A stretch of DNA of 64,000 nucleotides from an uncultured Coriobacteriaceae bacterium (lineage in GTDB: Bacteria; Actinomycetota; Coriobacteriia; Coriobacteriales; Atopobiaceae): assembly GCA_902790135.1 (NCBI GenBank), contig CADAQM010000005.1:22257-86256 (forward strand), in the 5' to 3' direction. The notes under the pieces are model-generated. The model saw only the letters and a program-made list of their open reading frames with translations. It was not told the DNA's origin and searched no databases. Below, piece after piece: positions 1-64,000 of the stretch (position 1 is its first letter; each line of letters begins with the position of its first letter). The position numbers were made by a program, and so were the translations under genes.

Positions 1-1544
<1,544 letters not shown>

Positions 1545-1739
1545 CTACTCGATGTTTGCCATCGAGGCATGACTTTCATTAGTATCGCCCACGCCTCGCA
1601 ATTGCCACCAGCCGCCATCTTTAGACGGGGTCTTCTGTGCGCCGAGCGAAGGGCGCAGGAAGTTGGCAAGACCATGTCACGGTGGACCTCCGCTCCGAAG
1701 ACCGCTTGAGAGACTAGAGATGTGCGCTTTTACGACAAA

Positions 1740-1770
1740 AGGGCGGGCCGATGCGACATCGGCCCGCCCT
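1740..1770 (-). terminator. Strong intrinsic terminator of the SDR-UPF0303 unit
   Basis: Perfect 14-bp arms at 1740-1753 and 1757-1770 with a 3-nt loop. On the minus strand the stem is followed by TTTTGTCGTAAAA, a partial U-tract. It lies 27 bp beyond the UPF0303 stop. Confidence 0.85.
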
Positions 1771-1796
1771 GAAAGCAGCTCTAAACTCGGTATTCC

Positions 1797-2327
1797 CTAT
1801 GCGACAGGAGCGTCCCAGCGCGGCACCTCCACCCCAAGCACCCGCTCGAGGGCGCGCAGGATGACCTCGTGGTCAAGCCCTTCCATATAGCCGCTCACCG
1901 CGATGGTGGCAACCCAGTCGTCACCCACGCGGATGGGGAAGGCTCCGCAGGCGGGCACCTCGGCAGGGACGTTACCCCAGGCAGAGGCCGCGTCGCCCGC
2001 GATCACCGCCTCGAGTTGCAGCCACGGACCGGCATGCCCGGCCTTGCGCGCGGCGGCGCGCTTGCCCTCCGCAAAGAGGAGGTTCTTCTCGCCCTTGTCG
2101 TCGGCGACCCACTGGAACACGCACACGCCGTCCGACTCGCGCGTGATGGTCACGCTCAGGCCCTCGCCAAACTCCGGGGCAAGCGCCACCACGGCCGAGC
2201 CCAGCTCAAACGCCTCGCGTGCGCCAAAGCGCTCGAAGCGCAACGCCTGCTCCTGCTCAAGGAGCACCTTCATCGCAGCGCGCGCGGACGTCTCGTCCAG
2301 CACTGCGGCGTCAGTCTTCTCAGCCAT
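1797..2327 (-). CDS. UPF0303 / heme-degrading-domain family protein
   Basis: A 176-aa protein of the UPF0303 (YBR137W-like, GlcG/HbpS-related) family. Family hallmarks are visible: an N-terminal helical section, a central strand region with a conserved Lys-Arg (EGKRAA), a GAFPI motif near residue 130, and the C-terminal VSGYMEGLDHEVI segment. Members are often annotated as heme-degrading-domain proteins, but the biochemical role is not settled. It follows the SDR gene with a 44-bp gap and an AAGGGGAC ribosome site, so the two are probably co-transcribed from the regulated promoter upstream of the SDR and end at the terminator at 1740-1770. Confidence 0.8.
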   Translation of the reverse strand: MAEKTDAAVLDETSARAAMKVLLEQEQALRFERFGAREAFELGSAVVALAPEFGEGLSVTITRESDGVCVFQWVADDKGEKNLLFAEGKRAAARKAGHAGPWLQLEAVIAGDAASAWGNVPAEVPACGAFPIRVGDDWVATIAVSGYMEGLDHEVILRALERVLGVEVPRWDAPVA

Positions 2328-2371
2328 GGTCAGTCCCCTTCCCTCGCCCCTTGGGTGATGCGAATCGCAGC

Positions 2372-3223
2372 CTATCGACGGTCCTTGCGGCCCTCGTAGG
2401 CACCAGACTTCATTGCCGCGATGGTACCACCATCGATGAGCAGGTCGGTACCGGTCACAAACGGAGCGCTCAGCATGAACTCGGCGGCCGCGGCAATCTC
2501 GTCGGGCGTGGCCACGCGCTGGCAGGCGCCCGCCTCGATCATGTGCTGGTAGGTGTTGCCGGGAGCGTTGAACTCGTCGTAGGCGACGGGGGTCATGACG
2601 ATGCCCGGACTGATGGTGTTGACGCGAGCACGGCTGTCGGCCCAGGTGGTTGCCGCTGCGGTACGCACGCGCAGGTGGTTGGCGCGCTTTGCCACGATGT
2701 AGGCCTTGCCCGAGCCGGTCACGACGTCAGGCTGGAGCATGGGCAGATCGCGCAGCTCGTCGGTGGGCGTCGTGGCGAGGGTGTTCTCCTCGTCCTCGGT
2801 GAAGTGGCCCATCCAACCGGCTTGGCTCGAGACGACGAGGCCCGCGCCGCCACGCGCCATCACGGGACCAAAGGCGTCGAGGGCATAGCTCGTGCCAATG
2901 AGGTCGAGGTCGATGATGAACTGCGGCTTTGCCTGGCTGGGGCTCGCACCCGCCGTGTCCACAAACCACTTGACGTCGCCCAGCTCGGCGGCCTTGGCGG
3001 CAAACGCGTACACCTCGTCCTTGTTGAGGGCGTTCACGACCATGGTCTCGACGTCGTAGCCGCTGAAGCGCAGGGCCTCGGCCGCGCGGGCGAGGTTCTC
3101 CTCGCTCACATCGCCGAGCAGGACCTTTGCGCCAGCCGCCACGCGACGGACGATGGCCAGGCCCATGGCACCGGCACCAAGAAGCGCTGCAACCGGCTTG
3201 TTCTCGTTGAAGTCAAGGATCAT
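2372..3223 (-). CDS. SDR-family NAD(P)-dependent oxidoreductase
   Basis: Short-chain dehydrogenase/reductase of 283 aa. The nucleotide site GAGAMG is at residues 16-21, the serine region VSSQAG around 131-136, and the catalytic pair Y175/K179 in YIVAK. The segment between Ser and Tyr is long, about 40 residues with a TPTDEL motif. The same insertion with Tyr and Lys at the same positions occurs in the SDR at 25184-26050, so the two are paralogues. C-terminal features (SPGIVMTP, DGG) are typical. The substrate is unknown. It is the first gene of a two-gene unit with the UPF0303 gene, behind a promoter flanked by two inverted-repeat sites. Confidence 0.88.
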   Translation of the reverse strand: MILDFNENKPVAALLGAGAMGLAIVRRVAAGAKVLLGDVSEENLARAAEALRFSGYDVETMVVNALNKDEVYAFAAKAAELGDVKWFVDTAGASPSQAKPQFIIDLDLIGTSYALDAFGPVMARGGAGLVVSSQAGWMGHFTEDEENTLATTPTDELRDLPMLQPDVVTGSGKAYIVAKRANHLRVRTAAATTWADSRARVNTISPGIVMTPVAYDEFNAPGNTYQHMIEAGACQRVATPDEIAAAAEFMLSAPFVTGTDLLIDGGTIAAMKSGAYEGRKDRR

Positions 3224-3242
3224 CTCGGTCTCCCTCCGCTAT

Positions 3243-3353
3243 GCAACTCACGTTGCTTATCTTGAATGTAGTGTTACATGGGACGGCCGTTCACACAATG
3301 GACGAGAAAGGCCATGGGGTGTTATATGCCACCCCATGGCCAATAACGTTGCC
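3243..3353 (-). promoter_or_regulatory. Regulated promoter with paired operators, locus 1 (SDR unit)
   Basis: Reading leftward, a distal inverted repeat (3319-3353) with core TATGCCACCC and right half GTTGCC is followed 20 nt later by a -35 (TTGTGT, 3293-3298), a 17-nt spacer and a -10 (AACACT, 3270-3275). A proximal site GCAACTCACGTTGC follows at 3243-3256, between the expected transcript start and the SDR start codon. The same layout with the same distances recurs at 9258-9369 and 18232-18343. A separate 12-bp inverted repeat (3310-3321/3330-3341) overlaps the distal site. Confidence 0.65.
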
Positions 3354-3424
3354 TATCTCCTACCGACAATGCACGACCCTCTGGTCATCTACAGACTTCC
3401 AGAGTGATGCGAAGTGCCTAAAAA

Positions 3425-3459
3425 CCCCGCGCAAATGTCGAGACCACCTTCAAGCGGGG
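3425..3459 (-). terminator. Terminator of the hipB-hipA remnant
   Basis: Arms CCCCGC (3425-3430) and GCGGGG (3454-3459) flank a long loop. On the minus strand the stem is followed directly by TTTTT. It closes the hipB unit just after the hipA fragment. Confidence 0.65.
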
Positions 3460-3470
3460 CTCAGCGTCAC

Positions 3471-3668
3471 TCAGAATGTCTTCCGCTGAGTACGGCAGGG
3501 TTTCGATGACATCTGACGCAGGGACATTGAGAGGGGGCATGCGCCGGCACGCTCCAGATACGAGTCACTGTACGCAAAGCTCTCCGCCATGCCACGCTCC
3601 GCACGGTTGATGACGCCCACGTGAACAAGCTCATCACCCACAACGCGAGCCACCTCGAGTGACAGCAT
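3471..3668 (-). pseudogene. Truncated hipA (N-terminal fragment only)
   Basis: A 65-aa frame that resembles only the N-terminal subdomain of HipA kinase toxins: VARVVGDELVHVGVINRAER, then a FAYSDSYLE box and PLSMSL, which corresponds to the usual SLSLP stretch. Everything after it, including the kinase domain (HipA is normally about 400-440 aa), is missing. It starts overlapping the hipB stop, the classic hipBA arrangement. A second open frame at 3418-3540 on the same strand overlaps it with sensible composition (MPPLNVPASDVIETLPYS...). It may be the tail of whatever was joined at the break. The toxin activity is almost surely lost. Confidence 0.65.
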
Positions 3669-3883
3669 CAGGCTCTCGCCTCCACAAACAGATCCAACCC
3701 CAACATCTTCAGAACATGAAGCGCCTTGCCAATCTCGGCCGTCTCTTTGCCGTTCTCGAGGTTAGACAAATACGTGATACCAACCCCAACTCGATCGGCA
3801 AGTTCCACTTGCGTGTAACCAAGCTCCCGCCTGCGCGCTCGGATGAGCGAACCGACATCTGCCGTAGTGTGAACCGCAGTCAT
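3668..3883 (-). CDS. hipB: HipB-like HTH antitoxin/repressor
   Basis: A 71-aa XRE/Cro-type helix-turn-helix protein. The HTH spans about residues 9-62 with the typical RRRELGYTQVELADRVGVG and YLSNLENGK segments. It matches the short HipB class by size, by position directly upstream of a hipA-like frame, and by translational overlap. It should bind DNA as a dimer. Three palindromic operators lie upstream, one of them exactly in the spacer of its predicted promoter (-35 TTGCTT 3949-3954, -10 TACGCT 3926-3931), so autorepression is very likely. The gene looks intact although its partner toxin is broken, so it may persist as a regulator. Confidence 0.82.
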   Translation of the reverse strand: MTAVHTTADVGSLIRARRRELGYTQVELADRVGVGITYLSNLENGKETAEIGKALHVLKMLGLDLFVEARA

Positions 3884-3896
3884 GCTTCGACCAATC

Positions 3897-3986
3897 TATG
3901 CGTACGCATAAAAACCTACCCTGATAGCGTATCTTGTGCGTACGCATAAAGCAAGTGTGCCTCCCGTGAGTTTACGCGAACGCATA
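3897..3986 (-). promoter_or_regulatory. Three 14-bp operators at exact 38-bp spacing, hipB promoter
   Basis: Operator 1 TATGCGTACGCATA (3897-3910, perfect palindrome), operator 2 TGTGCGTACGCATA (3935-3948) and operator 3 TACGCGAACGCATA (3973-3986). Starts are 38 bp apart in both intervals. Operator 2 fills the 17-bp spacer between -35 and -10, operator 1 lies downstream of the transcript start, and operator 3 lies upstream of -35 inside the hairpin of the neighbouring terminator. Confidence 0.75.
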
Positions 3987-3999
3987 AACTCACGGGAGG
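3960..3999 (-). terminator. Hairpin terminator after the aldo/keto reductase operon
   Basis: Perfect 15-bp arms at 3960-3974 and 3985-3999 with a 10-nt loop, 34 bp beyond the reductase stop. There is no clean U-tract, because the hipB operators start immediately after. The loop and inner stem coincide with the third hipB operator. Confidence 0.65.
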
Positions 4000-4033
4000 C
4001 ATGAATGTGGGGATAAGCCTGGATGTATTCTCT

Positions 4034-4996
4034 CTACCGGTTGAAGCCTCGGTGCCCGTACACCGTGATCTTGTCGAGCGCCGCCTCGAGCTGGGCAAAC
4101 TCCTCCTCGGTGAGCTCCACCTCGGCTGCGCCAAGATTCTCGAGAATGCGACCCTTGTTCTTCGACCCCGGAATGGGCACCACGTTATCGTTCTTGTGGA
4201 GCATCCAGGCCATGGAAAGCTGCGCCGGTGTGCAGGCCTTCTGCGCGGCAAAGGACTCGAGCATGTCCACGAGCGGCATGTTGGCCTTGAGGTTGCGCTC
4301 CGAGAGCTGTGGCACCCACGTGCGCACGTCGTCTATCTGCTCGAACTGTGACGTGCTCCGCACCTTGCCCGACAAAAGACCGCTCGCGACGGGCGAGAAC
4401 GCCACCAAGCCGATGCGGTGCTCGGCGCAGTACGGGATGACCTCGCGCTCCACGTCGCGCTCGACCATGGAGTAGATGTTCTGCACTGCGGAAAGCGGGG
4501 TCACTACCTGCGCGCGGCTGATGGTGTCGACGCCAACCTGAGAGAGGCCCCAGCCGTCGACTAGGCCCTCGTCAATGAGACGCCCCATCGCCTCGGCCAC
4601 GTCCTCGATGGGCGTCGAGCCCATGCGGTGCAGATAGTAGAGGTCGACGTGATCGGTCTGCAGGCGCTCCATCGACGCCTCCAGGTGCTTGCGGATCCTG
4701 CGATAGGTGCTGCCGATGCCCGCGTCCAAGAAGAGCTTGGTGGCGATGACCACGTCATCACGCACGCCAGAGAGCGCCTTGCCCACGATGCGCTCGTTGT
4801 GCCCACGCTGGGATCGGGCGAGGTTGGGTCCGTACACCTCGGCCGTGTCAAAGAACGTGCAACCTGCATCGTAGGCACCTCGAATGGCCTCGATGCTGTA
4901 CCGCTCGTCAGGAATCGCGCCGTATCCGTGGCTGAAGGCCATGCAGCCCATGCCAACCTCGGACACCTCGATATCACGTAGCTTGCGCGTCTTCAT
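4034..4996 (-). CDS. Aldo/keto reductase
   Basis: A 320-aa NADPH-dependent aldo/keto reductase with the full catalytic tetrad D50 (FFDTAEVYG), Y55, K87 (IATK) and H123 (YYLHR). The C-terminal cofactor segment PIPGSKN is present. It is of the YhdN/AKR-11/13-like group and the substrate is unknown. It is the last gene of a five-gene unit (NTF2-like, OYE-type reductase, flavodoxin, DUF362 lipoprotein, AKR), with 35 bp to the DUF362 gene and a GGAGGT ribosome site. A strong hairpin lies just downstream. Confidence 0.88.
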   Translation of the reverse strand: MKTRKLRDIEVSEVGMGCMAFSHGYGAIPDERYSIEAIRGAYDAGCTFFDTAEVYGPNLARSQRGHNERIVGKALSGVRDDVVIATKLFLDAGIGSTYRRIRKHLEASMERLQTDHVDLYYLHRMGSTPIEDVAEAMGRLIDEGLVDGWGLSQVGVDTISRAQVVTPLSAVQNIYSMVERDVEREVIPYCAEHRIGLVAFSPVASGLLSGKVRSTSQFEQIDDVRTWVPQLSERNLKANMPLVDMLESFAAQKACTPAQLSMAWMLHKNDNVVPIPGSKNKGRILENLGAAEVELTEEEFAQLEAALDKITVYGHRGFNR

Positions 4997-5031
4997 GCCA
5001 TACCTCCGTCTTTCGACTTTTCTTCAGTCCA

Positions 5032-6102
5032 TTACACCAACACCAGCTCATAGGTCTGGCTACCCAGACCGAGCTCCTCCGCATAGTCGAGCGCAAAGGC
5101 GCCATCCAAGCTCTCGATGCGCTCGGTCAGCTCGTCCTTGCCGGGGTCGTCTGAGAGGTAGATCTGATCGAGGCTCGCACGGTCAAGCGCCACCGGGTCG
5201 AGCGACGCCATGATGCCGATGTCGCCCATGGCGGGAGCTGCCGCATGCGCGTCACAATCGCAGTCCACCGACAGCTTGTTGATCACATTGACACAGGCCA
5301 TGGAGGGACCAAGATCGTCAAACACGCCCTTGGCAAACTCCACCACGCGCTCGAGGAACACCTGGCCGCGATCGAAGTTCGCGCCATGCACCTGACGCTT
5401 TGCAGGACAGGTTGCCAACCCGATAGCCAGGTTCTTGAACGTGCCGCCAAAGCCTGCCATGCCATGGCCTTTGAAGTGCGCCACACTCACCATGCTGCCG
5501 TAGTCGGCATAATGCGACCCCACCTCGGCAGAGCTGAGCTGGCGACCGCCTTCTATGGACAGTTGCATGCCGCCATCCTCGTCCAGAATGTCGACGGGAG
5601 CATAGGTGAAACCGTGGTCGGCGGCCACGCGGCGATACCCATCCGCAGTCGAACGCGCATAGTAAAGCACCGTAGTGTCCACGAAGGTGCCGTCGAGCTC
5701 CTCGACAAGCGGACGCAACAGCTCGGGATCGAGGTAGTTGGTGTTGCCCTCCTCGCCCATGTGCAGCTTTATTGCCACCTTGCCCGTGGGGGTCCAGTCA
5801 AGGGCCTGGAACACCATCAGCAGCCCCTCGGCGCTCAGGTCATCAGTGGCGTACACCTTGCTTCCGCCCGGCGTGCTGCGATCCAGCTTGATTCGACTCT
5901 CAACCATACTGGCCTCCCCTTCTGCCTGCCCAGGCTCGTTCGCGTTCTCCTTCTGGGCGGTGTTGTCGCCGGAAGATGCCGGCGCATCGGATGCCCTCCC
6001 GCAACCCGCAAGCGTCGTCGCAAGCGCCGCAGCTCCCACCACAAAGGACCTGCGCTCCATGCGCGGACGCCGCTCGACTTGCTGCACGATACGTTTGCCC
6101 AT
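5032..6102 (-). CDS. DUF362 domain lipoprotein with Tat-like signal
   Basis: A 356-aa protein from the ATG at 6102, chosen because a GGAGGGGA ribosome site precedes it; an upstream in-frame extension to 6159 lacks one. The N-terminus has RRS followed by a hydrophobic stretch and the lipobox LAGC, then a low-complexity linker, so a lipid-anchored exported protein is likely. The rest matches DUF362, with KLHMGE, a conserved HFKGHG-x-AGFGG-x-FKNLAIG segment and a paired-cysteine CDCD motif. DUF362 proteins are often linked to Fe-S and corrinoid redox systems, but the exact function is unknown. It sits between a flavodoxin (32-bp gap) and an aldo/keto reductase (35-bp gap). Confidence 0.82.
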   Translation of the reverse strand: MGKRIVQQVERRPRMERRSFVVGAAALATTLAGCGRASDAPASSGDNTAQKENANEPGQAEGEASMVESRIKLDRSTPGGSKVYATDDLSAEGLLMVFQALDWTPTGKVAIKLHMGEEGNTNYLDPELLRPLVEELDGTFVDTTVLYYARSTADGYRRVAADHGFTYAPVDILDEDGGMQLSIEGGRQLSSAEVGSHYADYGSMVSVAHFKGHGMAGFGGTFKNLAIGLATCPAKRQVHGANFDRGQVFLERVVEFAKGVFDDLGPSMACVNVINKLSVDCDCDAHAAAPAMGDIGIMASLDPVALDRASLDQIYLSDDPGKDELTERIESLDGAFALDYAEELGLGSQTYELVLV

Positions 6103-6134
6103 GCGATTCTCCCCTCCGGCTGGATGGCGCAAGA

Positions 6135-6653
6135 CTAGAGCCCCAGCTCGTCGATCCAAGCCTCAAGCGTGCGGTCGCAGGTCTGAACGTCGTCGCCGTT
6201 GATGGCAAGGCCGCGCGCGATGTCTGCGCCGGGGCAGAGCCGGGCGATGTCGTCCAGCGAGTCGGAGAACCCGCTGCCCCCGTGGGTGATGAGCGGGCAG
6301 ATGGTCTTGCCGGAGAAGTCGTAGCTCTCCAGGAAGGTGCAGACGGCCATGGGCATGGTGGTCCACCAGTTGGGGTAGGCGAGGATGACCGTGTCGTAGG
6401 CGTCCATGTCCTCCACCCGCGCGGTCAGCTCGGGGCGCGCGCCGCTCTCGAACTCCTGCTTGGCGATCCTGATCTTGGCCATGTGGTCGTCGGGGTACTT
6501 CTTGACCGTGTCGATGTAGAAGAGGTCGCTGGGCACGAGGGCGTTGAGCTTCCTTGCCACGACCTCGGTGTTGCCCACGGGCAGGTTGCGGATGCTGCCG
6601 TGGGAGTAGTTCTGTCCCGCATGGGAGAAATAGGCGATGAGGACCTTGGCCAT
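6135..6653 (-). CDS. Flavodoxin
   Basis: A 172-aa flavodoxin. FMN phosphate loop at the N-terminus (AYFSHAGQNY), aromatic-rich loop PNWWTTMP, and the THGGSG loop, all typical of the long single-domain flavodoxin_4 group found with anaerobe oxidoreductases. The start at 6653 has a GGGTGG ribosome site. A 141-bp gap to the upstream OYE-type gene could hold its own promoter, but orientation and order suggest one operon. It is a likely electron carrier for the OYE-type reductase or the DUF362 protein. A close paralogue lies at 27946-28464. Confidence 0.88.
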   Translation of the reverse strand: MAKVLIAYFSHAGQNYSHGSIRNLPVGNTEVVARKLNALVPSDLFYIDTVKKYPDDHMAKIRIAKQEFESGARPELTARVEDMDAYDTVILAYPNWWTTMPMAVCTFLESYDFSGKTICPLITHGGSGFSDSLDDIARLCPGADIARGLAINGDDVQTCDRTLEAWIDELGL

Positions 6654-6794
6654 AGTGACCACCCTTTCTTTGTTCGGCGCTTTGCAGAGCTCTCGAAGCT
6701 TGCAAAGCTGTCTTTGTTGCGGCTGAAGGCACAAGTGTCCTCAGCAGGAAGCATCTGCACTATGGATGCCTTTTGCTCGCGAGTTGCTGATTCC

Positions 6795-8783
6795 TTAAAT
6801 CCCTCGTGCGACCTCGTAGGCCTCCCAGATGGCGGTCATGATGTTGCCCACCTGACGGCCATCGCCAATCTCATACACGTCCACGCCCGGCGCAGCGAAG
6901 TCCGCCGCATGGCTTGCCGCGGGACGGAAGCCCAGGGCGAGCACCACGGTGTCGGCCGCAAGGGTACGCTTCTCGCCGGTGGCCACATCCTCGACCTCGG
7001 CACCCTCGTCGGTGATGGCGGCAAGACGCGTGTTGGTGAGAACCGTGGCCCCGTGATACGCAAAGCCGTCGCGCAGATAGTTTGCGTTCATCGAAGGCAC
7101 GCTCGGGCCAGCGGAGAGGATGTCGGGCAGGGCCTCCACGATCGTCACCTCGCGGCCGTCGCGGCAGTAGTCGAGCGCCATCTCGCAGCCCACGAGACCG
7201 CCGCCCACAACCACCACGCGCTGGCCAACCTTGGCATGGCCCGCCTCGGTGAGCGCATCGTTGCAGCTCATGGCACGTGCATGGTCGATGCCGGGGATGG
7301 AGCGCGGCATGACGGGCACCGAGCCGGCAGCCACCACGACGGCGTCCGCGCCAAGCTCCGCGACCTTCTCGGGAGTGGCCTCCTCCCCCATGCGCACGTC
7401 CACGCCCGCCTGCACGAGCTCGCGCTGGTACCACTCGTTGAGCTCGGACACCTCGCGCTTGAAGCTGTGGAAGCCCGCGGTGCGGAGGTTTCCGCCCAGC
7501 ACGTCAGACTTCTCGAAGAGGGTCACGTCGTGTCCGCGCATCGCCGCGGTGCGTGCAGCCTCCATGCCGGCAACGCCTCCGCCCACCACCGCAACCTTGC
7601 GCGGGGCGAGCGCACGCTGCGGCGCGTAGCTCTCCGGGCGACCCATGAGCGGATTGACCGCGCAGTTCACCACACCGATCTGACCGTAGCGGTGGATGCA
7701 CGCCTGGTTGCAGCCGATGCAGGGACGGATGGCCTCAGGCAGGCCGGCGACCACCTTGCGCGGCAGGTCAGGGTCGGCTATAGACGGGCGTCCGAGTGCG
7801 ATGGCGTCGATCTCGCCATCGGCAATGGCCTTCTCGGCGATGTCGACATCGTTCATGCGCGAACCGCAGATGACAGGGATCTTGACGCCCGCCTCGTGGA
7901 TGGCAGCGGCGAGGTCCACCATGTAGCCGCGCTCGATGTAGCTGGGCGCGCAGGCCCAGTAGTAGGAGTCGAGGGTGCCGGTGTCCACCGAGAGTCCATC
8001 GTAACCATAGCTCTCCAGCAGCTTGGCAATCTCCACCGCCTCTGCCAGCGTGCGTCCCGCCTCTTCGGCCTCGTCGAGGCTGTAGCTGGCCTGACCGAGG
8101 CCCTTGATGCCCGTGCGCAGGCCGAGGCGGATCGTGACGGGGAAGTCCGGACCGCAGACCTCGGCAATGCGGCGGCGCAGCTCCCGCGGGATGCGCAGGC
8201 GGTTCTCGAGGCTGCCACCGTACTCGTCGGTGCGCTGGTTCATGATGGAGAGCGCAAACTCGTCCAGGAGGTGCCCCCAGTGGATGGCGTGAACATCGAT
8301 GCCCGCAAAGCCCGCCTGCTGCACGAGCTTGGCGGCCTCGACGAAGTTGGCCATCTTGGTCTCGATGTCCTCGGCCGTGAGGGCGCGGGTCTTGCGCGAC
8401 GGGTCCCACATGATGGTGAGCTCGCTCGGGGCCGAAAGGCCTGCGTTGCGCCCAAGGCCAAAGGCCAGCTGCACGAACATCTTGGTGCCGTAGGCCGCGA
8501 TGCGCGCGTTTATCTCCCGGCCCGTGCGCACGAAGGCCGCGGGGTTGTCCAGCACGGACGGGGCGAACTTCTCGAAGTCGGTGTCGATGCCCATGCCCCC
8601 AGTGTAGATGAGGCCAAAGCCACCCTGGGCACGGCGCACGTAGTAGTCGATGCCCATCTGGGTAAAGCTCCCGTCGGGGGCCACGTCAAAGCCGGGGTCC
8701 ATCGGCGCCACGGCAAAGCGGTTCTTGATGGTGGTCTTGCCGATGGCGAACGAGCTCGATAGCTGCGGATACGTCTTAGTCAC
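6795..8783 (-). CDS. OYE-type Fe-S flavoenzyme (2,4-dienoyl-CoA reductase / BaiCD-like)
   Basis: A 662-aa two-part flavoenzyme. The N-terminal FMN TIM barrel (about 1-330) carries an NQRTDEYGGSLENR segment near residue 180. A [4Fe-4S] site C-x2-C-x3-C-x11-C follows (CIGCNQAC...NC). The C-terminal half has two dinucleotide folds, GGGVAGMEAA and GGGLVGCEMA, for FAD and NAD(P)H. This architecture is that of FadH, BaiCD/BaiH and trimethylamine dehydrogenase relatives. The substrate is probably an enoate or unsaturated cyclic compound but cannot be told from sequence. It starts at GTG with a GGGGGAG ribosome site, 32 bp after the NTF2-like gene. Confidence 0.88.
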   Translation of the reverse strand: MTKTYPQLSSSFAIGKTTIKNRFAVAPMDPGFDVAPDGSFTQMGIDYYVRRAQGGFGLIYTGGMGIDTDFEKFAPSVLDNPAAFVRTGREINARIAAYGTKMFVQLAFGLGRNAGLSAPSELTIMWDPSRKTRALTAEDIETKMANFVEAAKLVQQAGFAGIDVHAIHWGHLLDEFALSIMNQRTDEYGGSLENRLRIPRELRRRIAEVCGPDFPVTIRLGLRTGIKGLGQASYSLDEAEEAGRTLAEAVEIAKLLESYGYDGLSVDTGTLDSYYWACAPSYIERGYMVDLAAAIHEAGVKIPVICGSRMNDVDIAEKAIADGEIDAIALGRPSIADPDLPRKVVAGLPEAIRPCIGCNQACIHRYGQIGVVNCAVNPLMGRPESYAPQRALAPRKVAVVGGGVAGMEAARTAAMRGHDVTLFEKSDVLGGNLRTAGFHSFKREVSELNEWYQRELVQAGVDVRMGEEATPEKVAELGADAVVVAAGSVPVMPRSIPGIDHARAMSCNDALTEAGHAKVGQRVVVVGGGLVGCEMALDYCRDGREVTIVEALPDILSAGPSVPSMNANYLRDGFAYHGATVLTNTRLAAITDEGAEVEDVATGEKRTLAADTVVLALGFRPAASHAADFAAPGVDVYEIGDGRQVGNIMTAIWEAYEVARGI

Positions 8784-8815
8784 GATCTTCTCCCCCTTTA
8801 TGCCTGATGTCTTGT

Positions 8816-9229
8816 CTACGCGCGCTTTGAGTAGAGCCAGCGGCCGTTCACGCGATGCAGGCTCTGTCTCACATTGAGCGGGAAGGTCCCCTCGGCCCCG
8901 TAGGCGCGGGCAGTGAGCGCCACCACACCCGTGAGCACGGCCCAGTCGCCGTCAATCGACACGTCCACCTCGCGCACGTCCGAGTGGAAGTACGTGAGCG
9001 GACCGCCCACCTCGGCGATGAACTCCTCCTTGGTCTGGGTGTAGCCGCTCATGTGCGTGAAGGTCGTGCCCTCCTCGACGATGTCGCGCATGGCGTCGTG
9101 GTCGGCCGACACCATGGCCTGCTGCATAGCCTGATAGGCCTCCAGCACCTCGAGCTGCTCGGGCGTGAAGCCGCTGACGTCAGCCGTCACCACAGCCTTG
9201 CCGTCGCGGATGTCGCCGGTACCAAACAT
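8816..9229 (-). CDS. NTF2-like (SnoaL-type) protein
   Basis: A 137-aa single-domain protein of the NTF2/SnoaL alpha+beta barrel superfamily: an N-terminal helix pair (LEVLEAYQAMQQAMVSADHDAM), then a curved sheet ending in VNGRWLYSKRA. The start at 9229 is set by a GGGGAGG site; much longer upstream frames lack support. Members act as small isomerases, hydrolases or ligand-binding proteins, and the role here is unknown. It is the first gene of the five-gene redox operon, behind the regulated promoter. A second NTF2-like gene with the same ending pattern (RGDRWLMTQ) lies at 24736-25122. Confidence 0.8.
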   Translation of the reverse strand: MFGTGDIRDGKAVVTADVSGFTPEQLEVLEAYQAMQQAMVSADHDAMRDIVEEGTTFTHMSGYTQTKEEFIAEVGGPLTYFHSDVREVDVSIDGDWAVLTGVVALTARAYGAEGTFPLNVRQSLHRVNGRWLYSKRA

Positions 9230-9257
9230 GCGTCCTCCCCTGTCCAATAGCCGATTT

Positions 9258-9369
9258 GCCACTTTGGCATTCCGTCTCTGAGACGAGTATCCGCAGGTGA
9301 AAGAGGGTAGACAATGGTCGCTTGAGCACCGTGGGTGACATTTGCCACCCTTCTGACAAAAGCGTGGCA
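9258..9369 (-). promoter_or_regulatory. Regulated promoter with paired operators, locus 2 (five-gene redox operon)
   Basis: Proximal site TTTGCCAC/TTTGGC (9255-9268). The predicted promoter on the minus strand is -35 TTGTCT (9309-9314), 17-nt spacer, -10 GATACT (9286-9291). The distal 35-bp element (9335-9369) has perfect 8-bp arms TTTGCCAC (9341-9348) and GTGGCAAA (9364-9371) 15 bp apart. Distances between sites and promoter match the other two loci to within one or a few bp. Confidence 0.65.
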
Positions 9370-9385
9370 AAACACTGGCGCGGGG

Positions 9386-9415
9386 CCGCAGTCTGCCATT
9401 TATGGCAAACTGCGG
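9386..9415. promoter_or_regulatory. Near-perfect 14-bp inverted repeat upstream of the HAD gene
   Basis: Arms 9386-9399 and 9402-9415 with a 2-bp centre and one mismatch. The inner part TGCCAT/ATGGCAAA resembles the half-sites of the adjacent distal operator, so it may be a further site for the same regulator, acting on the plus-strand HAD gene. Confidence 0.5.
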
Positions 9416-9449
9416 AGCAACCATCATTTGCTTGAATCCGAGGAGAGCC

Positions 9450-10103
9450 ATGACCATCAAGGCCGTCATCTGCGACATGGACGGCGTGCTCGTCGACAGC
9501 GAGCCCGCCCACCAGGAGCGTGTCCGCCAGTTCTTTGCCGACCACGGCATCGAGGTTTCGACCGAGGAGCTGAACACACTGGTTGGTTGCTCCGGCGGGT
9601 TTTTTGAGCAGAAGGCCGTGGAGTGGTGGGCGCGAGCTCCGCACGACGAGACGACCGACGTCATGGCCGTCTACTCGGAGTGGAGAGGTGAGCACGGGCA
9701 CATCGACTACCGGCCTCTGATCAACCCCGGGGTGCCCGAGACTCTGGAGAGGCTTGCCGCGAAGGGCGTCCGGCTGGCCGTGGCATCGTCTACCTCACAC
9801 GAGGGCATCCGACAGGAGCTCGAGCCCAGCGACCTGCTGCGGCACTTTGAGGTCGTCGTCAGCGGCGAGGAGTTCAGCGAGAGCAAGCCCAACCCCGAGA
9901 TCTACATCACCACCATGGCGCGGCTGGGGCTTGAGCCGGACAAGTGCATAGCCGTAGAGGACTCCGACCGCGGCATCGCGGCGGGCGTTGCCGCAGGTCT
10001 GCGCGTTGCTGTCATGCGCGAACCGCGCTTTGCCTTCACGCAGCAGGGCGGCAGTTGGTACATCGATCGCTTTGACGAGCTGTTGGACATCGTCTCGGAT
10101 TAG
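9450..10103 (+). CDS. HAD-superfamily hydrolase, beta-phosphoglucomutase-like
   Basis: A 217-aa HAD subfamily IA hydrolase. Motif I is DMDGVLVDSE with D9 and D11; motif II is in VASSTSH; the motif III lysine and acidic motif IV are in SKPNPE and AVEDSDRG. The cap is the helical C1 type. It should be a sugar- or small-molecule phosphatase or phosphomutase. The start at 9450 has a GAGGAG site. It is the only plus-strand gene in the first 16 kb and is divergent from the NTF2-like operon. A hairpin at 10124-10152 lies 20 bp after its stop. Confidence 0.88.
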   Translation: MTIKAVICDMDGVLVDSEPAHQERVRQFFADHGIEVSTEELNTLVGCSGGFFEQKAVEWWARAPHDETTDVMAVYSEWRGEHGHIDYRPLINPGVPETLERLAAKGVRLAVASSTSHEGIRQELEPSDLLRHFEVVVSGEEFSESKPNPEIYITTMARLGLEPDKCIAVEDSDRGIAAGVAAGLRVAVMREPRFAFTQQGGSWYIDRFDELLDIVSD

Positions 10104-10123
10104 GCGGAAGATAAAGCAGATCA

Positions 10124-10152
10124 TGCGGTTTGGGGATACTCCCCCATCCGCA
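10124..10152. repeat. 29-bp imperfect palindrome, copy 1 of 2
   Basis: Outer arms TGCGG/CCGCA and inner GGGG/CCCC. A 30-bp near-identical copy lies at 16023-16052 in a divergent promoter region. Here it is 20 bp downstream of the HAD gene and could act as a terminator stem, but it has no U-tract. Confidence 0.6.
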
Positions 10153-10174
10153 AAAGCACGATGAATGCATGGCA

Positions 10175-10211
10175 AAGACGAGCCTGACATCCAGAAACCG
10201 CCAGGCCCGTC
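10175..10211. terminator. Probable bidirectional terminator hairpin
   Basis: Arms GACGAGCCTG (10175-10184) and CAGGCCCGTC (10202-10211), one mismatch, between the convergent HAD and alpha/beta hydrolase genes. T-rich DNA follows in both directions. Confidence 0.5.
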
Positions 10212-10236
10212 CTCTGTTTAATTCACCTTGAACTGT

Positions 10237-11247
10237 TTAGAGCTTGTCAGCAAAGAACTCCGCCAGCTTCGCCAGGGCGTCATCCACCATGCCGGGCCTC
10301 CAGTAGAGGTCGACGTGCGTGGCACCTGCCACGGTGTAGAGCTTCTTGTCCTCGGTGCCAGTCGCTGCAGCAAAGGCGCTCTGGGACATGTAAGCCGTGT
10401 CAGCCTTCTCACCAACCACCATGAGCAGCGGCTGGTCGATAAGGTACATGAAGTCGTCCGGATCCCAAGCAAAGAGGTCCATGAGGTCGCGCTGGGCAAA
10501 GCGAGAGAGCGCACGGGGATGAGCGTGGGTCTCCACGTAGTACTCATAGCCCTCGCGGTACATGTCGAAGGGCAGCTTGTGGCCAACCTCGGGATCCATG
10601 TCGGACATGTTTGCGTTATAGACGAGCTCGCCCGTCTGCACCTCACGCGCACGGATGTCGGCAACGTCGTGCAAACGCTTGAGCACGGAGTCAGCCTGCA
10701 CCTTCTGGAATCCCTCGCGACGGACCGAGCCGGTGTTGAACATGGAGACAGTGGCAGCCGCACGGAAGCGCTTGTCCATCTGGGCTGCGGAAAGCGCGTA
10801 GCCACCGCCACCGCAGATGCCAAGTACAGCCAGACGCAACGCATCCACGCCCGGGAACGTGGACAGGACATCTGCCGCAAGGCGGTAATCCTCGACGCGT
10901 AGGTACGGGATGTCACGGTTGCGCGGCTCGCCACCGCTCTCGCCCGTGCTCACGGCATCGAACGCGATGGTGACGAAGCCCTCCTGCGCGAGACGCTGCG
11001 CATACAAGCCCGCAGCCTGCTCCTTAACCGCGCCGTTGGGATGGCCCACCACGATTCCCGCATACGAGCCGTCCGCGCGGTAGTCCTCCGGCGTGTAGAC
11101 GTTGGCGGCCACGGTGATGCCATTGGCGTCGTAGCTGATGGGATGCACGTTCACGGCACCCTCGATGTTGGCCGTCAGCGCGTCGCCGTAGACGAAGCCA
11201 AAGGGATTGCCCTGGTAGGGCTGGGGCGTTCTGGACTGATACGTCAT
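10237..11247 (-). CDS. Alpha/beta hydrolase with Cys nucleophile (YcjY/dienelactone-hydrolase type)
   Basis: A 336-aa alpha/beta hydrolase. The nucleophile elbow reads GICGGGG, so cysteine replaces the usual serine, as in dienelactone hydrolases. The catalytic histidine is in ATHVDLYW, and an acid is expected in the segment before it. A VGHPNGAVKEQAAGLYAQ stretch and DAVSTGESGGEPR are shared with the paralogue at 14937-15920. No signal peptide. The substrate is unknown. It follows a cupin gene with a 56-bp gap, so the two are probably one unit ending at the hairpin at 10175-10211. Confidence 0.85.
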   Translation of the reverse strand: MTYQSRTPQPYQGNPFGFVYGDALTANIEGAVNVHPISYDANGITVAANVYTPEDYRADGSYAGIVVGHPNGAVKEQAAGLYAQRLAQEGFVTIAFDAVSTGESGGEPRNRDIPYLRVEDYRLAADVLSTFPGVDALRLAVLGICGGGGYALSAAQMDKRFRAAATVSMFNTGSVRREGFQKVQADSVLKRLHDVADIRAREVQTGELVYNANMSDMDPEVGHKLPFDMYREGYEYYVETHAHPRALSRFAQRDLMDLFAWDPDDFMYLIDQPLLMVVGEKADTAYMSQSAFAAATGTEDKKLYTVAGATHVDLYWRPGMVDDALAKLAEFFADKL

Positions 11248-11303
11248 GACCTGCTCCCTCGTTCTCGAGTCACCTCTTAATGAGTCACGCTAGCGAAGAC
11301 CAG

Positions 11304-11717
11304 TTACTCAAGCCCGTTGTAAATCTCCTGCGGCACGGGCTCGCACCACTCGGCGTGGAAGCCCTCATGCGCCTTGCTGTAGACCACGATGTGACTGAAC
11401 CAGCTGTCCTTGGCAGCGCCATGCCAATGGCGAACCTCGACGGGGATGGCGATGGCGTCACCGGGCTTCATCTCGATGGCGTCCTTGCCCTCTTCCTGAT
11501 ACCAACCGCGACCACCGGTGCAGATGATGGTCTGCTCGGAGCCGTGGTGGATGTGATAGTCGTTGATGCAACCAGGGGCGAAGGTGACCATCTGGGTCTG
11601 CACGTCATTGCCCGTCACCAGGGGAACGAGCCACACGTCGCCCGTGAAGTGGGGATTGTCCAGCTTGGGACCGATGGGCATGGGAAGCGTTGCCTGGTAT
11701 TCGTCAAAGGTCTGCAT
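11304..11717 (-). CDS. Cupin-domain protein
   Basis: A 137-aa single cupin. Metal motif 1 is YHIHHGSEQ and motif 2 is HWHGAAKDSW, giving a likely His/Glu/His metal site. Related small cupins are typically encoded beside carboxymuconolactone-decarboxylase and flavodoxin genes in anaerobes and are annotated as quercetinase- or decarboxylase-like, without proven substrate. The start at 11717 has a GGAAGGA site. It probably forms a unit with the downstream hydrolase. A short inverted repeat AATGCA/TGCATT (11785-11807) lies about 70 bp upstream. Confidence 0.82.
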   Translation of the reverse strand: MQTFDEYQATLPMPIGPKLDNPHFTGDVWLVPLVTGNDVQTQMVTFAPGCINDYHIHHGSEQTIICTGGRGWYQEEGKDAIEMKPGDAIAIPVEVRHWHGAAKDSWFSHIVVYSKAHEGFHAEWCEPVPQEIYNGLE

Positions 11718-12040
11718 GGGTGAATCCTTCCTTTCTGCCGCGTTCACGCGGCGCACCTTGTCGCTACCGTCACTCTACTCCCCGAATGCACTCTGCATGT
11801 ATGCATTTATCGTAGCCCAGGTTGCATCAAACGCAATCTGAGCAAAATCGTGTGCCCGGAGATGAAGGAGAAGGACCACCCACACGGAGATTGGAATGCT
11901 GACGAGATGCCAGCGCCAGAGTAAGGAAACCAAAAGGTATGGGCACTAAGGCCGCATCGATCAATACAGTCCCTCTGGGCCCTGTATAACCGTAATAGCT
12001 TTGGGAGTCAAGTGGCCTGCCCCCTTGGACTATCAAAAAA
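11718..12040. other. Intergenic region upstream of the cupin gene
   Basis: About 320 bp without a convincing gene. It holds the cupin ribosome site, an inverted repeat AATGCA-N11-TGCATT (11785-11807) that may be an operator, and a weak ATACAG/CCTGTAT stem around 11965-11987. No coding signal on either strand persuades me. Confidence 0.5.
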
Positions 12041-12067
12041 CGAGCCAGGCCTCACTGGTCTGGCTCG
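12041..12067 (-). terminator. Intrinsic terminator of the esterase operon
   Basis: Arms CGAGCCAG (12041-12048) and CTGGCTCG (12060-12067). The minus strand continues with TTTTTTG. It lies immediately after the esterase stop. Confidence 0.88.
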
Positions 12068-12074
12068 CCAAGCA

Positions 12075-13427
12075 CTATGCCCTGCGCTGACGTCCCAGCC
12101 AGCGCATGAGCGTCACGGGTCGCCCGTCGCACATCACGCGGCTTCCGTCGAGGTCTGTATCCACATCATCGTTGAGTGCATGCACCCACGAGAAGTGCGG
12201 GATGTAGGTCCAAGGTCGGCCCTTCTCGTCCTTGAAGAGGCCACTCTGGTCCTCGATCCTCTCAAAGAGCGTCATGTGCACGTTGTCGTTGCCGGCAGCA
12301 CGCAGGCGGTTGTAGAGCGGCAGCGGCGCGCTCTCGGGCGGCACCAGCGGGTCGTTCTCGGCCTGCACGAACCAGATGGGCAAATGTCGCAGGTTGGCAA
12401 TGTCGCGCTCGGAGACCCCGCTGTTGCGGTACGCCTCGCAGACCGGAAAGGCCGCAGCAAAGTAGTTGGGATAGGTGAGGATCATCTTAACGGTCATGAA
12501 CCCACCGTTTGAGCAACCGCCCAGGTAGATGCGGTCGCGGTCGATGTCTGGATGCGCCTCCACAAACTCGTCGACGCATGCCATGAGGGCCTCGGTGTAG
12601 CGACTGTTGCAGTCGGTGAGGTTCTCGTGCGTCCGCGGATCCTCGGCGCCGTTGTCGAGCCAGAACGTGGGCGCCTGAGGCGCCAGCACATATGCCGCCC
12701 CACCCAGGCGACGCTGGATCTCGGGCGTGGAGAGCGCAACCACCTTGTTGCCGGTATAGGCCACCTTGGGGTCGCTTCCGCCCTCGCCAGCACCATGCAG
12801 CCACACAACCAGCGGCAGCCTCTTTGGGAAGGCGTGCTCCCACTCGTCCCCGTAGTGGCCGTCGTAGCGCCGATGGAACGCGCGAGCAGCCTCGAGGTCC
12901 GGCGTGAAGAAGCCGTAGCGCAGCGGCTGCGGCGCAAAGTGCGAGACGCCGTGCGCCCAACCGTCGGTCTGGGGGCACAGGTCGCCAGCGCACTCGTCGA
13001 AGACCAGCCCCGCCAGTGGCACCTCGCTGGGAATCTCGGCCACCTGTGTCACGCGATAGCGGCACTCCACAAACTCGTTCATGTTGTCGTTCTGCAGCGG
13101 CGCCTGCGCCTGTCCCAGGGGATGGAGGGGGCCGTAGGGCATCTCGAGTGCCACATGCGTACCCGCATACTGGCGCCTGCCCTGCTCGTCGCAGGGGTAG
13201 GCCGCCGTCACCGGCCGATAGCCGCGCGAGGGGTAGATCTTGGGTCCGCGCCACACGCGCGACGTCATAAAGACCTCGCCGCTATAGTTGTCGATACGCT
13301 CAACGTAGACCGAAAAGGTATCCGTGCCCACCTGCTCGGCGCGCACCTCCTGTGGCATGTCCAAGATGAGCTTGGCTATGTAGGGCCCGTTGTCGGTGCA
13401 TTCGGTATACGTCTGATAGGTGAGCAT
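12075..13427 (-). CDS. Prolyl-oligopeptidase-type esterase/hydrolase
   Basis: A 450-aa protein. The N-terminal half (about 1-190) is a beta-rich domain with no clear family. The C-terminal half is an alpha/beta hydrolase of the PHB-depolymerase/prolyl-oligopeptidase clan, with LPLVVWLHGAGEGG forming the oxyanion region, the nucleophile in GGCSNGG, an acid in AENDPLVP and the histidine in FSWVHALN. It is likely an esterase on acylated carbohydrates or peptides. No signal peptide is seen. The start has a GGGAGG site. It is the last gene of a four-gene unit and is followed by a clear terminator. Confidence 0.82.
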   Translation of the reverse strand: MLTYQTYTECTDNGPYIAKLILDMPQEVRAEQVGTDTFSVYVERIDNYSGEVFMTSRVWRGPKIYPSRGYRPVTAAYPCDEQGRRQYAGTHVALEMPYGPLHPLGQAQAPLQNDNMNEFVECRYRVTQVAEIPSEVPLAGLVFDECAGDLCPQTDGWAHGVSHFAPQPLRYGFFTPDLEAARAFHRRYDGHYGDEWEHAFPKRLPLVVWLHGAGEGGSDPKVAYTGNKVVALSTPEIQRRLGGAAYVLAPQAPTFWLDNGAEDPRTHENLTDCNSRYTEALMACVDEFVEAHPDIDRDRIYLGGCSNGGFMTVKMILTYPNYFAAAFPVCEAYRNSGVSERDIANLRHLPIWFVQAENDPLVPPESAPLPLYNRLRAAGNDNVHMTLFERIEDQSGLFKDEKGRPWTYIPHFSWVHALNDDVDTDLDGSRVMCDGRPVTLMRWLGRQRRA

Positions 13428-13454
13428 GGCAATCCTCCCCCCTCTGGGCGTTTG

Positions 13455-13985
13455 CTAGGAGATTTGTTCGAATGTGACCATAGCAGTTCCGGAGCCACAG
13501 GCATCGGCAAGGCCCGACGGGTCGTCAATCTTGCCCACGCGCGCGTAGCCCCAACCACCGTTGGCAAAGGTCTCGTAGAAGAGCACGAGGCAGTCCGAGC
13601 CAAACACCATGAGGTCGCCCGACTCGATGGTTCCAGGCACACTCTGCTCTCCGTCGAAAGGCTCGCCGGTGTAGCAGTACTTCTCGTTACCGTGAAGCTC
13701 ATCCATGGAGAGGGTGAGCGGCAGGCGCGAGAGCAGCCCGCGTCCCGCGGCGGTGTCCTCGATAGTCGCCGTAAAGGGCACGTCGTTAACGATCACGGAT
13801 ATCTGCATGGTGGTCTCCTCCTGCTCTGCTGCATCACTTGCAGAGTCTTTGGGCTTGTCGTCGCTCGTGTCCGTCTGGTCAGGTGCATCCGCCGCCGGCT
13901 CCGTGTGGGTGCAACCCGCAGAACCCAGCGCCAGCAGAAGGCCGAGGCCCTGCAAGAACGCGCGCCGGCCAAGTGACGGACTCAT
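13455..13985 (-). CDS. Cyclophilin-like-domain lipoprotein
   Basis: A 176-aa exported lipoprotein. The signal has a GRRAFL twin-arginine-like motif, a hydrophobic core, and lipobox GSAGC near residue 25. An acidic Ser/Thr/Asp-rich linker follows. The remaining about 115 residues form a cyclophilin-like domain: MQISVIVNDVPFTATIEDT, RLPLTLSMDEL, then YARVGKIDDPSGLA. Its start codon overlaps the stop of the FMN reductase gene by 4 nt (ATGA). That neighbour ends in the same kind of domain. The function of these stand-alone cyclophilin-like proteins is unknown; ligand binding is likely. Confidence 0.8.
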   Translation of the reverse strand: MSPSLGRRAFLQGLGLLLALGSAGCTHTEPAADAPDQTDTSDDKPKDSASDAAEQEETTMQISVIVNDVPFTATIEDTAAGRGLLSRLPLTLSMDELHGNEKYCYTGEPFDGEQSVPGTIESGDLMVFGSDCLVLFYETFANGGWGYARVGKIDDPSGLADACGSGTAMVTFEQIS

Positions 13986-14917
13986 GACCGTACGCCTTCC
14001 TGCGCGGTAGCTGCGTCAGCAACGTAGGGCTCCTCGAGGCTCAGTTCGAAGGTCACCTGCTCGGGAAGAGCACGGATGGCCTCGTTTGCCTCCTCGTCCA
14101 GATGGGCGACGACCATCACGCGGTAGTCCTGCGAGCGCTCCTGCCCGCTGTGGAGAATGGCAAACCAACCGTCCGCAACGCTTACGTCTCCGTCGGTCCA
14201 CCCCTGCTGCTTCTCAGCCTCGTCGAAGGCGCCCTCCTTGAGCTCGCAGCAGTAGTCGACGCCGGAGTCAGTGCCGCTCACCGTGAGCGGCAGGCGGTTC
14301 ATGAGGTCACGCGCTGCCTGCGTCTGGTTGAGCGATGCGCGCACCTCCACGTCGCCTGCGCGAATGACGAGACGGGCCACGTTGTGGTCGTCAGGGTCAG
14401 TGAGCGCCGCGCCCGCCGCACGCAGACGCTCGAGCAGGCCGGGGGACTTGTTCTCATCCCCTGCCGCCGTGAAGACGCCCATGTCCTCGAGGTGCAACCA
14501 CCCCAGGAAGGAATGCTGGTAGGTGTAGAGCGCGCCACCGTACACGCCGGTGCTCCCCGAGCTGAGTAGCAGCGCGGCCTTGCGCAGGCGGCGCGGGTAG
14601 CCCGGCGCATAGATGCGATCGATGGCGCACTTCAGCTGTCCGGAGAGCCCGTGATAGTACACTGGCGAGGCAAGCACGAGCATATCCGCCTCGTCGAGCG
14701 CGGGATAGAGCTGCTGCATGTCGTCCTTCTGCACGCACGTGCGCGGCGCCTTGGTGTGGCAGTACTCACATGCGAGACAGCCGGCGACGTGCATGCGGCA
14801 CACGTCGAAGACGGTGACGTGGTGACCCGCCTGTTCCGCGCCTTCGCGATAGGCCGCGACCATGGCAGCGGTGTTGCCGCGCGGCCTGGGACTTCCGTTG
14901 AGAATGACGATGTTCAC
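13982..14917 (-). CDS. NAD(P)H-dependent FMN reductase fused to a cyclophilin-like domain
   Basis: A 311-aa fusion. Residues about 1-200 are a flavodoxin-fold FMN reductase (iron-sulfur flavoprotein type): N-terminal ILNGSPRPRGNT phosphate loop, a cysteine cluster C-x2-C-x2-C with a further C in CLACEYCHTKAPRTC, and SPVYYHGLSGQLK. Residues about 205-311 are a cyclophilin-like domain (ASLNQTQAARDLMNRLPLT), similar to the next gene's product. The start is a GTG at 14917 with a GGGGAGC site; a longer frame to 15001 would overlap the upstream hydrolase. Both neighbours are tightly spaced, so this is an operon member. Confidence 0.82.
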   Translation of the reverse strand: MNIVILNGSPRPRGNTAAMVAAYREGAEQAGHHVTVFDVCRMHVAGCLACEYCHTKAPRTCVQKDDMQQLYPALDEADMLVLASPVYYHGLSGQLKCAIDRIYAPGYPRRLRKAALLLSSGSTGVYGGALYTYQHSFLGWLHLEDMGVFTAAGDENKSPGLLERLRAAGAALTDPDDHNVARLVIRAGDVEVRASLNQTQAARDLMNRLPLTVSGTDSGVDYCCELKEGAFDEAEKQQGWTDGDVSVADGWFAILHSGQERSQDYRVMVVAHLDEEANEAIRALPEQVTFELSLEEPYVADAATAQEGVRS

Positions 14918-14936
14918 AGCTCTGCTCCCCTTGTCT

Positions 14937-15920
14937 TTACGCCAGGTTCTGCTCGAAGAAGGACTGCAGCTTGTCGAAGGGGATGTAGTCGCCCTCGCCA
15001 CCGTCGTAGAGATCGCAGTGGTTGGCGCCCGGGATGATCATGAGCTCCTTGTTGTCACCCTTGAGCAGCGCAAACGCGCCTTCGCCAAAGTAGCGGGAGT
15101 GGGCGTTCTCGCCGTGGATGATAAGCACGGGGTTGTCGATCTCGCCCGCCATGGAAAGAATCGGCTGGTTGACGAAGGAGATGGTGCCAGTCACGTTCCA
15201 ACCGTCGTTGGAGTTGCCGGAGCGCTCGTGGTAGCCGCGCGGAGTCTTGTAGTAGGCGTAGTAGTCCTTGACGAACTGCGGCGCGTCCTCGGGCAGCGGG
15301 TCCACCACGCCACCGGCGCGCACGTAGGTGCCCGAAGCATAGTCGGCGGTGCGCTGGGCAGCCCATGCCGCACGCTGCTCGTCGCGGGCCTCCTTGCTAT
15401 CGGCCGCGCCGTAGTAGCCCTCGCGGGCGATGCGGGTCATGTCGTACATGGTGGAGGCGACGGTCGCCTTGATGCGCGGGTCGAGCGCGGCGGCGTTGAT
15501 GGCCATGCCACCCCAGCCGCAGATGCCGATGATGCCGATGCGCTCGGGGTCGACGTCGTCGCGGCAGCTGAGGTAGTCCACCGCCGCACAGAAGTCCTCG
15601 GTGTTGATGTCAGGCGAGGCCATGCGACGGGGCTCCCCACCGCTCTCGCCGGTGAAGGACGGGTCGAAGGCGATAGCGATAAAGCCGCGCTCGGCCATGG
15701 TCTGCGCGTACAGGCCCGAGCTCTGCTCCTTGACGGCACCGAAGGGGCCACTCACGGCGATGGAGGCGAGCCTGCCGGTTGCACCCTTGGGCTTGTACAG
15801 ATCGGCTGCCAGCGTGATGCCGTAGCGGTTGTGGAAGGTGACCTTCTCGTGGTCGACGAGGTCGCTCTTGGGGAAGACCTTGTCCCAAGCCTCGGTGAGC
15901 GTGAGCTTTGCGTCCTGCAT
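14937..15920 (-). CDS. Alpha/beta hydrolase with Cys nucleophile, paralogue of 10237-11247
   Basis: A 327-aa YcjY-like alpha/beta hydrolase. The nucleophile elbow is GIIGICGWGG, again with cysteine in place of serine. The acid is probably in the GEIDNP segment and the histidine is in GANHCDLYDGG. It shares FGAVKEQSSGLYAQ and DPSFTGESGGEPR blocks with the hydrolase at 10237-11247. First gene of a four-gene unit (hydrolase, FMN reductase fusion, cyclophilin-like lipoprotein, esterase) ending at 12041. The upstream divergent region holds a nested inverted repeat and a 30-bp palindrome. Confidence 0.85.
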   Translation of the reverse strand: MQDAKLTLTEAWDKVFPKSDLVDHEKVTFHNRYGITLAADLYKPKGATGRLASIAVSGPFGAVKEQSSGLYAQTMAERGFIAIAFDPSFTGESGGEPRRMASPDINTEDFCAAVDYLSCRDDVDPERIGIIGICGWGGMAINAAALDPRIKATVASTMYDMTRIAREGYYGAADSKEARDEQRAAWAAQRTADYASGTYVRAGGVVDPLPEDAPQFVKDYYAYYKTPRGYHERSGNSNDGWNVTGTISFVNQPILSMAGEIDNPVLIIHGENAHSRYFGEGAFALLKGDNKELMIIPGANHCDLYDGGEGDYIPFDKLQSFFEQNLA

Positions 15921-15966
15921 GGCATGTCCTTTCGTCGTGGTGTGACTACATTATTGGCTACGCACG

Positions 15967-16004
15967 TATGGATAACAAATGCCTATTGTTGCTGTCTATC
16001 CATA
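15967..16004. promoter_or_regulatory. Nested inverted repeat between divergent genes
   Basis: Arms TATGGATA (15967-15974) and TATCCATA (15997-16004), enclosing AACAA-N7-TTGTT. Located 47 bp upstream of the alpha/beta hydrolase start. A probable operator; the regulator is unknown. Confidence 0.5.
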
Positions 16005-16022
16005 GCGTTGTTGCATCGTTTT

Positions 16023-16052
16023 TGCGGTTTGGGGAGTATCCCCCCATCCGCA
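16023..16052. repeat. 30-bp imperfect palindrome, copy 2 of 2
   Basis: Near-identical to 10124-10152 (outer TGCGG/CCGCA, inner GGGG/CCCC). Here it sits in a divergent promoter region, 76 bp before the MBL-fold gene, where a terminator role is unlikely for both directions. Confidence 0.6.
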
Positions 16053-16128
16053 ATGGTTTAGTGGGCGCATAAAATGTGGGAGCAGACAGCCAAATGCCCG
16101 CATACGCAACCCATCGGGAGATCCATCC

Positions 16129-16929
16129 ATGAAGCTCACGATGCTCGGAACCGGAAACGCCATCGTCACCGAGTGCTACAACACCTGCTTCGTCCTCGAG
16201 GACGACGGCCAATACCTCATGGTCGACGGAGGTGGCGGCAGTGGAATCCTCACCCAGCTCAAGCATGCCGGACTCAACTGGGCGGACATGCGCCACATCT
16301 TCGTTACCCACAAGCACGTGGACCACCTGCTCGGCATCGTCTGGATGATGCGCATGATCTGCCAGTCCATGGGCCACGGCAGCTTTCAGGGCGAGGCATA
16401 CATCTATTCTCATGCCGAGGTGCTGGAGCTCCTGCGCGACATGGCAGGCAAGCTCCTGCGGGCAGACGACGTGCGCCACATCGATGAGCGTCTGCATCTT
16501 GTCGAGCTGACTGACGGCCAGACGCTCGACATCATCGGACACCCGACAACCTTCTTCGACATCGGCTCGACCAAGGCCAAGCAGTTCGGTTTCTCCATGG
16601 ACCTCGGCAAGGACAAGCACCTCGTCTGCTGTGGCGACGAGCCTCTCTCCGAGGCAGGTCGCCCGTATGCCCGCGGTGCCGAGTGGATGCTTCACGAAGC
16701 CTTCTGCCTGTATTCCCAGGCAGACATCTATAAACCCTACGAGAAGCATCATTCCACAGTAAAGGACGCCTGCGAGGTAGCGGAGGAGCTCGGTGTGCGA
16801 AACCTCCTGCTCTACCACACCGAGGATCGCAATATCACCAGGCGCAAGGAGCTCTATGCGGCCGAGGGCAAGCCGTACTTCACCGGGACGCTGTGGATTC
16901 CTGACGACCTGGAGTCAATCGAGCTGTAG
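16129..16929 (+). CDS. MBL-fold metallohydrolase, RNase Z-like
   Basis: A 266-aa metallo-beta-lactamase-fold protein. Metal motif H61-x-H63-x-D65-H66 in THKHVDH, then a later conserved His in GHPTTFF, Asp in GDEPL and His in YHTED. The N-terminal MKLTMLGTGNAIVTECYNT pattern is that of RNase Z/PhnP-like enzymes, but the length is short of typical RNase Z. The function is therefore a generic phosphodiesterase or hydrolase. A GGGAGA ribosome site precedes the ATG. It is monocistronic and convergent with the aldo/keto reductase on the right, separated by a REP-like hairpin. Confidence 0.83.
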   Translation: MKLTMLGTGNAIVTECYNTCFVLEDDGQYLMVDGGGGSGILTQLKHAGLNWADMRHIFVTHKHVDHLLGIVWMMRMICQSMGHGSFQGEAYIYSHAEVLELLRDMAGKLLRADDVRHIDERLHLVELTDGQTLDIIGHPTTFFDIGSTKAKQFGFSMDLGKDKHLVCCGDEPLSEAGRPYARGAEWMLHEAFCLYSQADIYKPYEKHHSTVKDACEVAEELGVRNLLLYHTEDRNITRRKELYAAEGKPYFTGTLWIPDDLESIEL

Positions 16930-16938
16930 GCGTATCCC

Positions 16939-16973
16939 GGCCGACCAAGGGGAACCGCCCCCGACGGACGGCC
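16939..16973. repeat. GGAACCG-CCCC type repetitive hairpin, copy 1
   Basis: GGCCGACC...GGACGGCC arms around GGGGAACCGCCCCC, between convergent genes. It resembles the hairpin at 21054-21095. The GGAACCGTCCCC motif is a common REP-type sequence in many bacteria (recalled, not searched). It may double as a bidirectional terminator. Confidence 0.5.
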
Positions 16974-16987
16974 GCCAGCCACTCTGC

Positions 16988-18106
16988 CTATCCCAGTTGC
17001 TCGGCCGCGTCCGCAAGGTGCTTGATGATGGGCAGATGCTGCGGGCACGCACTCTCGCACTGGCCGCAGGCGATGCAGTCGGCGGCAGACCCCGCTCCCG
17101 GAGCTCCGATGGCTGCGGCGTACGCAGCGCGCGCCTGCTCGATCTGGCCATTCGCCAGCTTGAGATTCATCGCTGCAATCACGGCGGGGATGTCGATCTG
17201 CATGGGACAGCCATCGCAGCAGTAGCGACAGGCCGTGCATCCGATGGCTGACGACTTGCCGAGAAGCACCTGCACCTGGCGGATGACCTCGCGCTCGGCC
17301 TCGTCCAGAGGCTTGAAGTCGCGCATGTAGGACACGTTGTCGTCAAGCTGCGCCAGGTTGGACATGCCCGAGAGGACCGTGATGATCCCGTCGAGCGACG
17401 CGGCAAAGCGAATCGCCCAGCTCGCGGCCGATGCCTGCGGGTTTGCCTCGCGCAGCAGCTCTGCCACATCGCGCGGAGGGTTGGCAAGCCTGCCGCCCTT
17501 GACGGGCTCCATGACCACGATCGACACATCGTGCGCGCGAGCCACCTCGTAATTGGCGCGGGAGGTGATGCTCGTATCCTCCCAGTCGGCGTAGTTGAGC
17601 TGCAGTTGCACGAACTCCGCCTCGGGATGGCGCGTGAGCAGCTCGTCCAAGAGCTTTGGCCCACCGTGGAACGAGAAGCCCATGTGGCGCACGAGCCCCT
17701 GCTGCTTTAGGTCGCGCACATATCCCCACAGGTTCATGCGCTCGTACTTCTTGTAGTTGCCCTCCATGAGCGAGTGGAGCAGGTAATAATCGATGTAGCC
17801 GGCACCGGTGCGCTTGAGCGAGGTCTGGAACTGCTTGCGCGCGGAGCTCTCGGTGGGAGCCATCGGTGCATAGAGTTTAGTGGCAAGCGTGTAGCTCTCA
17901 CGCGGATGACGATCGACCAGCGCCTTCTTTATGGCCGACTCAGAACCCGCGTAGACGTGTGCGGTGTCGAAGTAGGTGAACCCAGCGTCGAGGAACCGGT
18001 CGACCATCTCGCTCGTCTGCGCCACGTCGATGCTGATGCCGCGCTTGGGAAGCCGCATGAGTCCGAATCCCAGCTTGGGCGTGCTCTTGCCAAACCAATC
18101 TGCCAT
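16988..18106 (-). CDS. Aldo/keto reductase with C-terminal 2[4Fe-4S] ferredoxin domain
   Basis: A 372-aa protein. The N-terminal AKR barrel (about 1-275) carries YFDTAHVY with the catalytic Asp and Tyr, TLATKLY with Lys and YYLLHS with His. The C-terminal 80 residues hold two ferredoxin motifs: CTACRYCCDGCP and CIACGQCESACP. Such proteins are presumed redox-linked reductases that draw electrons through the clusters. The start at 18106 has a GGAGGT site at good spacing; the longer start at 18124 is less likely. It is transcribed from the third paired-operator promoter and is divergent from the TetR gene. A homologue is at 23550-24680. Confidence 0.87.
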   Translation of the reverse strand: MADWFGKSTPKLGFGLMRLPKRGISIDVAQTSEMVDRFLDAGFTYFDTAHVYAGSESAIKKALVDRHPRESYTLATKLYAPMAPTESSARKQFQTSLKRTGAGYIDYYLLHSLMEGNYKKYERMNLWGYVRDLKQQGLVRHMGFSFHGGPKLLDELLTRHPEAEFVQLQLNYADWEDTSITSRANYEVARAHDVSIVVMEPVKGGRLANPPRDVAELLREANPQASAASWAIRFAASLDGIITVLSGMSNLAQLDDNVSYMRDFKPLDEAEREVIRQVQVLLGKSSAIGCTACRYCCDGCPMQIDIPAVIAAMNLKLANGQIEQARAAYAAAIGAPGAGSAADCIACGQCESACPQHLPIIKHLADAAEQLG

Positions 18107-18231
18107 GAGGACCTCCCGAATCATGTAACTGAAGCACCGCTTTCCTAGAAGATTGTAGGGGCCAATCGGAGATGTGTGTCAAGGGTGCCGAACGGGCATC
18201 CGAACCGACCGTTTGCGATGTCTCTCATTTT

Positions 18232-18343
18232 GCAACACGTGTTGCTTAATCTACGGCTATAGTTTTAAATAGCAAAAGACCAGCTCAATGGGCATTTTCT
18301 ATCACGGCGTGACTTATGCCACCCTTTTGCCCAAACCGTTGCA
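18232..18343 (-). promoter_or_regulatory. Regulated divergent promoter with paired operators, locus 3 (AKR / TetR)
   Basis: Proximal site GCAACACGTGTTGC (18232-18245, perfect palindrome). Predicted minus-strand promoter -35 TTGAGC (18283-18288), 17-nt spacer, -10 AAACTA (18260-18265). Distal element 18309-18343 has halves TTATGCCAC and GTTGCATAA 15 bp apart and ends 15 bp before the TetR start codon, so it would also cover the TetR promoter. Confidence 0.65.
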
Positions 18344-18358
18344 TAACTCGGAGGAGAC

Positions 18359-18916
18359 ATGCGCACGACACCTGCCAAGGACCTTCGCGTGACCAAGACG
18401 CTCGAGGCCATCGACACGACCTTCCGTGCCATGATGCTCGAGGGCGGATACGAGTCCATAACCGTCAAGGACCTCTGCGAGCGAGCGCGCATCAACAAGA
18501 AGACCTTCTACCGCTATTACGAGACCCTTGACGACCTGCTCGCCGAGGTGATGGCCGGCTATGCCGCAGCCTGGCGCAAGCGCACAACGCATCTGCACGA
18601 GCCTGAAGACCTGGCCGAGATCACCCGTGAGTTCTTCCGTTTTGGCGCCGAGCAGGACGCGCTCTACGACGCCATCACCTGTGATCCTGCTTACGACAAG
18701 ATCCAGGCTCGCCTGCAGGATGACGCGAGCGGCGAGCGCGTGAAGGAGGTGCCTGAGGGATTTACCCCCGAGCGCTGGCACGTCTACTACGCGTGGCAGA
18801 CGGCAGGTTCGCTCGCCATGTATCGTGCCTGGGTCGCAGACGGAAAGCGCATGCCCCTTGACGAGGCCATCGAGATGGCCGTCGGCCTTGTCTGCAACGG
18901 AGCGAGCAGCCTGTAG
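18359..18916 (+). CDS. TetR-family transcriptional regulator
   Basis: A 185-aa TetR/AcrR-type repressor. The N-terminal HTH (about residues 12-58) includes DTTFRAMMLEGGYESITVKD, then RINKKTFYRYYETLDDLL. The C-terminal ligand-binding region has no close family signature. A GGAGGAG ribosome site precedes the ATG. Inverted repeats overlap its promoter and recur with fixed geometry at two other loci in this window, so it is the best local candidate for the regulator of all three (inference). Its ligand may be a substrate of the neighbouring reductases. Confidence 0.85.
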   Translation: MRTTPAKDLRVTKTLEAIDTTFRAMMLEGGYESITVKDLCERARINKKTFYRYYETLDDLLAEVMAGYAAAWRKRTTHLHEPEDLAEITREFFRFGAEQDALYDAITCDPAYDKIQARLQDDASGERVKEVPEGFTPERWHVYYAWQTAGSLAMYRAWVADGKRMPLDEAIEMAVGLVCNGASSL

Positions 18917-18929
18917 CGAAACGAAAAAA

Positions 18930-18962
18930 GGGGACAGGAAGACGCGCGTCCTCTCTGTCCCC
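18930..18962. terminator. Bidirectional terminator between TetR and OYE-type gene
   Basis: Arms GGGGACAG (18930-18937) and CTGTCCCC (18955-18962) with an inner stem. The minus strand continues into TTTTTTCG, so it ends the OYE-type gene cleanly and probably the TetR gene as well. Confidence 0.8.
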
Positions 18963-18969
18963 CGTGCCC

Positions 18970-20922
18970 CTAGATGTCCAAGGCGGCGTGGTAGCCCCAG
19001 TACACGGCGTTGGTGATGGTGCCCACACGTGCGGCATCACCGATCACGCGCACGAACGGAGCGGCATCCTGCAGCGCCACAACCGTCGCAGTGCGAGAGC
19101 GCTGGCCCAGCGCGCAGATGACCGTGGCGCCGGGCACGAGGACCTCGTCCTCCCCCACCTTGCACGTCACGCCACCGTCGCCCACCGAGAGCGCCTGGTA
19201 ACCGAGCCGTACGTCGACGCCCAGTTTGTCGATCTGCGCCATGAGCAGGGGACGATGTCGCACGTTGGCGTCGGGCGCCAGGGCGTCGCGCATCTCCACG
19301 AGGCTCACGCGCTTGCCCTCCTGGGCCAGGTGCACGGCGCACTCGCAGCCGGCGAGGCCACCACCCATGATCACCACGTCATCGGCAACCTCATCGGCAT
19401 GCTTGTAGTACTCGTTGACCACGATGACGTTTGGCCCGTCCAATCCAGGGATGGGCGGCATGAGCGGCTCCGATCCCACGGCCACGATGAGCGCGTCAGC
19501 ACCGAGCTCCTTCACAAGCTCGGGCGTCGCCTCGGTTGAGAGACGAATGTCCACGCCTGCCGCGCGGCAGAACCGCTCATAGGTACCCGTGAGCTCGTAC
19601 ATCTCATGCTTGAAGGGCAGTGCCTGCTCGCTCTTGAGGATGCCGCCGAGCTGGTCCTCCTTCTCGAGCAGCACCACATCGTGTCCCCTGCGGGCTGCCG
19701 TCCACGCCGCGTAGAGTCCGCCGGGACCGCCTCCCGCCACCACGACCTTGCGGCGACGCTCGGGTGCCACGGGGATGACCTCGTCACCCTCCATCTCGCG
19801 ACCGATGATGGGGTTGACCGTGCAGCGGCGCGTGCTCGTGGCGGCACGTTCGGCCATGCAGGTGAAGCAACGCAGGCACCGGACGATGTCCTCGGTGCGG
19901 TTCTCCACCACCTTGCGCGGCAGGTACGGGTCAGCGAGCAGAGCGCGGCCCATGTAAACCACGTCGGCCTTTCCGCTGGCGATGATCTCCTCCATCTGTG
20001 CGGGGTCGTTGAGGCCACCGATGGTCGCCACTGGCACGCTCACGTGCTTCTTTATCTCGGCAGCAAGGAAGACGTTGCGGCCATGCTCCTCGAACATGGA
20101 AGGATGCGTGATGCCGAAGGTCTTCTGGTAGGTGCCAGCGCTCACGTGCAGCAGGTCGATGTAGGGCTCGAGTTGCTTGGCGATGCGCACGCCCTCGTCC
20201 ACGTCGTAGCCACCCTCGCAGAACTCGGCGCCGCTCAGGCGGAACTCGATCGGGAAGAACGGGCCCACGGCCTCGCGCACCGCCGTAAGCACGCGAATGG
20301 CAAAGCGGCACCGGTTCTCCAGGCTACCGCCGTACTCGTCGGTACGGTGGTTGAAGAGGGGGCTCAGAAACTGGTTGATAAGCCAGCCATGTCCTCCGTG
20401 GATCATGAGCATCTCGAAGCCGGCACGCTTGGCGAGACCCGCCACATGCCCATAGGACGCAACGATGTCGTCGATCATCTCGTGCGTGAGCGCGCGCACG
20501 GGCACGCCATCGGCGCGCAAGCCATCGCAGGGACCCCACTGCGCGAGATCGTGCTGCTTGGACTTGTCGGTCATATAGGTACCCGCGAACTGCCCAGAGT
20601 GCGAAAGCTCGAGCGATGGGATGGCCCCGTGCCTGCGGATGGCGTCCGCCGTATAGGTGGCGCAGGCCAGCGAGTTGAGGATGCTCTCGTCCAGATGGTA
20701 GGCGTGGCTTCCGTCAGTTGCGGGATGGACCATGAGCTCGGACACCGTAACCGCCGCTGCGCCACCCTTGCCGCGAAGCTCGTAGAACGCCGTGGACTTC
20801 GGCCCGATGCAACCATCGTTAGCGATGTCGGTGCCGCCCATGGGTGCCGAGAACATGCGATTGCGGAAGGTGGTTCGACCCAGCGTAATGGGACTGCTCA
20901 GATACGGATACTGCCTCTCCAT
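18970..20922 (-). CDS. OYE-type Fe-S flavoenzyme, second paralogue
   Basis: A 650-aa homologue of the 2,4-dienoyl-CoA reductase family. The TIM barrel carries HGGHGWLINQFLSP and HRTDEYGGSLENR, closer to the canonical pattern than the paralogue at 6795-8783. The cluster-binding cysteines read CLRCFTC...RRC, so the third cysteine is two rather than three residues after the second. The C-terminal FAD and NAD(P)H folds show GGGPGGLYAA and GGGLAGCECA. The start at 20922 follows a GGAGAGGG site. It appears monocistronic, with the terminator at 18930-18962. The substrate is unknown. Confidence 0.87.
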   Translation of the reverse strand: MERQYPYLSSPITLGRTTFRNRMFSAPMGGTDIANDGCIGPKSTAFYELRGKGGAAAVTVSELMVHPATDGSHAYHLDESILNSLACATYTADAIRRHGAIPSLELSHSGQFAGTYMTDKSKQHDLAQWGPCDGLRADGVPVRALTHEMIDDIVASYGHVAGLAKRAGFEMLMIHGGHGWLINQFLSPLFNHRTDEYGGSLENRCRFAIRVLTAVREAVGPFFPIEFRLSGAEFCEGGYDVDEGVRIAKQLEPYIDLLHVSAGTYQKTFGITHPSMFEEHGRNVFLAAEIKKHVSVPVATIGGLNDPAQMEEIIASGKADVVYMGRALLADPYLPRKVVENRTEDIVRCLRCFTCMAERAATSTRRCTVNPIIGREMEGDEVIPVAPERRRKVVVAGGGPGGLYAAWTAARRGHDVVLLEKEDQLGGILKSEQALPFKHEMYELTGTYERFCRAAGVDIRLSTEATPELVKELGADALIVAVGSEPLMPPIPGLDGPNVIVVNEYYKHADEVADDVVIMGGGLAGCECAVHLAQEGKRVSLVEMRDALAPDANVRHRPLLMAQIDKLGVDVRLGYQALSVGDGGVTCKVGEDEVLVPGATVICALGQRSRTATVVALQDAAPFVRVIGDAARVGTITNAVYWGYHAALDI

Positions 20923-21053
20923 GATGGACCCTCTCCTCTTGGCATCACTTGTCATAGCGGATACCTCAAGGGTACGCCATTCATATGCTAGCGACTATCT
21001 GTGTATCGGCAGATGCCTATATCCGCCGTCCTACATCGAGGCGACAGGGGCGT

Positions 21054-21095
21054 CTGGGCCGACCAAAAGGAACCGTCCCCAACGGTCGGTCCCAG
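21054..21095. repeat. GGAACCGTCCCC type repetitive hairpin, copy 2
   Basis: CTGGGCCGACC and GGTCGGTCCCAG arms around AAAAGGAACCGTCCCCAAC. It is directly downstream of the flavodoxin pseudogene and is probably its terminator. Compare 16939-16973. Confidence 0.55.
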
Positions 21096-21098
21096 CGA

Positions 21099-21794
21099 TT
21101 ACGCGAGGTCGAGGCTCGTCACCCAGTCCACGACCTCGTCGTGTGCACCGTCGACAGCCGTGCCTGCGACCGCTTTGCCGTCCACAAACGTTGCGCCCGG
21201 CACGCGTGCCTGCAGGTTTGCAGGGACGTTGCCCAGGCCAGACCCTCCGTGCGTGGTGAAGGGAACCACCGTCTTGCCCGAGAGGTCCACCGCGTCAAGG
21301 AAGGTGCGCACCACCATGGGCTCGCTCCCCCACCAGATGGGGCAACCAAGAAAGACCGTGTCATAGCCGGACACGTCGGGCAGGTCGCCCGCAAGAGCCG
21401 GACGCACGTCGTCGCGCTGCTCGGCAAGCGCCTGGTCGCAGCAGTCGTCGTAGCCCTCCGGATAGGGCTCCACCGGAACGATCTCGTACGTGTCGGCACC
21501 AAGCGCTTCTGCGATGTAACCGGCCATCACCTTGGTGTGGCCCACCTCGAGCTACTCGCCGGGGTAGTTCTCGTCGGCACGTGAATAGAACGCCACGAGG
21601 ATCTTGCCGGACGGGGACGTCTCGACGGTATCGTCAGACGAGCTCTCAGGCGCCTGCTCCTCCTCGGCAACCGGCTCTGTGGTCGGTTCCTCCTCGGGCG
21701 CCTCGGCGGTGCCGCCGCAGGCAGCAAGCAGCAGCGTGTTCGCCACACCGCCCAGCGCCAGTGCCTCGCGGCGCGTCATGCTCTGATTGCTCAT
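21099..21794 (-). pseudogene. Flavodoxin lipoprotein interrupted by an in-frame TAG
   Basis: A 232-codon frame with a single TAG at 21552-21554. The first part (80 aa) has a TRREALAL twin-arginine-like signal, lipobox LAAC, an acidic linker and the flavodoxin start GKILVAFYSRADENYPGE. After the stop, coding continues in the same frame with LEVGHTKVMAGYIAEALGAD, CPIWWGSEP and THGGSG, which are standard flavodoxin blocks. The break falls between the FMN phosphate loop and the first helix, so neither half could bind FMN alone. A Gln or Trp codon changed to TAG is likely. Downstream partner of a DUF4405 membrane protein, 12 bp apart. Confidence 0.8.
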
Positions 21795-21806
21795 GTTCCC
21801 ATCCCC

Positions 21807-22502
21807 TCACTCGTGCTGGGCAGAAGAGTTAGCGCCCTTCTGCCGAGAAACGTCATCGACAAGAGCCCCGGCCGCCACAAACGGCGCCGCCAGGGCGAGA
21901 TGCCACGCGAGCTGCACGGCCATGGGCGTCATTGCGTCAGGAAAGCTCGGCTGGCCAAGCAGTTTGCCGCCAACTCCCAGGCGCGCGAAGGCCCAAGCCC
22001 CCAGCACCGCAGCCACCGCAGTCAGCGCGCTGCCGACAGCCGACAGACCCGCCGCCCTACCCGCCAGTCCCGCATAGCCGCGCATCACGCGCAGGTGCAG
22101 TCCCAGATGGAGTGAGACCAGCATGAGTCCCAGATACGCACAGCAGCCGTGGAGCGGACGCACCACATGGGCCACCGCCGGCATGGCCGCCCACGGCGCC
22201 ACGGAGCGCGACATGAGCACGCCGGTTGCCGCAGCTCCCACAACGCACGCCGTAAGCGCCATGTCGCTCGCCATCGTGACGCGCGCTCGCAGGCCATGCT
22301 GCCTGGCCAGACGTCTAAGCCACCCGCGGTTGAGCGCATGATGCAACACAAAGAGCGCCACAAACGCCAGCCCGGCCGCCTCGTGCAGCGGGTTTCCAAC
22401 CTTGCCGGGCACCATCTGCAGCAGATAGACGACGGTCATGGCCGCATCCACCGCAGGCCGCATCCACCGCGGCGTGCCTCGCTTTGAACGCTCGCCTGCC
22501 AT
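21807..22502 (-). CDS. DUF4405-type membrane protein, cytochrome b-like
   Basis: A 231-aa membrane protein (ATG at 22502; a GTG at 22571 is an alternative). About five to six hydrophobic segments. The second block reads HEAAGLAFVALFVLHHALN with the spaced histidines of DUF4405, a family related to di-heme cytochrome b subunits; a further HLGLHL motif lies near residue 150. DUF4405 proteins are commonly encoded with exported flavodoxins, and here the flavodoxin lipoprotein follows after 12 bp. The pair would move electrons across the membrane, but the flavodoxin is interrupted. Confidence 0.72.
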   Translation of the reverse strand: MAGERSKRGTPRWMRPAVDAAMTVVYLLQMVPGKVGNPLHEAAGLAFVALFVLHHALNRGWLRRLARQHGLRARVTMASDMALTACVVGAAATGVLMSRSVAPWAAMPAVAHVVRPLHGCCAYLGLMLVSLHLGLHLRVMRGYAGLAGRAAGLSAVGSALTAVAAVLGAWAFARLGVGGKLLGQPSFPDAMTPMAVQLAWHLALAAPFVAAGALVDDVSRQKGANSSAQHE

Positions 22503-22618
22503 GGCTATCCACACGCCCCAAACTCGACGCCGCCGCGCCCCAGTCGCGCGTACCCCATGCGCTCTCCTCACAATTGTTTACCTGCGCTAATTGTACGATG
22601 GGTCACATTGGCAAACCA

Positions 22619-22655
22619 ATGCCCGTCACTTATAGCTTGCATAAGCGACGGGCAT
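22619..22655 (-). terminator. Hairpin terminator after the YdcF-like gene
   Basis: 15-bp arms at 22619-22633 and 22641-22655 with one mismatch and a 7-nt loop, 24 bp beyond the stop at 22679. Confidence 0.7.
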
Positions 22656-22678
22656 GACAAACGGACTCGCACGCGTCG

Positions 22679-23419
22679 CTAGATGTTGCCCGCGACAAAG
22701 TCCTTGACCAGCCCCAAGCTCTCGCGCAAGAGGTTGTTGGGCAGATACCACGGCGTGGAATAGGCAGCGATGCCGCAGGCGTTGGCCAGCCCCGCCTTGC
22801 GCGCAAGGCGCACGGCGCGATACACGTGGAAGTTGTTGGTGACGACACCCACGCGCGGCGAGTCGCCCTCCATCAGCGCCATGGAATACGTGACGTTTTG
22901 CAGGGTTGTCGTCGAGCGCCCCTCTTGGATGATGCGCTCCGCCGCAACGCCCTGCCGCACGAGGTAGTCCGCCATCCCCTGGGCCTCGGAGCAGGGCTCG
23001 TTGGGACCCTGGCCGCCCGAGACGATGCAGCGCGTGTCAGGGTTTTCGCGCAGGTACTCGAGGGCGGCGTCCAAGCGATACTGCAGGACGGGGCTCGGAC
23101 TACCGTCCCGATAGATCTGCGCACCAAGCACCACCACATAGTCGAGAGCTAGCTCACCCTTGGCTCCCATCCCGCTCAGGATGAGCGCCTGCGTGCCCAC
23201 GAGCAGCGCCAGGCCTGCAGCAAGCACGGCCAACACCCCGCGGCGCAACAGCATGGGAGCCGCCTGCCACACGCCCGCGTGCAATGCCCCGGCACCCACC
23301 AGAAGCGCGGCGCCCAACACGTACCAGACGGCAAAGAAGAGGGTGCCCGAGTTGAGGGTCATGACGGTTACGCCATACCCGATGCACGACAGTCCCATGA
23401 GTGCCAGCACGATTGTCAC
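22679..23419 (-). CDS. YdcF/DUF218-family membrane protein
   Basis: A 246-aa protein from a GTG at 23419 with a GGGGAGG site. Three to four N-terminal membrane segments (about residues 1-85) precede a DUF218 domain: DYVVVLGAQIYRDGSPS, CIVSGGQGPNE, ERIIQEGRSTTTLQN and VTNNFHVYRAVRLA. This is the SanA/YdcF/ElyC group, linked in other bacteria to envelope polysaccharide or vancomycin-sensitivity phenotypes. It is monocistronic between two terminators. Confidence 0.85.
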   Translation of the reverse strand: MTIVLALMGLSCIGYGVTVMTLNSGTLFFAVWYVLGAALLVGAGALHAGVWQAAPMLLRRGVLAVLAAGLALLVGTQALILSGMGAKGELALDYVVVLGAQIYRDGSPSPVLQYRLDAALEYLRENPDTRCIVSGGQGPNEPCSEAQGMADYLVRQGVAAERIIQEGRSTTTLQNVTYSMALMEGDSPRVGVVTNNFHVYRAVRLARKAGLANACGIAAYSTPWYLPNNLLRESLGLVKDFVAGNI

Positions 23420-23486
23420 GGATGCCTCCCCTGCTTGCGGCCAGTGACAGCACCTTAGCGGCTGCGGTTGCAGATTATGCGTAGAC

Positions 23487-23522
23487 AAGGCGGGAGGCCA
23501 GGCATCCCCGGCTTCCCGCCTT
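23487..23522. terminator. Bidirectional terminator
   Basis: Arms AAGGCGGGA (23487-23495) and TCCCGCCTT (23514-23522) with a partly paired inner region. It lies after the last gene of the LysR-linked redox operon. Confidence 0.7.
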
Positions 23523-23549
23523 GCATTCAGATAAGGAGAGAGTTCGCGA

Positions 23550-24680
23550 CTACTCGAACTCCGCTGCCACCTCGGTCAGCAGCTGGCGGATGGGCAGCCC
23601 CTGCGGGCACTCGCGCTCGCACTTGCCGCACTTGATGCACTCGCTGGGCTTGGCGTGGCCGTCCACGGTATGCACGTTGTTGAAGTACCAGCCCGGATTC
23701 CAGCCGCCAAAGACGCGCTTGGTGTTGAGGTCAGCAAAGAGTTCGGGAATCATGATGTGCTTGGGGCAGCCGTCGGTGCAGTAGTGGCACGCGGTGCAGG
23801 GTATCATGCCCAGGCTGGCAAAGGCCTCGTGCACGTCGTGTAGAGCCTGGAGCTGCGCCTCACTGAGCGGGGCGGGATCTCCCGCCATCGCATGCAGGTT
23901 GTCCTCGACCTGGTCCATGTTGTTCATGCCGCTGAGCACCATGGCCACGTTGGGCTGCGTCGCGCAGAAGCGCAGGGCAAAGCCCGCGTTGGAGAGGCCC
24001 TCGGGGTTGGGCGCCGTATCGAGCGCCCTCTGGGCGACCTCGGGCAGGTTGACCAACTGACCGCCCTTGCAGGGCTCCATAACGATGACGGGCACGCCGT
24101 GGGCCGTGGCAACCTCGTACACCTCGCGACTGCGAACGCTGGGGCTGTTCCAGTCCTCGTAGTTAATCTGCAGCTGCACGGCCTCGATCTCGGGATGCTC
24201 GGTGAGGATGCGCTCGAGCAGCTCGGGGCCGTCGTGGTAACTGATGCCAAAATGGCGTGCGCGACCATCAGCCACAAACTCCTTGGCCGTCTCAAAAACG
24301 CCCTGACGCGTGTACATGTCATAGTGTGCCGAGTTCACCGCATGGGCCAGAAGCAAGTCGAAGTACTCCACCCCACAGGCGTCGAGCTCCTCTTGGAAGA
24401 CCTTGCGGATGGTCTCAGGATTCTTGAAGGTGCCATGCGTGAGCTTGTCCACGAGAAAGAAGCTCTCGCGCGGATGTCGCTTGACGAGGCTCTCGCGCAG
24501 CGCGACCTCGCTCTTGCCGCCCAGATAGACGTGGGCGGTGTCAAAGTAGTTGAGTCCCGCCTCCAAGAAGCGATCGAACATCTGGTTGCAGAGCTCATAG
24601 TCCGGCTCGCCGCCCACCATAGGCAGGCGCATCGCACCAAAGCCAAAGCGTCCCTTGAACTCGCTGGTAGAAAGTACCAT
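23550..24680 (-). CDS. Aldo/keto reductase with C-terminal 2[4Fe-4S] ferredoxin domain, second copy
   Basis: A 376-aa homologue of the reductase at 16988-18106. AKR motifs: NYFDTAHVYLGG (Asp, Tyr), FFLVDKLTH (Lys) and LLLAHAV (His). Ferredoxin tail: CTACHYCTDGCP and CIKCGKCERECP. Homology runs along the whole length, including EPCKGGQLVN and LSGMNNMDQVEDN. Last gene of a six-gene operon divergent from a LysR regulator (flavodoxin, CMD protein, AKR, SDR, NTF2-like, this gene), followed by a terminator. Confidence 0.87.
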   Translation of the reverse strand: MVLSTSEFKGRFGFGAMRLPMVGGEPDYELCNQMFDRFLEAGLNYFDTAHVYLGGKSEVALRESLVKRHPRESFFLVDKLTHGTFKNPETIRKVFQEELDACGVEYFDLLLAHAVNSAHYDMYTRQGVFETAKEFVADGRARHFGISYHDGPELLERILTEHPEIEAVQLQINYEDWNSPSVRSREVYEVATAHGVPVIVMEPCKGGQLVNLPEVAQRALDTAPNPEGLSNAGFALRFCATQPNVAMVLSGMNNMDQVEDNLHAMAGDPAPLSEAQLQALHDVHEAFASLGMIPCTACHYCTDGCPKHIMIPELFADLNTKRVFGGWNPGWYFNNVHTVDGHAKPSECIKCGKCERECPQGLPIRQLLTEVAAEFE

Positions 24681-24735
24681 GTCCCTCTCCTCCCCTATGC
24701 AGACGGCGGGCTCCCACCCGCCGCCTGCCTCTTAA

Positions 24736-25122
24736 TCAATACATGGACGCGATGGCTTGCGTCATGAGCCATCTGTCGCCTCGCCTGACGAGGTCGATCT
24801 CCTGTTGCAGGCGCCAGGTGGAGCGCCCCATGCCAAAGGGCGATGCCTCGACGAGACTCCTCCCCACCAAAGTCGCCCGATCGCCATCCACGTGCACCGG
24901 GCACGACTCCTCCACCTCGTCGTAGTAGGCAAGGGTGCCATCCGCCACGCAGCGCAGAAACTCCGCCCTGCCCTGCCGGCGCCCCGTCATGTGCACCAGC
25001 ACGAACGAGTCGTCGAGAAGCGTACCCAAGCGCTCCACGTCATGCGCAATCATGAAGCGGTACATGCTGTGGTACATCGCATGGATGACCTGAGCATCGT
25101 TGCTCGCCTTAATGACACTCAC
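24736..25122 (-). CDS. NTF2-like (SnoaL-type) protein, second copy
   Basis: About 128 aa from a GTG at 25122; the start is uncertain, since GTG at 25158 is also open. One NTF2-like domain: AMYHSMYRFMIAHDVERLGTLL, FVLVHMTGRRQGRAEF, YYDEVEE, and C-terminal LVRRGDRWLMTQ. It is related to the protein at 8816-9229, which has the same THMSGY/VHMTGR and YFHSDVRE/YYDEVEE positions. The role is unknown; a small isomerase or hydrolase is possible. It lies between the SDR and the Fe-S aldo/keto reductase in the LysR-linked operon. Confidence 0.7.
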   Translation of the reverse strand: MSVIKASNDAQVIHAMYHSMYRFMIAHDVERLGTLLDDSFVLVHMTGRRQGRAEFLRCVADGTLAYYDEVEESCPVHVDGDRATLVGRSLVEASPFGMGRSTWRLQQEIDLVRRGDRWLMTQAIASMY

Positions 25123-25183
25123 CCCAACTGGAGAATCTCGGCATGTGCGCCCAGGCACATCATGTACCTGGGCCAGTTAGCTC

Positions 25184-26050
25184 TTAGGACTTGGACCAGT
25201 TCTCCTGCAGGTACTGCAGGTCACCGTACCAGTACGCCGCAGTGCAGCCGCCATCGCAAAGAATGTCGGTGCCCGTGATGAAGGTTGCTTCAGGCCCCAT
25301 AAGAAAGGCGACAAGCGCGCCCATCTCGTCCACGGTACCAGCACGCTTGGCGGGCATGAGGTCGAGCATCTTGCGATAGCCCTCGCCGCGCGGACCGTTG
25401 AGCTCGTCAAACGCAAGCGGAGTCATGATGATGCCCGGGCTGATGGAGAACACGCGGGCGCCGCGCTTGCCCCACTCGCAAGCCTGGGCCTGCACGCGCA
25501 GCACGTTGCAGCGCTTGGCGTACTGGTAGGCGTGCAGCGTCGTACCGATAGCCTCCTCGGAGAGAAAGTCGAGGTCCAGCAGCTCCTCGGTTGGGGTCAT
25601 GGCCAGCGCCCAGTTCTGCTCCTGCGTGAGGGCGGGCAAGCGATGGCCGCTCTGGCTGGACACGACGACACCCGACCCGCCGGGGGCGATGACCTTGCCG
25701 AACTCCTCGAGCAGCACACTCGAGCCATAGAGGTCCACGCGCAGGATCTCGGCGATGGGCGCCTGGGAGGGGCTCACGCCACCCGCGCAGATGACGTTAG
25801 TGATGGGACCAAACTGCCGGCAATGCTCTATAACCGCAAGGATGTCCTCACGCTTGCCGAGGTCACACGCGACGCCCGTCGCCTCGAAGCCATCCTTGGC
25901 CAGGTCGCTCGCGATCCGGTCTGCCTTCTCCTGGGTGCGGCTGGTAACCACCAGATGCTTTCCCTGTGCCACGCGACGCGCGACGGCGATGCCGATACCA
26001 CCGGCTCCGACGAGGGCTACGACATCCTTCTGCTGCACGTTCTCCGTCAT
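25184..26050 (-). CDS. SDR-family oxidoreductase, paralogue of 2372-3223
   Basis: A 288-aa SDR. GAGGIG cofactor motif at residues 15-20, SSQSG around 131-135, catalytic Y175 and K179 in YQYAK. It shares the long TPTEEL insertion and ISPGI-MTP-AFDE block with the SDR at 2372-3223. The start at 26050 has an AAGGAG site; the longer open frame overlaps the upstream gene. Member of the six-gene operon controlled from the LysR divergent region. Confidence 0.87.
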   Translation of the reverse strand: MTENVQQKDVVALVGAGGIGIAVARRVAQGKHLVVTSRTQEKADRIASDLAKDGFEATGVACDLGKREDILAVIEHCRQFGPITNVICAGGVSPSQAPIAEILRVDLYGSSVLLEEFGKVIAPGGSGVVVSSQSGHRLPALTQEQNWALAMTPTEELLDLDFLSEEAIGTTLHAYQYAKRCNVLRVQAQACEWGKRGARVFSISPGIIMTPLAFDELNGPRGEGYRKMLDLMPAKRAGTVDEMGALVAFLMGPEATFITGTDILCDGGCTAAYWYGDLQYLQENWSKS

Positions 26051-26090
26051 TTCTGGCTCCTTTGCCCTTCGATTCCCTTGCCAACGTCTC

Positions 26091-27059
26091 TTACCTGAAG
26101 CCGTACTGTGCGTGAGGCACGTAGGGCTCCTCGAGGTAGGCCATCTCATCAGCCGTGAGCTTGAGGTAAAGCGCGGCAATGGCATCGTCGATGTACTTGG
26201 TCTTGCTTGCACCTACGAGTGGGCTTGTGACCACGGGCTTTGACAAGTTCCACGCCTGAGCGATCACGCTGGTAGATACGCCATAGCGTTCAGCCAGCTC
26301 CCACACGCGGCGGATGATTTCGGCATCGGCGTTGAGAACATACTCGTTCTGCAGCTTGGCGACACCGTCGGTGCGCTCGTCCTCCGGGCGCTTTGCAAAG
26401 ACGCCATGCGCGAGCGAGCTGAACGGGGTGCAGGCGATGCCCTGGTCGAGCAGCATCGGATGCATCTCCTTCTCCTCCTCGCGGTAGACCAGGTTGTACA
26501 TGTCCTGCATGGAGACGAACTTGGCCCAGCCGTGGCTCTCGGCGATCATGTTCATCTTCAGAAACTGCCAGGCGTACATGGCAGAGGCCCCAATGTAGAG
26601 CACCTTGCCGGAGCGCACGAGGTCGTTCAGGGCCTCCATCTGCTCCTCCATGGGCGTGTCGTGATCGAGGCGGTGCGGGATGTAGAGGTCGATGTAGTCG
26701 GTACCGAGGCGCTTGAGGCTCGCGTCCACCTCGCGGAAGAGCGTCTTGCGCGTGACGCCCTTGGCGTTGGTGCCCTCGTACATGGGGTAGTAGCTCTTGG
26801 TGGCGATGACGGCGTCGTCGCGCACGCCCATCTCGGCGATGACCTTGCCGAGGACCTCCTCAGAGACGCCCAGGCTGTAGTAGTTGGCCGTGTCAAAGAA
26901 GTTGATGCCCTGGTCCCAGGCGTAGCGGATGACCTTGCGGGCTTCGTCCTCGCCAAAGCGCACGTCGATGCCGCCGTTGCCGGGCTTGCCAAACCACATG
27001 CAGCCAAAGCAGATGCGGCTCACGTTGAGGCCGGTGTTTCCAAGTCGTGTGTACTCCAT
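26091..27059 (-). CDS. Aldo/keto reductase (YajO/beta-subunit-like)
   Basis: A 322-aa aldo/keto reductase with FFDTANYYSLG (Asp, Tyr), VIATKSYYP (Lys) and LYIPHRLD (His). It belongs to the group with the GRRVFLTG-free, potassium-channel-beta-like architecture, with C-terminal PLVGASKTKYI binding the cofactor phosphate. The start at 27059 is set by homology of MEYTRLGNTGL, the usual AKR beginning. Spacing is 34 bp to the CMD gene and 40 bp to the SDR gene. The substrate is unknown. Confidence 0.86.
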   Translation of the reverse strand: MEYTRLGNTGLNVSRICFGCMWFGKPGNGGIDVRFGEDEARKVIRYAWDQGINFFDTANYYSLGVSEEVLGKVIAEMGVRDDAVIATKSYYPMYEGTNAKGVTRKTLFREVDASLKRLGTDYIDLYIPHRLDHDTPMEEQMEALNDLVRSGKVLYIGASAMYAWQFLKMNMIAESHGWAKFVSMQDMYNLVYREEEKEMHPMLLDQGIACTPFSSLAHGVFAKRPEDERTDGVAKLQNEYVLNADAEIIRRVWELAERYGVSTSVIAQAWNLSKPVVTSPLVGASKTKYIDDAIAALYLKLTADEMAYLEEPYVPHAQYGFR

Positions 27060-27093
27060 GATCGCTCTCCCTTGCTTGTGACGATGTGCGCTT

Positions 27094-27873
27094 CTACTCG
27101 TGCTTGCCCGTGACCTCCTCGACCACCGCCATGGCATTGAGGCTGCGCGGATAGCCGATGAAGGGCACGTTGTTGCTGACCACCTGGATGAGGAACTCGC
27201 GGCCGTTGCCGCACTGCACGTTGGCTGCGGTGTGGCCACGCAGTTGGCTCTCGCAGCCGCCCTGTGCCGCGATGTAGCAGAAGGTGCACATCTCGCGCTC
27301 GGCGATGGTCAGACCGCCGCGGGTGTAGTAGTCGCCAAAGCAGTTGTCCACGAGCCAGTGGGCAATCTGCGGATAGTCGGGGTTGCCCTTGTCGTAGTAG
27401 CCACGCATATGCTCTCCGATGGCGGCAACATGCGCGCGCTCGCCTCCCTCGCGGCGACTCGGCTCGTCGGGCGTCGTGGTGGCCTGCTCGGGCAGGGGCA
27501 GCGCGATGCCACGACCCTCAAAGATCTCGTTCTTTGCCTTGAGGAAGGGGAAGGTGCGGCCGATGCCCAGGTAGGCGGTCGCCTGGTACACGAGCTCCTG
27601 GATGGCCGCAGGGTCCACGCCAACGTTGAGGGCGGCGTTGACCATGCCACGGAACTCGTCGATTCCCTGGCAGCCGATACAAGTGGCAAGCCAGCAGAGG
27701 AAGCGCTTGCGGTCGTCGAGCAACGGCGTGGCTGCCACCACATCATCAAAGGCGAAGTTGTCAAAACGCTCTATGAACTCCGGGTCGGTGCGCAGGAAGT
27801 CGGACACGTAGCCGGGAAACATACGCTCGTGGAAGGCCTGGGCGGCGTCGGTGAGCTGTGCGGTGTAGGACAT
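27094..27873 (-). CDS. Carboxymuconolactone-decarboxylase-family protein, two-domain
   Basis: A 259-aa protein with two AhpD/CMD-like halves. The first has LCWLATCIGCQGIDEFRG with a CxxC pair and the second has AEREMCTFCYIAAQGGCESQLRGHT with another CxxC pair. Family members are decarboxylases or thiol peroxidase-like enzymes; the paired CxxC motifs favour a redox role. The start at 27873 follows GAGAGGAA. It lies between flavodoxin and AKR genes in the LysR-linked operon, a frequent combination in anaerobes. Confidence 0.83.
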   Translation of the reverse strand: MSYTAQLTDAAQAFHERMFPGYVSDFLRTDPEFIERFDNFAFDDVVAATPLLDDRKRFLCWLATCIGCQGIDEFRGMVNAALNVGVDPAAIQELVYQATAYLGIGRTFPFLKAKNEIFEGRGIALPLPEQATTTPDEPSRREGGERAHVAAIGEHMRGYYDKGNPDYPQIAHWLVDNCFGDYYTRGGLTIAEREMCTFCYIAAQGGCESQLRGHTAANVQCGNGREFLIQVVSNNVPFIGYPRSLNAMAVVEEVTGKHE

Positions 27874-27945
27874 GCGAGGTTCCTCTCGTGAGTGATGGCG
27901 GTGGGATTCGCGCGGCACTGGAGCAGCAATCCGCGCAATGGGGCG

Positions 27946-28464
27946 CTAGGCCTTGATGGCCTTGCGGGCCCAGGCGACGGCCTTGCCGGTGGAGCGGGCG
28001 GAGTCGGCGCCGCGGATGGAGAGGCCGTCGACCACGTGCGCGGCAGGATAGCTGCGGCGAAGGTCGCCTACGCTGCCGCCCAGGCCGCTGCCCTCGTTGG
28101 TGCACAGGGGCGCGATGGTCACGCCGTCGAGGTCAAGTGCGTCGAGGAAGGTCTTGACGGCCATGGGCATGGTGCCCCACCAGTTGGGGTAGCCGAGCAC
28201 GATGGAATCCACGCCCTCCATGCTGGGCAGCGGCCCCTTAATGGCGGGACGCGCCTGCTCGCGCAACTCGCGCTTTGCCTGGTCGGTGGTGGCATAGTAG
28301 TCGGTCGGATAGGGCTCGACGGTGTCAATCTTGAAGAGCGTGGCGCCAAGGGCATCTGCGATGGCCTCGGCGAGAATCTCGGTGTTGCCCTTGGGCAGGT
28401 CGATGATCCCGCCGTTGCCGTAGTTCTGGCCGGCGCGGGAGTAGTAGGCGACGAGCGTTGACAT
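27946..28464 (-). CDS. Flavodoxin, second copy
   Basis: A 172-aa flavodoxin of the same length as the one at 6135-6653. Phosphate loop YYSRAGQNYGNGG, then GNTEILAEAIADALGA, aromatic loop PNWWGTMP, and CTNEGSG in place of THGGSG. First gene of the six-gene operon and divergent from the LysR gene, so it is likely the most directly controlled product. Probable electron donor for the reductases downstream. Confidence 0.88.
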   Translation of the reverse strand: MSTLVAYYSRAGQNYGNGGIIDLPKGNTEILAEAIADALGATLFKIDTVEPYPTDYYATTDQAKRELREQARPAIKGPLPSMEGVDSIVLGYPNWWGTMPMAVKTFLDALDLDGVTIAPLCTNEGSGLGGSVGDLRRSYPAAHVVDGLSIRGADSARSTGKAVAWARKAIKA

Positions 28465-28522
28465 GTGGTGCTCCTTCCTTCGATCTGTTCGTTGGCAGTA
28501 TCCTAACTTCATGAATGCTGAT

Positions 28523-28544
28523 GTACAATTCCGTTTAGTTGTAC
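28523..28544. promoter_or_regulatory. Probable LysR operator
   Basis: Inverted repeat GTACAA-N10-TTGTAC in the 121-bp divergent region between the flavodoxin and LysR genes. Size and position fit a LysR-type recognition site that controls both directions. Confidence 0.55.
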
Positions 28545-28585
28545 TTTGCATTAGTAGTTCTTATCATTTGAGAAAGGCATCGGCT

Positions 28586-29485
28586 ATGGAGCTGCGACAG
28601 GTCCAATACCTCTGCGCGGTTGTGGAAACGGGGTCGTTCACGCGCGCCGCCGAGCGTTGCCTCGTCTCGCAATCGGCTGTATCGCAGCAGGTAAAAGCCC
28701 TAGAAGCCGAACTTGGCTACGAGCTGCTGCATAGGCAGGGACGCAGCTTTACCATCACGCCTGCAGGCGAGCTCTTTGCACGGAAGGCCTCAAGCCTTCT
28801 CTCCCAGCTGGAGGACCTGCGTTTTGAGGCTGAGGGCGTGGCCAATGGCTGGGCTACCACGCTCTCGGTGGGATACCTCAACCGCTACGAGGGCTGGGAG
28901 GTGCAGGCAGCCGTGACCGCCTTCGCGGCGCGCCATCCACACATCCCGGTGCACGCCAAGGCGGGCAGCCACGACACGCTCTACCAGCTCATCCTGCGCC
29001 ATGATGTGGACGTGCTCTTCTCTGACCGCCGTCGCACTCTCTCTGACGCCTTTGTCAACCGCCACCTGTTTGACGGCTGGTGCTACGTAGAGGTCTCCGA
29101 GGCCTCGCCCGTCGCATGGGCAGACAGGCTCGCCGTGTCCGAGCTCAATAACCTCCCCTGTATCCTCATCGCCGGCGAAGATCAGGAGGAGGTCGAGCGC
29201 ACTTATTACCGTGACGTGCTGGGGTTCCGCTCCGAGCTTCTCTTTGCCCGGTCGCGCGAGGAGGGACGCATGATGGTGGCTGGCAACCGCGGTTTCATGC
29301 CCATCGAGATGCGCTCTCAGGGCGGACGATCCGGCTCTGCCATCCGCCGCATACCGCTTGTCGGACAGCAGGGACAACTCAAGAGCGAGTACTACTGCTA
29401 CTGGCCCAAGGACCGCAGCAATAGGCTCGTCGAGGAGTTTGCCGACATTCTGGCAGGCATGTTCGAGGGCGAGGACGAGCTCTGA
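28586..29485 (+). CDS. LysR-family transcriptional regulator
   Basis: A 299-aa LysR regulator. Winged HTH at residues 1-60 (MELRQVQYLCAVVETGSF, AVSQQVKALEAELGYELLHR) and a periplasmic-binding-like effector domain from about 88 on. The start at 28586 is the usual LysR beginning; a longer upstream frame is antisense to the flavodoxin. Divergent from the six-gene redox operon, it probably activates that operon in response to a substrate (inference). A terminator follows directly. Confidence 0.9.
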   Translation: MELRQVQYLCAVVETGSFTRAAERCLVSQSAVSQQVKALEAELGYELLHRQGRSFTITPAGELFARKASSLLSQLEDLRFEAEGVANGWATTLSVGYLNRYEGWEVQAAVTAFAARHPHIPVHAKAGSHDTLYQLILRHDVDVLFSDRRRTLSDAFVNRHLFDGWCYVEVSEASPVAWADRLAVSELNNLPCILIAGEDQEEVERTYYRDVLGFRSELLFARSREEGRMMVAGNRGFMPIEMRSQGGRSGSAIRRIPLVGQQGQLKSEYYCYWPKDRSNRLVEEFADILAGMFEGEDEL

Positions 29486-29490
29486 CACCC

Positions 29491-29523
29491 GCGGGAAACA
29501 GGTACCTGTCCCCTGTTTCCCGC
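29491..29523. terminator. Bidirectional terminator
   Basis: Perfect 12-bp arms GCGGGAAACAGG (29491-29502) and CCTGTTTCCCGC (29512-29523) with a 9-nt loop, between convergent LysR and mannose-6-phosphate-isomerase-like genes. It contains the REP-like ACAGGTACCTGT palindrome. Confidence 0.8.
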
Positions 29524-29542
29524 TCCCGCTCTGGTTGCGTTC

Positions 29543-31270
29543 CTAGCGCTGGCGCACGTATGCCTTGACGAACATGATCCGCTCCCCCTCGCGTTCGGGG
29601 CGGATGGTGTAGCGTCCGGCCGCCGCAGGCAGAACGAAGGTCTCCGCATAGTGCACGACAAAGGGCTCGAAGGCACCCGTTGGGCTCTCGATGACGGCCG
29701 AGCTGCCGTCCACTAAGTTGAGCATGTTTACGCCGTCCGTCGCATCGTGCTCCGTAACGCCACGCGAGGTGAAGCGCCGCGTCTCGATGAACTCCAGCTC
29801 ATGCAGGCCCGTGTGCTCCTCGAGGTAGCCGTCACCGTCGTGAACGACCCTAGTGGCATTCACCAAGTTCTCGCGCACCCAGTCGGTGGTGCGGCTCCAC
29901 TGGATGTTGACAAGGCCGTCGTCGATGTGGATGGGCCGAGGCAGGCCATCCAGGCCCAGACGGTCCCAGTCCCACATCTTGAAGGTGAAGTTGTAAGGTG
30001 TGGCCGAAATCTCCAGCACCATGGCATTGGCTGCCGAGCAGTGCAGCGTGCCCGCCGGGATGAGGAAGTGGTCGTGTTTCTTGGCCGGGAAGAGGTTGAC
30101 GTACTTCTCGGCAGGAAAGCTTGGGCCACCCTCCTGCGCCCAGCGCAGGTCGTGCTCGAAGGCGTCGCGGTCAACTCCGTCCTTGAGGCCGAGGTACACC
30201 CCGCCGCCCTCGCCGGCATCGAGGATGTAGTAGCTCTCGTCCTGGGTGTAGGTCATGCCAAAGTGGCTGCGGATGTACTCGGTGAGGGGATGCACTTGCA
30301 GCGAGAGGTTCTGGCCACCCATCGTGTCGAGGAAGTCGAAGCGGATGGGAAACACCGCGCCAAAGCGGCAGTACACGGGCATACCGAGAAGCTCGACGGG
30401 CCTCCACAGCACCAGGTCCTGCGCGGGGACCTCGATGCGCACGTCACCGATACGCAGGTAGAGACTGTTCTCCTCGGGCACGCCGTCGAAGGACCACGCA
30501 TAGTTGTCGGCAGTGGGATCAAGCCCACAGACCTCCTTCATCCACTGGCCACCCCAGACGCCCGGATCGAAGTAGGGCACCAGGCGGAAGGGTCCGCGAG
30601 CGACTTGCGCCAGGCCATCGCGCACGGCGGCACCGGTTGCCAGCTTCGGTTTGCCCTGGACGTTTGAGTCGAGGAAGAGGTCAACACGGTCGAAGACCTC
30701 AATCTTACGCTTGTCGGCGACCCGCCACTCCACGAAGTAGCCGCGCTTGATCTTGCGCAAGGCGTCCTCGTCCTCGTTGTGAGCGCGGAAGTTGGGTAGT
30801 CCGGCGCGGTAGCGCAGCTCGATCTCCCAGCGGGCGAGGTCGCAGTACACGAGCGTGTCCCCCTCGGCGACAAGACCTGCTCCCACACCATAGACGAGCG
30901 TGCGTCCATGCCCCGTGAGCTGCTCCTTTGCAGCTTCGAGAGCCGCAGGGTCGATGAAGTCCTCGAGCCTGCCGTAGTACATGACGCCACGCACGCGATC
31001 GTCGGTGAGATGCGGTCTCATGCGCTCAGTGAGCTCGTCGCCGTCGTAGAAGACGTCGTCCGAGACGATCACGGTATCTGGCTCAACCGCTTCGCGGACG
31101 AGCTCGAGAATCTCGTTGCCAACGCCTGGATAGCACTCGACCACCAGCGTGTGGTCGCTCAGCTTGGCAAGCTCAGCAAGCTTGGCAGCCACCGCCTCGG
31201 CACCCTCCCAGGCATCGTCATCGTGACCCGCGACGCGTGTCTCGGGATACTTGTCATAGTTCGTCATCAT
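29543..31270 (-). CDS. Class I mannose-6-phosphate isomerase-like protein with kinase-like N-terminus
   Basis: A 575-aa protein. The C-terminal about 330 residues are a type I ManA-like double cupin: metal ligands in LSLQVHPLTEYI and DESYYILDAGEG, then HFLIPAGTLHCSAAN. The N-terminal about 210 residues resemble a uridine-kinase-like fold; the place of a Walker A loop reads CYPGVGNEILELV, which lacks the GKT/S. It may therefore be a degenerate nucleotide-binding domain. Normal ManA is about 320-420 aa. Last gene of a three-gene unit with two cupin-type sugar-phosphate isomerases (6-bp gap). The substrate is probably a hexose or hexosamine phosphate, unproven. Confidence 0.78.
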   Translation of the reverse strand: MMTNYDKYPETRVAGHDDDAWEGAEAVAAKLAELAKLSDHTLVVECYPGVGNEILELVREAVEPDTVIVSDDVFYDGDELTERMRPHLTDDRVRGVMYYGRLEDFIDPAALEAAKEQLTGHGRTLVYGVGAGLVAEGDTLVYCDLARWEIELRYRAGLPNFRAHNEDEDALRKIKRGYFVEWRVADKRKIEVFDRVDLFLDSNVQGKPKLATGAAVRDGLAQVARGPFRLVPYFDPGVWGGQWMKEVCGLDPTADNYAWSFDGVPEENSLYLRIGDVRIEVPAQDLVLWRPVELLGMPVYCRFGAVFPIRFDFLDTMGGQNLSLQVHPLTEYIRSHFGMTYTQDESYYILDAGEGGGVYLGLKDGVDRDAFEHDLRWAQEGGPSFPAEKYVNLFPAKKHDHFLIPAGTLHCSAANAMVLEISATPYNFTFKMWDWDRLGLDGLPRPIHIDDGLVNIQWSRTTDWVRENLVNATRVVHDGDGYLEEHTGLHELEFIETRRFTSRGVTEHDATDGVNMLNLVDGSSAVIESPTGAFEPFVVHYAETFVLPAAAGRYTIRPEREGERIMFVKAYVRQR

Positions 31271-31276
31271 GGCCCT

Positions 31277-31822
31277 CTAGCGCTTCTCGAAGATAATCTC
31301 GTTGCCCGTGCGCTTGACGCGATACCCAAACTCCCGCTGCTCGACGGCTCCGTAATCGTGCCCGGATACGGTAGGCCAGCAGGCTCCCACCCAGAGCTCC
31401 TCGTCAGCCGACGTGTTCACGCAGCGATGCGCGACATGTCCGTCTATGTGGTGGAGCGACCCCTCGAACATACGCTCCGCCCACGTCTCGCCCTGCTCGT
31501 CCATGAGCAGGAGAAGCCCCTCGCCGCGCAGGCAGAAGTAGTACTCGGTGCAGTCGCGGTCCTCGTGGAAGTGGCCGCGCGTCATGTTGCATTCGCCGTT
31601 GGAGTCGATCGGCTTCATGACGGTAAGGCCCCAGAGCAGGTTACCCTTGATCTTGGGCCCCACGTCGTGGACATAGACCTCATACACCACGGGGTCGTCG
31701 TCGCGAGGGTTCTCGTAGAGCGCAGCCACCTCGTGGTAGCGCTTGACGGCATGGGTGACACCCTCCCCCTCGGGCACGCCCCTCATCAGGTGGTGGATGA
31801 TGGATGGGTCAATTACGTTCAT
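31277..31822 (-). CDS. Cupin-type phosphoglucose isomerase family protein
   Basis: A 181-aa cupin of the archaeal-type glucose-6-phosphate isomerase family (PF06560-like). The metal and substrate motif reads TRGHFHEDRDCTEYYFCLRG, with the two histidines, the glutamate and YY in their family positions, followed by HIDGHVAHRCVN. In a bacterium this is an accessory isomerase for a special sugar pathway. It is flanked by a second cupin isomerase and the ManA-like protein, all in one orientation with short gaps (6 and 33 bp). Confidence 0.82.
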   Translation of the reverse strand: MNVIDPSIIHHLMRGVPEGEGVTHAVKRYHEVAALYENPRDDDPVVYEVYVHDVGPKIKGNLLWGLTVMKPIDSNGECNMTRGHFHEDRDCTEYYFCLRGEGLLLLMDEQGETWAERMFEGSLHHIDGHVAHRCVNTSADEELWVGACWPTVSGHDYGAVEQREFGYRVKRTGNEIIFEKR

Positions 31823-31855
31823 GGGACTGTCTCCTTCATGGGTGCGCAGGCGCGC

Positions 31856-32635
31856 CTAGGGTTCGAAGCCTTGCCAGAGGCCTTGGGCCGTCTGGGGCTT
31901 GGACACAAACAGAAAGAGGTCGGGATTCTCGGCAAACTGCTGGTAGATGGGCACGCCTTGCCTGAGTCCGAACTCGACGTAGCTGCGCGGACGGCAAATC
32001 TCGAGCTCGGAGGGCTTGTAAGCAGGATTGGCCGCCCATGTGGTCTTGCCGTCTGAGCCCACCTGCGGGAACCAGGCGATGCCCCCGTGGGCGCGCACGT
32101 CATCGTAGTCGAAGCCGTAGTCGCGCACGCACCAGGCACCAAAGGTGAGATTTTGAGTCACGTCGCCCACAATGGTGGCATGGGCCCAGTCGGGCGGGAC
32201 GATGACGACGTCTCCCGGCTCGGCGTAGACCGCAAAGCAGCGGCCGGGGTCACCCTTCGCCGACTGCTGCATGTAGATGAAAGCTGCGCCACTCCAGATC
32301 TCGTAGACCTCGCAGGTAGACGCGCCGCACGACGGCGAAACGGCGTGGATGTGGCCCTGGGAGCGGACGGGTTCTTTGCCGAGCAGCCCCCTTGAGTAGG
32401 TGACCGCACCGTAGAGCAGATCGCGCTCGACCATGGCCGCCAGGTCATCTTCGCGGCCCACGTCCATGGATATGGCGTAGACCACCTCAGGACCCTCGCA
32501 GGAGGGGTCCCTCAGGGATGGGCGGATGGCATCAAGCGTTCTCAGCTCGGGTACGGGGCCAAATACCCCCTCGCCGTAGGCAAAGCCGAGTGGGTCGTAC
32601 GTGGCAGTGATGTCGAAACCGGGATAGAAGGACAT
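31856..32635 (-). CDS. Cupin-type phosphoglucose isomerase family protein, long form
   Basis: A 259-aa relative of the neighbouring cupin isomerase. The cupin core is RSQGHIHAVSPSCGASTCEVYEIWSGAAFIY, with an extra insert between the HxH and the glutamate, then PPDWAHATIV. An additional C-terminal stretch of about 60 residues (LEICRPRSYVEFGL) is not in the short form. The start at 32635 has a CAGGAA site. First gene of the three-gene isomerase unit. It may form a heteromer with the short form (inference). Confidence 0.75.
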   Translation of the reverse strand: MSFYPGFDITATYDPLGFAYGEGVFGPVPELRTLDAIRPSLRDPSCEGPEVVYAISMDVGREDDLAAMVERDLLYGAVTYSRGLLGKEPVRSQGHIHAVSPSCGASTCEVYEIWSGAAFIYMQQSAKGDPGRCFAVYAEPGDVVIVPPDWAHATIVGDVTQNLTFGAWCVRDYGFDYDDVRAHGGIAWFPQVGSDGKTTWAANPAYKPSELEICRPRSYVEFGLRQGVPIYQQFAENPDLFLFVSKPQTAQGLWQGFEP

Positions 32636-32828
32636 GGCCTGTTCCTGTGTATTGCTGCTAGACAAGTCACATCCTACGCCCAAAGAGGTTGGCGAATTAA
32701 GATGTTCCAATTTGGGACAACATCAGCCTTCGAAGCAGGGACATATGACAGCGACCTGTCCCCTTGTCACATGCCCCGCGCCTGCCCTCAAGGCTGCAGC
32801 GCTAAAATGGCCTCACCTGCAACAAACA

Positions 32829-32852
32829 CGCGTTGTCCGGGCTGACAACGCG
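32829..32852 (+). promoter_or_regulatory. Perfect 9-bp inverted repeat before moxR
   Basis: Arms CGCGTTGTC (32829-32837) and GACAACGCG (32844-32852), 6-bp centre, 25 bp before the MoxR start codon. A likely operator, or a 5' leader hairpin. Confidence 0.5.
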
Positions 32853-32877
32853 CCATACGCGTCGCGAAGGGACTGCC

Positions 32878-33837
32878 ATGCCTGACGTCACCTCCTATGC
32901 CTGGGCCCACAAGACCATGACCTCCATTGTGGGAAACATCGAGACGGTCCTGTTCGGAAAGACGACCGAGGTCAAGCTTGTCGTCGCGGCACTAGCAGCT
33001 GGTGGCCACGTGCTTCTCGAGGACGTCCCCGGCACGGGAAAGACGAGCCTCGCCTCGGCGCTCGCCAGCTCGGTGCGCTGCTACTACCGACGCATCCAGT
33101 TCACCCCAGACGTGATGCCCTCCGACATCAGCGGCTTCTACATCTACAACCAGAAGACCAACGACTTCGAGTTCAGGCCTGGCGCCGTCATGGCCAACAT
33201 CGTCCTAGCGGACGAGATCAACCGCGCCAGCCCCAAGACGCAGTCGGCCATGCTCGAAGCCATGGAGGAGGCGCAGGTCACCGTTGACGGAGAGACGCAC
33301 ACCCTCGCAAAGCCATTCTTTGTGATCGCCTCCCAGAACCCCATCGAGCATTACGGAACCTATCCCCTGCCCGAGGCACAGGTCGACCGCTTCATGTGTC
33401 GCCTGTCGCTCGGATACCCCAACCGCCAAAGCGAGCTAGCGATCCTCCGCCGCGACAAGGACGCAAAGACGAGGCTCGGCTCCGTTGCCACCGCCGTGGA
33501 TATCCTCAAGCTCCAGGACATAGTTAGTACCGTCACGGCAAGCGACGACGTGTGCAACTACATCCTCAACATCGTCGAGGCCACACGCAACTCACGCGAC
33601 CTTCTGCTTGGCTCCTCGCCCCGTGGCGGCCTGGCCACACTCGCACTAGCCCGCGCCTGGGCTCTCTTCCAAGGGCGCAGCCACATAACCGTTGACGACA
33701 TCAAGTTCCTCGCCCCCTACACGCTGAAGCATCGTCTCATCCTCACGGCAGAGGCCCATGCGAAGGGAAAGACCGTGACTTCGGTCTTCGACAGAATCCT
33801 TGACAACACGCCCGTTCCTCTTGGCCCCAAGCGCTAG
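32878..33837 (+). CDS. MoxR-family AAA+ ATPase
   Basis: A 319-aa MoxR ATPase. Walker A PGTGKTS (51-57), Walker B VLADEINRAS near 117, sensor 1 ASQNPIEHYGTYPLPEAQ, arginine finger in VDRFMCRL and sensor 2 in SPRGGLAT. Members act as chaperone-like ATPases with DUF58/VWA partners. The start at 32878 follows AAGGGA. It leads a three-gene unit MoxR, DUF58, DUF4129-type membrane protein, a conserved actinobacterial arrangement tied to cell envelope or stress functions. Confidence 0.9.
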   Translation: MPDVTSYAWAHKTMTSIVGNIETVLFGKTTEVKLVVAALAAGGHVLLEDVPGTGKTSLASALASSVRCYYRRIQFTPDVMPSDISGFYIYNQKTNDFEFRPGAVMANIVLADEINRASPKTQSAMLEAMEEAQVTVDGETHTLAKPFFVIASQNPIEHYGTYPLPEAQVDRFMCRLSLGYPNRQSELAILRRDKDAKTRLGSVATAVDILKLQDIVSTVTASDDVCNYILNIVEATRNSRDLLLGSSPRGGLATLALARAWALFQGRSHITVDDIKFLAPYTLKHRLILTAEAHAKGKTVTSVFDRILDNTPVPLGPKR

Positions 33838-33851
33838 AGCTGCTGAATACC

Positions 33852-35294
33852 ATGTCAATCTTCAGACGCTCGACCGAAAAGGCGCGGCGCCAGCGCAGGC
33901 CACGCAACTGGCGCAGGACCGCCATACGGACCATCAAGATACTCACATTCTCGTTAGTGGTTTTGTTGACCCTCGCCCTGTGAGCCACTGGCGGCAAATT
34001 GCCGATGCCACGGATGACGGCGATGCTCGTCACCGCTACCTTCGTCATGTCTTGCGTGTACCTGCTAATCGTGGCTCCCAAGGTGCACATAAGCTTCCTC
34101 GACCTGGATGAGCTCATCGAGGAGCGCGCAACGGACGACCCTGACAAGCAGTTGCAGACACTTCTCCACAAACTGCAGAGTATGCGAAATCACGGTGCGG
34201 ACAAGGATGAGAAGCACGAGAGCATGCTCACGCTCCAAGTCACCCGCCTCGACACGAGCGCCGCCCTCGCCACCGTGGTGAACACCTCGCACCTACCCGT
34301 CATGCATGGCGAGCTTGGCTTTGTCCTGACATCCGATGAGGAGGGCGTCGATGCGCTCGCGTCGCAGGGGGTAGTCGCCTCCACGTCTGTGCCATTCTCG
34401 CTCCCAGCGCGCAGCAGCCTGCCCAGCGCGACGTCTAGCACCTTCAACCATGTGGGCATCTTCATGTTGCAATCTGACGGCGTGCGCGTGTTTGACCTCT
34501 TTGGCATCTTCTCGTGCGTAAGCGGTCCAGCTGGCAAGTGGCGCGTTCGCGTCGTTCCCAACATCTACAGACTGGTGCGCGGCATACCAGAGTCCCACAA
34601 GTCTTCGCAGCTGAACGAAGGCATACCCGACACGCCCATGGACGCACTCGATTACGACCGTGTGCGCGACTACAGGCCAGGGGACTCGTTGAGGAAGATC
34701 CATTGGAAACTCGTGGCGCACCGCCAGGGGGAGCTCTACACCAAGCTCTTCGAGGACTCCAGAGCCTCCTCTGCAACGCTGCTGATTGATCCCTATGGCC
34801 CCGACTTGCTTCCCAGCTCGCTCGACAGCACCCTCCACCTTCACGACACCATGCTCGAAGGCGGATTCTCGCTGATAGAGCATGCGCGCGAGAGCGGCCT
34901 CGCGGGACAGTTGCGCTTCGTCAACCGCGCAGGCTCGCTCGTTGAGTCAGGATGGGAGGGTCGGGCATCGCTCGGCTGGTTTGTCGAGGTGGCAAGACGT
35001 CCCGAACAGTCAACAAGTGCACGCGAGCAGAGCGTGGCAGCCATTCAATCGCTCGCGAGCAGTTCCGTCGGCTACGCAATCTTCGCCACGAGCAGGCTTT
35101 CCGAGTGGAGCGTCCAGGCTCTCATTGCAAGCCATCACCGCGGCACCCCCCTGCTTGTGGTGCACGCAATGCCCCCTCATGGCAAGGCGGAGATTTCGCA
35201 GCAAAGGGCTTTCGACGATCGGCTCCGCGAGGCATCGATTGATGTCATCTCGTTGACGGATGGCCCCGAGATCATCCAGAAGGTGGTGTCGTGA
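33852..35294 (+). pseudogene. DUF58 protein interrupted by an in-frame TGA
   Basis: A frame of about 480 codons with one TGA at 33981-33983. Before the stop: a basic N-terminus (MSIFRRSTEKARRQRR) and the first membrane helix ILTFSLVVLLTLAL. After it, in the same frame: ATGGKLPMPR, the second helix MTAMLVTATFVMSCVYLLIV, and the DUF58 core with DYRPGDSLRKIHWKLVAHRQG. The two helices form the usual DUF58 membrane hairpin, so the stop falls in the loop between them and probably replaces Trp or Arg. Re-initiation at 33999-34014 could still give a protein with one helix. It overlaps the next gene by a few nt. Confidence 0.75.
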
Positions 35295-36634
35295 TGAAGG
35301 CCAATCGCCCAAGTAAAACCTACGTCATCAGAGGGCCTTTCTGGCGGGAAGATGCGCGCGCACGCTTGAAGACGCTTCTGCCCGAGCTCGTCCTCTCCAT
35401 CGTGGCTACGAGCTGCGCGGTCGTCGCAGTGGCGTATCGCGACAGCACATATTTCGCTCAGGTCGTTCTGTTTGCAGCTGTCAGCCAGGTGTTTCTGCAG
35501 AGTGTGCTCTATGCCCTGACATATCTTACGAACGAACCAGCCAGAGCAAGCATGTTGGGACTGTTCGGTATAACGCTGCTGGCCATGCTGCCAAGCATGA
35601 CCGTCTACAGTAGGCCAATCGGGCCATTCACAGAAAACGCCGCGTTCAGCATTTATCTGTTCATGTCCATGGGCATGACGCTGTTCTATTTGACAAGGAC
35701 GCGGGGGACGCTCATCTACATTCTTATGACCGAGGCGTTCTTGGGGCCAGAAATATTTGATACTGGCTTACCCATGATGTTCGTGCACTTCATCAGCATG
35801 GCTGCATATCTTGCTCTTTTCATCGTCAGATCTTCGCCATCACGCATAACCATCAACTACGAAGCGCGCGATCGAAGCACGCCGAATGAAGATGCCACAA
35901 GCATGCACCTGTCGCTCACCGCGCAGGCAATGCTTCTCGCTGCAACCGTTTGTGCATTGAGCTTGGCCGCTTCCCTCGGATTTGGCTGGCAGCAGAACTG
36001 GGGGCGCGGTGCTGACACGTCGGACTCGTTTACCATGACGGTCGATATCGAGTCTGAGGATGACGTCCGACCTGTCGATGGAACGACTGGCGAGGGCGAA
36101 CAGGAGGTCATCCCGATAGATGGCCTCGAGGGGTTGCCTGCGGAAGACGCTGGGACATCACCCCAGGCAGATGGTGGGATCGAAGGATCCTTGGGCATCC
36201 TCGGAGCGCCTCTTGCTGTCGTCATAGTCCTAGCACTTCTTGGGCTGCCCTTTGCGATTCGCCTCCTCCATCGCAAGCGGATCAGGCTCTCCATCGAGCG
36301 AGAGCCGAGTCCCGCCAACCGTGCCGCAAGAATCTACCTCGAAACCCTCGCACGCCTGGAGGCACTGGGAATCGAACGCAGCGAGGACGAGACGCCTCGG
36401 GAGTTCCTGATCCTGTATGAGGACGAGCTTACGAAGACTACAGATCCGACAGGACTGGACCCGGACTGCTGGCAGAAGATCACCGACGTGTACGAGAAGG
36501 TGCGTTACGCGGAACTCGACGCGACCGAACCAGAGATCGAGACATGCTGGCAGGTCTACGACGCCCTGCCCAAATATGCGCGCAACTCGCTTGGCTGGTT
36601 CCGCTATCTCACTGGCCCCTTCTGGCATATGTGA
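35294..36634 (+). CDS. DUF4129-type membrane protein of the MoxR/DUF58 operon
   Basis: A 446-aa membrane protein (ATG at 35294 overlapping the DUF58 stop; a GTG three bases earlier is also possible). Six or so N-terminal helices to about residue 185, then a helix near 215-230, an acidic extracytoplasmic segment, and another helix near 305-325. The C-terminal cytoplasmic domain (RIYLETLARLEALGIERSED, TPREFL, YEKVRYAE) matches DUF4129. It occupies the place of TgpA-like transglutaminases in such operons, but the Cys-His-Asp transglutaminase core is not visible. A hairpin repeat follows. Confidence 0.72.
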   Translation: MKANRPSKTYVIRGPFWREDARARLKTLLPELVLSIVATSCAVVAVAYRDSTYFAQVVLFAAVSQVFLQSVLYALTYLTNEPARASMLGLFGITLLAMLPSMTVYSRPIGPFTENAAFSIYLFMSMGMTLFYLTRTRGTLIYILMTEAFLGPEIFDTGLPMMFVHFISMAAYLALFIVRSSPSRITINYEARDRSTPNEDATSMHLSLTAQAMLLAATVCALSLAASLGFGWQQNWGRGADTSDSFTMTVDIESEDDVRPVDGTTGEGEQEVIPIDGLEGLPAEDAGTSPQADGGIEGSLGILGAPLAVVIVLALLGLPFAIRLLHRKRIRLSIEREPSPANRAARIYLETLARLEALGIERSEDETPREFLILYEDELTKTTDPTGLDPDCWQKITDVYEKVRYAELDATEPEIETCWQVYDALPKYARNSLGWFRYLTGPFWHM

Positions 36635-36644
36635 CAATCGACCC

Positions 36645-36683
36645 GGGTGACACACAAACTCCCACGGAGAGAGTGTGTCACCC
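36645..36683. repeat. TGGCACAC-type hairpin repeat, copy A
   Basis: Perfect 11-bp arms GGGTGACACAC (36645-36655) and GTGTGTCACCC (36673-36683) around the loop AAACTCCCACGGAGAGA. Between convergent genes, so it may also terminate transcription. Confidence 0.8.
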
Positions 36684-36694
36684 TCCCGTGCCGG

Positions 36695-37867
<1,173 letters not shown>

Positions 37868-37981
37868 GCAATTCCTCCTCGCTCGAACGGAACGCAGAAA
37901 TATCTGCTTTCAATGATACGGCTTTGGCGCTGCAGGGTTGCCCGGTCAGGCATCGTTCGCGACAAAGCTCTCCAGCGACGG

Positions 37982-39961
37982 TCACATGCGTTGCGTGCCG
38001 TACGTCTCCAGGTGCCCGCCACAGTGACCGACCACGATCAGCTGCCTCTCGTCGTCAAAGGCAAAGTGGATGCGTAGATGACCGTGTCTCTTGCCGCCAC
38101 CCTTTATGTGCGGAGTGATGTCGTAGGTCTTGCCCCGATAGGTTCGCTGGCGCATCCTGACGAGACGGGCGTCCTTGTTGGTCTGCTTGCTCTCGTGGAA
38201 CGCGATGCCAAAGCCCGACTGCGACTCGAACTCGTCAACATCAACAGAGGCCCCGCCCTCCAGCCCAAAGCGCATGGGCCAAAGGTACTGGTAGAGGGCG
38301 GAGAGGCCCTCGAACATCTCGCCGGCATCGCCCTTGAAGTCGCGTGCGGAGTCGACGGCCTCGTCCAGGATGACCATACGGCCTGCGAATGCCTGTTTGG
38401 CCAGATCCATCACTCGCTCGGGGTCGCGAAGGTCCTTGCACGCCTCGAGGAAGAGGTCCGCCATGGCCTGGTTTCCCGCAGCCTGCGCCTCGGCACTTCT
38501 CGTCTCCGCCTCCAGCTGATTGATACGATAGCGAAGCCGCCCATTGTCGCGGTCCAGCTCGTCCGCCCGTTCCTGCGCCGCCATCGCCTCAAGCTGCGCC
38601 TGCTCGAGGTTCCTTCCCTGCAGGAGGTACTCGTCCTCGGAAACACCGCTCGGTGCCTGACCTTGGCGCGCCTTGAGCTCCTCGATCTCGTCATCTGCCG
38701 TCGCGAGAAGCTCGTTGAGCAGTGCGACCTCCTCGCGAAACGCCTCGAGCGACTCTTGCGCATCGCTGGCGTCCGTACGTTCGCCCTCGAGCGCCTCACG
38801 CTTTCCCTCAGCCTCGCGTAAGCGCTCTACCAGCGACTTTCTCGTCTGCTCAAGACGACCCGTACGCAGCAGCGACGCCTGGTACGCAACGCTCCTGATG
38901 CTCAGCACCTCGCCTGCGCGCAGGGAGAACATGCGTGAGACGCCTGCCGAGATGTTCTGGATGATGGCATCGGCGCCCAACTGCTCGAGCGCCTCCGACG
39001 TAAAGAAGCGATGGCGCGCGTAGTCGTACTCGGAGGGTTCGTCGAGATCGACCCCTGCCCAGAAGATGCGCAGGCAACCAGGCACCAGACGGTACTTGTA
39101 TGCGGGCTTGTCAGGGTTGTCGAACACGTATCGATACGACCGCTCGAGCGCCTCGTCGTTCCTGTCCAGCGCATATACGAGCGCGACGCCCGCCAGCAGG
39201 CGTGCAAGCCCAAGAGGGTCGACCGGGTAGTCGGGCTCGCTCCCCTTGCGCTCATGGCGTGACACGACCACGATCGGAGCCGTCCGATCGGGGTCGATCA
39301 GCTGCTCGACAAACAGGTCGAAGTTGTCCTCGGTGAGCACGTTGGCCGAGGTCCTCAGCGGCACGCCACCGCAGGAGATGCGCAGGCCCGGTGCCAAGAT
39401 GAGGTCCCTCACGAAGCGCGGGGCGTTGCGCTTGGGGGCCTCGACCTCGTAAATGTAGGTTGGGTCGTCGTAGTAGCGCACGCGCGCGTTGACAGCCCAG
39501 CTGTCCGCGCCGAGCCCAGAGATGCCCAGCTCGGTTACCCAAAAGCGGTAGCCAAAGCTCGAGTCGCGCTCCACGTACTCGAGCGCCCAGTGCCTCGGCA
39601 GGACATCGCCGCCGTCGGCGAAGGCCGCCTCGGTGCGGAGGTACGAGCTGCCGCAGGCCTTGTGGAAGCCGCCGCGCGCAAAGTCCGAGGACATGAGAGC
39701 ATCCCGCTCCGGCAGCTGATCCGACAGGTTTGCGAGACCATCTCGCTGGCGCCGCCGCTCCTTGCCCGTCGCCCACTTGAGCAGGACCTGCACCACCGTC
39801 TGCCAGGGTTCCGCAGACGGGGCGTCCGACGCCACCTCCAACCTCGTGCGATAGAAGACGCGCGCCGCCTCCAGGGGCACCTTGGACAGGTCGTACGTCG
39901 CATTGCGCCAGGTCTTGTCCGTCGTCGGATGGACAGGCTTATGCTCAAGGCTCTCCGTCAC
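37982..39961 (-). CDS. Large coiled-coil protein of unknown function
   Basis: A 659-aa protein I do not recognise. The N-terminal about 370 residues are a globular alpha/beta-looking region (YRFWVTELGISGLG, VVVSRHERKGS) that may bind or cleave nucleic acid, but no motif is decisive. Residues about 375-500 are a strong coiled coil (RLREAEGKREALEGE, ELLATADDEIEELKA). The C-terminal about 75 residues (HIKGGGKRHGHLRIHFAFDDE, VVGHCGGHLETYGT) resemble the small RelE/HigB-like or DUF-type domains that end some defence and toxin proteins. It stands alone between the malic enzyme and a pair of inverted repeats, so it may be an acquired accessory gene. Confidence 0.7.
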   Translation of the reverse strand: MTESLEHKPVHPTTDKTWRNATYDLSKVPLEAARVFYRTRLEVASDAPSAEPWQTVVQVLLKWATGKERRRQRDGLANLSDQLPERDALMSSDFARGGFHKACGSSYLRTEAAFADGGDVLPRHWALEYVERDSSFGYRFWVTELGISGLGADSWAVNARVRYYDDPTYIYEVEAPKRNAPRFVRDLILAPGLRISCGGVPLRTSANVLTEDNFDLFVEQLIDPDRTAPIVVVSRHERKGSEPDYPVDPLGLARLLAGVALVYALDRNDEALERSYRYVFDNPDKPAYKYRLVPGCLRIFWAGVDLDEPSEYDYARHRFFTSEALEQLGADAIIQNISAGVSRMFSLRAGEVLSIRSVAYQASLLRTGRLEQTRKSLVERLREAEGKREALEGERTDASDAQESLEAFREEVALLNELLATADDEIEELKARQGQAPSGVSEDEYLLQGRNLEQAQLEAMAAQERADELDRDNGRLRYRINQLEAETRSAEAQAAGNQAMADLFLEACKDLRDPERVMDLAKQAFAGRMVILDEAVDSARDFKGDAGEMFEGLSALYQYLWPMRFGLEGGASVDVDEFESQSGFGIAFHESKQTNKDARLVRMRQRTYRGKTYDITPHIKGGGKRHGHLRIHFAFDDERQLIVVGHCGGHLETYGTQRM

Positions 39962-39985
39962 AAGACCACCTCACCTACCGTACGC

Positions 39986-40053
39986 ATGGCACACTTTCTC
40001 CGCGGGAGTTTGTGTGTCATGACACACAAACTCCCACGGAGAAAGTGTGCCAC
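39986..40053. repeat. TGGCACAC-type hairpin repeats, copies B and C in head-to-head pair
   Basis: Copy B (39986-40020) and copy C (40019-40053) are inverted relative to each other and meet at the palindrome GTGTGTCATGACACAC (40012-40027). Both have the CTCC/GGAG inner stem. They lie between the start of the coiled-coil gene and the end of the capsule operon. Confidence 0.8.
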
Positions 40054-40101
40054 ACGCTAGTGGATGATGTGGGCGGGATTGCGTATCGCGACTTGTGCCT
40101 G

Positions 40102-41847
40102 CTACAAGCCCTCTTCAAGGACCTTCCCACCCTCGACGCGGAATACCTGGTCGCAATCCTCGATGGTGGTCAGGCGATGGGCAATGATGATGAGCGTCTT
40201 CTTGCCTTGGATGCTCGTGATCGACTTCATGAGCGCCTCCTCGGTCTCGTTGTCGAGGGCGGAGGTCGCCTCATCAAACACGAGGATGGGGGTGTTGTCG
40301 TAGAGCGCCCGCGCAATGCCGAGGCGTTGAATCTGGCCTCCCGAGAGCTTGACTCCAGCCTCGCCCACCTCGGTGTCGAGCCCACCGTCGAGGGCACGCA
40401 CGAAGTCCGCGAGTTGCGCCATCTCGAGCGCCTCCCATATGCGTGCATCGCCGCCGTCGCTGTCGCCCGTGCCAAAGATGACATTTTCGCGGATGGTGCC
40501 CGTAAGCGTGAAGACGTTCTGGGGGATGTAAGCGAACTTCGAGCGCCAGGCTTCGGACGAGGTGTCCACACGCACGCCATCCATGCTGATGGTCCCCCCG
40601 TCTGGCTCAAGCAGGCCAAGCAAAACGTCGACAAGCGTGGTCTTTCCCGCACCGGAGGCACCGACGATGCCAATCGAGCTGTTGCGGGGAATCGTCAGGG
40701 TCGCATCCTCCAACACGTGCTGCCCACCATTGGGATAGGTGAAGGAGACATGGTCGAGAGCAATCTCCCGTTCAAAGGTCGTCGGCACGCCATCGTCCCT
40801 GTCCGCCTCTGCCTGCGAATCGGCCTCTTCGCGCTTGAGCAGGTCGTCGATCTCCTTGACATGCGCGAGCGAGCCCTCGTAGTAATGCATGTTGCTGACC
40901 GAGCTCGAGATGCCTCCCACACACGGGAGAATGCTAGATGCAGCGAGCACAAACGCAGAGAGGACCGGAACGAGGCCGGACAGATCTTTGCCTGAAAGCA
41001 CAAGCATAATCAGATACATGAGCAGGGCAGAGACGGTAAAGGCCTCGATGAGACGCTGCGGGGCTGCCGAGATGGACCGCTCGAGCGTATGCGAGCGTAT
41101 GGCCTTGTCGAGATCCGACTTGTAGCGATTCTCGAAGTAAGACCCTCGTCCAGCGATCCTTATCGATTTGATTCCGAGAAGCATCTGTATAACAAGGCTG
41201 TTGCCATGACCGAGCGCAGAGCGGTACACGGCTCCCAGCCTACGCATCCGCGGACGAATGACATGCAGGATCATCATGTATTGGACGAACAGGACAGCCA
41301 CGAGTACCAAGGTGATCTGCGGGTGAATGACCAGCACCAACGCAGCCATGATCGAAGTGATGATCAGGCTGGAAAAGAAGCCAAGAATATTGGAAAGCAG
41401 CTGGTAGAAGTAGTCGCTGTCAACATTGAGCGTTCGCAGGACGTCCCCCGATTCAATTTCAAGGAAGAAGCTGTACGGACGCGTCAGGTAATAGTGCAGC
41501 ATTCTCTTTTGCACTCGCTGGCGCACCATGGACGCCATCTTGTTCTGTTCGTAGGTACGCCAAAGCAGAAACGCATTCTTGCCGATGAACACCACTGCCA
41601 TGACGGCCAAGAGAAAGACGAGGTAACTTCTGCCGTCACGCTCGCCGAGGACAGCCCTCAGGATGCTGCCGACAATCCCCTCGGTCAGCTGTCCCGAATC
41701 CATGATGCCTGCGATGAGGGGAATGACGAGGCCGACACTTAGCGACTCGACCAGCCCGCCAACGACCATCATCAGGACAAGCGGAACGAGCGCCCGCCGC
41801 TCGCGCCAGGTAAGCACCGAGACGCACCTTTTAACGATATCCCACAT
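40102..41847 (-). CDS. ABC transporter, fused permease-ATPase (polysaccharide/lipid flippase type)
   Basis: A 581-aa half-transporter from the ATG at 41847. Six transmembrane helices (about 25-320) and a nucleotide-binding domain: Walker A GASGAGKTT, Q-loop YIPQNVF, signature LSGGQIQRLGIARAL, Walker B ILVFDEATSALD, and H-loop AHRL. It resembles PglK/MsbA-like flippases and closes the capsule operon, so export of a lipid-linked glycan is the likely role. Its start codon overlaps the previous gene's stop by one nt. Confidence 0.87.
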   Translation of the reverse strand: MWDIVKRCVSVLTWRERRALVPLVLMMVVGGLVESLSVGLVIPLIAGIMDSGQLTEGIVGSILRAVLGERDGRSYLVFLLAVMAVVFIGKNAFLLWRTYEQNKMASMVRQRVQKRMLHYYLTRPYSFFLEIESGDVLRTLNVDSDYFYQLLSNILGFFSSLIITSIMAALVLVIHPQITLVLVAVLFVQYMMILHVIRPRMRRLGAVYRSALGHGNSLVIQMLLGIKSIRIAGRGSYFENRYKSDLDKAIRSHTLERSISAAPQRLIEAFTVSALLMYLIMLVLSGKDLSGLVPVLSAFVLAASSILPCVGGISSSVSNMHYYEGSLAHVKEIDDLLKREEADSQAEADRDDGVPTTFEREIALDHVSFTYPNGGQHVLEDATLTIPRNSSIGIVGASGAGKTTLVDVLLGLLEPDGGTISMDGVRVDTSSEAWRSKFAYIPQNVFTLTGTIRENVIFGTGDSDGGDARIWEALEMAQLADFVRALDGGLDTEVGEAGVKLSGGQIQRLGIARALYDNTPILVFDEATSALDNETEEALMKSITSIQGKKTLIIIAHRLTTIEDCDQVFRVEGGKVLEEGL

Positions 41848-43112
41848 CAGAGAATCCTCTCCCATGCTCGAATGACATCCTCAAGGGCAAATTCGAGCGT
41901 GCGTAGGCGCGCAGCTTCGGAAAGCCCGGCCCGAAGCTCAGAATCATCCGCCAAGCATTCCATGGCCTCCGCCAACGTATCCTCGTCCCTCAAGGGAACC
42001 GGGAGGCCGCTCTCCCCATCATCGATGAGCTCACCTGAATCCGTGCGAACCGTCGAGGTACGGGGCAGGCCCATCGTGACGCTCTTCTTGCACGAGGACG
42101 TTGCGTGACAGGAAACCGTCACCGGATCGTGAATGATGCAGCTCTTCTCCCGTACCGACTGCGGGAACATCGCCTTGACCTTACTGGTCTGGAAGACGAC
42201 GTAGTTCGCATGCCTGCAGCTATAGCCTGCCTTCCAGCGAGAAGCCGAAGGCTGCTGCGAGGGATCGTCCTCACTACCGGAGGCTTCCGGCCTTCCCGCT
42301 GGAGCAACGTAGCAAACCTGTGGTAACGCCTCCCCCGGGGCAGACACTCCTGCCCACGCATCCGCGACAATCGATCGCGTGAACGGATAGTCGGGAACCG
42401 AGCTTTCGATGGCCCCGTCGGGCGTATGGCTTGCGGCACCCGACCACACCTCGAATCTGATGTCGTCTATCTCCATACGCACGCCGCGCGCCACGGCAAA
42501 CCCGACACAGACGGACGACGGGTCCTGAACCATTAGAAAGTCGCAGCCTGGGACTTCGATGCGCTGACCGTCACATGCAAGAACGAAGCCCTCATCCGTC
42601 TTCTCTGCAGAGAACGTTTTGGGCACGCCGAAAAACGCCTCGCCCCCGTCGCCTGGAAACGCCCTGCTTTCATCGAGGATTCGCGCATTGGATGGCTCAA
42701 AGCAGTCCCGATCGACATGTCCGGCAACGATACGTACACCGAGGGTGCGCATCCGCCCAAAACGCCCGAGCAACAGGCTGTTTCTGTGACAGGAACGTTC
42801 GTCCGTGCCCGTATCGGAATCTACGAGCATGATCCCGCATCCAGATTGCTGATCCGCTCCTGCGGCAGACTTCGTTGCCGTCACGGTAGCAGAGATTCGG
42901 AAGTTCTCAGCAGAGGGATCAACCATCCGATAGCAAAAGATGAAGCCATCCTCGGCGTCGGCAAACTTGCCCGAGTCAGCATCGATTTCAAGAGTCCGGC
43001 CAACCTCGAAGCGTCGGGAAGAGCCGGAAGTGACGCGGACCTCGCGCTCGTCTAGACGAGCCGTGCCTTCTGCGCCACCAAGCGATGCGAGATGCCAGTG
43101 TGGCATTGACAC
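41847..43112 (-). CDS. Chimeric ORF: beta-sandwich domain joined to a decayed GT4 glycosyltransferase tail
   Basis: A 421-aa frame with a mosaic layout. Residues about 1-225 look like a beta-sandwich domain of the type found in polysaccharide lyases and surface proteins (DGFIFCYRMVDPSAENFRISATV). From about 295 the sequence turns into a GT4 glycosyltransferase C-lobe (YSCRHANYVVFQTSKVKAMFP, then KSCIIHDPV), skips the central UDP-sugar-binding region, and resumes with MGLPRTSTVR, ELIDDGESGLPVPL and DEDTLAEAMECLADD. A working GT4 site cannot be formed, so this is probably a relic or a new fusion. It overlaps the ABC transporter and Stealth genes. Confidence 0.6.
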   Translation of the reverse strand: MSMPHWHLASLGGAEGTARLDEREVRVTSGSSRRFEVGRTLEIDADSGKFADAEDGFIFCYRMVDPSAENFRISATVTATKSAAGADQQSGCGIMLVDSDTGTDERSCHRNSLLLGRFGRMRTLGVRIVAGHVDRDCFEPSNARILDESRAFPGDGGEAFFGVPKTFSAEKTDEGFVLACDGQRIEVPGCDFLMVQDPSSVCVGFAVARGVRMEIDDIRFEVWSGAASHTPDGAIESSVPDYPFTRSIVADAWAGVSAPGEALPQVCYVAPAGRPEASGSEDDPSQQPSASRWKAGYSCRHANYVVFQTSKVKAMFPQSVREKSCIIHDPVTVSCHATSSCKKSVTMGLPRTSTVRTDSGELIDDGESGLPVPLRDEDTLAEAMECLADDSELRAGLSEAARLRTLEFALEDVIRAWERIL

Positions 43113-44149
43113 TACGAGCTCCTCTCGAACGACGACGGCTCTCCGTAAGCCTCTTCGAACGCATCCCGCACAAGCGACGAGACCAGGGCGAAGTCCTCAT
43201 CCGAAAGGTACATTGAGTCGTTGACGCAAAGGTGCTTGATCTTTCGCTCTCTCGCTACACGGGCTACCGCATATGCCGTTTCGACATCCTTTACGAAGAA
43301 GCTGTGGTAATCACTCGAACGGGCAGGGACAAAGGCCCCCTGCGCCAGCTGCCACTCCTTTGCCAGCCAGATATTCACGTCAGTGATGCTGCGGAACCTG
43401 TGTGAGCAGGTCTCATGCAAAAGATCCGGCTCCTGCATCCACAACTCCTCGAGCGTATCCTTGAGAAGCGGCAGCGCACAATGGTGAATGACGAACCCCG
43501 GGAACTTGGGGCAGGCAAGCAGCACCATGGTCCGCGGCAGATACTTGCCGGCTCTCGCGGTCAACCACTTGGCGCGATGCGCGGCGATGGCGTCCCTGAA
43601 TGTGAAGTGCTTGTTGATGATCCCGACATCGCGCACCACGCAGAGCTCCGCAGAGTCCGCCTCGTCATAGCAATAGACGTTCAATGCTGCCAGATCGACG
43701 GGCATGCCATTGCTGAAGAAGTCCTCTGGCTGCGCCTTTGCTGCAACGAACATGTCGTCATTGAAGTAGACGAAGCGTTCCGACAACCCCTCGATGCGAT
43801 GCAAGTTGAGTTCGATTGGCCTACTGCTAAATGTGGGCAGATACTCTTCTGGAATGTAGTCCTCATGATTCACGAGGTTGAGCTTGGGATTGTCAACATC
43901 AAGCCACTCGGGCACCTGTCCGCAGGTGATTAGGTGTACTTTCCTAACCCATGGGGCGTTTTTCTCGACCGTCCTAAACCAATACCTGAGCAGTCCCCAA
44001 TCGCGGAAATGGAAGTCCTGGGGCACGTCGACGCGATTCTCGCCCGCATAGGCCGCTCGCCTGGCACGCCATTCGGGATCAAACCCATCGACCCATGTGA
44101 CCACAAAGTCGATATCGCTTGTCAGGCACTCGATGGATTCCCTGCTCAT
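43112..44149 (-). CDS. Stealth-family capsular polysaccharide phosphotransferase
   Basis: A 345-aa Stealth protein: hexose-1-phosphate transferase that builds phosphodiester-linked capsule. The four conserved regions are visible: CR1 DIDFVVTWVDG, CR2 FRDWGLLRYWFRTVEKNAPW with VHLITCGQVPEWL, CR3 (NKHFTFRDAIAAHRAKW), and CR4 (CVNDSMYLSDED). Its start overlaps the stop of the glycosyltransferase gene by 4 nt (ATGA). It is in the middle of the capsule operon. Confidence 0.9.
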   Translation of the reverse strand: MSRESIECLTSDIDFVVTWVDGFDPEWRARRAAYAGENRVDVPQDFHFRDWGLLRYWFRTVEKNAPWVRKVHLITCGQVPEWLDVDNPKLNLVNHEDYIPEEYLPTFSSRPIELNLHRIEGLSERFVYFNDDMFVAAKAQPEDFFSNGMPVDLAALNVYCYDEADSAELCVVRDVGIINKHFTFRDAIAAHRAKWLTARAGKYLPRTMVLLACPKFPGFVIHHCALPLLKDTLEELWMQEPDLLHETCSHRFRSITDVNIWLAKEWQLAQGAFVPARSSDYHSFFVKDVETAYAVARVARERKIKHLCVNDSMYLSDEDFALVSSLVRDAFEEAYGEPSSFERSS

Positions 44150-45291
44150 GACTGGCCTCCGCTCAGGTGCCGTATCCCCAAATCGACACGCTCGAGCGCA
44201 TCCATGAGGTCGCCCGCGTCCAAGGGCACCGCAACGATGCTGGAGTCCTTGCGGGCGATGGTCTCGCGGCATCCTCCGACATCGGACGTGATGACGGGCG
44301 TGCCACATGCCTCCGCCTCGAGATTGACGGTGGGAAAGGTGTCCTCTCGCGTTAGGTTGATGAGCACGTCAGCTGCCGTATAGATTTTCGCAAGCTCAAG
44401 AGGTGACCCAACGCGCTCAAGGCCGATAACCGTGGCTGGGAGGCTTTTGATCTGCTTGGCGTTGAGCCCCACCAGCACGATGACATAGCGCGTGGGGTCA
44501 AGCTCATGTGCGAGCCTAACGAAGTCTCCCAGGCCCTTGCGTTCGGTCCACGGGCTTGCGACACCGAGAATCATGCAACGGCTTCCGATGCCAAAACGCT
44601 CACGGAAGTCACTTGGCGTAGGCCTGAAGATGGTCGCGTCCACGCGATTGTGACGCACTTCAACGGGATATGCGGACAAGAAGGACTCCCGCAGCAAGCC
44701 CTCGAGCCAGTGGCTCGGAACCGCCAAGGTCATGCGCTCGGAGGGTATCCTTGTGAAAATCTCCCGCTTGTGGGCATAGTTCCAGGCGCACGAGGCGCGC
44801 GAGAACGTCTTGGGATAGGCGCTCAGTTGGGGGCAGTCGTCCCCACAGGTTCCGTTGCGCCACCTGTCGCAGCCCACACAATCAAAGTGCGCGCAGTGAC
44901 CCGTAAAGGTCCAGCAGTCGTGGAGCGTCCACCTCACCCGCACGTCCTCATGCGCGGCAAGCCACCCAAAGAGCATCTCCACATTGAGGTGATAGCCATG
45001 CACGTTGTGCAGGTGCACGACATCTGGCCCCACCTCATCAAGCTTGGCAAGCAGACGCCTGGTCGAGGCCTTTGAGTGGAACCCCGCACGGCCATCGAGA
45101 CGCGTCTGCAGCACATCGAGGTATAGGCCAGGCCTGCTTCCGTAATTGCATTCATGCTCATTGGACGCCGCGCGACCCCTGCCCCACATCATCCAGCACT
45201 CGTCGCCCAACGCCCTTCGCTCGTCGGTGATCTGGCGCATGACGGCACCAGTGGATCCGTTCGGTACGCTGTTTATCGAAACGTAGCGCAC
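44146..45291 (-). CDS. GT4-type glycosyltransferase
   Basis: A 381-aa glycosyltransferase starting at a GTG (45291). N-lobe VPNGSTGAVMRQI and VVHLHNVHGYHLN, a cysteine-rich segment DCWTFTGHCAHFDCVGCDRW typical of a capsule GT4 subgroup, and C-lobe DVLINLTREDTFPTVNLEAEACGTPVI with the EX7E pattern. It adds a sugar during capsule or exopolysaccharide repeat-unit synthesis; donor and acceptor are unknown. Five bp separate it from the epimerase gene upstream. Confidence 0.87.
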   Translation of the reverse strand: MRYVSINSVPNGSTGAVMRQITDERRALGDECWMMWGRGRAASNEHECNYGSRPGLYLDVLQTRLDGRAGFHSKASTRRLLAKLDEVGPDVVHLHNVHGYHLNVEMLFGWLAAHEDVRVRWTLHDCWTFTGHCAHFDCVGCDRWRNGTCGDDCPQLSAYPKTFSRASCAWNYAHKREIFTRIPSERMTLAVPSHWLEGLLRESFLSAYPVEVRHNRVDATIFRPTPSDFRERFGIGSRCMILGVASPWTERKGLGDFVRLAHELDPTRYVIVLVGLNAKQIKSLPATVIGLERVGSPLELAKIYTAADVLINLTREDTFPTVNLEAEACGTPVITSDVGGCRETIARKDSSIVAVPLDAGDLMDALERVDLGIRHLSGGQS

Positions 45292-45295
45292 GTGG

Positions 45296-46465
45296 TCAGC
45301 CCTTTCGCCACACCATGCGGTCGACGATGCCCGTATAGCTCTGGATGATCCTCACGGTTTTGGCCGACACGTTCTCGTCGCAGTAGTCGGGCACACCTGA
45401 GCCGAACGTGTCGTCTTGCTTGAGGGCCACGGCCAAGTCCACCGCCTGGAGCAGACCCTTCTCGTCTATGCCCGAGAGGATGAAGTGCCCTCGCTCGAGC
45501 GCCTCAGGTCGCTCGGTGCTCGTACGGATGCACACGGCTGCAAACGGGTGCCCGGCGCGCGCAAAGAAGCTTGACTCCTCGGGAAGCGTCCCGGAGTCGG
45601 AGACAACGCAAAAGGCACCCATCTGCAGGCAGTTGTAGTCAAAGAAGCCGAGCGGCTCGTGCATGCGCACCCGCTCGTCGAGCACGAACCCGCGCTCCGC
45701 CAGACGCTTGCGGCTGCGCGGGTGACAGCTGTAGAGCACGGGCATGTCATAGGTGGCCGCCATGGCATTGATCGCCGAAAAGAGGCTCTCGAAGTTGGCC
45801 TCGGTGTCGATGTTCTCCTCACGATGAGCCGAAAGCAGGATGTAGCGACCCCTCTCGAGCCCAAGACGCTCATGGATGTCGCTCTGCTCGATGCTCGCGA
45901 GGTGGGCGCGTAGCACCTCTGGCATCGGGCTTCCCGTCACAAAGGTGCGCTCCTTGGGAAACCCGCACTCGATGAGGTAGCGTCGCGCGTGCTCGGTATA
46001 GGGCAAGTTGACGTCCGAGGTGACGTCCACGATACGACGATTGATCTCCTCGGGCAGGCACTCGTCCTTGCAACGGTTGCCTGCCTCCATGTGGAAGATG
46101 GGGATGTGCAGCCGCTTGGCGCCGATCACGCTCAGGCAGCTGTTGGTGTCGCCGAGCACGAGCACGGCGTCGGGCATGAGCTGCGCCATGAGGTCAAAGC
46201 TTTTGGAGACGATGGCGCCCATGGTCTGCCCAAGGCTCTCCCCCACCACGTCCAGGCAGACGTCAGGCTCATCCAGCCCGAGCTCCTTGAAGAAGATGCC
46301 GCTCAGGTTGTAGTCCCAGTTCTGGCCAGTGTGGCACACGAGGGTGTCAAAGCAGCTGCGACAGCGCTTTATCACCTCGGATAGGCGGATGATCTCCGGT
46401 CTGGTACCCACGATGACAAGAAGCCTGATGCGCCCGTCATCCTTGAACGAAACGTCGTAACACAT
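45296..46465 (-). CDS. capG: UDP-N-acetylglucosamine 2-epimerase (WecB/CapG-like)
   Basis: A 389-aa non-hydrolysing UDP-HexNAc 2-epimerase. Motifs: IVGTRPEIIRLSEV, CHTGQNWDYNLS, HMEAGNRCKDECLPEE, LSAHREENIDTE and SDSGTLPEESSFF. The next upstream gene is CapF-like, and together the two match steps two and three of UDP-N-acetyl-L-fucosamine synthesis (CapE, CapF, CapG). That pairing favours a CapG role over plain ManNAc formation. Start at 46465, 1 bp from the CapF stop. Confidence 0.87.
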   Translation of the reverse strand: MCYDVSFKDDGRIRLLVIVGTRPEIIRLSEVIKRCRSCFDTLVCHTGQNWDYNLSGIFFKELGLDEPDVCLDVVGESLGQTMGAIVSKSFDLMAQLMPDAVLVLGDTNSCLSVIGAKRLHIPIFHMEAGNRCKDECLPEEINRRIVDVTSDVNLPYTEHARRYLIECGFPKERTFVTGSPMPEVLRAHLASIEQSDIHERLGLERGRYILLSAHREENIDTEANFESLFSAINAMAATYDMPVLYSCHPRSRKRLAERGFVLDERVRMHEPLGFFDYNCLQMGAFCVVSDSGTLPEESSFFARAGHPFAAVCIRTSTERPEALERGHFILSGIDEKGLLQAVDLAVALKQDDTFGSGVPDYCDENVSAKTVRIIQSYTGIVDRMVWRKG

Positions 46466-46466
46466 G

Positions 46467-47651
46467 TCAGATCTCCTCGTAAAACGTATCGGGCTGTTCG
46501 GGGTCAAAGCATTCGTTTGCCCACATGAGCGTGACGAGCTCCCGCTCGTCCGAGAGGTTCTCGATGCTGTGCACATGCCCAGGGACCATCTCCACGACGG
46601 TGGGTTCCTCACCCCGCACGTGGTATTCCGTCACGGGATAGGGCTCACCTGTCGCATCGGAGCCGAGCTTCCTGACCCGTATGAGCGCCTCCCCTGACAC
46701 CACCAGGAACTTCTCCCATTTGGAGTGATGCCAATGTCTGCCCTTGGTCGCACCGGGGGCAGAGACGTTGACGGAGACCTGTCCGCGGTCGGCTGTTTTG
46801 AGCACCTCGACAAAGCTGCCCCGCTCATCCGTCCGAGCATCAAGCGCATACGACAGCTCGTGGGGCTCAAGGTAGCTCTGGAAGGTGCTCAGGAGCTTCT
46901 TGGAGAAGGAGCCAGGGCTGACATCGGGCACCAGCAGGCTCGTGCGCGACGCCTTGAAGCCCTCAAGCAGCTCCACGATCCTCCCCAGCGTCACGTGGTT
47001 TGTCGGCCCCGCAACGCAGAACGCGCCTTCACGCCGCTCCCGCCCCAGAAGCGCGCGGAGCAGCTCTTCCACGAGGTCATCGATGTAGAGAAGCTCGAGC
47101 TCGGTGGACGGGTCGTTAACCACATAGGGCTTGCTGTGCGCGACGGCATCGCAGAAGGTCGCCACTGCGCTGTTGTAGTTGGGGCGGCACCACTTGCCAT
47201 AAAGGTTGGGCAGACGGTAGACGAGCACGCGCGAGCCATGGGCCTTGCCATGCGCGCGCAGCAGTCGCTCCGCCTCGAGCTTGCTCTTACCGTAGGCACT
47301 ACCGGCAAATCTGCCCGCAAGTGTCGCCTGCACGAAGCTCGCCAGCATCACGGGACAGCGGTTGTCCGCCGCCTCGAGGCATCTGAGTACGTCCTCCAAC
47401 CCCTGAACGTTACCCGCGAACTCCACCTGGTCCTTTGGGCGGTTGACGCCCGCGAGATGAAAGACAAAGTCGCATGCCCCGCACCATTGGGCCAACTCGT
47501 CTGGCGAGTTGGCCCTGTCGTAGCGATAGAGCTCGAGCGGGAGCAGCGCTCGAACATGCGAGCGACGGTCCTTCCCGTCGCGGATGCACTCGAGTGCCGC
47601 ACAGAGGTTTTTGCCCACAAACCCATTCGCACCCGTCACTAGAACCCTCAC
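46467..47651 (-). CDS. capF: CapF-like bifunctional epimerase/reductase with C-terminal cupin
   Basis: A 394-aa protein from a GTG at 47651. N-terminal NAD(P)-binding extended-SDR domain (RVLVTGANGFVGKNL, FHLAGVNRP, YGKSKLEAE) and a C-terminal cupin (GRHWHHSKWEKFLVVSGEA, VPGHVHSIENLSD). This is the CapF layout, which converts the CapE product toward UDP-N-acetyl-L-talosamine. CapE is not seen in the window. Second gene of the capsule operon after the LCP gene. Confidence 0.88.
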   Translation of the reverse strand: MRVLVTGANGFVGKNLCAALECIRDGKDRRSHVRALLPLELYRYDRANSPDELAQWCGACDFVFHLAGVNRPKDQVEFAGNVQGLEDVLRCLEAADNRCPVMLASFVQATLAGRFAGSAYGKSKLEAERLLRAHGKAHGSRVLVYRLPNLYGKWCRPNYNSAVATFCDAVAHSKPYVVNDPSTELELLYIDDLVEELLRALLGRERREGAFCVAGPTNHVTLGRIVELLEGFKASRTSLLVPDVSPGSFSKKLLSTFQSYLEPHELSYALDARTDERGSFVEVLKTADRGQVSVNVSAPGATKGRHWHHSKWEKFLVVSGEALIRVRKLGSDATGEPYPVTEYHVRGEEPTVVEMVPGHVHSIENLSDERELVTLMWANECFDPEQPDTFYEEI

Positions 47652-47735
47652 GGTAGAACCTCGTCCTCTCTCGAAGCGTGCTCGCACATTGCGACACCGG
47701 CAGTTTGCGGGCGATAGGCCCTCAGCCGACCCGCA

Positions 47736-49016
47736 CTAGTCGGCCCTCTCGGCATCGTCGGTGGTCAGGGCAGACTCCGCGAGCTTTCGGTAGTCCCTCG
47801 GACCGGCACCGTTTGACGCCGCGCCAAGCGCATCGTTTTGCGACTGGGCCTTGGGAATGGGAGCATCGGCGTCGTCTGGGTCGAGGCCGGCGTCGACGCG
47901 ACACATAAGGTCCCGCCACTCGTCGTACATCGTGGCAACGTACGAAATCCCATCAGACTCATAGCCATAGCTGGGACAGGCGGTCTGGTAGATCGTAATG
48001 CCCGTCTTGCGGAAGCCCAAGGCCAAGCTTACGAGATCCTTGGTGGCGTAGTCGGTGGAGACCATTTCTGCAAGATCGCCGATTATGCCAGGAAGATCGG
48101 CAGGCGACGCCTCCGTGATCTCCTTGGCGATGCCGGAGACCACCTGACGCTGAGATTGTATGCGTGTGAAGTCGCCCCCCGCAAAGCTATGGCGCTCGCG
48201 AGCGTAGATGAGCGCGCGCTTGCCCGTAACGCGCTGCGTGCCCTTCATGAAGTGCTCGCCCCCAGCGGTGAAGGCCTCTGGCACGTTTACCCAAATGCCT
48301 CCCAGGCGGTCAACGACCTGCACGAGCCCATCAAAGCCAATCTCCATGTAGTGCGAGATGGGAACGCCCGCAAACTCCGAGACGGCATTGACCATGCCGG
48401 CGGTCCCCCCGTAGGCCAAGGCAGAGTTGAGCTTGCACGTACCATAGCCCTCGATGTTGACCATCGTGTCACGCGGAATCGAGACGAGGTCCACCACGCC
48501 CTCGTCAGGGTCAAGACGGGCAAGGATGATCACGTCGCCGCGAGCACCTTCAACCCCCTCGCGCTCGTCCGATCCCACGAGCAGGACGTAGAAGGCGTTG
48601 GGATGCGCCTCTGAGTCCGTGGTGGCACCAGGCGCGGCAAGCGCTTCTACGAGCTTGCGGTACTCGTCGGGATCGGGTCGCATGGAGGTGTCGAGAGAGT
48701 GGATCCACAGGGCGAGTGCCGAGACGATTATGACAACCGAGACCGCGAAGATACCGAGGCCGATCCACATCCGACTCACACCAGAGTTGGTGCGCCCGTG
48801 ATGGGCTCTCCCCAACTTCTCGCCCACGCCCTCGTGCGAACGCGCGGTCCGGGTTTTCGATACGGGAGAGAAGCCCTTGACGATGCGGGCCTCGACAAGA
48901 GGCTCATCCGCCCGCAGCGATGACTCGGGCTGACACTCCGAGGGGAAATCCGATGCTCCACCCGCTTTCTCAGGGTCGTCGGGCATGGGAGCAGCATCGT
49001 CCGCAATACCGCTCAT
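47736..49016 (-). CDS. LytR-CpsA-Psr (LCP) glycopolymer ligase
   Basis: A 426-aa protein from the ATG at 49016 (GGAGGGGG ribosome site). A long cytoplasmic N-terminus rich in charged residues, one membrane helix near residues 85-105 and an extracytoplasmic LCP domain: LLVGSDEREGVEGARGDVI, SIPRDTMVNIEGYG, KLNSALAYGG and ALIYARERHS. LCP enzymes attach capsule or wall polymers to peptidoglycan. It starts the minus-strand capsule operon. Confidence 0.88.
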   Translation of the reverse strand: MSGIADDAAPMPDDPEKAGGASDFPSECQPESSLRADEPLVEARIVKGFSPVSKTRTARSHEGVGEKLGRAHHGRTNSGVSRMWIGLGIFAVSVVIIVSALALWIHSLDTSMRPDPDEYRKLVEALAAPGATTDSEAHPNAFYVLLVGSDEREGVEGARGDVIILARLDPDEGVVDLVSIPRDTMVNIEGYGTCKLNSALAYGGTAGMVNAVSEFAGVPISHYMEIGFDGLVQVVDRLGGIWVNVPEAFTAGGEHFMKGTQRVTGKRALIYARERHSFAGGDFTRIQSQRQVVSGIAKEITEASPADLPGIIGDLAEMVSTDYATKDLVSLALGFRKTGITIYQTACPSYGYESDGISYVATMYDEWRDLMCRVDAGLDPDDADAPIPKAQSQNDALGAASNGAGPRDYRKLAESALTTDDAERAD

Positions 49017-49091
49017 GATGAGACCCCCTCCTGTGTGCTTCATTGAATCCCTCACCAGTCTGACTAATGTGAGCGATTAATATTGTTATCT

Positions 49092-49119
49092 AATTTACGC
49101 ATATAGTATGGTAGGTCAA
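49092..49119 (-). promoter_or_regulatory. Predicted promoter of the capsule operon
   Basis: Minus strand -35 TTGACC (49114-49119), 16-nt spacer, -10 TAAATT (49092-49097), in an AT-rich stretch about 75 bp upstream of the LCP start. Confidence 0.55.
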
Positions 49120-49239
49120 TTTCCCGCAGCGCGGCACCCTTGCACCGTTGTTTCTAACAAACCGGCAATGGGCCAGGCACTGCAAGGCACTACCATATGG
49201 TTAGCCGGATAGCTGAATTCGGGCATTTTGGGGGGCTCC

Positions 49240-50322
49240 ATGGCTACCGTCACGTATATCTTCTGTCACGGTCTCAACGGCTGGGGCCAGTACGACGAGC
49301 AGTACGTCGAGAAACCCTATTGGGGCGGTGCCTCGGGAGACGTAGCTGCACGTTGGCGCGAGCAAGGCTTGGATGCGTACGCGGCAAGCGTGCACCCGCA
49401 GGGCAGCGCCTGGGACCGTGCCTGCGAGCTCTATGCACAGATTGCAGGAACCCTGACTGACTACGGCACCACGCACAGCGAGGAGTGCAGGCACGCCCGC
49501 TATGGGCGTGACTTTACGGGAAACCCGCTCATTCCCTCATGGGACAACGACACCCGCCTCGTGCTCATCGGCCATTCCTTCGGCGGCGCGACCGTCCGCC
49601 TGTTTGGCGAGCTTCTCGCCCATGGCAGCGAGAAGGAGCGCGCCGCGACAGCACCCGAGACTCTCTCCCCTCTATTCGCTGGTGGCCTCGAGCGGCGCAT
49701 TCTCGCAATCGTCACCCTCGCGGCGCCAACCAACGGCACGACCGCCTACGACATGACGCGTGACCCTTCCTTTGACACCAAGCACGTGAGGATCCCGCTC
49801 AGATACAAGTTCTGGGACTGGATTCTCAAGAGGCACACGAAGATACAGACGGACGACCGCGACCCGCGAGACTGGGCGAGCTTTGACATGATGCTGGACA
49901 ATGCACAGGCGCTCAACGAGCGCATTGCATTGCTGCCGCACGTCTACTACCTCTCGGTGGCCTGCGATGCGACCAAGCCTGGCAAGGACGGCGCCTACGT
50001 GCCCGACCGCGCGCTTCTGGACCCGTTGTTTGTGAAGACCAGCTCAATGATGGGCTGCTACAGCGGCACGACTGCAGCCGGCTGTGTGGTTGACGACGGC
50101 TGGCACGCCAACGACGGCCTGGTCAACACCCTTTCTGCCCGCGCACCCCTTGGGGCACCGCAAAAGCCCTTCGACCGTAGCGACATCGAGCGCGGGGTAT
50201 GGAACGTGATGCCCGACCTGCACGCTGATCATGGCTTCTTCCAAGGGGGCTTCATCAAGAAGCGTAATCCGCAGCCGTTCTTCCAAGACCTTCTCGAGAT
50301 ACTGACGAGCCTCGAGCAATAG
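49240..50322 (+). CDS. Lipase-like alpha/beta hydrolase (family I.5-like)
   Basis: A 360-aa hydrolase related to staphylococcal and bacillar lipases. VTYIFCHGLNGWGQ oxyanion strand, nucleophile in LIGHSFGGATVR, acid and metal-site-like residues in VVDDGWHANDGLVNT, histidine in LHADHGFF. No signal peptide is present, which is odd for this usually secreted family, so it may act in the cytoplasm or be exported by another route. The start at 49240 has a run of G upstream. A single gene, divergent from the capsule operon. Confidence 0.83.
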   Translation: MATVTYIFCHGLNGWGQYDEQYVEKPYWGGASGDVAARWREQGLDAYAASVHPQGSAWDRACELYAQIAGTLTDYGTTHSEECRHARYGRDFTGNPLIPSWDNDTRLVLIGHSFGGATVRLFGELLAHGSEKERAATAPETLSPLFAGGLERRILAIVTLAAPTNGTTAYDMTRDPSFDTKHVRIPLRYKFWDWILKRHTKIQTDDRDPRDWASFDMMLDNAQALNERIALLPHVYYLSVACDATKPGKDGAYVPDRALLDPLFVKTSSMMGCYSGTTAAGCVVDDGWHANDGLVNTLSARAPLGAPQKPFDRSDIERGVWNVMPDLHADHGFFQGGFIKKRNPQPFFQDLLEILTSLEQ

Positions 50323-50357
50323 GCGGACGGATGGGATCAATGAAACCCGCGTAAAGG

Positions 50358-50792
50358 CTATCGAGCGTTCCAGCCTGCCACAATCTCACGGGTGCGCCTA
50401 TCCGCCCTACCGTGGTAATAGCGATCGAGCACCTGCTGGAAGAGATCCTCGCCAGTCTCGTCACCAAAGAGCGTCATGCACGAGCGGAGCTTCTTGGCAT
50501 CGATCCAACTCACTATGTGCTCGGGATTGGTCTCGTCGAGGTCGAGCAGCGCCTGGGTGATCTCGCGCAAGCGCGGCATGAGGATGGGGTGCGTCACGTA
50601 GGCAGCCAACTCTGCCGCCGAAGCGATGCCGTAGTAGGTGGCCATCTGGCTGTTACCGAGGCCTCGTGCTTGAGGAAATATGTACCAGATCCAGTGGCTG
50701 CGCTTGCGCCCGGAGCGAATCTCCGCCAGCGCCCGCTCGTACACGCCGCCATCCTGCGCCTGCACGAAGCGCTCGACGCTCGCATCGCCCAT
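50358..50792 (-). CDS. DUF1810 family protein
   Basis: A 144-aa protein that matches DUF1810 over its full length: FVQAQDGGVYERALAEIRSG, SHWIWYIFPQARGLGNS, YYGIASAAELAAYVTHP, and SWIDAKKLRSCMTLFG. DUF1810 is structurally related to NADAR-type proteins, suggesting an ADP-ribose-linked role, which is not shown here. A GGAGGGGA site precedes the start. A single gene convergent with the lipase gene and divergent from the symporter. Confidence 0.88.
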   Translation of the reverse strand: MGDASVERFVQAQDGGVYERALAEIRSGRKRSHWIWYIFPQARGLGNSQMATYYGIASAAELAAYVTHPILMPRLREITQALLDLDETNPEHIVSWIDAKKLRSCMTLFGDETGEDLFQQVLDRYYHGRADRRTREIVAGWNAR

Positions 50793-50810
50793 GGCTCTCC
50801 CCTCCGTCGC

Positions 50811-50845
50811 GTGACACGCTAAATCCCACGGAACAAGCGTGCCAT
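50811..50845. repeat. TGGCACAC-type hairpin repeat, copy D (diverged)
   Basis: Arms TGACACGCT and AGCGTGCCA around AAATCCCACGGAACA. It sits in a divergent intergenic region, where a terminator role does not fit. Confidence 0.65.
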
Positions 50846-51024
50846 ATGCCGCATGATACTCGCATTAACGTGGGCTTTTATGCCTCATTCAGCATTTCAT
50901 ATTACAAGGCTGAGACGTGTTACAGATTGTGCACATGCTTTCTGACAACACACGGTAGTATCGCGAACGTGCTTCTGAATGGGAGCAGCTGGTCTATCCG
51001 AATCACCAGTCAGAAAGGGATCGT

Positions 51025-52518
51025 ATGTTTGCCAAGATTCTCATGATGGTCGTCTTCATCGCAGCCGTGGTTGCGATCGGCCTCAGGACCCGCGGGTCCG
51101 CAGGAAGCGTCGAGGGCTTTGTCCTCGGCGGCCGCAACGTTGGACCATGGCTCTCCGCCTTTGCCTACGGCACCAGCTATTTCTCTGCCGTCATCTTCGT
51201 GGGCTATGCGGGCCAGTTTGGCTGGAAGTACGGCATCTCCGCAACGTGGATCGGCATTGGCAACGCCTTTGTGGGCAGCCTGCTTGCATGGGTCGTGCTG
51301 GGACTGCGCACACGTCGGATGACCCATCGCCTGGGCTCGACCACGATGCCGCAGTTCTTTGGGTCGCGCTATGACAGCGAGGCGCTCCGCGTAGCGTCGG
51401 CAGCCATCATCTTCGTGTTCCTCATCCCCTACACCGCTTCGGTCTACAACGGCCTGTCGCGTCTGTTCGAGATGGCCTTTGGCATCGACTACACCGTCTG
51501 CATCATCGGCATGGCCATCGTGACCTGCATCTATGTAGTGCTCGGCGGCTACATGGCCACCGTCGTCAACGACTTCGTGCAGGGCATGGTCATGCTCATC
51601 GGCATCATCGCCATCATCGCCGCTGTGCTCGTCAATAACGGCGGCTTTCTTGCAGCCATCACCTCTCTGTCGCAAATCCCCGTCGAGGGTTCCGAGATGC
51701 AGGGCGCGCTCGCCGGCTTCTTTGGTCCCGACCCGCTGAACCTCCTCGGCGTCGTCATCCTCACGTCGCTGGGCACCTGGGGTCTGCCGCAGATGGTGGG
51801 CAAGTTCTATGCCATCAAGAGCGACGAGGCCGTCAAGCAGGGCGCCATCATCTCCACCTTCTTTGCCGTGATCGTTGCTGGTGGCAGTTACTTCCTCGGT
51901 GGTTTCGGCCGCCTCTATGCCGACCAGGTCATCTTCAACCCCGAGACCGGCGCGCCCGTGTACGACTCGATCGTGCCCTCCATGCTCTCCACCCTGCCCA
52001 ACCTGCTCATTGGCCTGGTCATCGTGCTGGTGCTCTCCGCAAGCATGTCCACGCTCTCCTCGCTCGTGCTGACCTCGTCCTCCACCCTCACTATCGACCT
52101 GATCAAGGGTCGTCTGGTCAAGGACATGGACGACAAGAAGCAGCTCCTGTGGATGCGCGGCCTGCTCGTGGCCTTCGTGGTGCTCTCCGCCGCCATCGCG
52201 CTCTGGCAGTACACCTCGCCCGTCAACTTCATCGCCCAGCTCATGGGCATCTCCTGGGGTGCTCTTGCCGGTGCCTTCCTCGGTCCGTTCATCTGGGGCC
52301 TCTACAGCGCACGCGTGTCCCGCATCGCCGTGTGGGCGAGCTTCATCTGCGGCGTTGGCCTGACCACGGCCAACATGTTCATCGGCTTCATCGCGAGTCC
52401 CGTCAACTGCGGCGCCATCGCCATGCTGCTCTCGCTGGTGATCGTGCCCGTCATCTCGACCTTCACGCCGGCGGTACCCTTCGAGCTCGACGAGCCCCTC
52501 AGCGCCCGCGAGGTCTAA
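51025..52518 (+). CDS. Sodium:solute symporter (SSS family)
   Basis: A 497-aa membrane transporter with about 13 helices. The SSS signature region is visible in GFVLGGRNVGPWLSAFAYGT and YFSAVIFVGYAGQFG at the start, with SASMSTLSSLVLTSSSTL in helix 8, the sodium-site region. It should import an organic solute with Na+. The substrate cannot be assigned; proline/pantothenate-type and sugar-acid relatives share this pattern. GAAAGGGA ribosome site. Followed by three hairpin repeats and the nitroreductase. Confidence 0.87.
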   Translation: MFAKILMMVVFIAAVVAIGLRTRGSAGSVEGFVLGGRNVGPWLSAFAYGTSYFSAVIFVGYAGQFGWKYGISATWIGIGNAFVGSLLAWVVLGLRTRRMTHRLGSTTMPQFFGSRYDSEALRVASAAIIFVFLIPYTASVYNGLSRLFEMAFGIDYTVCIIGMAIVTCIYVVLGGYMATVVNDFVQGMVMLIGIIAIIAAVLVNNGGFLAAITSLSQIPVEGSEMQGALAGFFGPDPLNLLGVVILTSLGTWGLPQMVGKFYAIKSDEAVKQGAIISTFFAVIVAGGSYFLGGFGRLYADQVIFNPETGAPVYDSIVPSMLSTLPNLLIGLVIVLVLSASMSTLSSLVLTSSSTLTIDLIKGRLVKDMDDKKQLLWMRGLLVAFVVLSAAIALWQYTSPVNFIAQLMGISWGALAGAFLGPFIWGLYSARVSRIAVWASFICGVGLTTANMFIGFIASPVNCGAIAMLLSLVIVPVISTFTPAVPFELDEPLSAREV

Positions 52519-52531
52519 TCCGCTAGGTACC

Positions 52532-52658
52532 AGGTGGCACACTCACTCTGTGGGAGTTTGTGTGCCACCTTTCGTATGGCACACTTTCTCCGTAGCAGGA
52601 GTTAGTGTGCCACCTTTCGTATGGCACACTTTCTCCGTAGCAGGAGTTAGTGTGCCAT
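52532..52658. repeat. TGGCACAC-type hairpin repeats, copies E, F and G (F/G in tandem)
   Basis: Copy E (52532-52570) has perfect 11-bp arms. Copies F (arms 52577-52585/52604-52612) and G (52622-52630/52649-52657) are a near-identical tandem with a 45-bp period. All share the CTCCG...GGAG inner part. Between two plus-strand genes. Confidence 0.85.
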
Positions 52659-52682
52659 TTTTCTAGAAAGGGCGGTCTTGCT

Positions 52683-53432
52683 ATGAATGCGAACGACAAC
52701 ATCATCGAGAGCCTCCATGCACGCGTGTCGATCCGCGCGTTCACCGATGAGCCCATCACCGCCGAGGAGGAGCGCACCATCCTCGAGGCCGCCTGTCAGG
52801 CTCCCACCGCAGGAAACCAGCAGCTCTACACCATCATCGTGGTGCGAGGCGAGGACAAGCGCAAGGCCCTCGTCGAGAGCTGCGACCACCAGCCCTTCAT
52901 CGCGCGGGCACCGCTCGTGCTCGTATTCTGCGCGGATGTGCGCCGCTGACATCGCGCCTTCACCGCCGCACAGGGCTGCGACCCCCGCGACCCAGGCGTG
53001 GGTGATGCCCTGCTCGCGTGCGTCGATGCCTCCATCGCTGCCCAGAACGCCGTTGTCGCCGCACAGGCCCTCGGCATCGGGTCGTGCTACATCGGCGACA
53101 TCATCGAGAACGCCGAGACCCAGCGCGAGATACTCGCCCTGCCTGACTATGTCATGCCCGCCTGCATGCTCGTGATGGGCCGCCCGACCGAGCAGCAGCT
53201 CCATCGCCAAAAGCCAAAGCGCTTTGACCTCGACACGATAGTAAGCGTGGACAGCTACCGAGACGCGCCGGAAGACGAGCTGCTCGAGGCCATAGGCAAC
53301 AAGCTCAGGGGTGGCGCGGAGTCGATTTCCGCCTTCTGCAACCGGAAGTGGAACAGCGACTTCTCACGAGAGATGACTCGTTCGGCCAAGGTCTGGCTCG
53401 ACGGGTTCCCCTTCGAGGATGTGGCACACTAA
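52683..53432 (+). pseudogene. Nitroreductase interrupted by an in-frame TGA
   Basis: A 249-codon nitroreductase frame with one TGA at 52947-52949. Before: SLHARVSIRAFTDEPIT, ACQAPTAGNQQLY and LVLVFCADVRR. After, in the same frame: HRAFTAAQGCDPRDPG, VDASIAAQNAVVAAQALGIGSCYIGDI and a C-terminal FxxE-type tail. The stop fits a Trp codon (TGG to TGA), as nitroreductases of this group often have Asp-x-x-Arg-Trp at that point. The FMN-binding RVSIR and the GIGSCYIG parts are on different sides of the break. The final codons lie inside hairpin repeat copy H. Confidence 0.8.
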
Positions 53433-53455
53433 CTCCCGCGGAGAGAATGCGCCAC
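53421..53455. repeat. TGGCACAC-type hairpin repeat, copy H, overlapping a gene end
   Basis: GTGGCACACTAACTCCCGCG with a diverged right arm GCGCCAC. The TAA stop of the nitroreductase frame is within the left part of the repeat. Confidence 0.7.
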
Positions 53456-53481
53456 TTGCCACTACGCTACAAGGAGCAGCC

Positions 53482-54138
53482 ATGACCCGAATCGTCGCCA
53501 TCAACGCAAGCCCGCGAATCACCTGGAACACCGCCACCCTCGTACGCGACGCCGCCCGCGGTGCCGAGAGCGCTGGAGCAGAGGTCCAGGTCTTCGACCT
53601 GTACCAACTCGACCCCTTCATGGGATGTCGCTCGTGCTTCGCCTGCAAACGCGGAAAGACCGCAGGCCGGTGTGTCTACCCCGACGGGCTCACCCCCGTC
53701 ATCGACGCCATCCGCGAGGCCGACGGGGTCATCATCGGGACGCCAAACTATCTGGGCGACGTATCCGCAGGCTTGCGCTGTCTCATGGAACGCGTGACCT
53801 TCCAGAACCTCACCTACAAGAAGGACCCGCGCTGGTATCGTGAGGCTTCCACACCCGTGCTCTTTATCATGACGAGCAACGCCCCAGACGGCGCATACCA
53901 AGAGGGCGGTTTCTACGCGCACATGCTACAGTCCAAGCTCATGTCCATCAGCCATGCCATCGGACCGGCACGTCCCCTCGTGTGCGGCTCCACCCTGCAG
54001 GTGAGCGACTACAGCCGCTATGACTGGGACATGTTCGACGCCGAGCAGCGGCGATACCGCCACGAGAACACCTTTCCCCTCGAGCGCGAGATGGCCGAGG
54101 AGCTGGGCACGGAGCTCGTCAGCAATCCTTGGGCATAG
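53482..54138 (+). CDS. NAD(P)H-dependent FMN reductase (iron-sulfur flavoprotein type)
   Basis: A 218-aa flavodoxin-fold protein: AINASPRITWNTATLV phosphate loop, MGCRSCFACKRGKTAGRC cysteine cluster, and GTPNYLGDVSAGLRCLMERV. It belongs to the multimeric flavodoxin/NADPH-dependent FMN reductase group, with a compact C-x2-C-x2-C motif that may hold an Fe-S cluster. AAGGAG ribosome site. It follows the interrupted nitroreductase and may have been co-transcribed with it. Confidence 0.85.
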   Translation: MTRIVAINASPRITWNTATLVRDAARGAESAGAEVQVFDLYQLDPFMGCRSCFACKRGKTAGRCVYPDGLTPVIDAIREADGVIIGTPNYLGDVSAGLRCLMERVTFQNLTYKKDPRWYREASTPVLFIMTSNAPDGAYQEGGFYAHMLQSKLMSISHAIGPARPLVCGSTLQVSDYSRYDWDMFDAEQRRYRHENTFPLEREMAEELGTELVSNPWA

Positions 54139-54160
54139 GAGACACACCAGCTCCACTGAG

Positions 54161-54841
54161 CTAGTGCACGACACGATAGCGCAGGCGCAGGTAGGAATCG
54201 CGCAGGCGGTCACAGGAGACAAGCTCAAGTGAGACGAGCTGGGAGATCTCGTCCACTGACGTGAGCGATGGCCCGTCCATCAGCGTAGGCGTATCGCAAC
54301 CGCCAGCCATGACCGGCGCCACCACGATGTCGATCGCATCGATGAGCCCAGCACGCAGCAGGGCCGCGTTGAGCGTGCCCCCCGACTGCACCGTCAGGCG
54401 CTCGCAGCCGTAGTCACTGCGTAGCTGGCACAGTGCACCCGCAAGCGACGGGTGCTCCTGGTAGATGACGGAGAGGTTCTCCTCCCCCATGCGGCACGCA
54501 GGGTGCGCAGGATTGGAAGTCACAATTACCAGCCTGCGGGACTTCGCACAAAGGTAGCGCACGCCCGCCTTGGTGAGATGCGTGTTGTCCACGATGACGA
54601 ACGAGACCACCGTCCGCTCAGGTAAGGGCAGCTCGTTGGCGCCGACCTTGGCCATCACGCGCCCCGTGTTGAGCGACCAGAGGTCGGTCTGTTGCTCGAG
54701 GTCGTAGTACTGCTGCAGGCCCGCCCCCACGCCGGGGACGCGCGGGAGGTCGCGGTCGAAGTCAAGGGCATCGGTGGAGCCGCAGCTGATCTTGCCGTCC
54801 ACCGACATGAGCATGAAGAGCGTGGTAAAGGGCCTGTCCAT
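54161..54841 (-). CDS. RibD C-terminal / dihydrofolate reductase-like protein
   Basis: A 226-aa RibD_C-type reductase: MSVDGKISCG near the N-terminus, a central NTGRVMAKVG segment, and YGCERLTVQSGGTLNAALLRAGLIDAI that binds NADPH. It lacks the deaminase half of RibD. Stand-alone members act on pyrimidine-like or other substrates, and the role here is unknown. The ATG at 54841 is preceded by GGAGGTG. Adjacent to a cupin gene in the same direction (27-bp gap). Confidence 0.82.
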   Translation of the reverse strand: MDRPFTTLFMLMSVDGKISCGSTDALDFDRDLPRVPGVGAGLQQYYDLEQQTDLWSLNTGRVMAKVGANELPLPERTVVSFVIVDNTHLTKAGVRYLCAKSRRLVIVTSNPAHPACRMGEENLSVIYQEHPSLAGALCQLRSDYGCERLTVQSGGTLNAALLRAGLIDAIDIVVAPVMAGGCDTPTLMDGPSLTSVDEISQLVSLELVSCDRLRDSYLRLRYRVVH

Positions 54842-54868
54842 GGGCACCTCCAAGTCTGGGTGCGATGG

Positions 54869-55321
54869 CTACAAGCCTACCTTGGCGCGGTACTCCTCGA
54901 CCCACTCGCGCGAGGCTTGATCCAGTTCAACGGGCACCTTGTCGTTACCGCCCGGCACCTTGAAGAAGAGCACCTGGGTGCCCGGGTGCGCAATGCACAC
55001 GTGTGCGAGACCGGGCTCGATGACGCATAGCCCGTCCTCCCCAAGGACGCGGACCTCCCCCGTGGGAATGATGCGCACCGCGAAGGTGCCGCGCACGACG
55101 TACGTGAAGTCGGTGTTGAGCTCGTGCACGTGCGGCTGGTCAACCGTAAGCGAGGAGTACCTTGTGACCCCCACCTCCGTTGGATCGGGGAGCTCGCCGA
55201 TGTGATCGAACTGAGGTTGCGGGCGCCCGAGGTGTCCCGCCAGATAGACGCGACCGGCTGGGCTAAGCGCCTGGTTTACGTCATCGCCTTCTACGAAGTG
55301 TACACGTGCGTCTGCAGACAT
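54869..55321 (-). CDS. Cupin-domain protein
   Basis: A 150-aa single cupin from the ATG at 55321 with a GGAGGC site. Motif 1 is QPHVHELNTDFTYVVRG, an H-x-H followed by a later acid, and motif 2 is PGLAHVCIAHPG. The metal site looks intact. It may be a regulator-like or dioxygenase-like cupin; no function can be given. Likely co-transcribed with the RibD_C gene. Confidence 0.75.
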   Translation of the reverse strand: MSADARVHFVEGDDVNQALSPAGRVYLAGHLGRPQPQFDHIGELPDPTEVGVTRYSSLTVDQPHVHELNTDFTYVVRGTFAVRIIPTGEVRVLGEDGLCVIEPGLAHVCIAHPGTQVLFFKVPGGNDKVPVELDQASREWVEEYRAKVGL

Positions 55322-55561
55322 GCTCGCAGCCTCCAATGAGTGACGGTCATGATCTCATGCAAGCAGCGTACCTGATTACTGCACCTTGCCGGCCTGTGAT
55401 TTAGCCCGTTGGTCAGCCTCTGGCTCATTCACTTAGTAGGAGCAAGTGCACTGCCCACCACCCGCCGCATGGTGCGTCAACTCCCCCGGAGCTGGCGCGT
55501 CTGCGTGTACACTTAGCTATGGGAAGGCAATGAGCTGCATGCATAAGAAATGAGGGCGACT

Positions 55562-56716
55562 ATGTGGCATATCATGAGCGACGGGTTCGGCGGCTATCTG
55601 GCATGGCAGGAGGGTGACGACGGAGGCGCCCTCGGCGAGGGAATCGTCGACGCAATGATATTTGGCATTGCGGCGCTCTTTGCCTGGCTGGGCTGGGTCA
55701 TGGGAGATGCCCTCATGCTGCCGCTTGCATGCCTGGTCTTTATCCTTCTGGTGTGCGCAGTCGCGGCAAGCTTTGGCTCGACGGTCGACGAGGGATTTGC
55801 TGCATTTGCGGTAATCGCATTGATACCCGTTCTGCTGTACGCCTGGGGATGCATGTGCTGGGGAATGATCTACGTCACCGACCATTCCGATCTGGGCTAC
55901 CTGGCCTTTCTTGCGTACCTGTTGGCAGGCATGTTCATGCTGACGGCGGCGGCCTTCATTGCCACCGAGGGCGAGATGCCCGTGTTGGGCCTGGTTTTTG
56001 CCGGAGCCCAGCTCGTCATATGGTGGGCCGCCATGGGAGCCAGCTCCTACGGCAACGAGGGCGTGGCCGACATCCTCAAGTACACCTTCCGCATACTGGG
56101 CCTGGTCTCGGTGGGCTGTCTGGCGCTCTTTGTGCTCGGTGGCCTCGTCGGCATATTGAGGCGGTCAAAGCAGGGCAAGGCAAGCAGCTTCAATGGCGTG
56201 GCGCTGGCGTGGGATGCCGCGACCATCGCCATTGGCTTTGTGCCCTTGGTGCTCTTTGGCATGCTGCCGGTAACGAGCGGTATCGCGCTTGCGCTTGTCA
56301 TGCTGATGGCCTACGCCGTGATTGCCGCGGTCATCTGCAGCAAACGGGAGCACGAGGCGCGCCTTATTGGGCTGGTTGTCGGCTATCTGGCGCTGTTCTT
56401 CTGCTACCTGGTCACGCGAGCGGACATGAGCGTGGCGATACCGCTTGATGCAGGGAACGCCGTCCTCGACAGGCTAAACAGCAGTGGGCTGGTGCAGTCG
56501 ATGGGCTCCATCTTCGAGACGGCTGCGCTCTCACTTGCCGCACTCTTTGAGACGTTGCTGCACTTTGTTCTTTCGCTCCTGTTCCGCATTTTTGACGCGG
56601 AGGCCCCCTTCATCAGCATGAACTGCCTCATGTCGGGCCTTCTGGGCTTTGCCGCTCTGTGCATGTTCATCTCCATCGGAATGTCGGTTGCGGCGGCCCT
56701 GAAAAAGAAGAACTAG
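55562..56716 (+). CDS. Polytopic membrane protein of unknown function
   Basis: A 384-aa protein with about nine to ten hydrophobic helices and short loops. The start at 55562 has GAGGGCG; an in-frame ATG 12 nt earlier is possible. Helices are rich in Gly/Ala/Trp (FGIAALFAWLGWVMGDALML). A Lys/Arg-rich loop (LRRSKQGKASS) separates two halves, and the protein ends in KKKN. I recognise no family. A single gene, followed by a GGGGG/CCCCC hairpin. Confidence 0.7.
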   Translation: MWHIMSDGFGGYLAWQEGDDGGALGEGIVDAMIFGIAALFAWLGWVMGDALMLPLACLVFILLVCAVAASFGSTVDEGFAAFAVIALIPVLLYAWGCMCWGMIYVTDHSDLGYLAFLAYLLAGMFMLTAAAFIATEGEMPVLGLVFAGAQLVIWWAAMGASSYGNEGVADILKYTFRILGLVSVGCLALFVLGGLVGILRRSKQGKASSFNGVALAWDAATIAIGFVPLVLFGMLPVTSGIALALVMLMAYAVIAAVICSKREHEARLIGLVVGYLALFFCYLVTRADMSVAIPLDAGNAVLDRLNSSGLVQSMGSIFETAALSLAALFETLLHFVLSLLFRIFDAEAPFISMNCLMSGLLGFAALCMFISIGMSVAAALKKKN

Positions 56717-56732
56717 TCGGCGTGTCCCCTGC

Positions 56733-56763
56733 CATGGGGGGGTTACCCCCTGTGACAGGCCAT
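56733..56763 (+). terminator. GC-rich hairpin after the membrane protein gene
   Basis: Stem GGGGG-TTA-CCCCC (56745-56757) extended by outer CCTG/CAGG pairs, 16 bp after the stop. No U-tract. Confidence 0.5.
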
Positions 56764-57244
56764 AGGCGTTCCGGATGCGCCGGGCGTTGTATGGATACAG
56801 GGAGACGCGGAGCAGTCTGTGGTAAGCCCTCCCGCGGCGAGCTACATCATACTTGGTGAGACTGCAGCCGCCTACTAGGGCGGCTGCATGTGGCAAAACC
56901 AACGAACGTATTTGGTCCGACAGAATCAGATGTGGCAGCCCACCTAGAAGCCTCAAGTATGTCAGTACGAAAACTAGGCTGTTTCAACAGCCCCCAGTAA
57001 ACGAGCAGGTTCCGTGAGGGACCCGCTTGTTCTCATACCCTAGATTGTGGTCCTACTAACTCCGCACTTTTCTCACTGCAAGTGCACTGATGCTCCCGGA
57101 ATCAAATGGCCACCCCTATGCGACGCGACGTGCCACCCCACTCGTTGTCGACAGAGCGATAACCAGTGAGGACAGCAATCGCCCGCCCCAACCAGCCCAA
57201 CCGGGCGAAAAACGGGTGAGAAACGTCCGAATAAGCGGGCAGCG
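56764..57244. other. Non-coding stretch at the edge of the accessory region
   Basis: About 480 bp without a convincing gene. It contains a hairpin GCAGCCGCC/GGCGGCTGC (56864-56887) and a G-U-rich stem formed by GAGCAGGTTCC and GGGACCCGCTTGTTC (56999-57034), both terminator-like. It probably marks a junction between the conserved chromosome and inserted DNA. Confidence 0.45.
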
Positions 57245-58289
<1,045 letters not shown>

Positions 58290-58380
58290 CAAAGGGGTAG
58301 ACTATTCAACGAAGAGTACCTACCGCGAGGGCCTTTTTCCTTAGCCGTGCATCATGCGCCATGATGCTCACGCAATCAGG

Positions 58381-58457
58381 ACCACCCGCATGGCGGGTGG
58401 TTTGCTCTTAGGGTGTAACCCTAAGGGCCCCGGGCCAGGGACTCAAGTCCCTGGCCC
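58381..58457. other. Cluster of three perfect short-loop hairpins
   Basis: Hairpin 1 ACCACCCGC-ATG-GCGGGTGGT (58381-58401), hairpin 2 CTTAGGGT-GTA-ACCCTAAG (58407-58425), and hairpin 3 with 12-bp perfect arms (58432-58443/58446-58457) and a 2-nt loop. A fourth, GTGCCGGT-GGA-ACCGGCAC (59855-59873), lies on the other side of the IS and would be about 60 bp further on without it. The layout recalls the structured right end or omega-RNA of an IS200/IS605-type element, but no tnpB is present. Confidence 0.55.
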
Positions 58458-58466
58458 TCACTTCGT

Positions 58467-59817
58467 GGGTTATAGGACAAAACGTGTTGCCGTACCACCC
58501 GTCTTTCCCCAGTTAGAACCTGCTTTCTAGCCCCTTCAAGTTGTCGCCGACCGACTTTGAGGGTGGACAAAACGTGTTGCCGTCCCGCCTGCGTATCAGC
58601 AGGTAGACGCCGCTTTTCACGCGGTTTAAGTTGCCCACGTCCGATTGGTCGAGTCGATGGGCGACAAAATGCGAAGAGTCATGTGTCCGAGTTGCGGTGG
58701 GAAGGCGAAGAGGTTTGGCAGGACGGCGGCGGGCACGCAGCGTTGGCGCTGCCTCAGCTGCGGGCTCACCTTCGTGAACAAGCTCGACAACTCCGCAAAG
58801 AGGCTCGACGAGTTCCTGGGCTGGCTGCTCTCCAAGAAGGCGCAGGCGGACATGGCCGGCGGCGGCAGGACGTTTCGCAGGAGGACCGCCGAGTTCTGGC
58901 ACCTGTGGCCGCTGCCGCCCGTGACGGGCGAGGTGTGCCGGGTCGTGTTCGTGGACGGCATCTACCTGGGGCGCAAGGCCTGCGTGCTCGTCGCGAGGAG
59001 CGAGGAGCACGTCCTCGGCTGGTACGTGGCCAGAAGCGAGAGCTCGTGGGCCTACAAGGCGCTCATGGCCCGCATCGCGCCGCCGGAGGTCGTGGTGACG
59101 GACGGGGGGAGCGGCTTTCAGAAGGCAAGGCGCGAGATGTGGCCAAGGACAAGGGTCCAGCGGTGCACCTTCCACGCGTTCGAGCAGGTCAAGAGGTACA
59201 CGACCACGAGGCCCAGGACCCAGGCGGGAGTCGATCTCTACGCGCTCGCCAAGGAGCTTCTGAAGGTCGAGACCTCCGAGCAGGCGGCGGCATGGCTCGC
59301 GGCCTACGCCTCGTGGTGCGCGGCCTACGAAGACTTCCTGAGGGAGGAGACCACAAACGACGAAGGCAGGACGTTCCTCACGCACGAGCGGCTCGTCAAA
59401 GCCAGAAACTCCCTCACGGCGCTCGTGAGGCAGAAGACGCTCTTCACCTACGTGGACCCGGAGCTGGTGGGCCGCCTCGGCCCCCTCCCCGCCACCAACA
59501 ACGCCGTGGAGAGCACAAACGCCCAGCTCAGGAGCATGCTCAGGGAGCATCGCGGGCTGTCGCTCGAACGCAGGATAAAGGCCGTGTACTGGTGGTGCTA
59601 CATGCACACCGAGTGCCCGCTGCCCGCCGCGCAGCTCATCAAGGTCATGCCCACCGACAAGGACATCGCCAAGGAGATGGGCATGGTCGGCTACGGGGAC
59701 AGGGCCCGGGTCGGTCCTCAGAGGTGGGGTGACGGGCTGGTCTGGGAGGAGCTGCACAGGCAGACGCCGTGGCAGCGCGACTGGGACTGACCAGCAACAC
59801 GTTTTGTCCTATAACCC
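58467..59817 (+). mobile_element. Complete insertion sequence, IS1249-like (IS256 group)
   Basis: 1351 bp bounded by perfect 24-bp inverted repeats (58467-58490 and 59794-59817; outer ends GGGTTATAGG/CCTATAACCC). An 8-bp direct duplication CACTTCGT flanks it (58459-58466 and 59818-59825), as expected for this group. One transposase gene fills most of it. The left end carries a second copy of the inner terminal sequence (GGACAAAACGTGTTGCCGT at 58474 and about 58565), that is, a roughly 90-bp diverged tandem duplication. Confidence 0.93.
58657..59790 (+). CDS. IS1249-family transposase
   Basis: A 377-aa transposase, apparently intact. N-terminal zinc ribbon with CPSCGG and CLSCGL, then the DDE catalytic triad: D100 in VVFVDGIY, D149 in VVVTDGGSG and E285 in NNAVESTNAQL. 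The C-H motif region RVQRCTFHAFEQVKR lies between the second D and the E, as in the IS256/Mutator group. The start is uncertain (TTG 58645 or ATG 58657/58669). It lies wholly inside the IS and ends 3 bp before the right inverted repeat. Confidence 0.9.
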   Translation: MGDKMRRVMCPSCGGKAKRFGRTAAGTQRWRCLSCGLTFVNKLDNSAKRLDEFLGWLLSKKAQADMAGGGRTFRRRTAEFWHLWPLPPVTGEVCRVVFVDGIYLGRKACVLVARSEEHVLGWYVARSESSWAYKALMARIAPPEVVVTDGGSGFQKARREMWPRTRVQRCTFHAFEQVKRYTTTRPRTQAGVDLYALAKELLKVETSEQAAAWLAAYASWCAAYEDFLREETTNDEGRTFLTHERLVKARNSLTALVRQKTLFTYVDPELVGRLGPLPATNNAVESTNAQLRSMLREHRGLSLERRIKAVYWWCYMHTECPLPAAQLIKVMPTDKDIAKEMGMVGYGDRARVGPQRWGDGLVWEELHRQTPWQRDWD

Positions 59818-59880
59818 CACTTCGTTCAGGCCCAATAGCCCCTTGACTCGTGGCGTGCCGGTGGAACCGGCACCGCGCGG
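59818..59880. other. Right-hand remainder of the hairpin cluster
   Basis: After the IS the sequence resumes with the target duplicate, then AATAGCCCCTTGACTCGTGG and the hairpin GTGCCGGT/ACCGGCAC (59855-59873), ending at the stop of the next gene. The AGCCCC-TGACTC segment recalls right ends of IS605-type elements (from memory, unverified). Confidence 0.45.
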
Positions 59881-60660
59881 TTACCTGGATCCCGCGACAG
59901 ACTCCACATCCAAGCACAACAGCTGCAGCTGTTCCCTCATGCCAGGGATAACCGCTGGAACTGCCAAACCCGCCATAACGCGGGCATTGTCACGTAAGAT
60001 CCCTGCTTGCGCCTCATCTATCTTGAAATTGTATCGCTGGGTCAGCAACCCCTTTGCATCGTATTTGACGCTAATCTCTGCGACATACTCACCCGCTTGC
60101 CAGAAGCAATCCTTCCCAAGCTCATCAATTGCCGCACTGACCGCTTGCTCTGAAAGCACTTCCTCCAAGCTACAGCGTTTCTCGCACGCATGGCCTATCG
60201 CCTTCAAAAGCATCTCCATACGATGATGATGATTCACTCCCCCGGTTGCCTCAAATTCGACATTCAGAGGCTCGAGTTTGCCTTCGCAGACCTTGATTGG
60301 ATGAACTAGGGTGGCGCTGGTGATAGATGCCTGTTGAGGACCCGCAAACATCCAATTCGCGAAAATGGGTTTGAGCTGATTCCACTTAACCTCATATGAG
60401 CACCCGCCACCAAGACGCTCTGCCCTAAAGATAATCGACTTTACGACACAGGCTTGCTTTTCGCATTGAATCGAAAAACAAAACCTTGCATACGAACCGA
60501 AGCGATCGAAGTTAAGTATCAATGGTTGCACATCGAATGGAATGATGCTAACAATCGGTCGCCGCATCTTATGGTATATGAATTGAACAAGCGGTATTGC
60601 TACAGATACCAGAATCGCAGTGACTGACACCAAAATACTTATTCTTTCATATTGTGTCAA
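59881..60660 (-). CDS. Membrane-anchored protein of unknown function
   Basis: A 259-aa protein with one N-terminal transmembrane helix (about residues 8-28, ILVSVTAILVSVAIPLVQFI) followed by a soluble beta-rich domain. Contains VHPIKVCEGKLEPLNVEFEA and NHHHRMEMLLKAIGHACEK segments; I recognise no family. Base composition is clearly more AT-rich than the metabolic genes to the left, which suggests recent acquisition. It has no close partner. In other genomes small TM-anchored proteins like this often sit in defence islands, so a role there is possible but not shown. Confidence 0.65.
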   Translation of the reverse strand: MTQYERISILVSVTAILVSVAIPLVQFIYHKMRRPIVSIIPFDVQPLILNFDRFGSYARFCFSIQCEKQACVVKSIIFRAERLGGGCSYEVKWNQLKPIFANWMFAGPQQASITSATLVHPIKVCEGKLEPLNVEFEATGGVNHHHRMEMLLKAIGHACEKRCSLEEVLSEQAVSAAIDELGKDCFWQAGEYVAEISVKYDAKGLLTQRYNFKIDEAQAGILRDNARVMAGLAVPAVIPGMREQLQLLCLDVESVAGSR

Positions 60661-61209
60661 TTACGCCTCCGCATATCTTCTTGATATCAAGCCGACACTT
60701 ACGCGTACCATTGCCTCCCGTGGCTCAGCCTCAGCATCTCCGACAAGAAAATGCTGACCGCCAATGCCTGCTCACGCCCAGATGACGAGGTGTATGAATG
60801 TGCACCCACCTGCACTCTGCTTAATTCTGCCAGCCTCGTTCATCTCCCACAAGCACTCAAGTGTCCTGTATAGATTGTTAGCAGAGCCTACGCGAAGGGC
60901 TCAGTCTCCCATTAGAAACACTATAGCCCTTATTCTTCGTTGTCCTCGTCCGACGCGGATTATTCCTATCTCTACCATCAGTCTTACCCGCAACGCTATC
61001 TTCTGTTACACCATTAACAGAGCCTCGCCCTAAGTTACCAGCATCCACTTCTGACTGGCCTCCATGGACGACTCCGCGATCCGCTCCAGGTTATAGACGG
61101 CCCCAGCATGCGGGAATGCTTCGCCAAGAGGAGGGGCAGTACGTAGCGGTACCACACTGGACTGCTGGCACCGCGTGGGGTTGCTACTCAGCAATCAAAC
61201 ACCCGCCCA
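60661..61209. other. Intergenic region with a possible gene remnant
   Basis: About 550 bp without a supported gene. On the minus strand, 61140-61030 reads open without stops and ends PHAGAVYNLERIAESSMEASQKWMLVT-like sequence (shown in part), with protein-like composition but no start codon, so it may be the tail of a lost gene. No repeats or terminator of note. Confidence 0.35.
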
Positions 61210-64000
61210 CTACCGCCTATGGAAGCTTTCCCATCTCTCCCTCTTCATCCAACGCTCCAGATCAGCAACCATCTCCGCAATGCGTACCCTATGGACTACA
61301 TATTCCGAGCTGCCGGAAAGCTCGGCGCTCAACTTTTTGAGCATCTCAATTTCTTCCACATACTGAGGCGCAAAGCCATCGTTGCCAAACCCCGAGAACG
61401 ACATCGGATACACGGGAAGGAACTGCAGCAATCGGACATCCTTTATCTGGGAGAACACCCTGGAATAGATGCTATATCTCACCTGCGCAGGCAAATCCTC
61501 CAAAACTATTCTCAACGAGGCAACTCGCTCCAAGTCATCCCATCTAGTGGTGATGTAATAAACGATGAAGTCCAGAAGCGAAAAGTCCTCCCATAGCCAC
61601 GTATTGTGCTCAGACAGAAGATCCATCACAAGCCATGGAGAAGCAGAGTCGGCCATGTAATCAATGACCTTCCCCATCCATTCGAACGAATCCTGAGGTA
61701 GTTTGCTCAAGTAACCCAGTCGTTCAATTGCGTCACCCGCAATATGGCTTTGCCCTGTTGAAGCCACAGCAACCAGCTCTGCGACGATGGACGAGCCCTT
61801 TGTGAACAAATACTCAAAGACAGCGCCAGTTTCATCGAACCTAGGATTGTTCATGTTTGCAAAGAAGAACTCCTTCAACGCTGCGGTGTCATCACCTACC
61901 ATGCGCTGCAAGAGCTCTTGCGCACCCTCTCGGTATCCAAGCGAGTTAAAGAAATGCACAGAGGATGAGGGGTCATCCGAAAGCCAGTGTTCCTTCGCCC
62001 GCCAAAACCTCTGCGCAAATCCTGGCTGCATTGAATCGATGCGGTTTATATCATCGACCTTCATCCAAACGGATGACAGCCCCTGACTCGCAAGAATCTC
62101 AAAAAGAGTCTGGTCGCTCACATCGCTCTTCGGAATCATGCCGTCAACAGCCGCTACCAGACCCCAGAGACTATGCTGCAGCGTCATGTATCTCACATAA
62201 GTATAGCCACAAGCATCAATAACACTCTTTATCGTTGGCGGAGATAGCAGCTGTGGCACCTCGTTTGCACAGAAGTGCTCGAACGCCTTCTCAACAGACT
62301 CTTTCTCAAAGTTCTTAGCAATGAACATCATGGCGCGGTCGGTCACGTAATACAGCCTATACTCATCAAGCTGCTCCGCGGCGCGGGCACTTCCGCAGTA
62401 TGTGACCAGAGCATCAAGATCTGCAATGCTCAGAACCTCCAGCTTCTTGGTGTTGTCCAAGTACCTATCCATAGCACTCGACTCAAAGACATCAAGCGCT
62501 GTGGCAAATTCGGATCCCACTTCGATATCAAACAGTTCCTCATAATCCAGACCCAAAGCTGAGCAAGATTCTTGAACGGCATATAAGAGCTTGTCCTCAC
62601 CCTGGAGCGGCGCCGGATTCTCTTGCAGGCAACGCGCTAGAGAGTCGACATCACCTTTCGCAATCTCTTCACCCAAACCACGTGATGAGAAGCACGCGAA
62701 AAGGCTGTTTATCGCAGCTTTCCGGAACTCATGAATATGGCTCAGCGTAACTAAGCCCGAGATTGACAGCTCCCGAAGGCTTCTAAGCGAATCGGAATCT
62801 GATACCTGCCACTGCTTGATAGCAAAAGAGTTCGGGTCATCACCGCTCATGACGCTTTCATACTGGACCCTAAGGTAAAGCTCACATAACCTGTGCAGGG
62901 CAGTCGATACATTCTGGTTTGAGCCTGCTTGCACCATTTGGAGCAATCGAGATAGCAGGCGGCGCTCGTCCTTAAAGTCATTAGCCATGGATACGACATC
63001 GGGAGCCAAAAGCCGTTCGAAAGCCATCTTGTATGAGCTAACTGCATCGCCACCCTTTTCAAACAGTGCGATAAGCAGATCCATGCCAACGAGCCAGCGA
63101 GAAGACCCCTTTGTCCCGCAGACTATGGACATGGGCAGGGAAGCTGCACCAATAGCGGCGCGTTGATACTCCTCCCCAGTCGCAATCGACCCGTCCGCCA
63201 TCTCATCTATTGAACATTGGGCATACTCAAGATCGTAAGGCTCAAGCAGCTGATGCAGCACCCCCATCGCAGACTGTCTTGCGGCGCCATCGCTTTCAGG
63301 CAAAGAACGCCAGTAACCACACGCCGCACGCTGTACTTCCTCAATAGTCTCGGTGCATGAGAAGGACCCAAGCAGGATGCTGAGCGAGGCGCAGAGCTCG
63401 TCCTGTCTTGCCCCTATCATGACGCGAATGTACTCTTCCAGCGGAATGATACGGTCCACCATGAGCGCCTTGTAAATGCAGTAGTCCCTGAGGTTCTGCT
63501 GCTCAAAACGAACGGCACGAGCACCGTCGTTGTTGCTAAGCATGTCAATTATTGACATGCTGGACAGCCTTGTCACGCTGGCGGAGAGCAGTCGGGGCTC
63601 GCATACGAACTCCGCGATTCTGTCATACGCCCTGTCTCCAGGCTCAAGATCAGATACACCGTTCAGGCTAAACTCCTCAAGAATCCTCATGTCATTCTCT
63701 GTCAGATGCTTTGCCAGACCAGAGAAGAACAGGTCCAGGATGCTGTATGCATTCCTGATGGCGGGATACCCTTGCTCTTTGCTCTGCATGCCGGCCATAA
63801 TCGCAAGGCGAAGGTTGCCCTTTGCCACGCGCTCGATCTGCTCAATATAGTATGGATTCGTGATGCCAAGGTCTTCTTTCAAAAGAGAGGAAACCTCGGC
63901 TTTGCCCAAAGGAGCTATGCTTTGCCACGCAGGCTTCATGTAGCCTCGTATGGCTTCCTCAATCTTGCCTGTAGCGTAATCACGAACAGTGAGCACCAGT
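61210..64000 (-). CDS. STAND-type ATPase, C-terminal part (runs off the window)
   Basis: At least 928 aa and open at the window edge; the N-terminal P-loop part lies beyond 64000. Near the visible start, LKEDLGITNPYYIEQIERVA and KGNLRLAIMAG match the sensor-2/winged-helix end of nSTAND NTPases. The rest is a long all-helical repeat array (about residues 110-928) such as those that sense phage or other ligands in STAND immune proteins. Composition is AT-richer than the left part of the window. Defence function is an inference from architecture; without the N-terminus neither the Walker motifs nor an effector domain can be checked. Confidence 0.65.
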   Translation of the reverse strand, partial: LVLTVRDYATGKIEEAIRGYMKPAWQSIAPLGKAEVSSLLKEDLGITNPYYIEQIERVAKGNLRLAIMAGMQSKEQGYPAIRNAYSILDLFFSGLAKHLTENDMRILEEFSLNGVSDLEPGDRAYDRIAEFVCEPRLLSASVTRLSSMSIIDMLSNNDGARAVRFEQQNLRDYCIYKALMVDRIIPLEEYIRVMIGARQDELCASLSILLGSFSCTETIEEVQRAACGYWRSLPESDGAARQSAMGVLHQLLEPYDLEYAQCSIDEMADGSIATGEEYQRAAIGAASLPMSIVCGTKGSSRWLVGMDLLIALFEKGGDAVSSYKMAFERLLAPDVVSMANDFKDERRLLSRLLQMVQAGSNQNVSTALHRLCELYLRVQYESVMSGDDPNSFAIKQWQVSDSDSLRSLRELSISGLVTLSHIHEFRKAAINSLFACFSSRGLGEEIAKGDVDSLARCLQENPAPLQGEDKLLYAVQESCSALGLDYEELFDIEVGSEFATALDVFESSAMDRYLDNTKKLEVLSIADLDALVTYCGSARAAEQLDEYRLYYVTDRAMMFIAKNFEKESVEKAFEHFCANEVPQLLSPPTIKSVIDACGYTYVRYMTLQHSLWGLVAAVDGMIPKSDVSDQTLFEILASQGLSSVWMKVDDINRIDSMQPGFAQRFWRAKEHWLSDDPSSSVHFFNSLGYREGAQELLQRMVGDDTAALKEFFFANMNNPRFDETGAVFEYLFTKGSSIVAELVAVASTGQSHIAGDAIERLGYLSKLPQDSFEWMGKVIDYMADSASPWLVMDLLSEHNTWLWEDFSLLDFIVYYITTRWDDLERVASLRIVLEDLPAQVRYSIYSRVFSQIKDVRLLQFLPVYPMSFSGFGNDGFAPQYVEEIEMLKKLSAELSGSSEYVVHRVRIAEMVADLERWMKRERWESFHRR

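Follow-up and report, generated by a model that had tools for sequence, protein, structure and literature searches.

An IS1249-family insertion sequence nested in an apparent relic of an IS200-type right end with a conserved multi-helix fold in Coriobacteriia

In the IS200/IS605 family, the transposase TnpA binds a hairpin at each end of the element, as stated in the relevant part of PMC7290912. The same part of PMC7290912 records a PATE-like derivative of IS605. Members of the IS200 group carry a Y1 HUH transposase only. For the IS200 of Salmonella, a structured RNA is reported in part of PMC12594629, and it comes from the 5' end of the tnpA transcript, which is the other end from the region described here. 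In this study, we analysed a window of 64,000 nt, the whole stretch of DNA considered below, from an uncultured Coriobacteriaceae bacterium. We are highly confident that this window contains two nested, ordinary mobile elements, an IS1249-family DDE insertion sequence within the relic of an IS200-type right end. Both elements are of known kinds, and the nested event is itself an ordinary one. The features of the locus, in window positions, are the following.

58373–58466, minus strand (tnpA sense): IS200-type right end, outer part with helices 6, 5 and 4; 90% match to the copy on contig C8 of the same genome
58381–58401, no strand: hairpin 1, which is helix 6, ACCACCCGC-ATG-GCGGGTGGT; intact copies have a hairpin of this type at their left end
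58407–58425, no strand: hairpin 2, which is helix 5
58432–58457, no strand: hairpin 3, which is helix 4, with the longest stem
58459–58466, no strand: target duplication CACTTCGT, left copy, from the sequence
58467–59817, plus strand: complete insertion sequence of 1,351 bp, IS1249 family by NCBIfam (IS256-related)
58645–59790, plus strand: transposase of 381 aa with an N-terminal zinc-binding domain and a DDE-type core, from profile matches
59818–59825, no strand: target duplication CACTTCGT, right copy, from the sequence
59826–59887, minus strand: IS200-type right end, inner part with helices 1 and 2 and part of helix 3; reaches the old tnpA stop codon
59855–59873, no strand: hairpin 4, which is helix 1
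59881–60660, minus strand: hypothetical ORF of 259 aa with its TAA stop within the IS200 relic, from the ORF list

The inverted ends of the insertion sequence (58467–58490 and 59794–59817) are 24 nt long and 100% complementary, the two 8-bp copies of CACTTCGT are identical, and the transposase frame is open over its 381 aa in the ORF list. These are the signs from which a first-pass annotation of the DNA had deduced a recent insertion, and all of them hold. The transposase matches NCBIfam NF033544 (transpos_IS1249) at 465.3 bits, above the cut-off of 300 bits, over nearly its full length and with the core covered, and the IS256 models match the same protein more weakly. In Pfam, it scores slightly above the cut-off of 21 for Transposase_mut (22.2 bits) and slightly below that of 27.6 for MULE (26.6 bits). 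The score above the NF033544 cut-off, the terminal inverted repeats and the 8-bp target duplication are shared with the IS256-related IS1249 family. By comparison, the window element stands apart as a member from Coriobacteriia whose left end contains an imperfect tandem copy of 80 nt (58475–58554 and 58565–58644, 71% identical). This copy extends over the innermost 16 nt of the inverted end and is possibly a second, putative transposase binding site. The window holds the only full-length copy of the insertion sequence found in its own genome, a draft of 65 contigs. In a congener (G007), a full-length copy with 98% identity is flanked by its own 8-bp duplication, CGGATGCA, and the ends of the element and the length of its duplication are therefore fixed independently. 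Furthermore, an exact search found the 20-nt tip of the element in 14 of 396 genomes of the class.

Without the insertion sequence, the target is a 156-nt element (58373–58466 plus 59826–59887) with hairpins 1 to 3 on the left and hairpin 4 on the right of the insertion, in keeping with the initial proposal that a pre-existing hairpin cluster had been interrupted. The left cluster has an RNA folding energy with z = –7.1, and none of 200 shuffles is as low. An uninterrupted copy with a single CACTTCGT lies on C8, where both flanks find their match. Joined with one CACTTCGT, the flanks align to the C8 copy with 147 of 156 positions identical (94%), a single gap (6 nt, between hairpins 1 and 2) and zero differences over 60 nt around the junction, so that removal of the insertion sequence rejoins hairpins 1 to 3 with the fourth, as predicted. 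The inner right end alone matches C8 at 99% over bases 1–70 of 59818–59900. Insertion into the relic is shown by three features together, namely the inverted repeats at the ends of the insertion sequence, the target duplication and the copy with an empty site. The first-pass annotation had named the absence of an intact copy anywhere as evidence against its reading; uninterrupted copies exist on C8 and in other Coriobacteriia genomes. Its loops of 2–3 nt need one correction, as the spacer of hairpin 3 is indeed 2 nt but its fold leaves a 4-nt loop.

The C8 copy immediately follows a fragment of a Y1 transposase gene, which is read towards and into the element (Pfam Y1_Tnp, 43.6 bits). This tnpA gene is decayed, being recovered by tblastn in three pieces, and one frame across the gene has stops. 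On C8 and across Coriobacteriia, the 156-nt element makes up the 3' (right) terminus of IS200-type elements, after a Y1 (HUH) tnpA. Matches to the 157-nt C8 element occur in 25 of 150 genomes, its own included, and scanning the species-genome collection for an exact pattern yielded 35 stretches, all from Coriobacteriia (Olsenella, Collinsella, Atopobium, Thermophilibacter, Eggerthella, Eggerthellaceae, Coriobacteriaceae and one 'Coriobacteriia bacterium'). In 23 of these 35, the contig ends within the element or just behind it; contig breaks at multi-copy elements are usual in short-read assemblies. Among the 12 that run on, tnpA is seen in 10, in one of them only as its last part, and two (L055 and L063) break off. 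The element has a single plasmid match, a Collinsella record, and the phage and viral collections contain no match to it.

A covariance model built from 21 copies extends this picture. When strong and weak model matches are taken together, tnpA is directly upstream in 42 of the 68 examined and not detectable in 26. Among the strong matches with sequence upstream (E ≤ 5.5e-24), the proportion is 37 of 43, counted by hand and excluding L111, which has 23 nt upstream. The 26 matches lacking tnpA are mostly weak, with strong ones at L095, L110, L113, L130 and L140 among them, and L093 has the tail of tnpA only, like L027. Some of the matches without tnpA must therefore be relics, free-standing copies or hairpins that arose by chance. 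In the reverse direction, each of the 12 full-length tnpA hits, drawn from 149 genomes, is followed by a model match immediately after its stop codon, a count that includes several near-identical copies within one genome.

Each end of an intact copy bears the hairpin CCACCCGC-NNN-GCGGGTGG; the two are approximately 600–700 nt apart with tnpA between them, and the left-end hairpin reads CCACCCGCNNNGCGGGTGG. These paired end hairpins fit the rule for TnpA given in the cited part of PMC7290912. In intact copies, the left-end hairpin recurs as helix 6. By the known IS200/IS605 mechanism, helix 6 would therefore most likely be the subterminal hairpin bound by TnpA on single-stranded DNA. A Y1 HUH transposase gene is present in the intact relatives, decayed at C8 and absent from the window copy; the relatives have subterminal hairpins at both ends, the window copy the right one only. 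The lineage shares with the IS200 group its Y1_Tnp tnpA, its matching subterminal hairpins and the fact that no tnpB was seen; it differs in its right end, which spans approximately 150 nt and comprises six helices and not just a single hairpin, with compensatory changes in five of the six. The left end and 5' part of one intact copy (L017, 8–145, plus strand) also match the Rfam family Hrs10 at 35.5 bits (E 1.4e-4), below the gathering threshold of 108.

Judged from its sequence, the window copy is a relic of such a right end. Identity to C8 ends at 59887, four bases into the old tnpA coding end and next to its TAA stop (59881–59883, minus strand), which is shared as the stop of the neighbouring 259-aa ORF. 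The window contains no trace of tnpA, and a search of 59888–64000 for a left end returned none, just short words at chance level (best E 0.04). The 259-aa ORF has no Pfam or NCBIfam match; its homologues, sought in 150 genomes as a test for truncation, amounted to none but itself. The ORF was probably fused to the relic by deletion or rearrangement. We also considered it as the cargo of a two-ended element, an idea rejected on the lack of a tnpA trace or a left end in the window. Just upstream of the relic, a 128-aa ORF (57903–58289, plus strand) matches a CdiA C-terminal domain (Pfam PF18451, 35.7 bits, cut-off 26.6) and has no PADLOC match. Further upstream, a dTDP-glucose 4,6-dehydratase fragment (57245–57943, minus strand) matches the C-terminal half of its model only (147–320 of 321) and is probably a pseudogene.

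A two-step history would account for this arrangement. An IS200-type element with left-end hairpins, Y1 tnpA and a structured right end would have occupied the site first. Deletion or rearrangement would then have taken the left end and tnpA, so that only the 156-nt right end was left, abutting an unrelated ORF at the stop codon of tnpA. The IS1249-family DDE element came second; it entered this relic in the apical region of helix 3, where the target was cut with an 8-bp stagger. Lacking a partner end, the relic should now be inert unless TnpA finds another left end.

Covariation was scored on 40 copies aligned to the covariance model and indicates that the fold of the 3' region is under selection. 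Across these copies, 93.3% of the pairing cells can pair, a value that falls to 32–45% when the partners are slid by 1–3 columns. Cells changed on both sides number 117, against 38.7 ± 6.1 in shuffles and with 0 of 500 shuffles reaching this count, a strength that is somewhat overstated because the alignment was fitted to the structure. Compensatory changes are present in every helix but helix 2, in which pairing is also weak (79.5%). Two further measures are less striking, namely pairs with two-sided change (15 versus 11.9 in shuffles, reached by 20 of 500) and further pair types (42 versus 38.8, 57 of 500). As a test for the strand that carries the structure, G-U cells were set against A-C cells on the tnpA-sense strand; they number 55 to 41, and 26 to 13 in a smaller alignment, without a clear preference. 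The one part of the locus that may be new is an IS200 lineage of Coriobacteriia with a long, conserved, multi-helix 3' region; a literature search of limited depth met no description of a structured 3' region in this class. For helices 1–5, which are kept as well, a role within the 3' portion of the tnpA transcript or in shielding tnpA from outside transcription would seem probable. The 5' RNA of the Salmonella IS200, as far as it is described in the cited part of PMC12594629, makes an RNA role for the 3' region thinkable by analogy. A stronger proposal holds that the six-helix region of approximately 150 nt, which has no entry in Rfam 15, forms an undescribed functional RNA that derives from the tnpA transcript and controls transposition or acts in trans on the host; this proposal strikes us as doubtful. 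The model matches 73 of the 396 class genomes, and a structured tail so widely and, in the relatives of this bacterium, unusually well conserved on a minimal one-gene transposon poses the question of whether it works as single-stranded transposon DNA or as RNA.

Other identities for the hairpin cluster have to be weighed against an IS200-type right end. The first-pass annotation had hinted that the element might belong to tnpB or iscB, and a guide-RNA element of the omega-RNA/HEARO kind would likewise form a structured right end of approximately 150 nt that lies immediately 3' of a gene of the transposon, as IS605 elements show. On C8 and in the relatives, however, the adjoining gene is a Y1 tnpA, with no tnpB or iscB recognised beside the element, and a search of the window's own genome for PF07282, the family of the TnpB nuclease domain, gave no match. 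None of 10 upstream ORFs at model-match loci, read by eye, was recognisable as TnpB; some of them presumably resemble SecY and RpoC. Nor does the element match a described RNA family: no Rfam family reaches the gathering threshold anywhere in the window, permissive scans of 58200–60100 and four loci gave sub-threshold rows only, and no sequence similarity to omega-RNA/HEARO RNAs was seen. Membership in the TnpB/IscB omega-RNAs was rejected on both the gene neighbour and the RNA family, and we regard it as extremely unlikely. With the guide-RNA reading removed, the identity of the hairpin cluster is settled.

The absence of tnpA from some copies, together with the PATE-like element on record, would suit a different view, in which the 156-nt piece would be a PATE- or REP-like mobile element in its own right, non-autonomous and dependent for its movement on an IS200 TnpA supplied in trans. 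Such derivatives are likewise short, gene-less, palindrome-rich remnants of an IS200/IS605 end. The PATE-like element, as described in that part of PMC7290912, keeps the sequence of both ends, whereas the window copy has one end only, 59888–64000 being without a left-end hairpin, and gives no sign of movement. Its inner boundary is moreover the old tnpA stop codon, which suits truncation, and we find independent mobility very unlikely. As for the insertion sequence, a preference for hairpins, with the target picked for its structure, is suggested by a 12-bp stem adjoining the window site, a 7-bp terminator-like stem near the G007 site and an 11-bp stem near one site in G075. Against this, a stem of at least 8 bp lies within 50 nt in only 2 of 26 flanks, not all of them independent sites, as compared with 1.9% of 1,052 background windows; the preference is unsupported because the site numbers are too small, and it appears improbable. 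The preferred reading thus stays with an IS1249-family element in an IS200-type right-end relic.

Elsewhere in the window, a short dispersed motif, GAGTTNGTGTGCCA, is often paired as hairpins (52535–52657 and 53422–53435, with weaker occurrences at 36648–36661 and 40006–40033). At 52553–52657, it recurs in tandem, as 2.3 copies of a 45-bp unit. The motif is REP-like, with 8 matches at no more than one mismatch against 0.11 expected.
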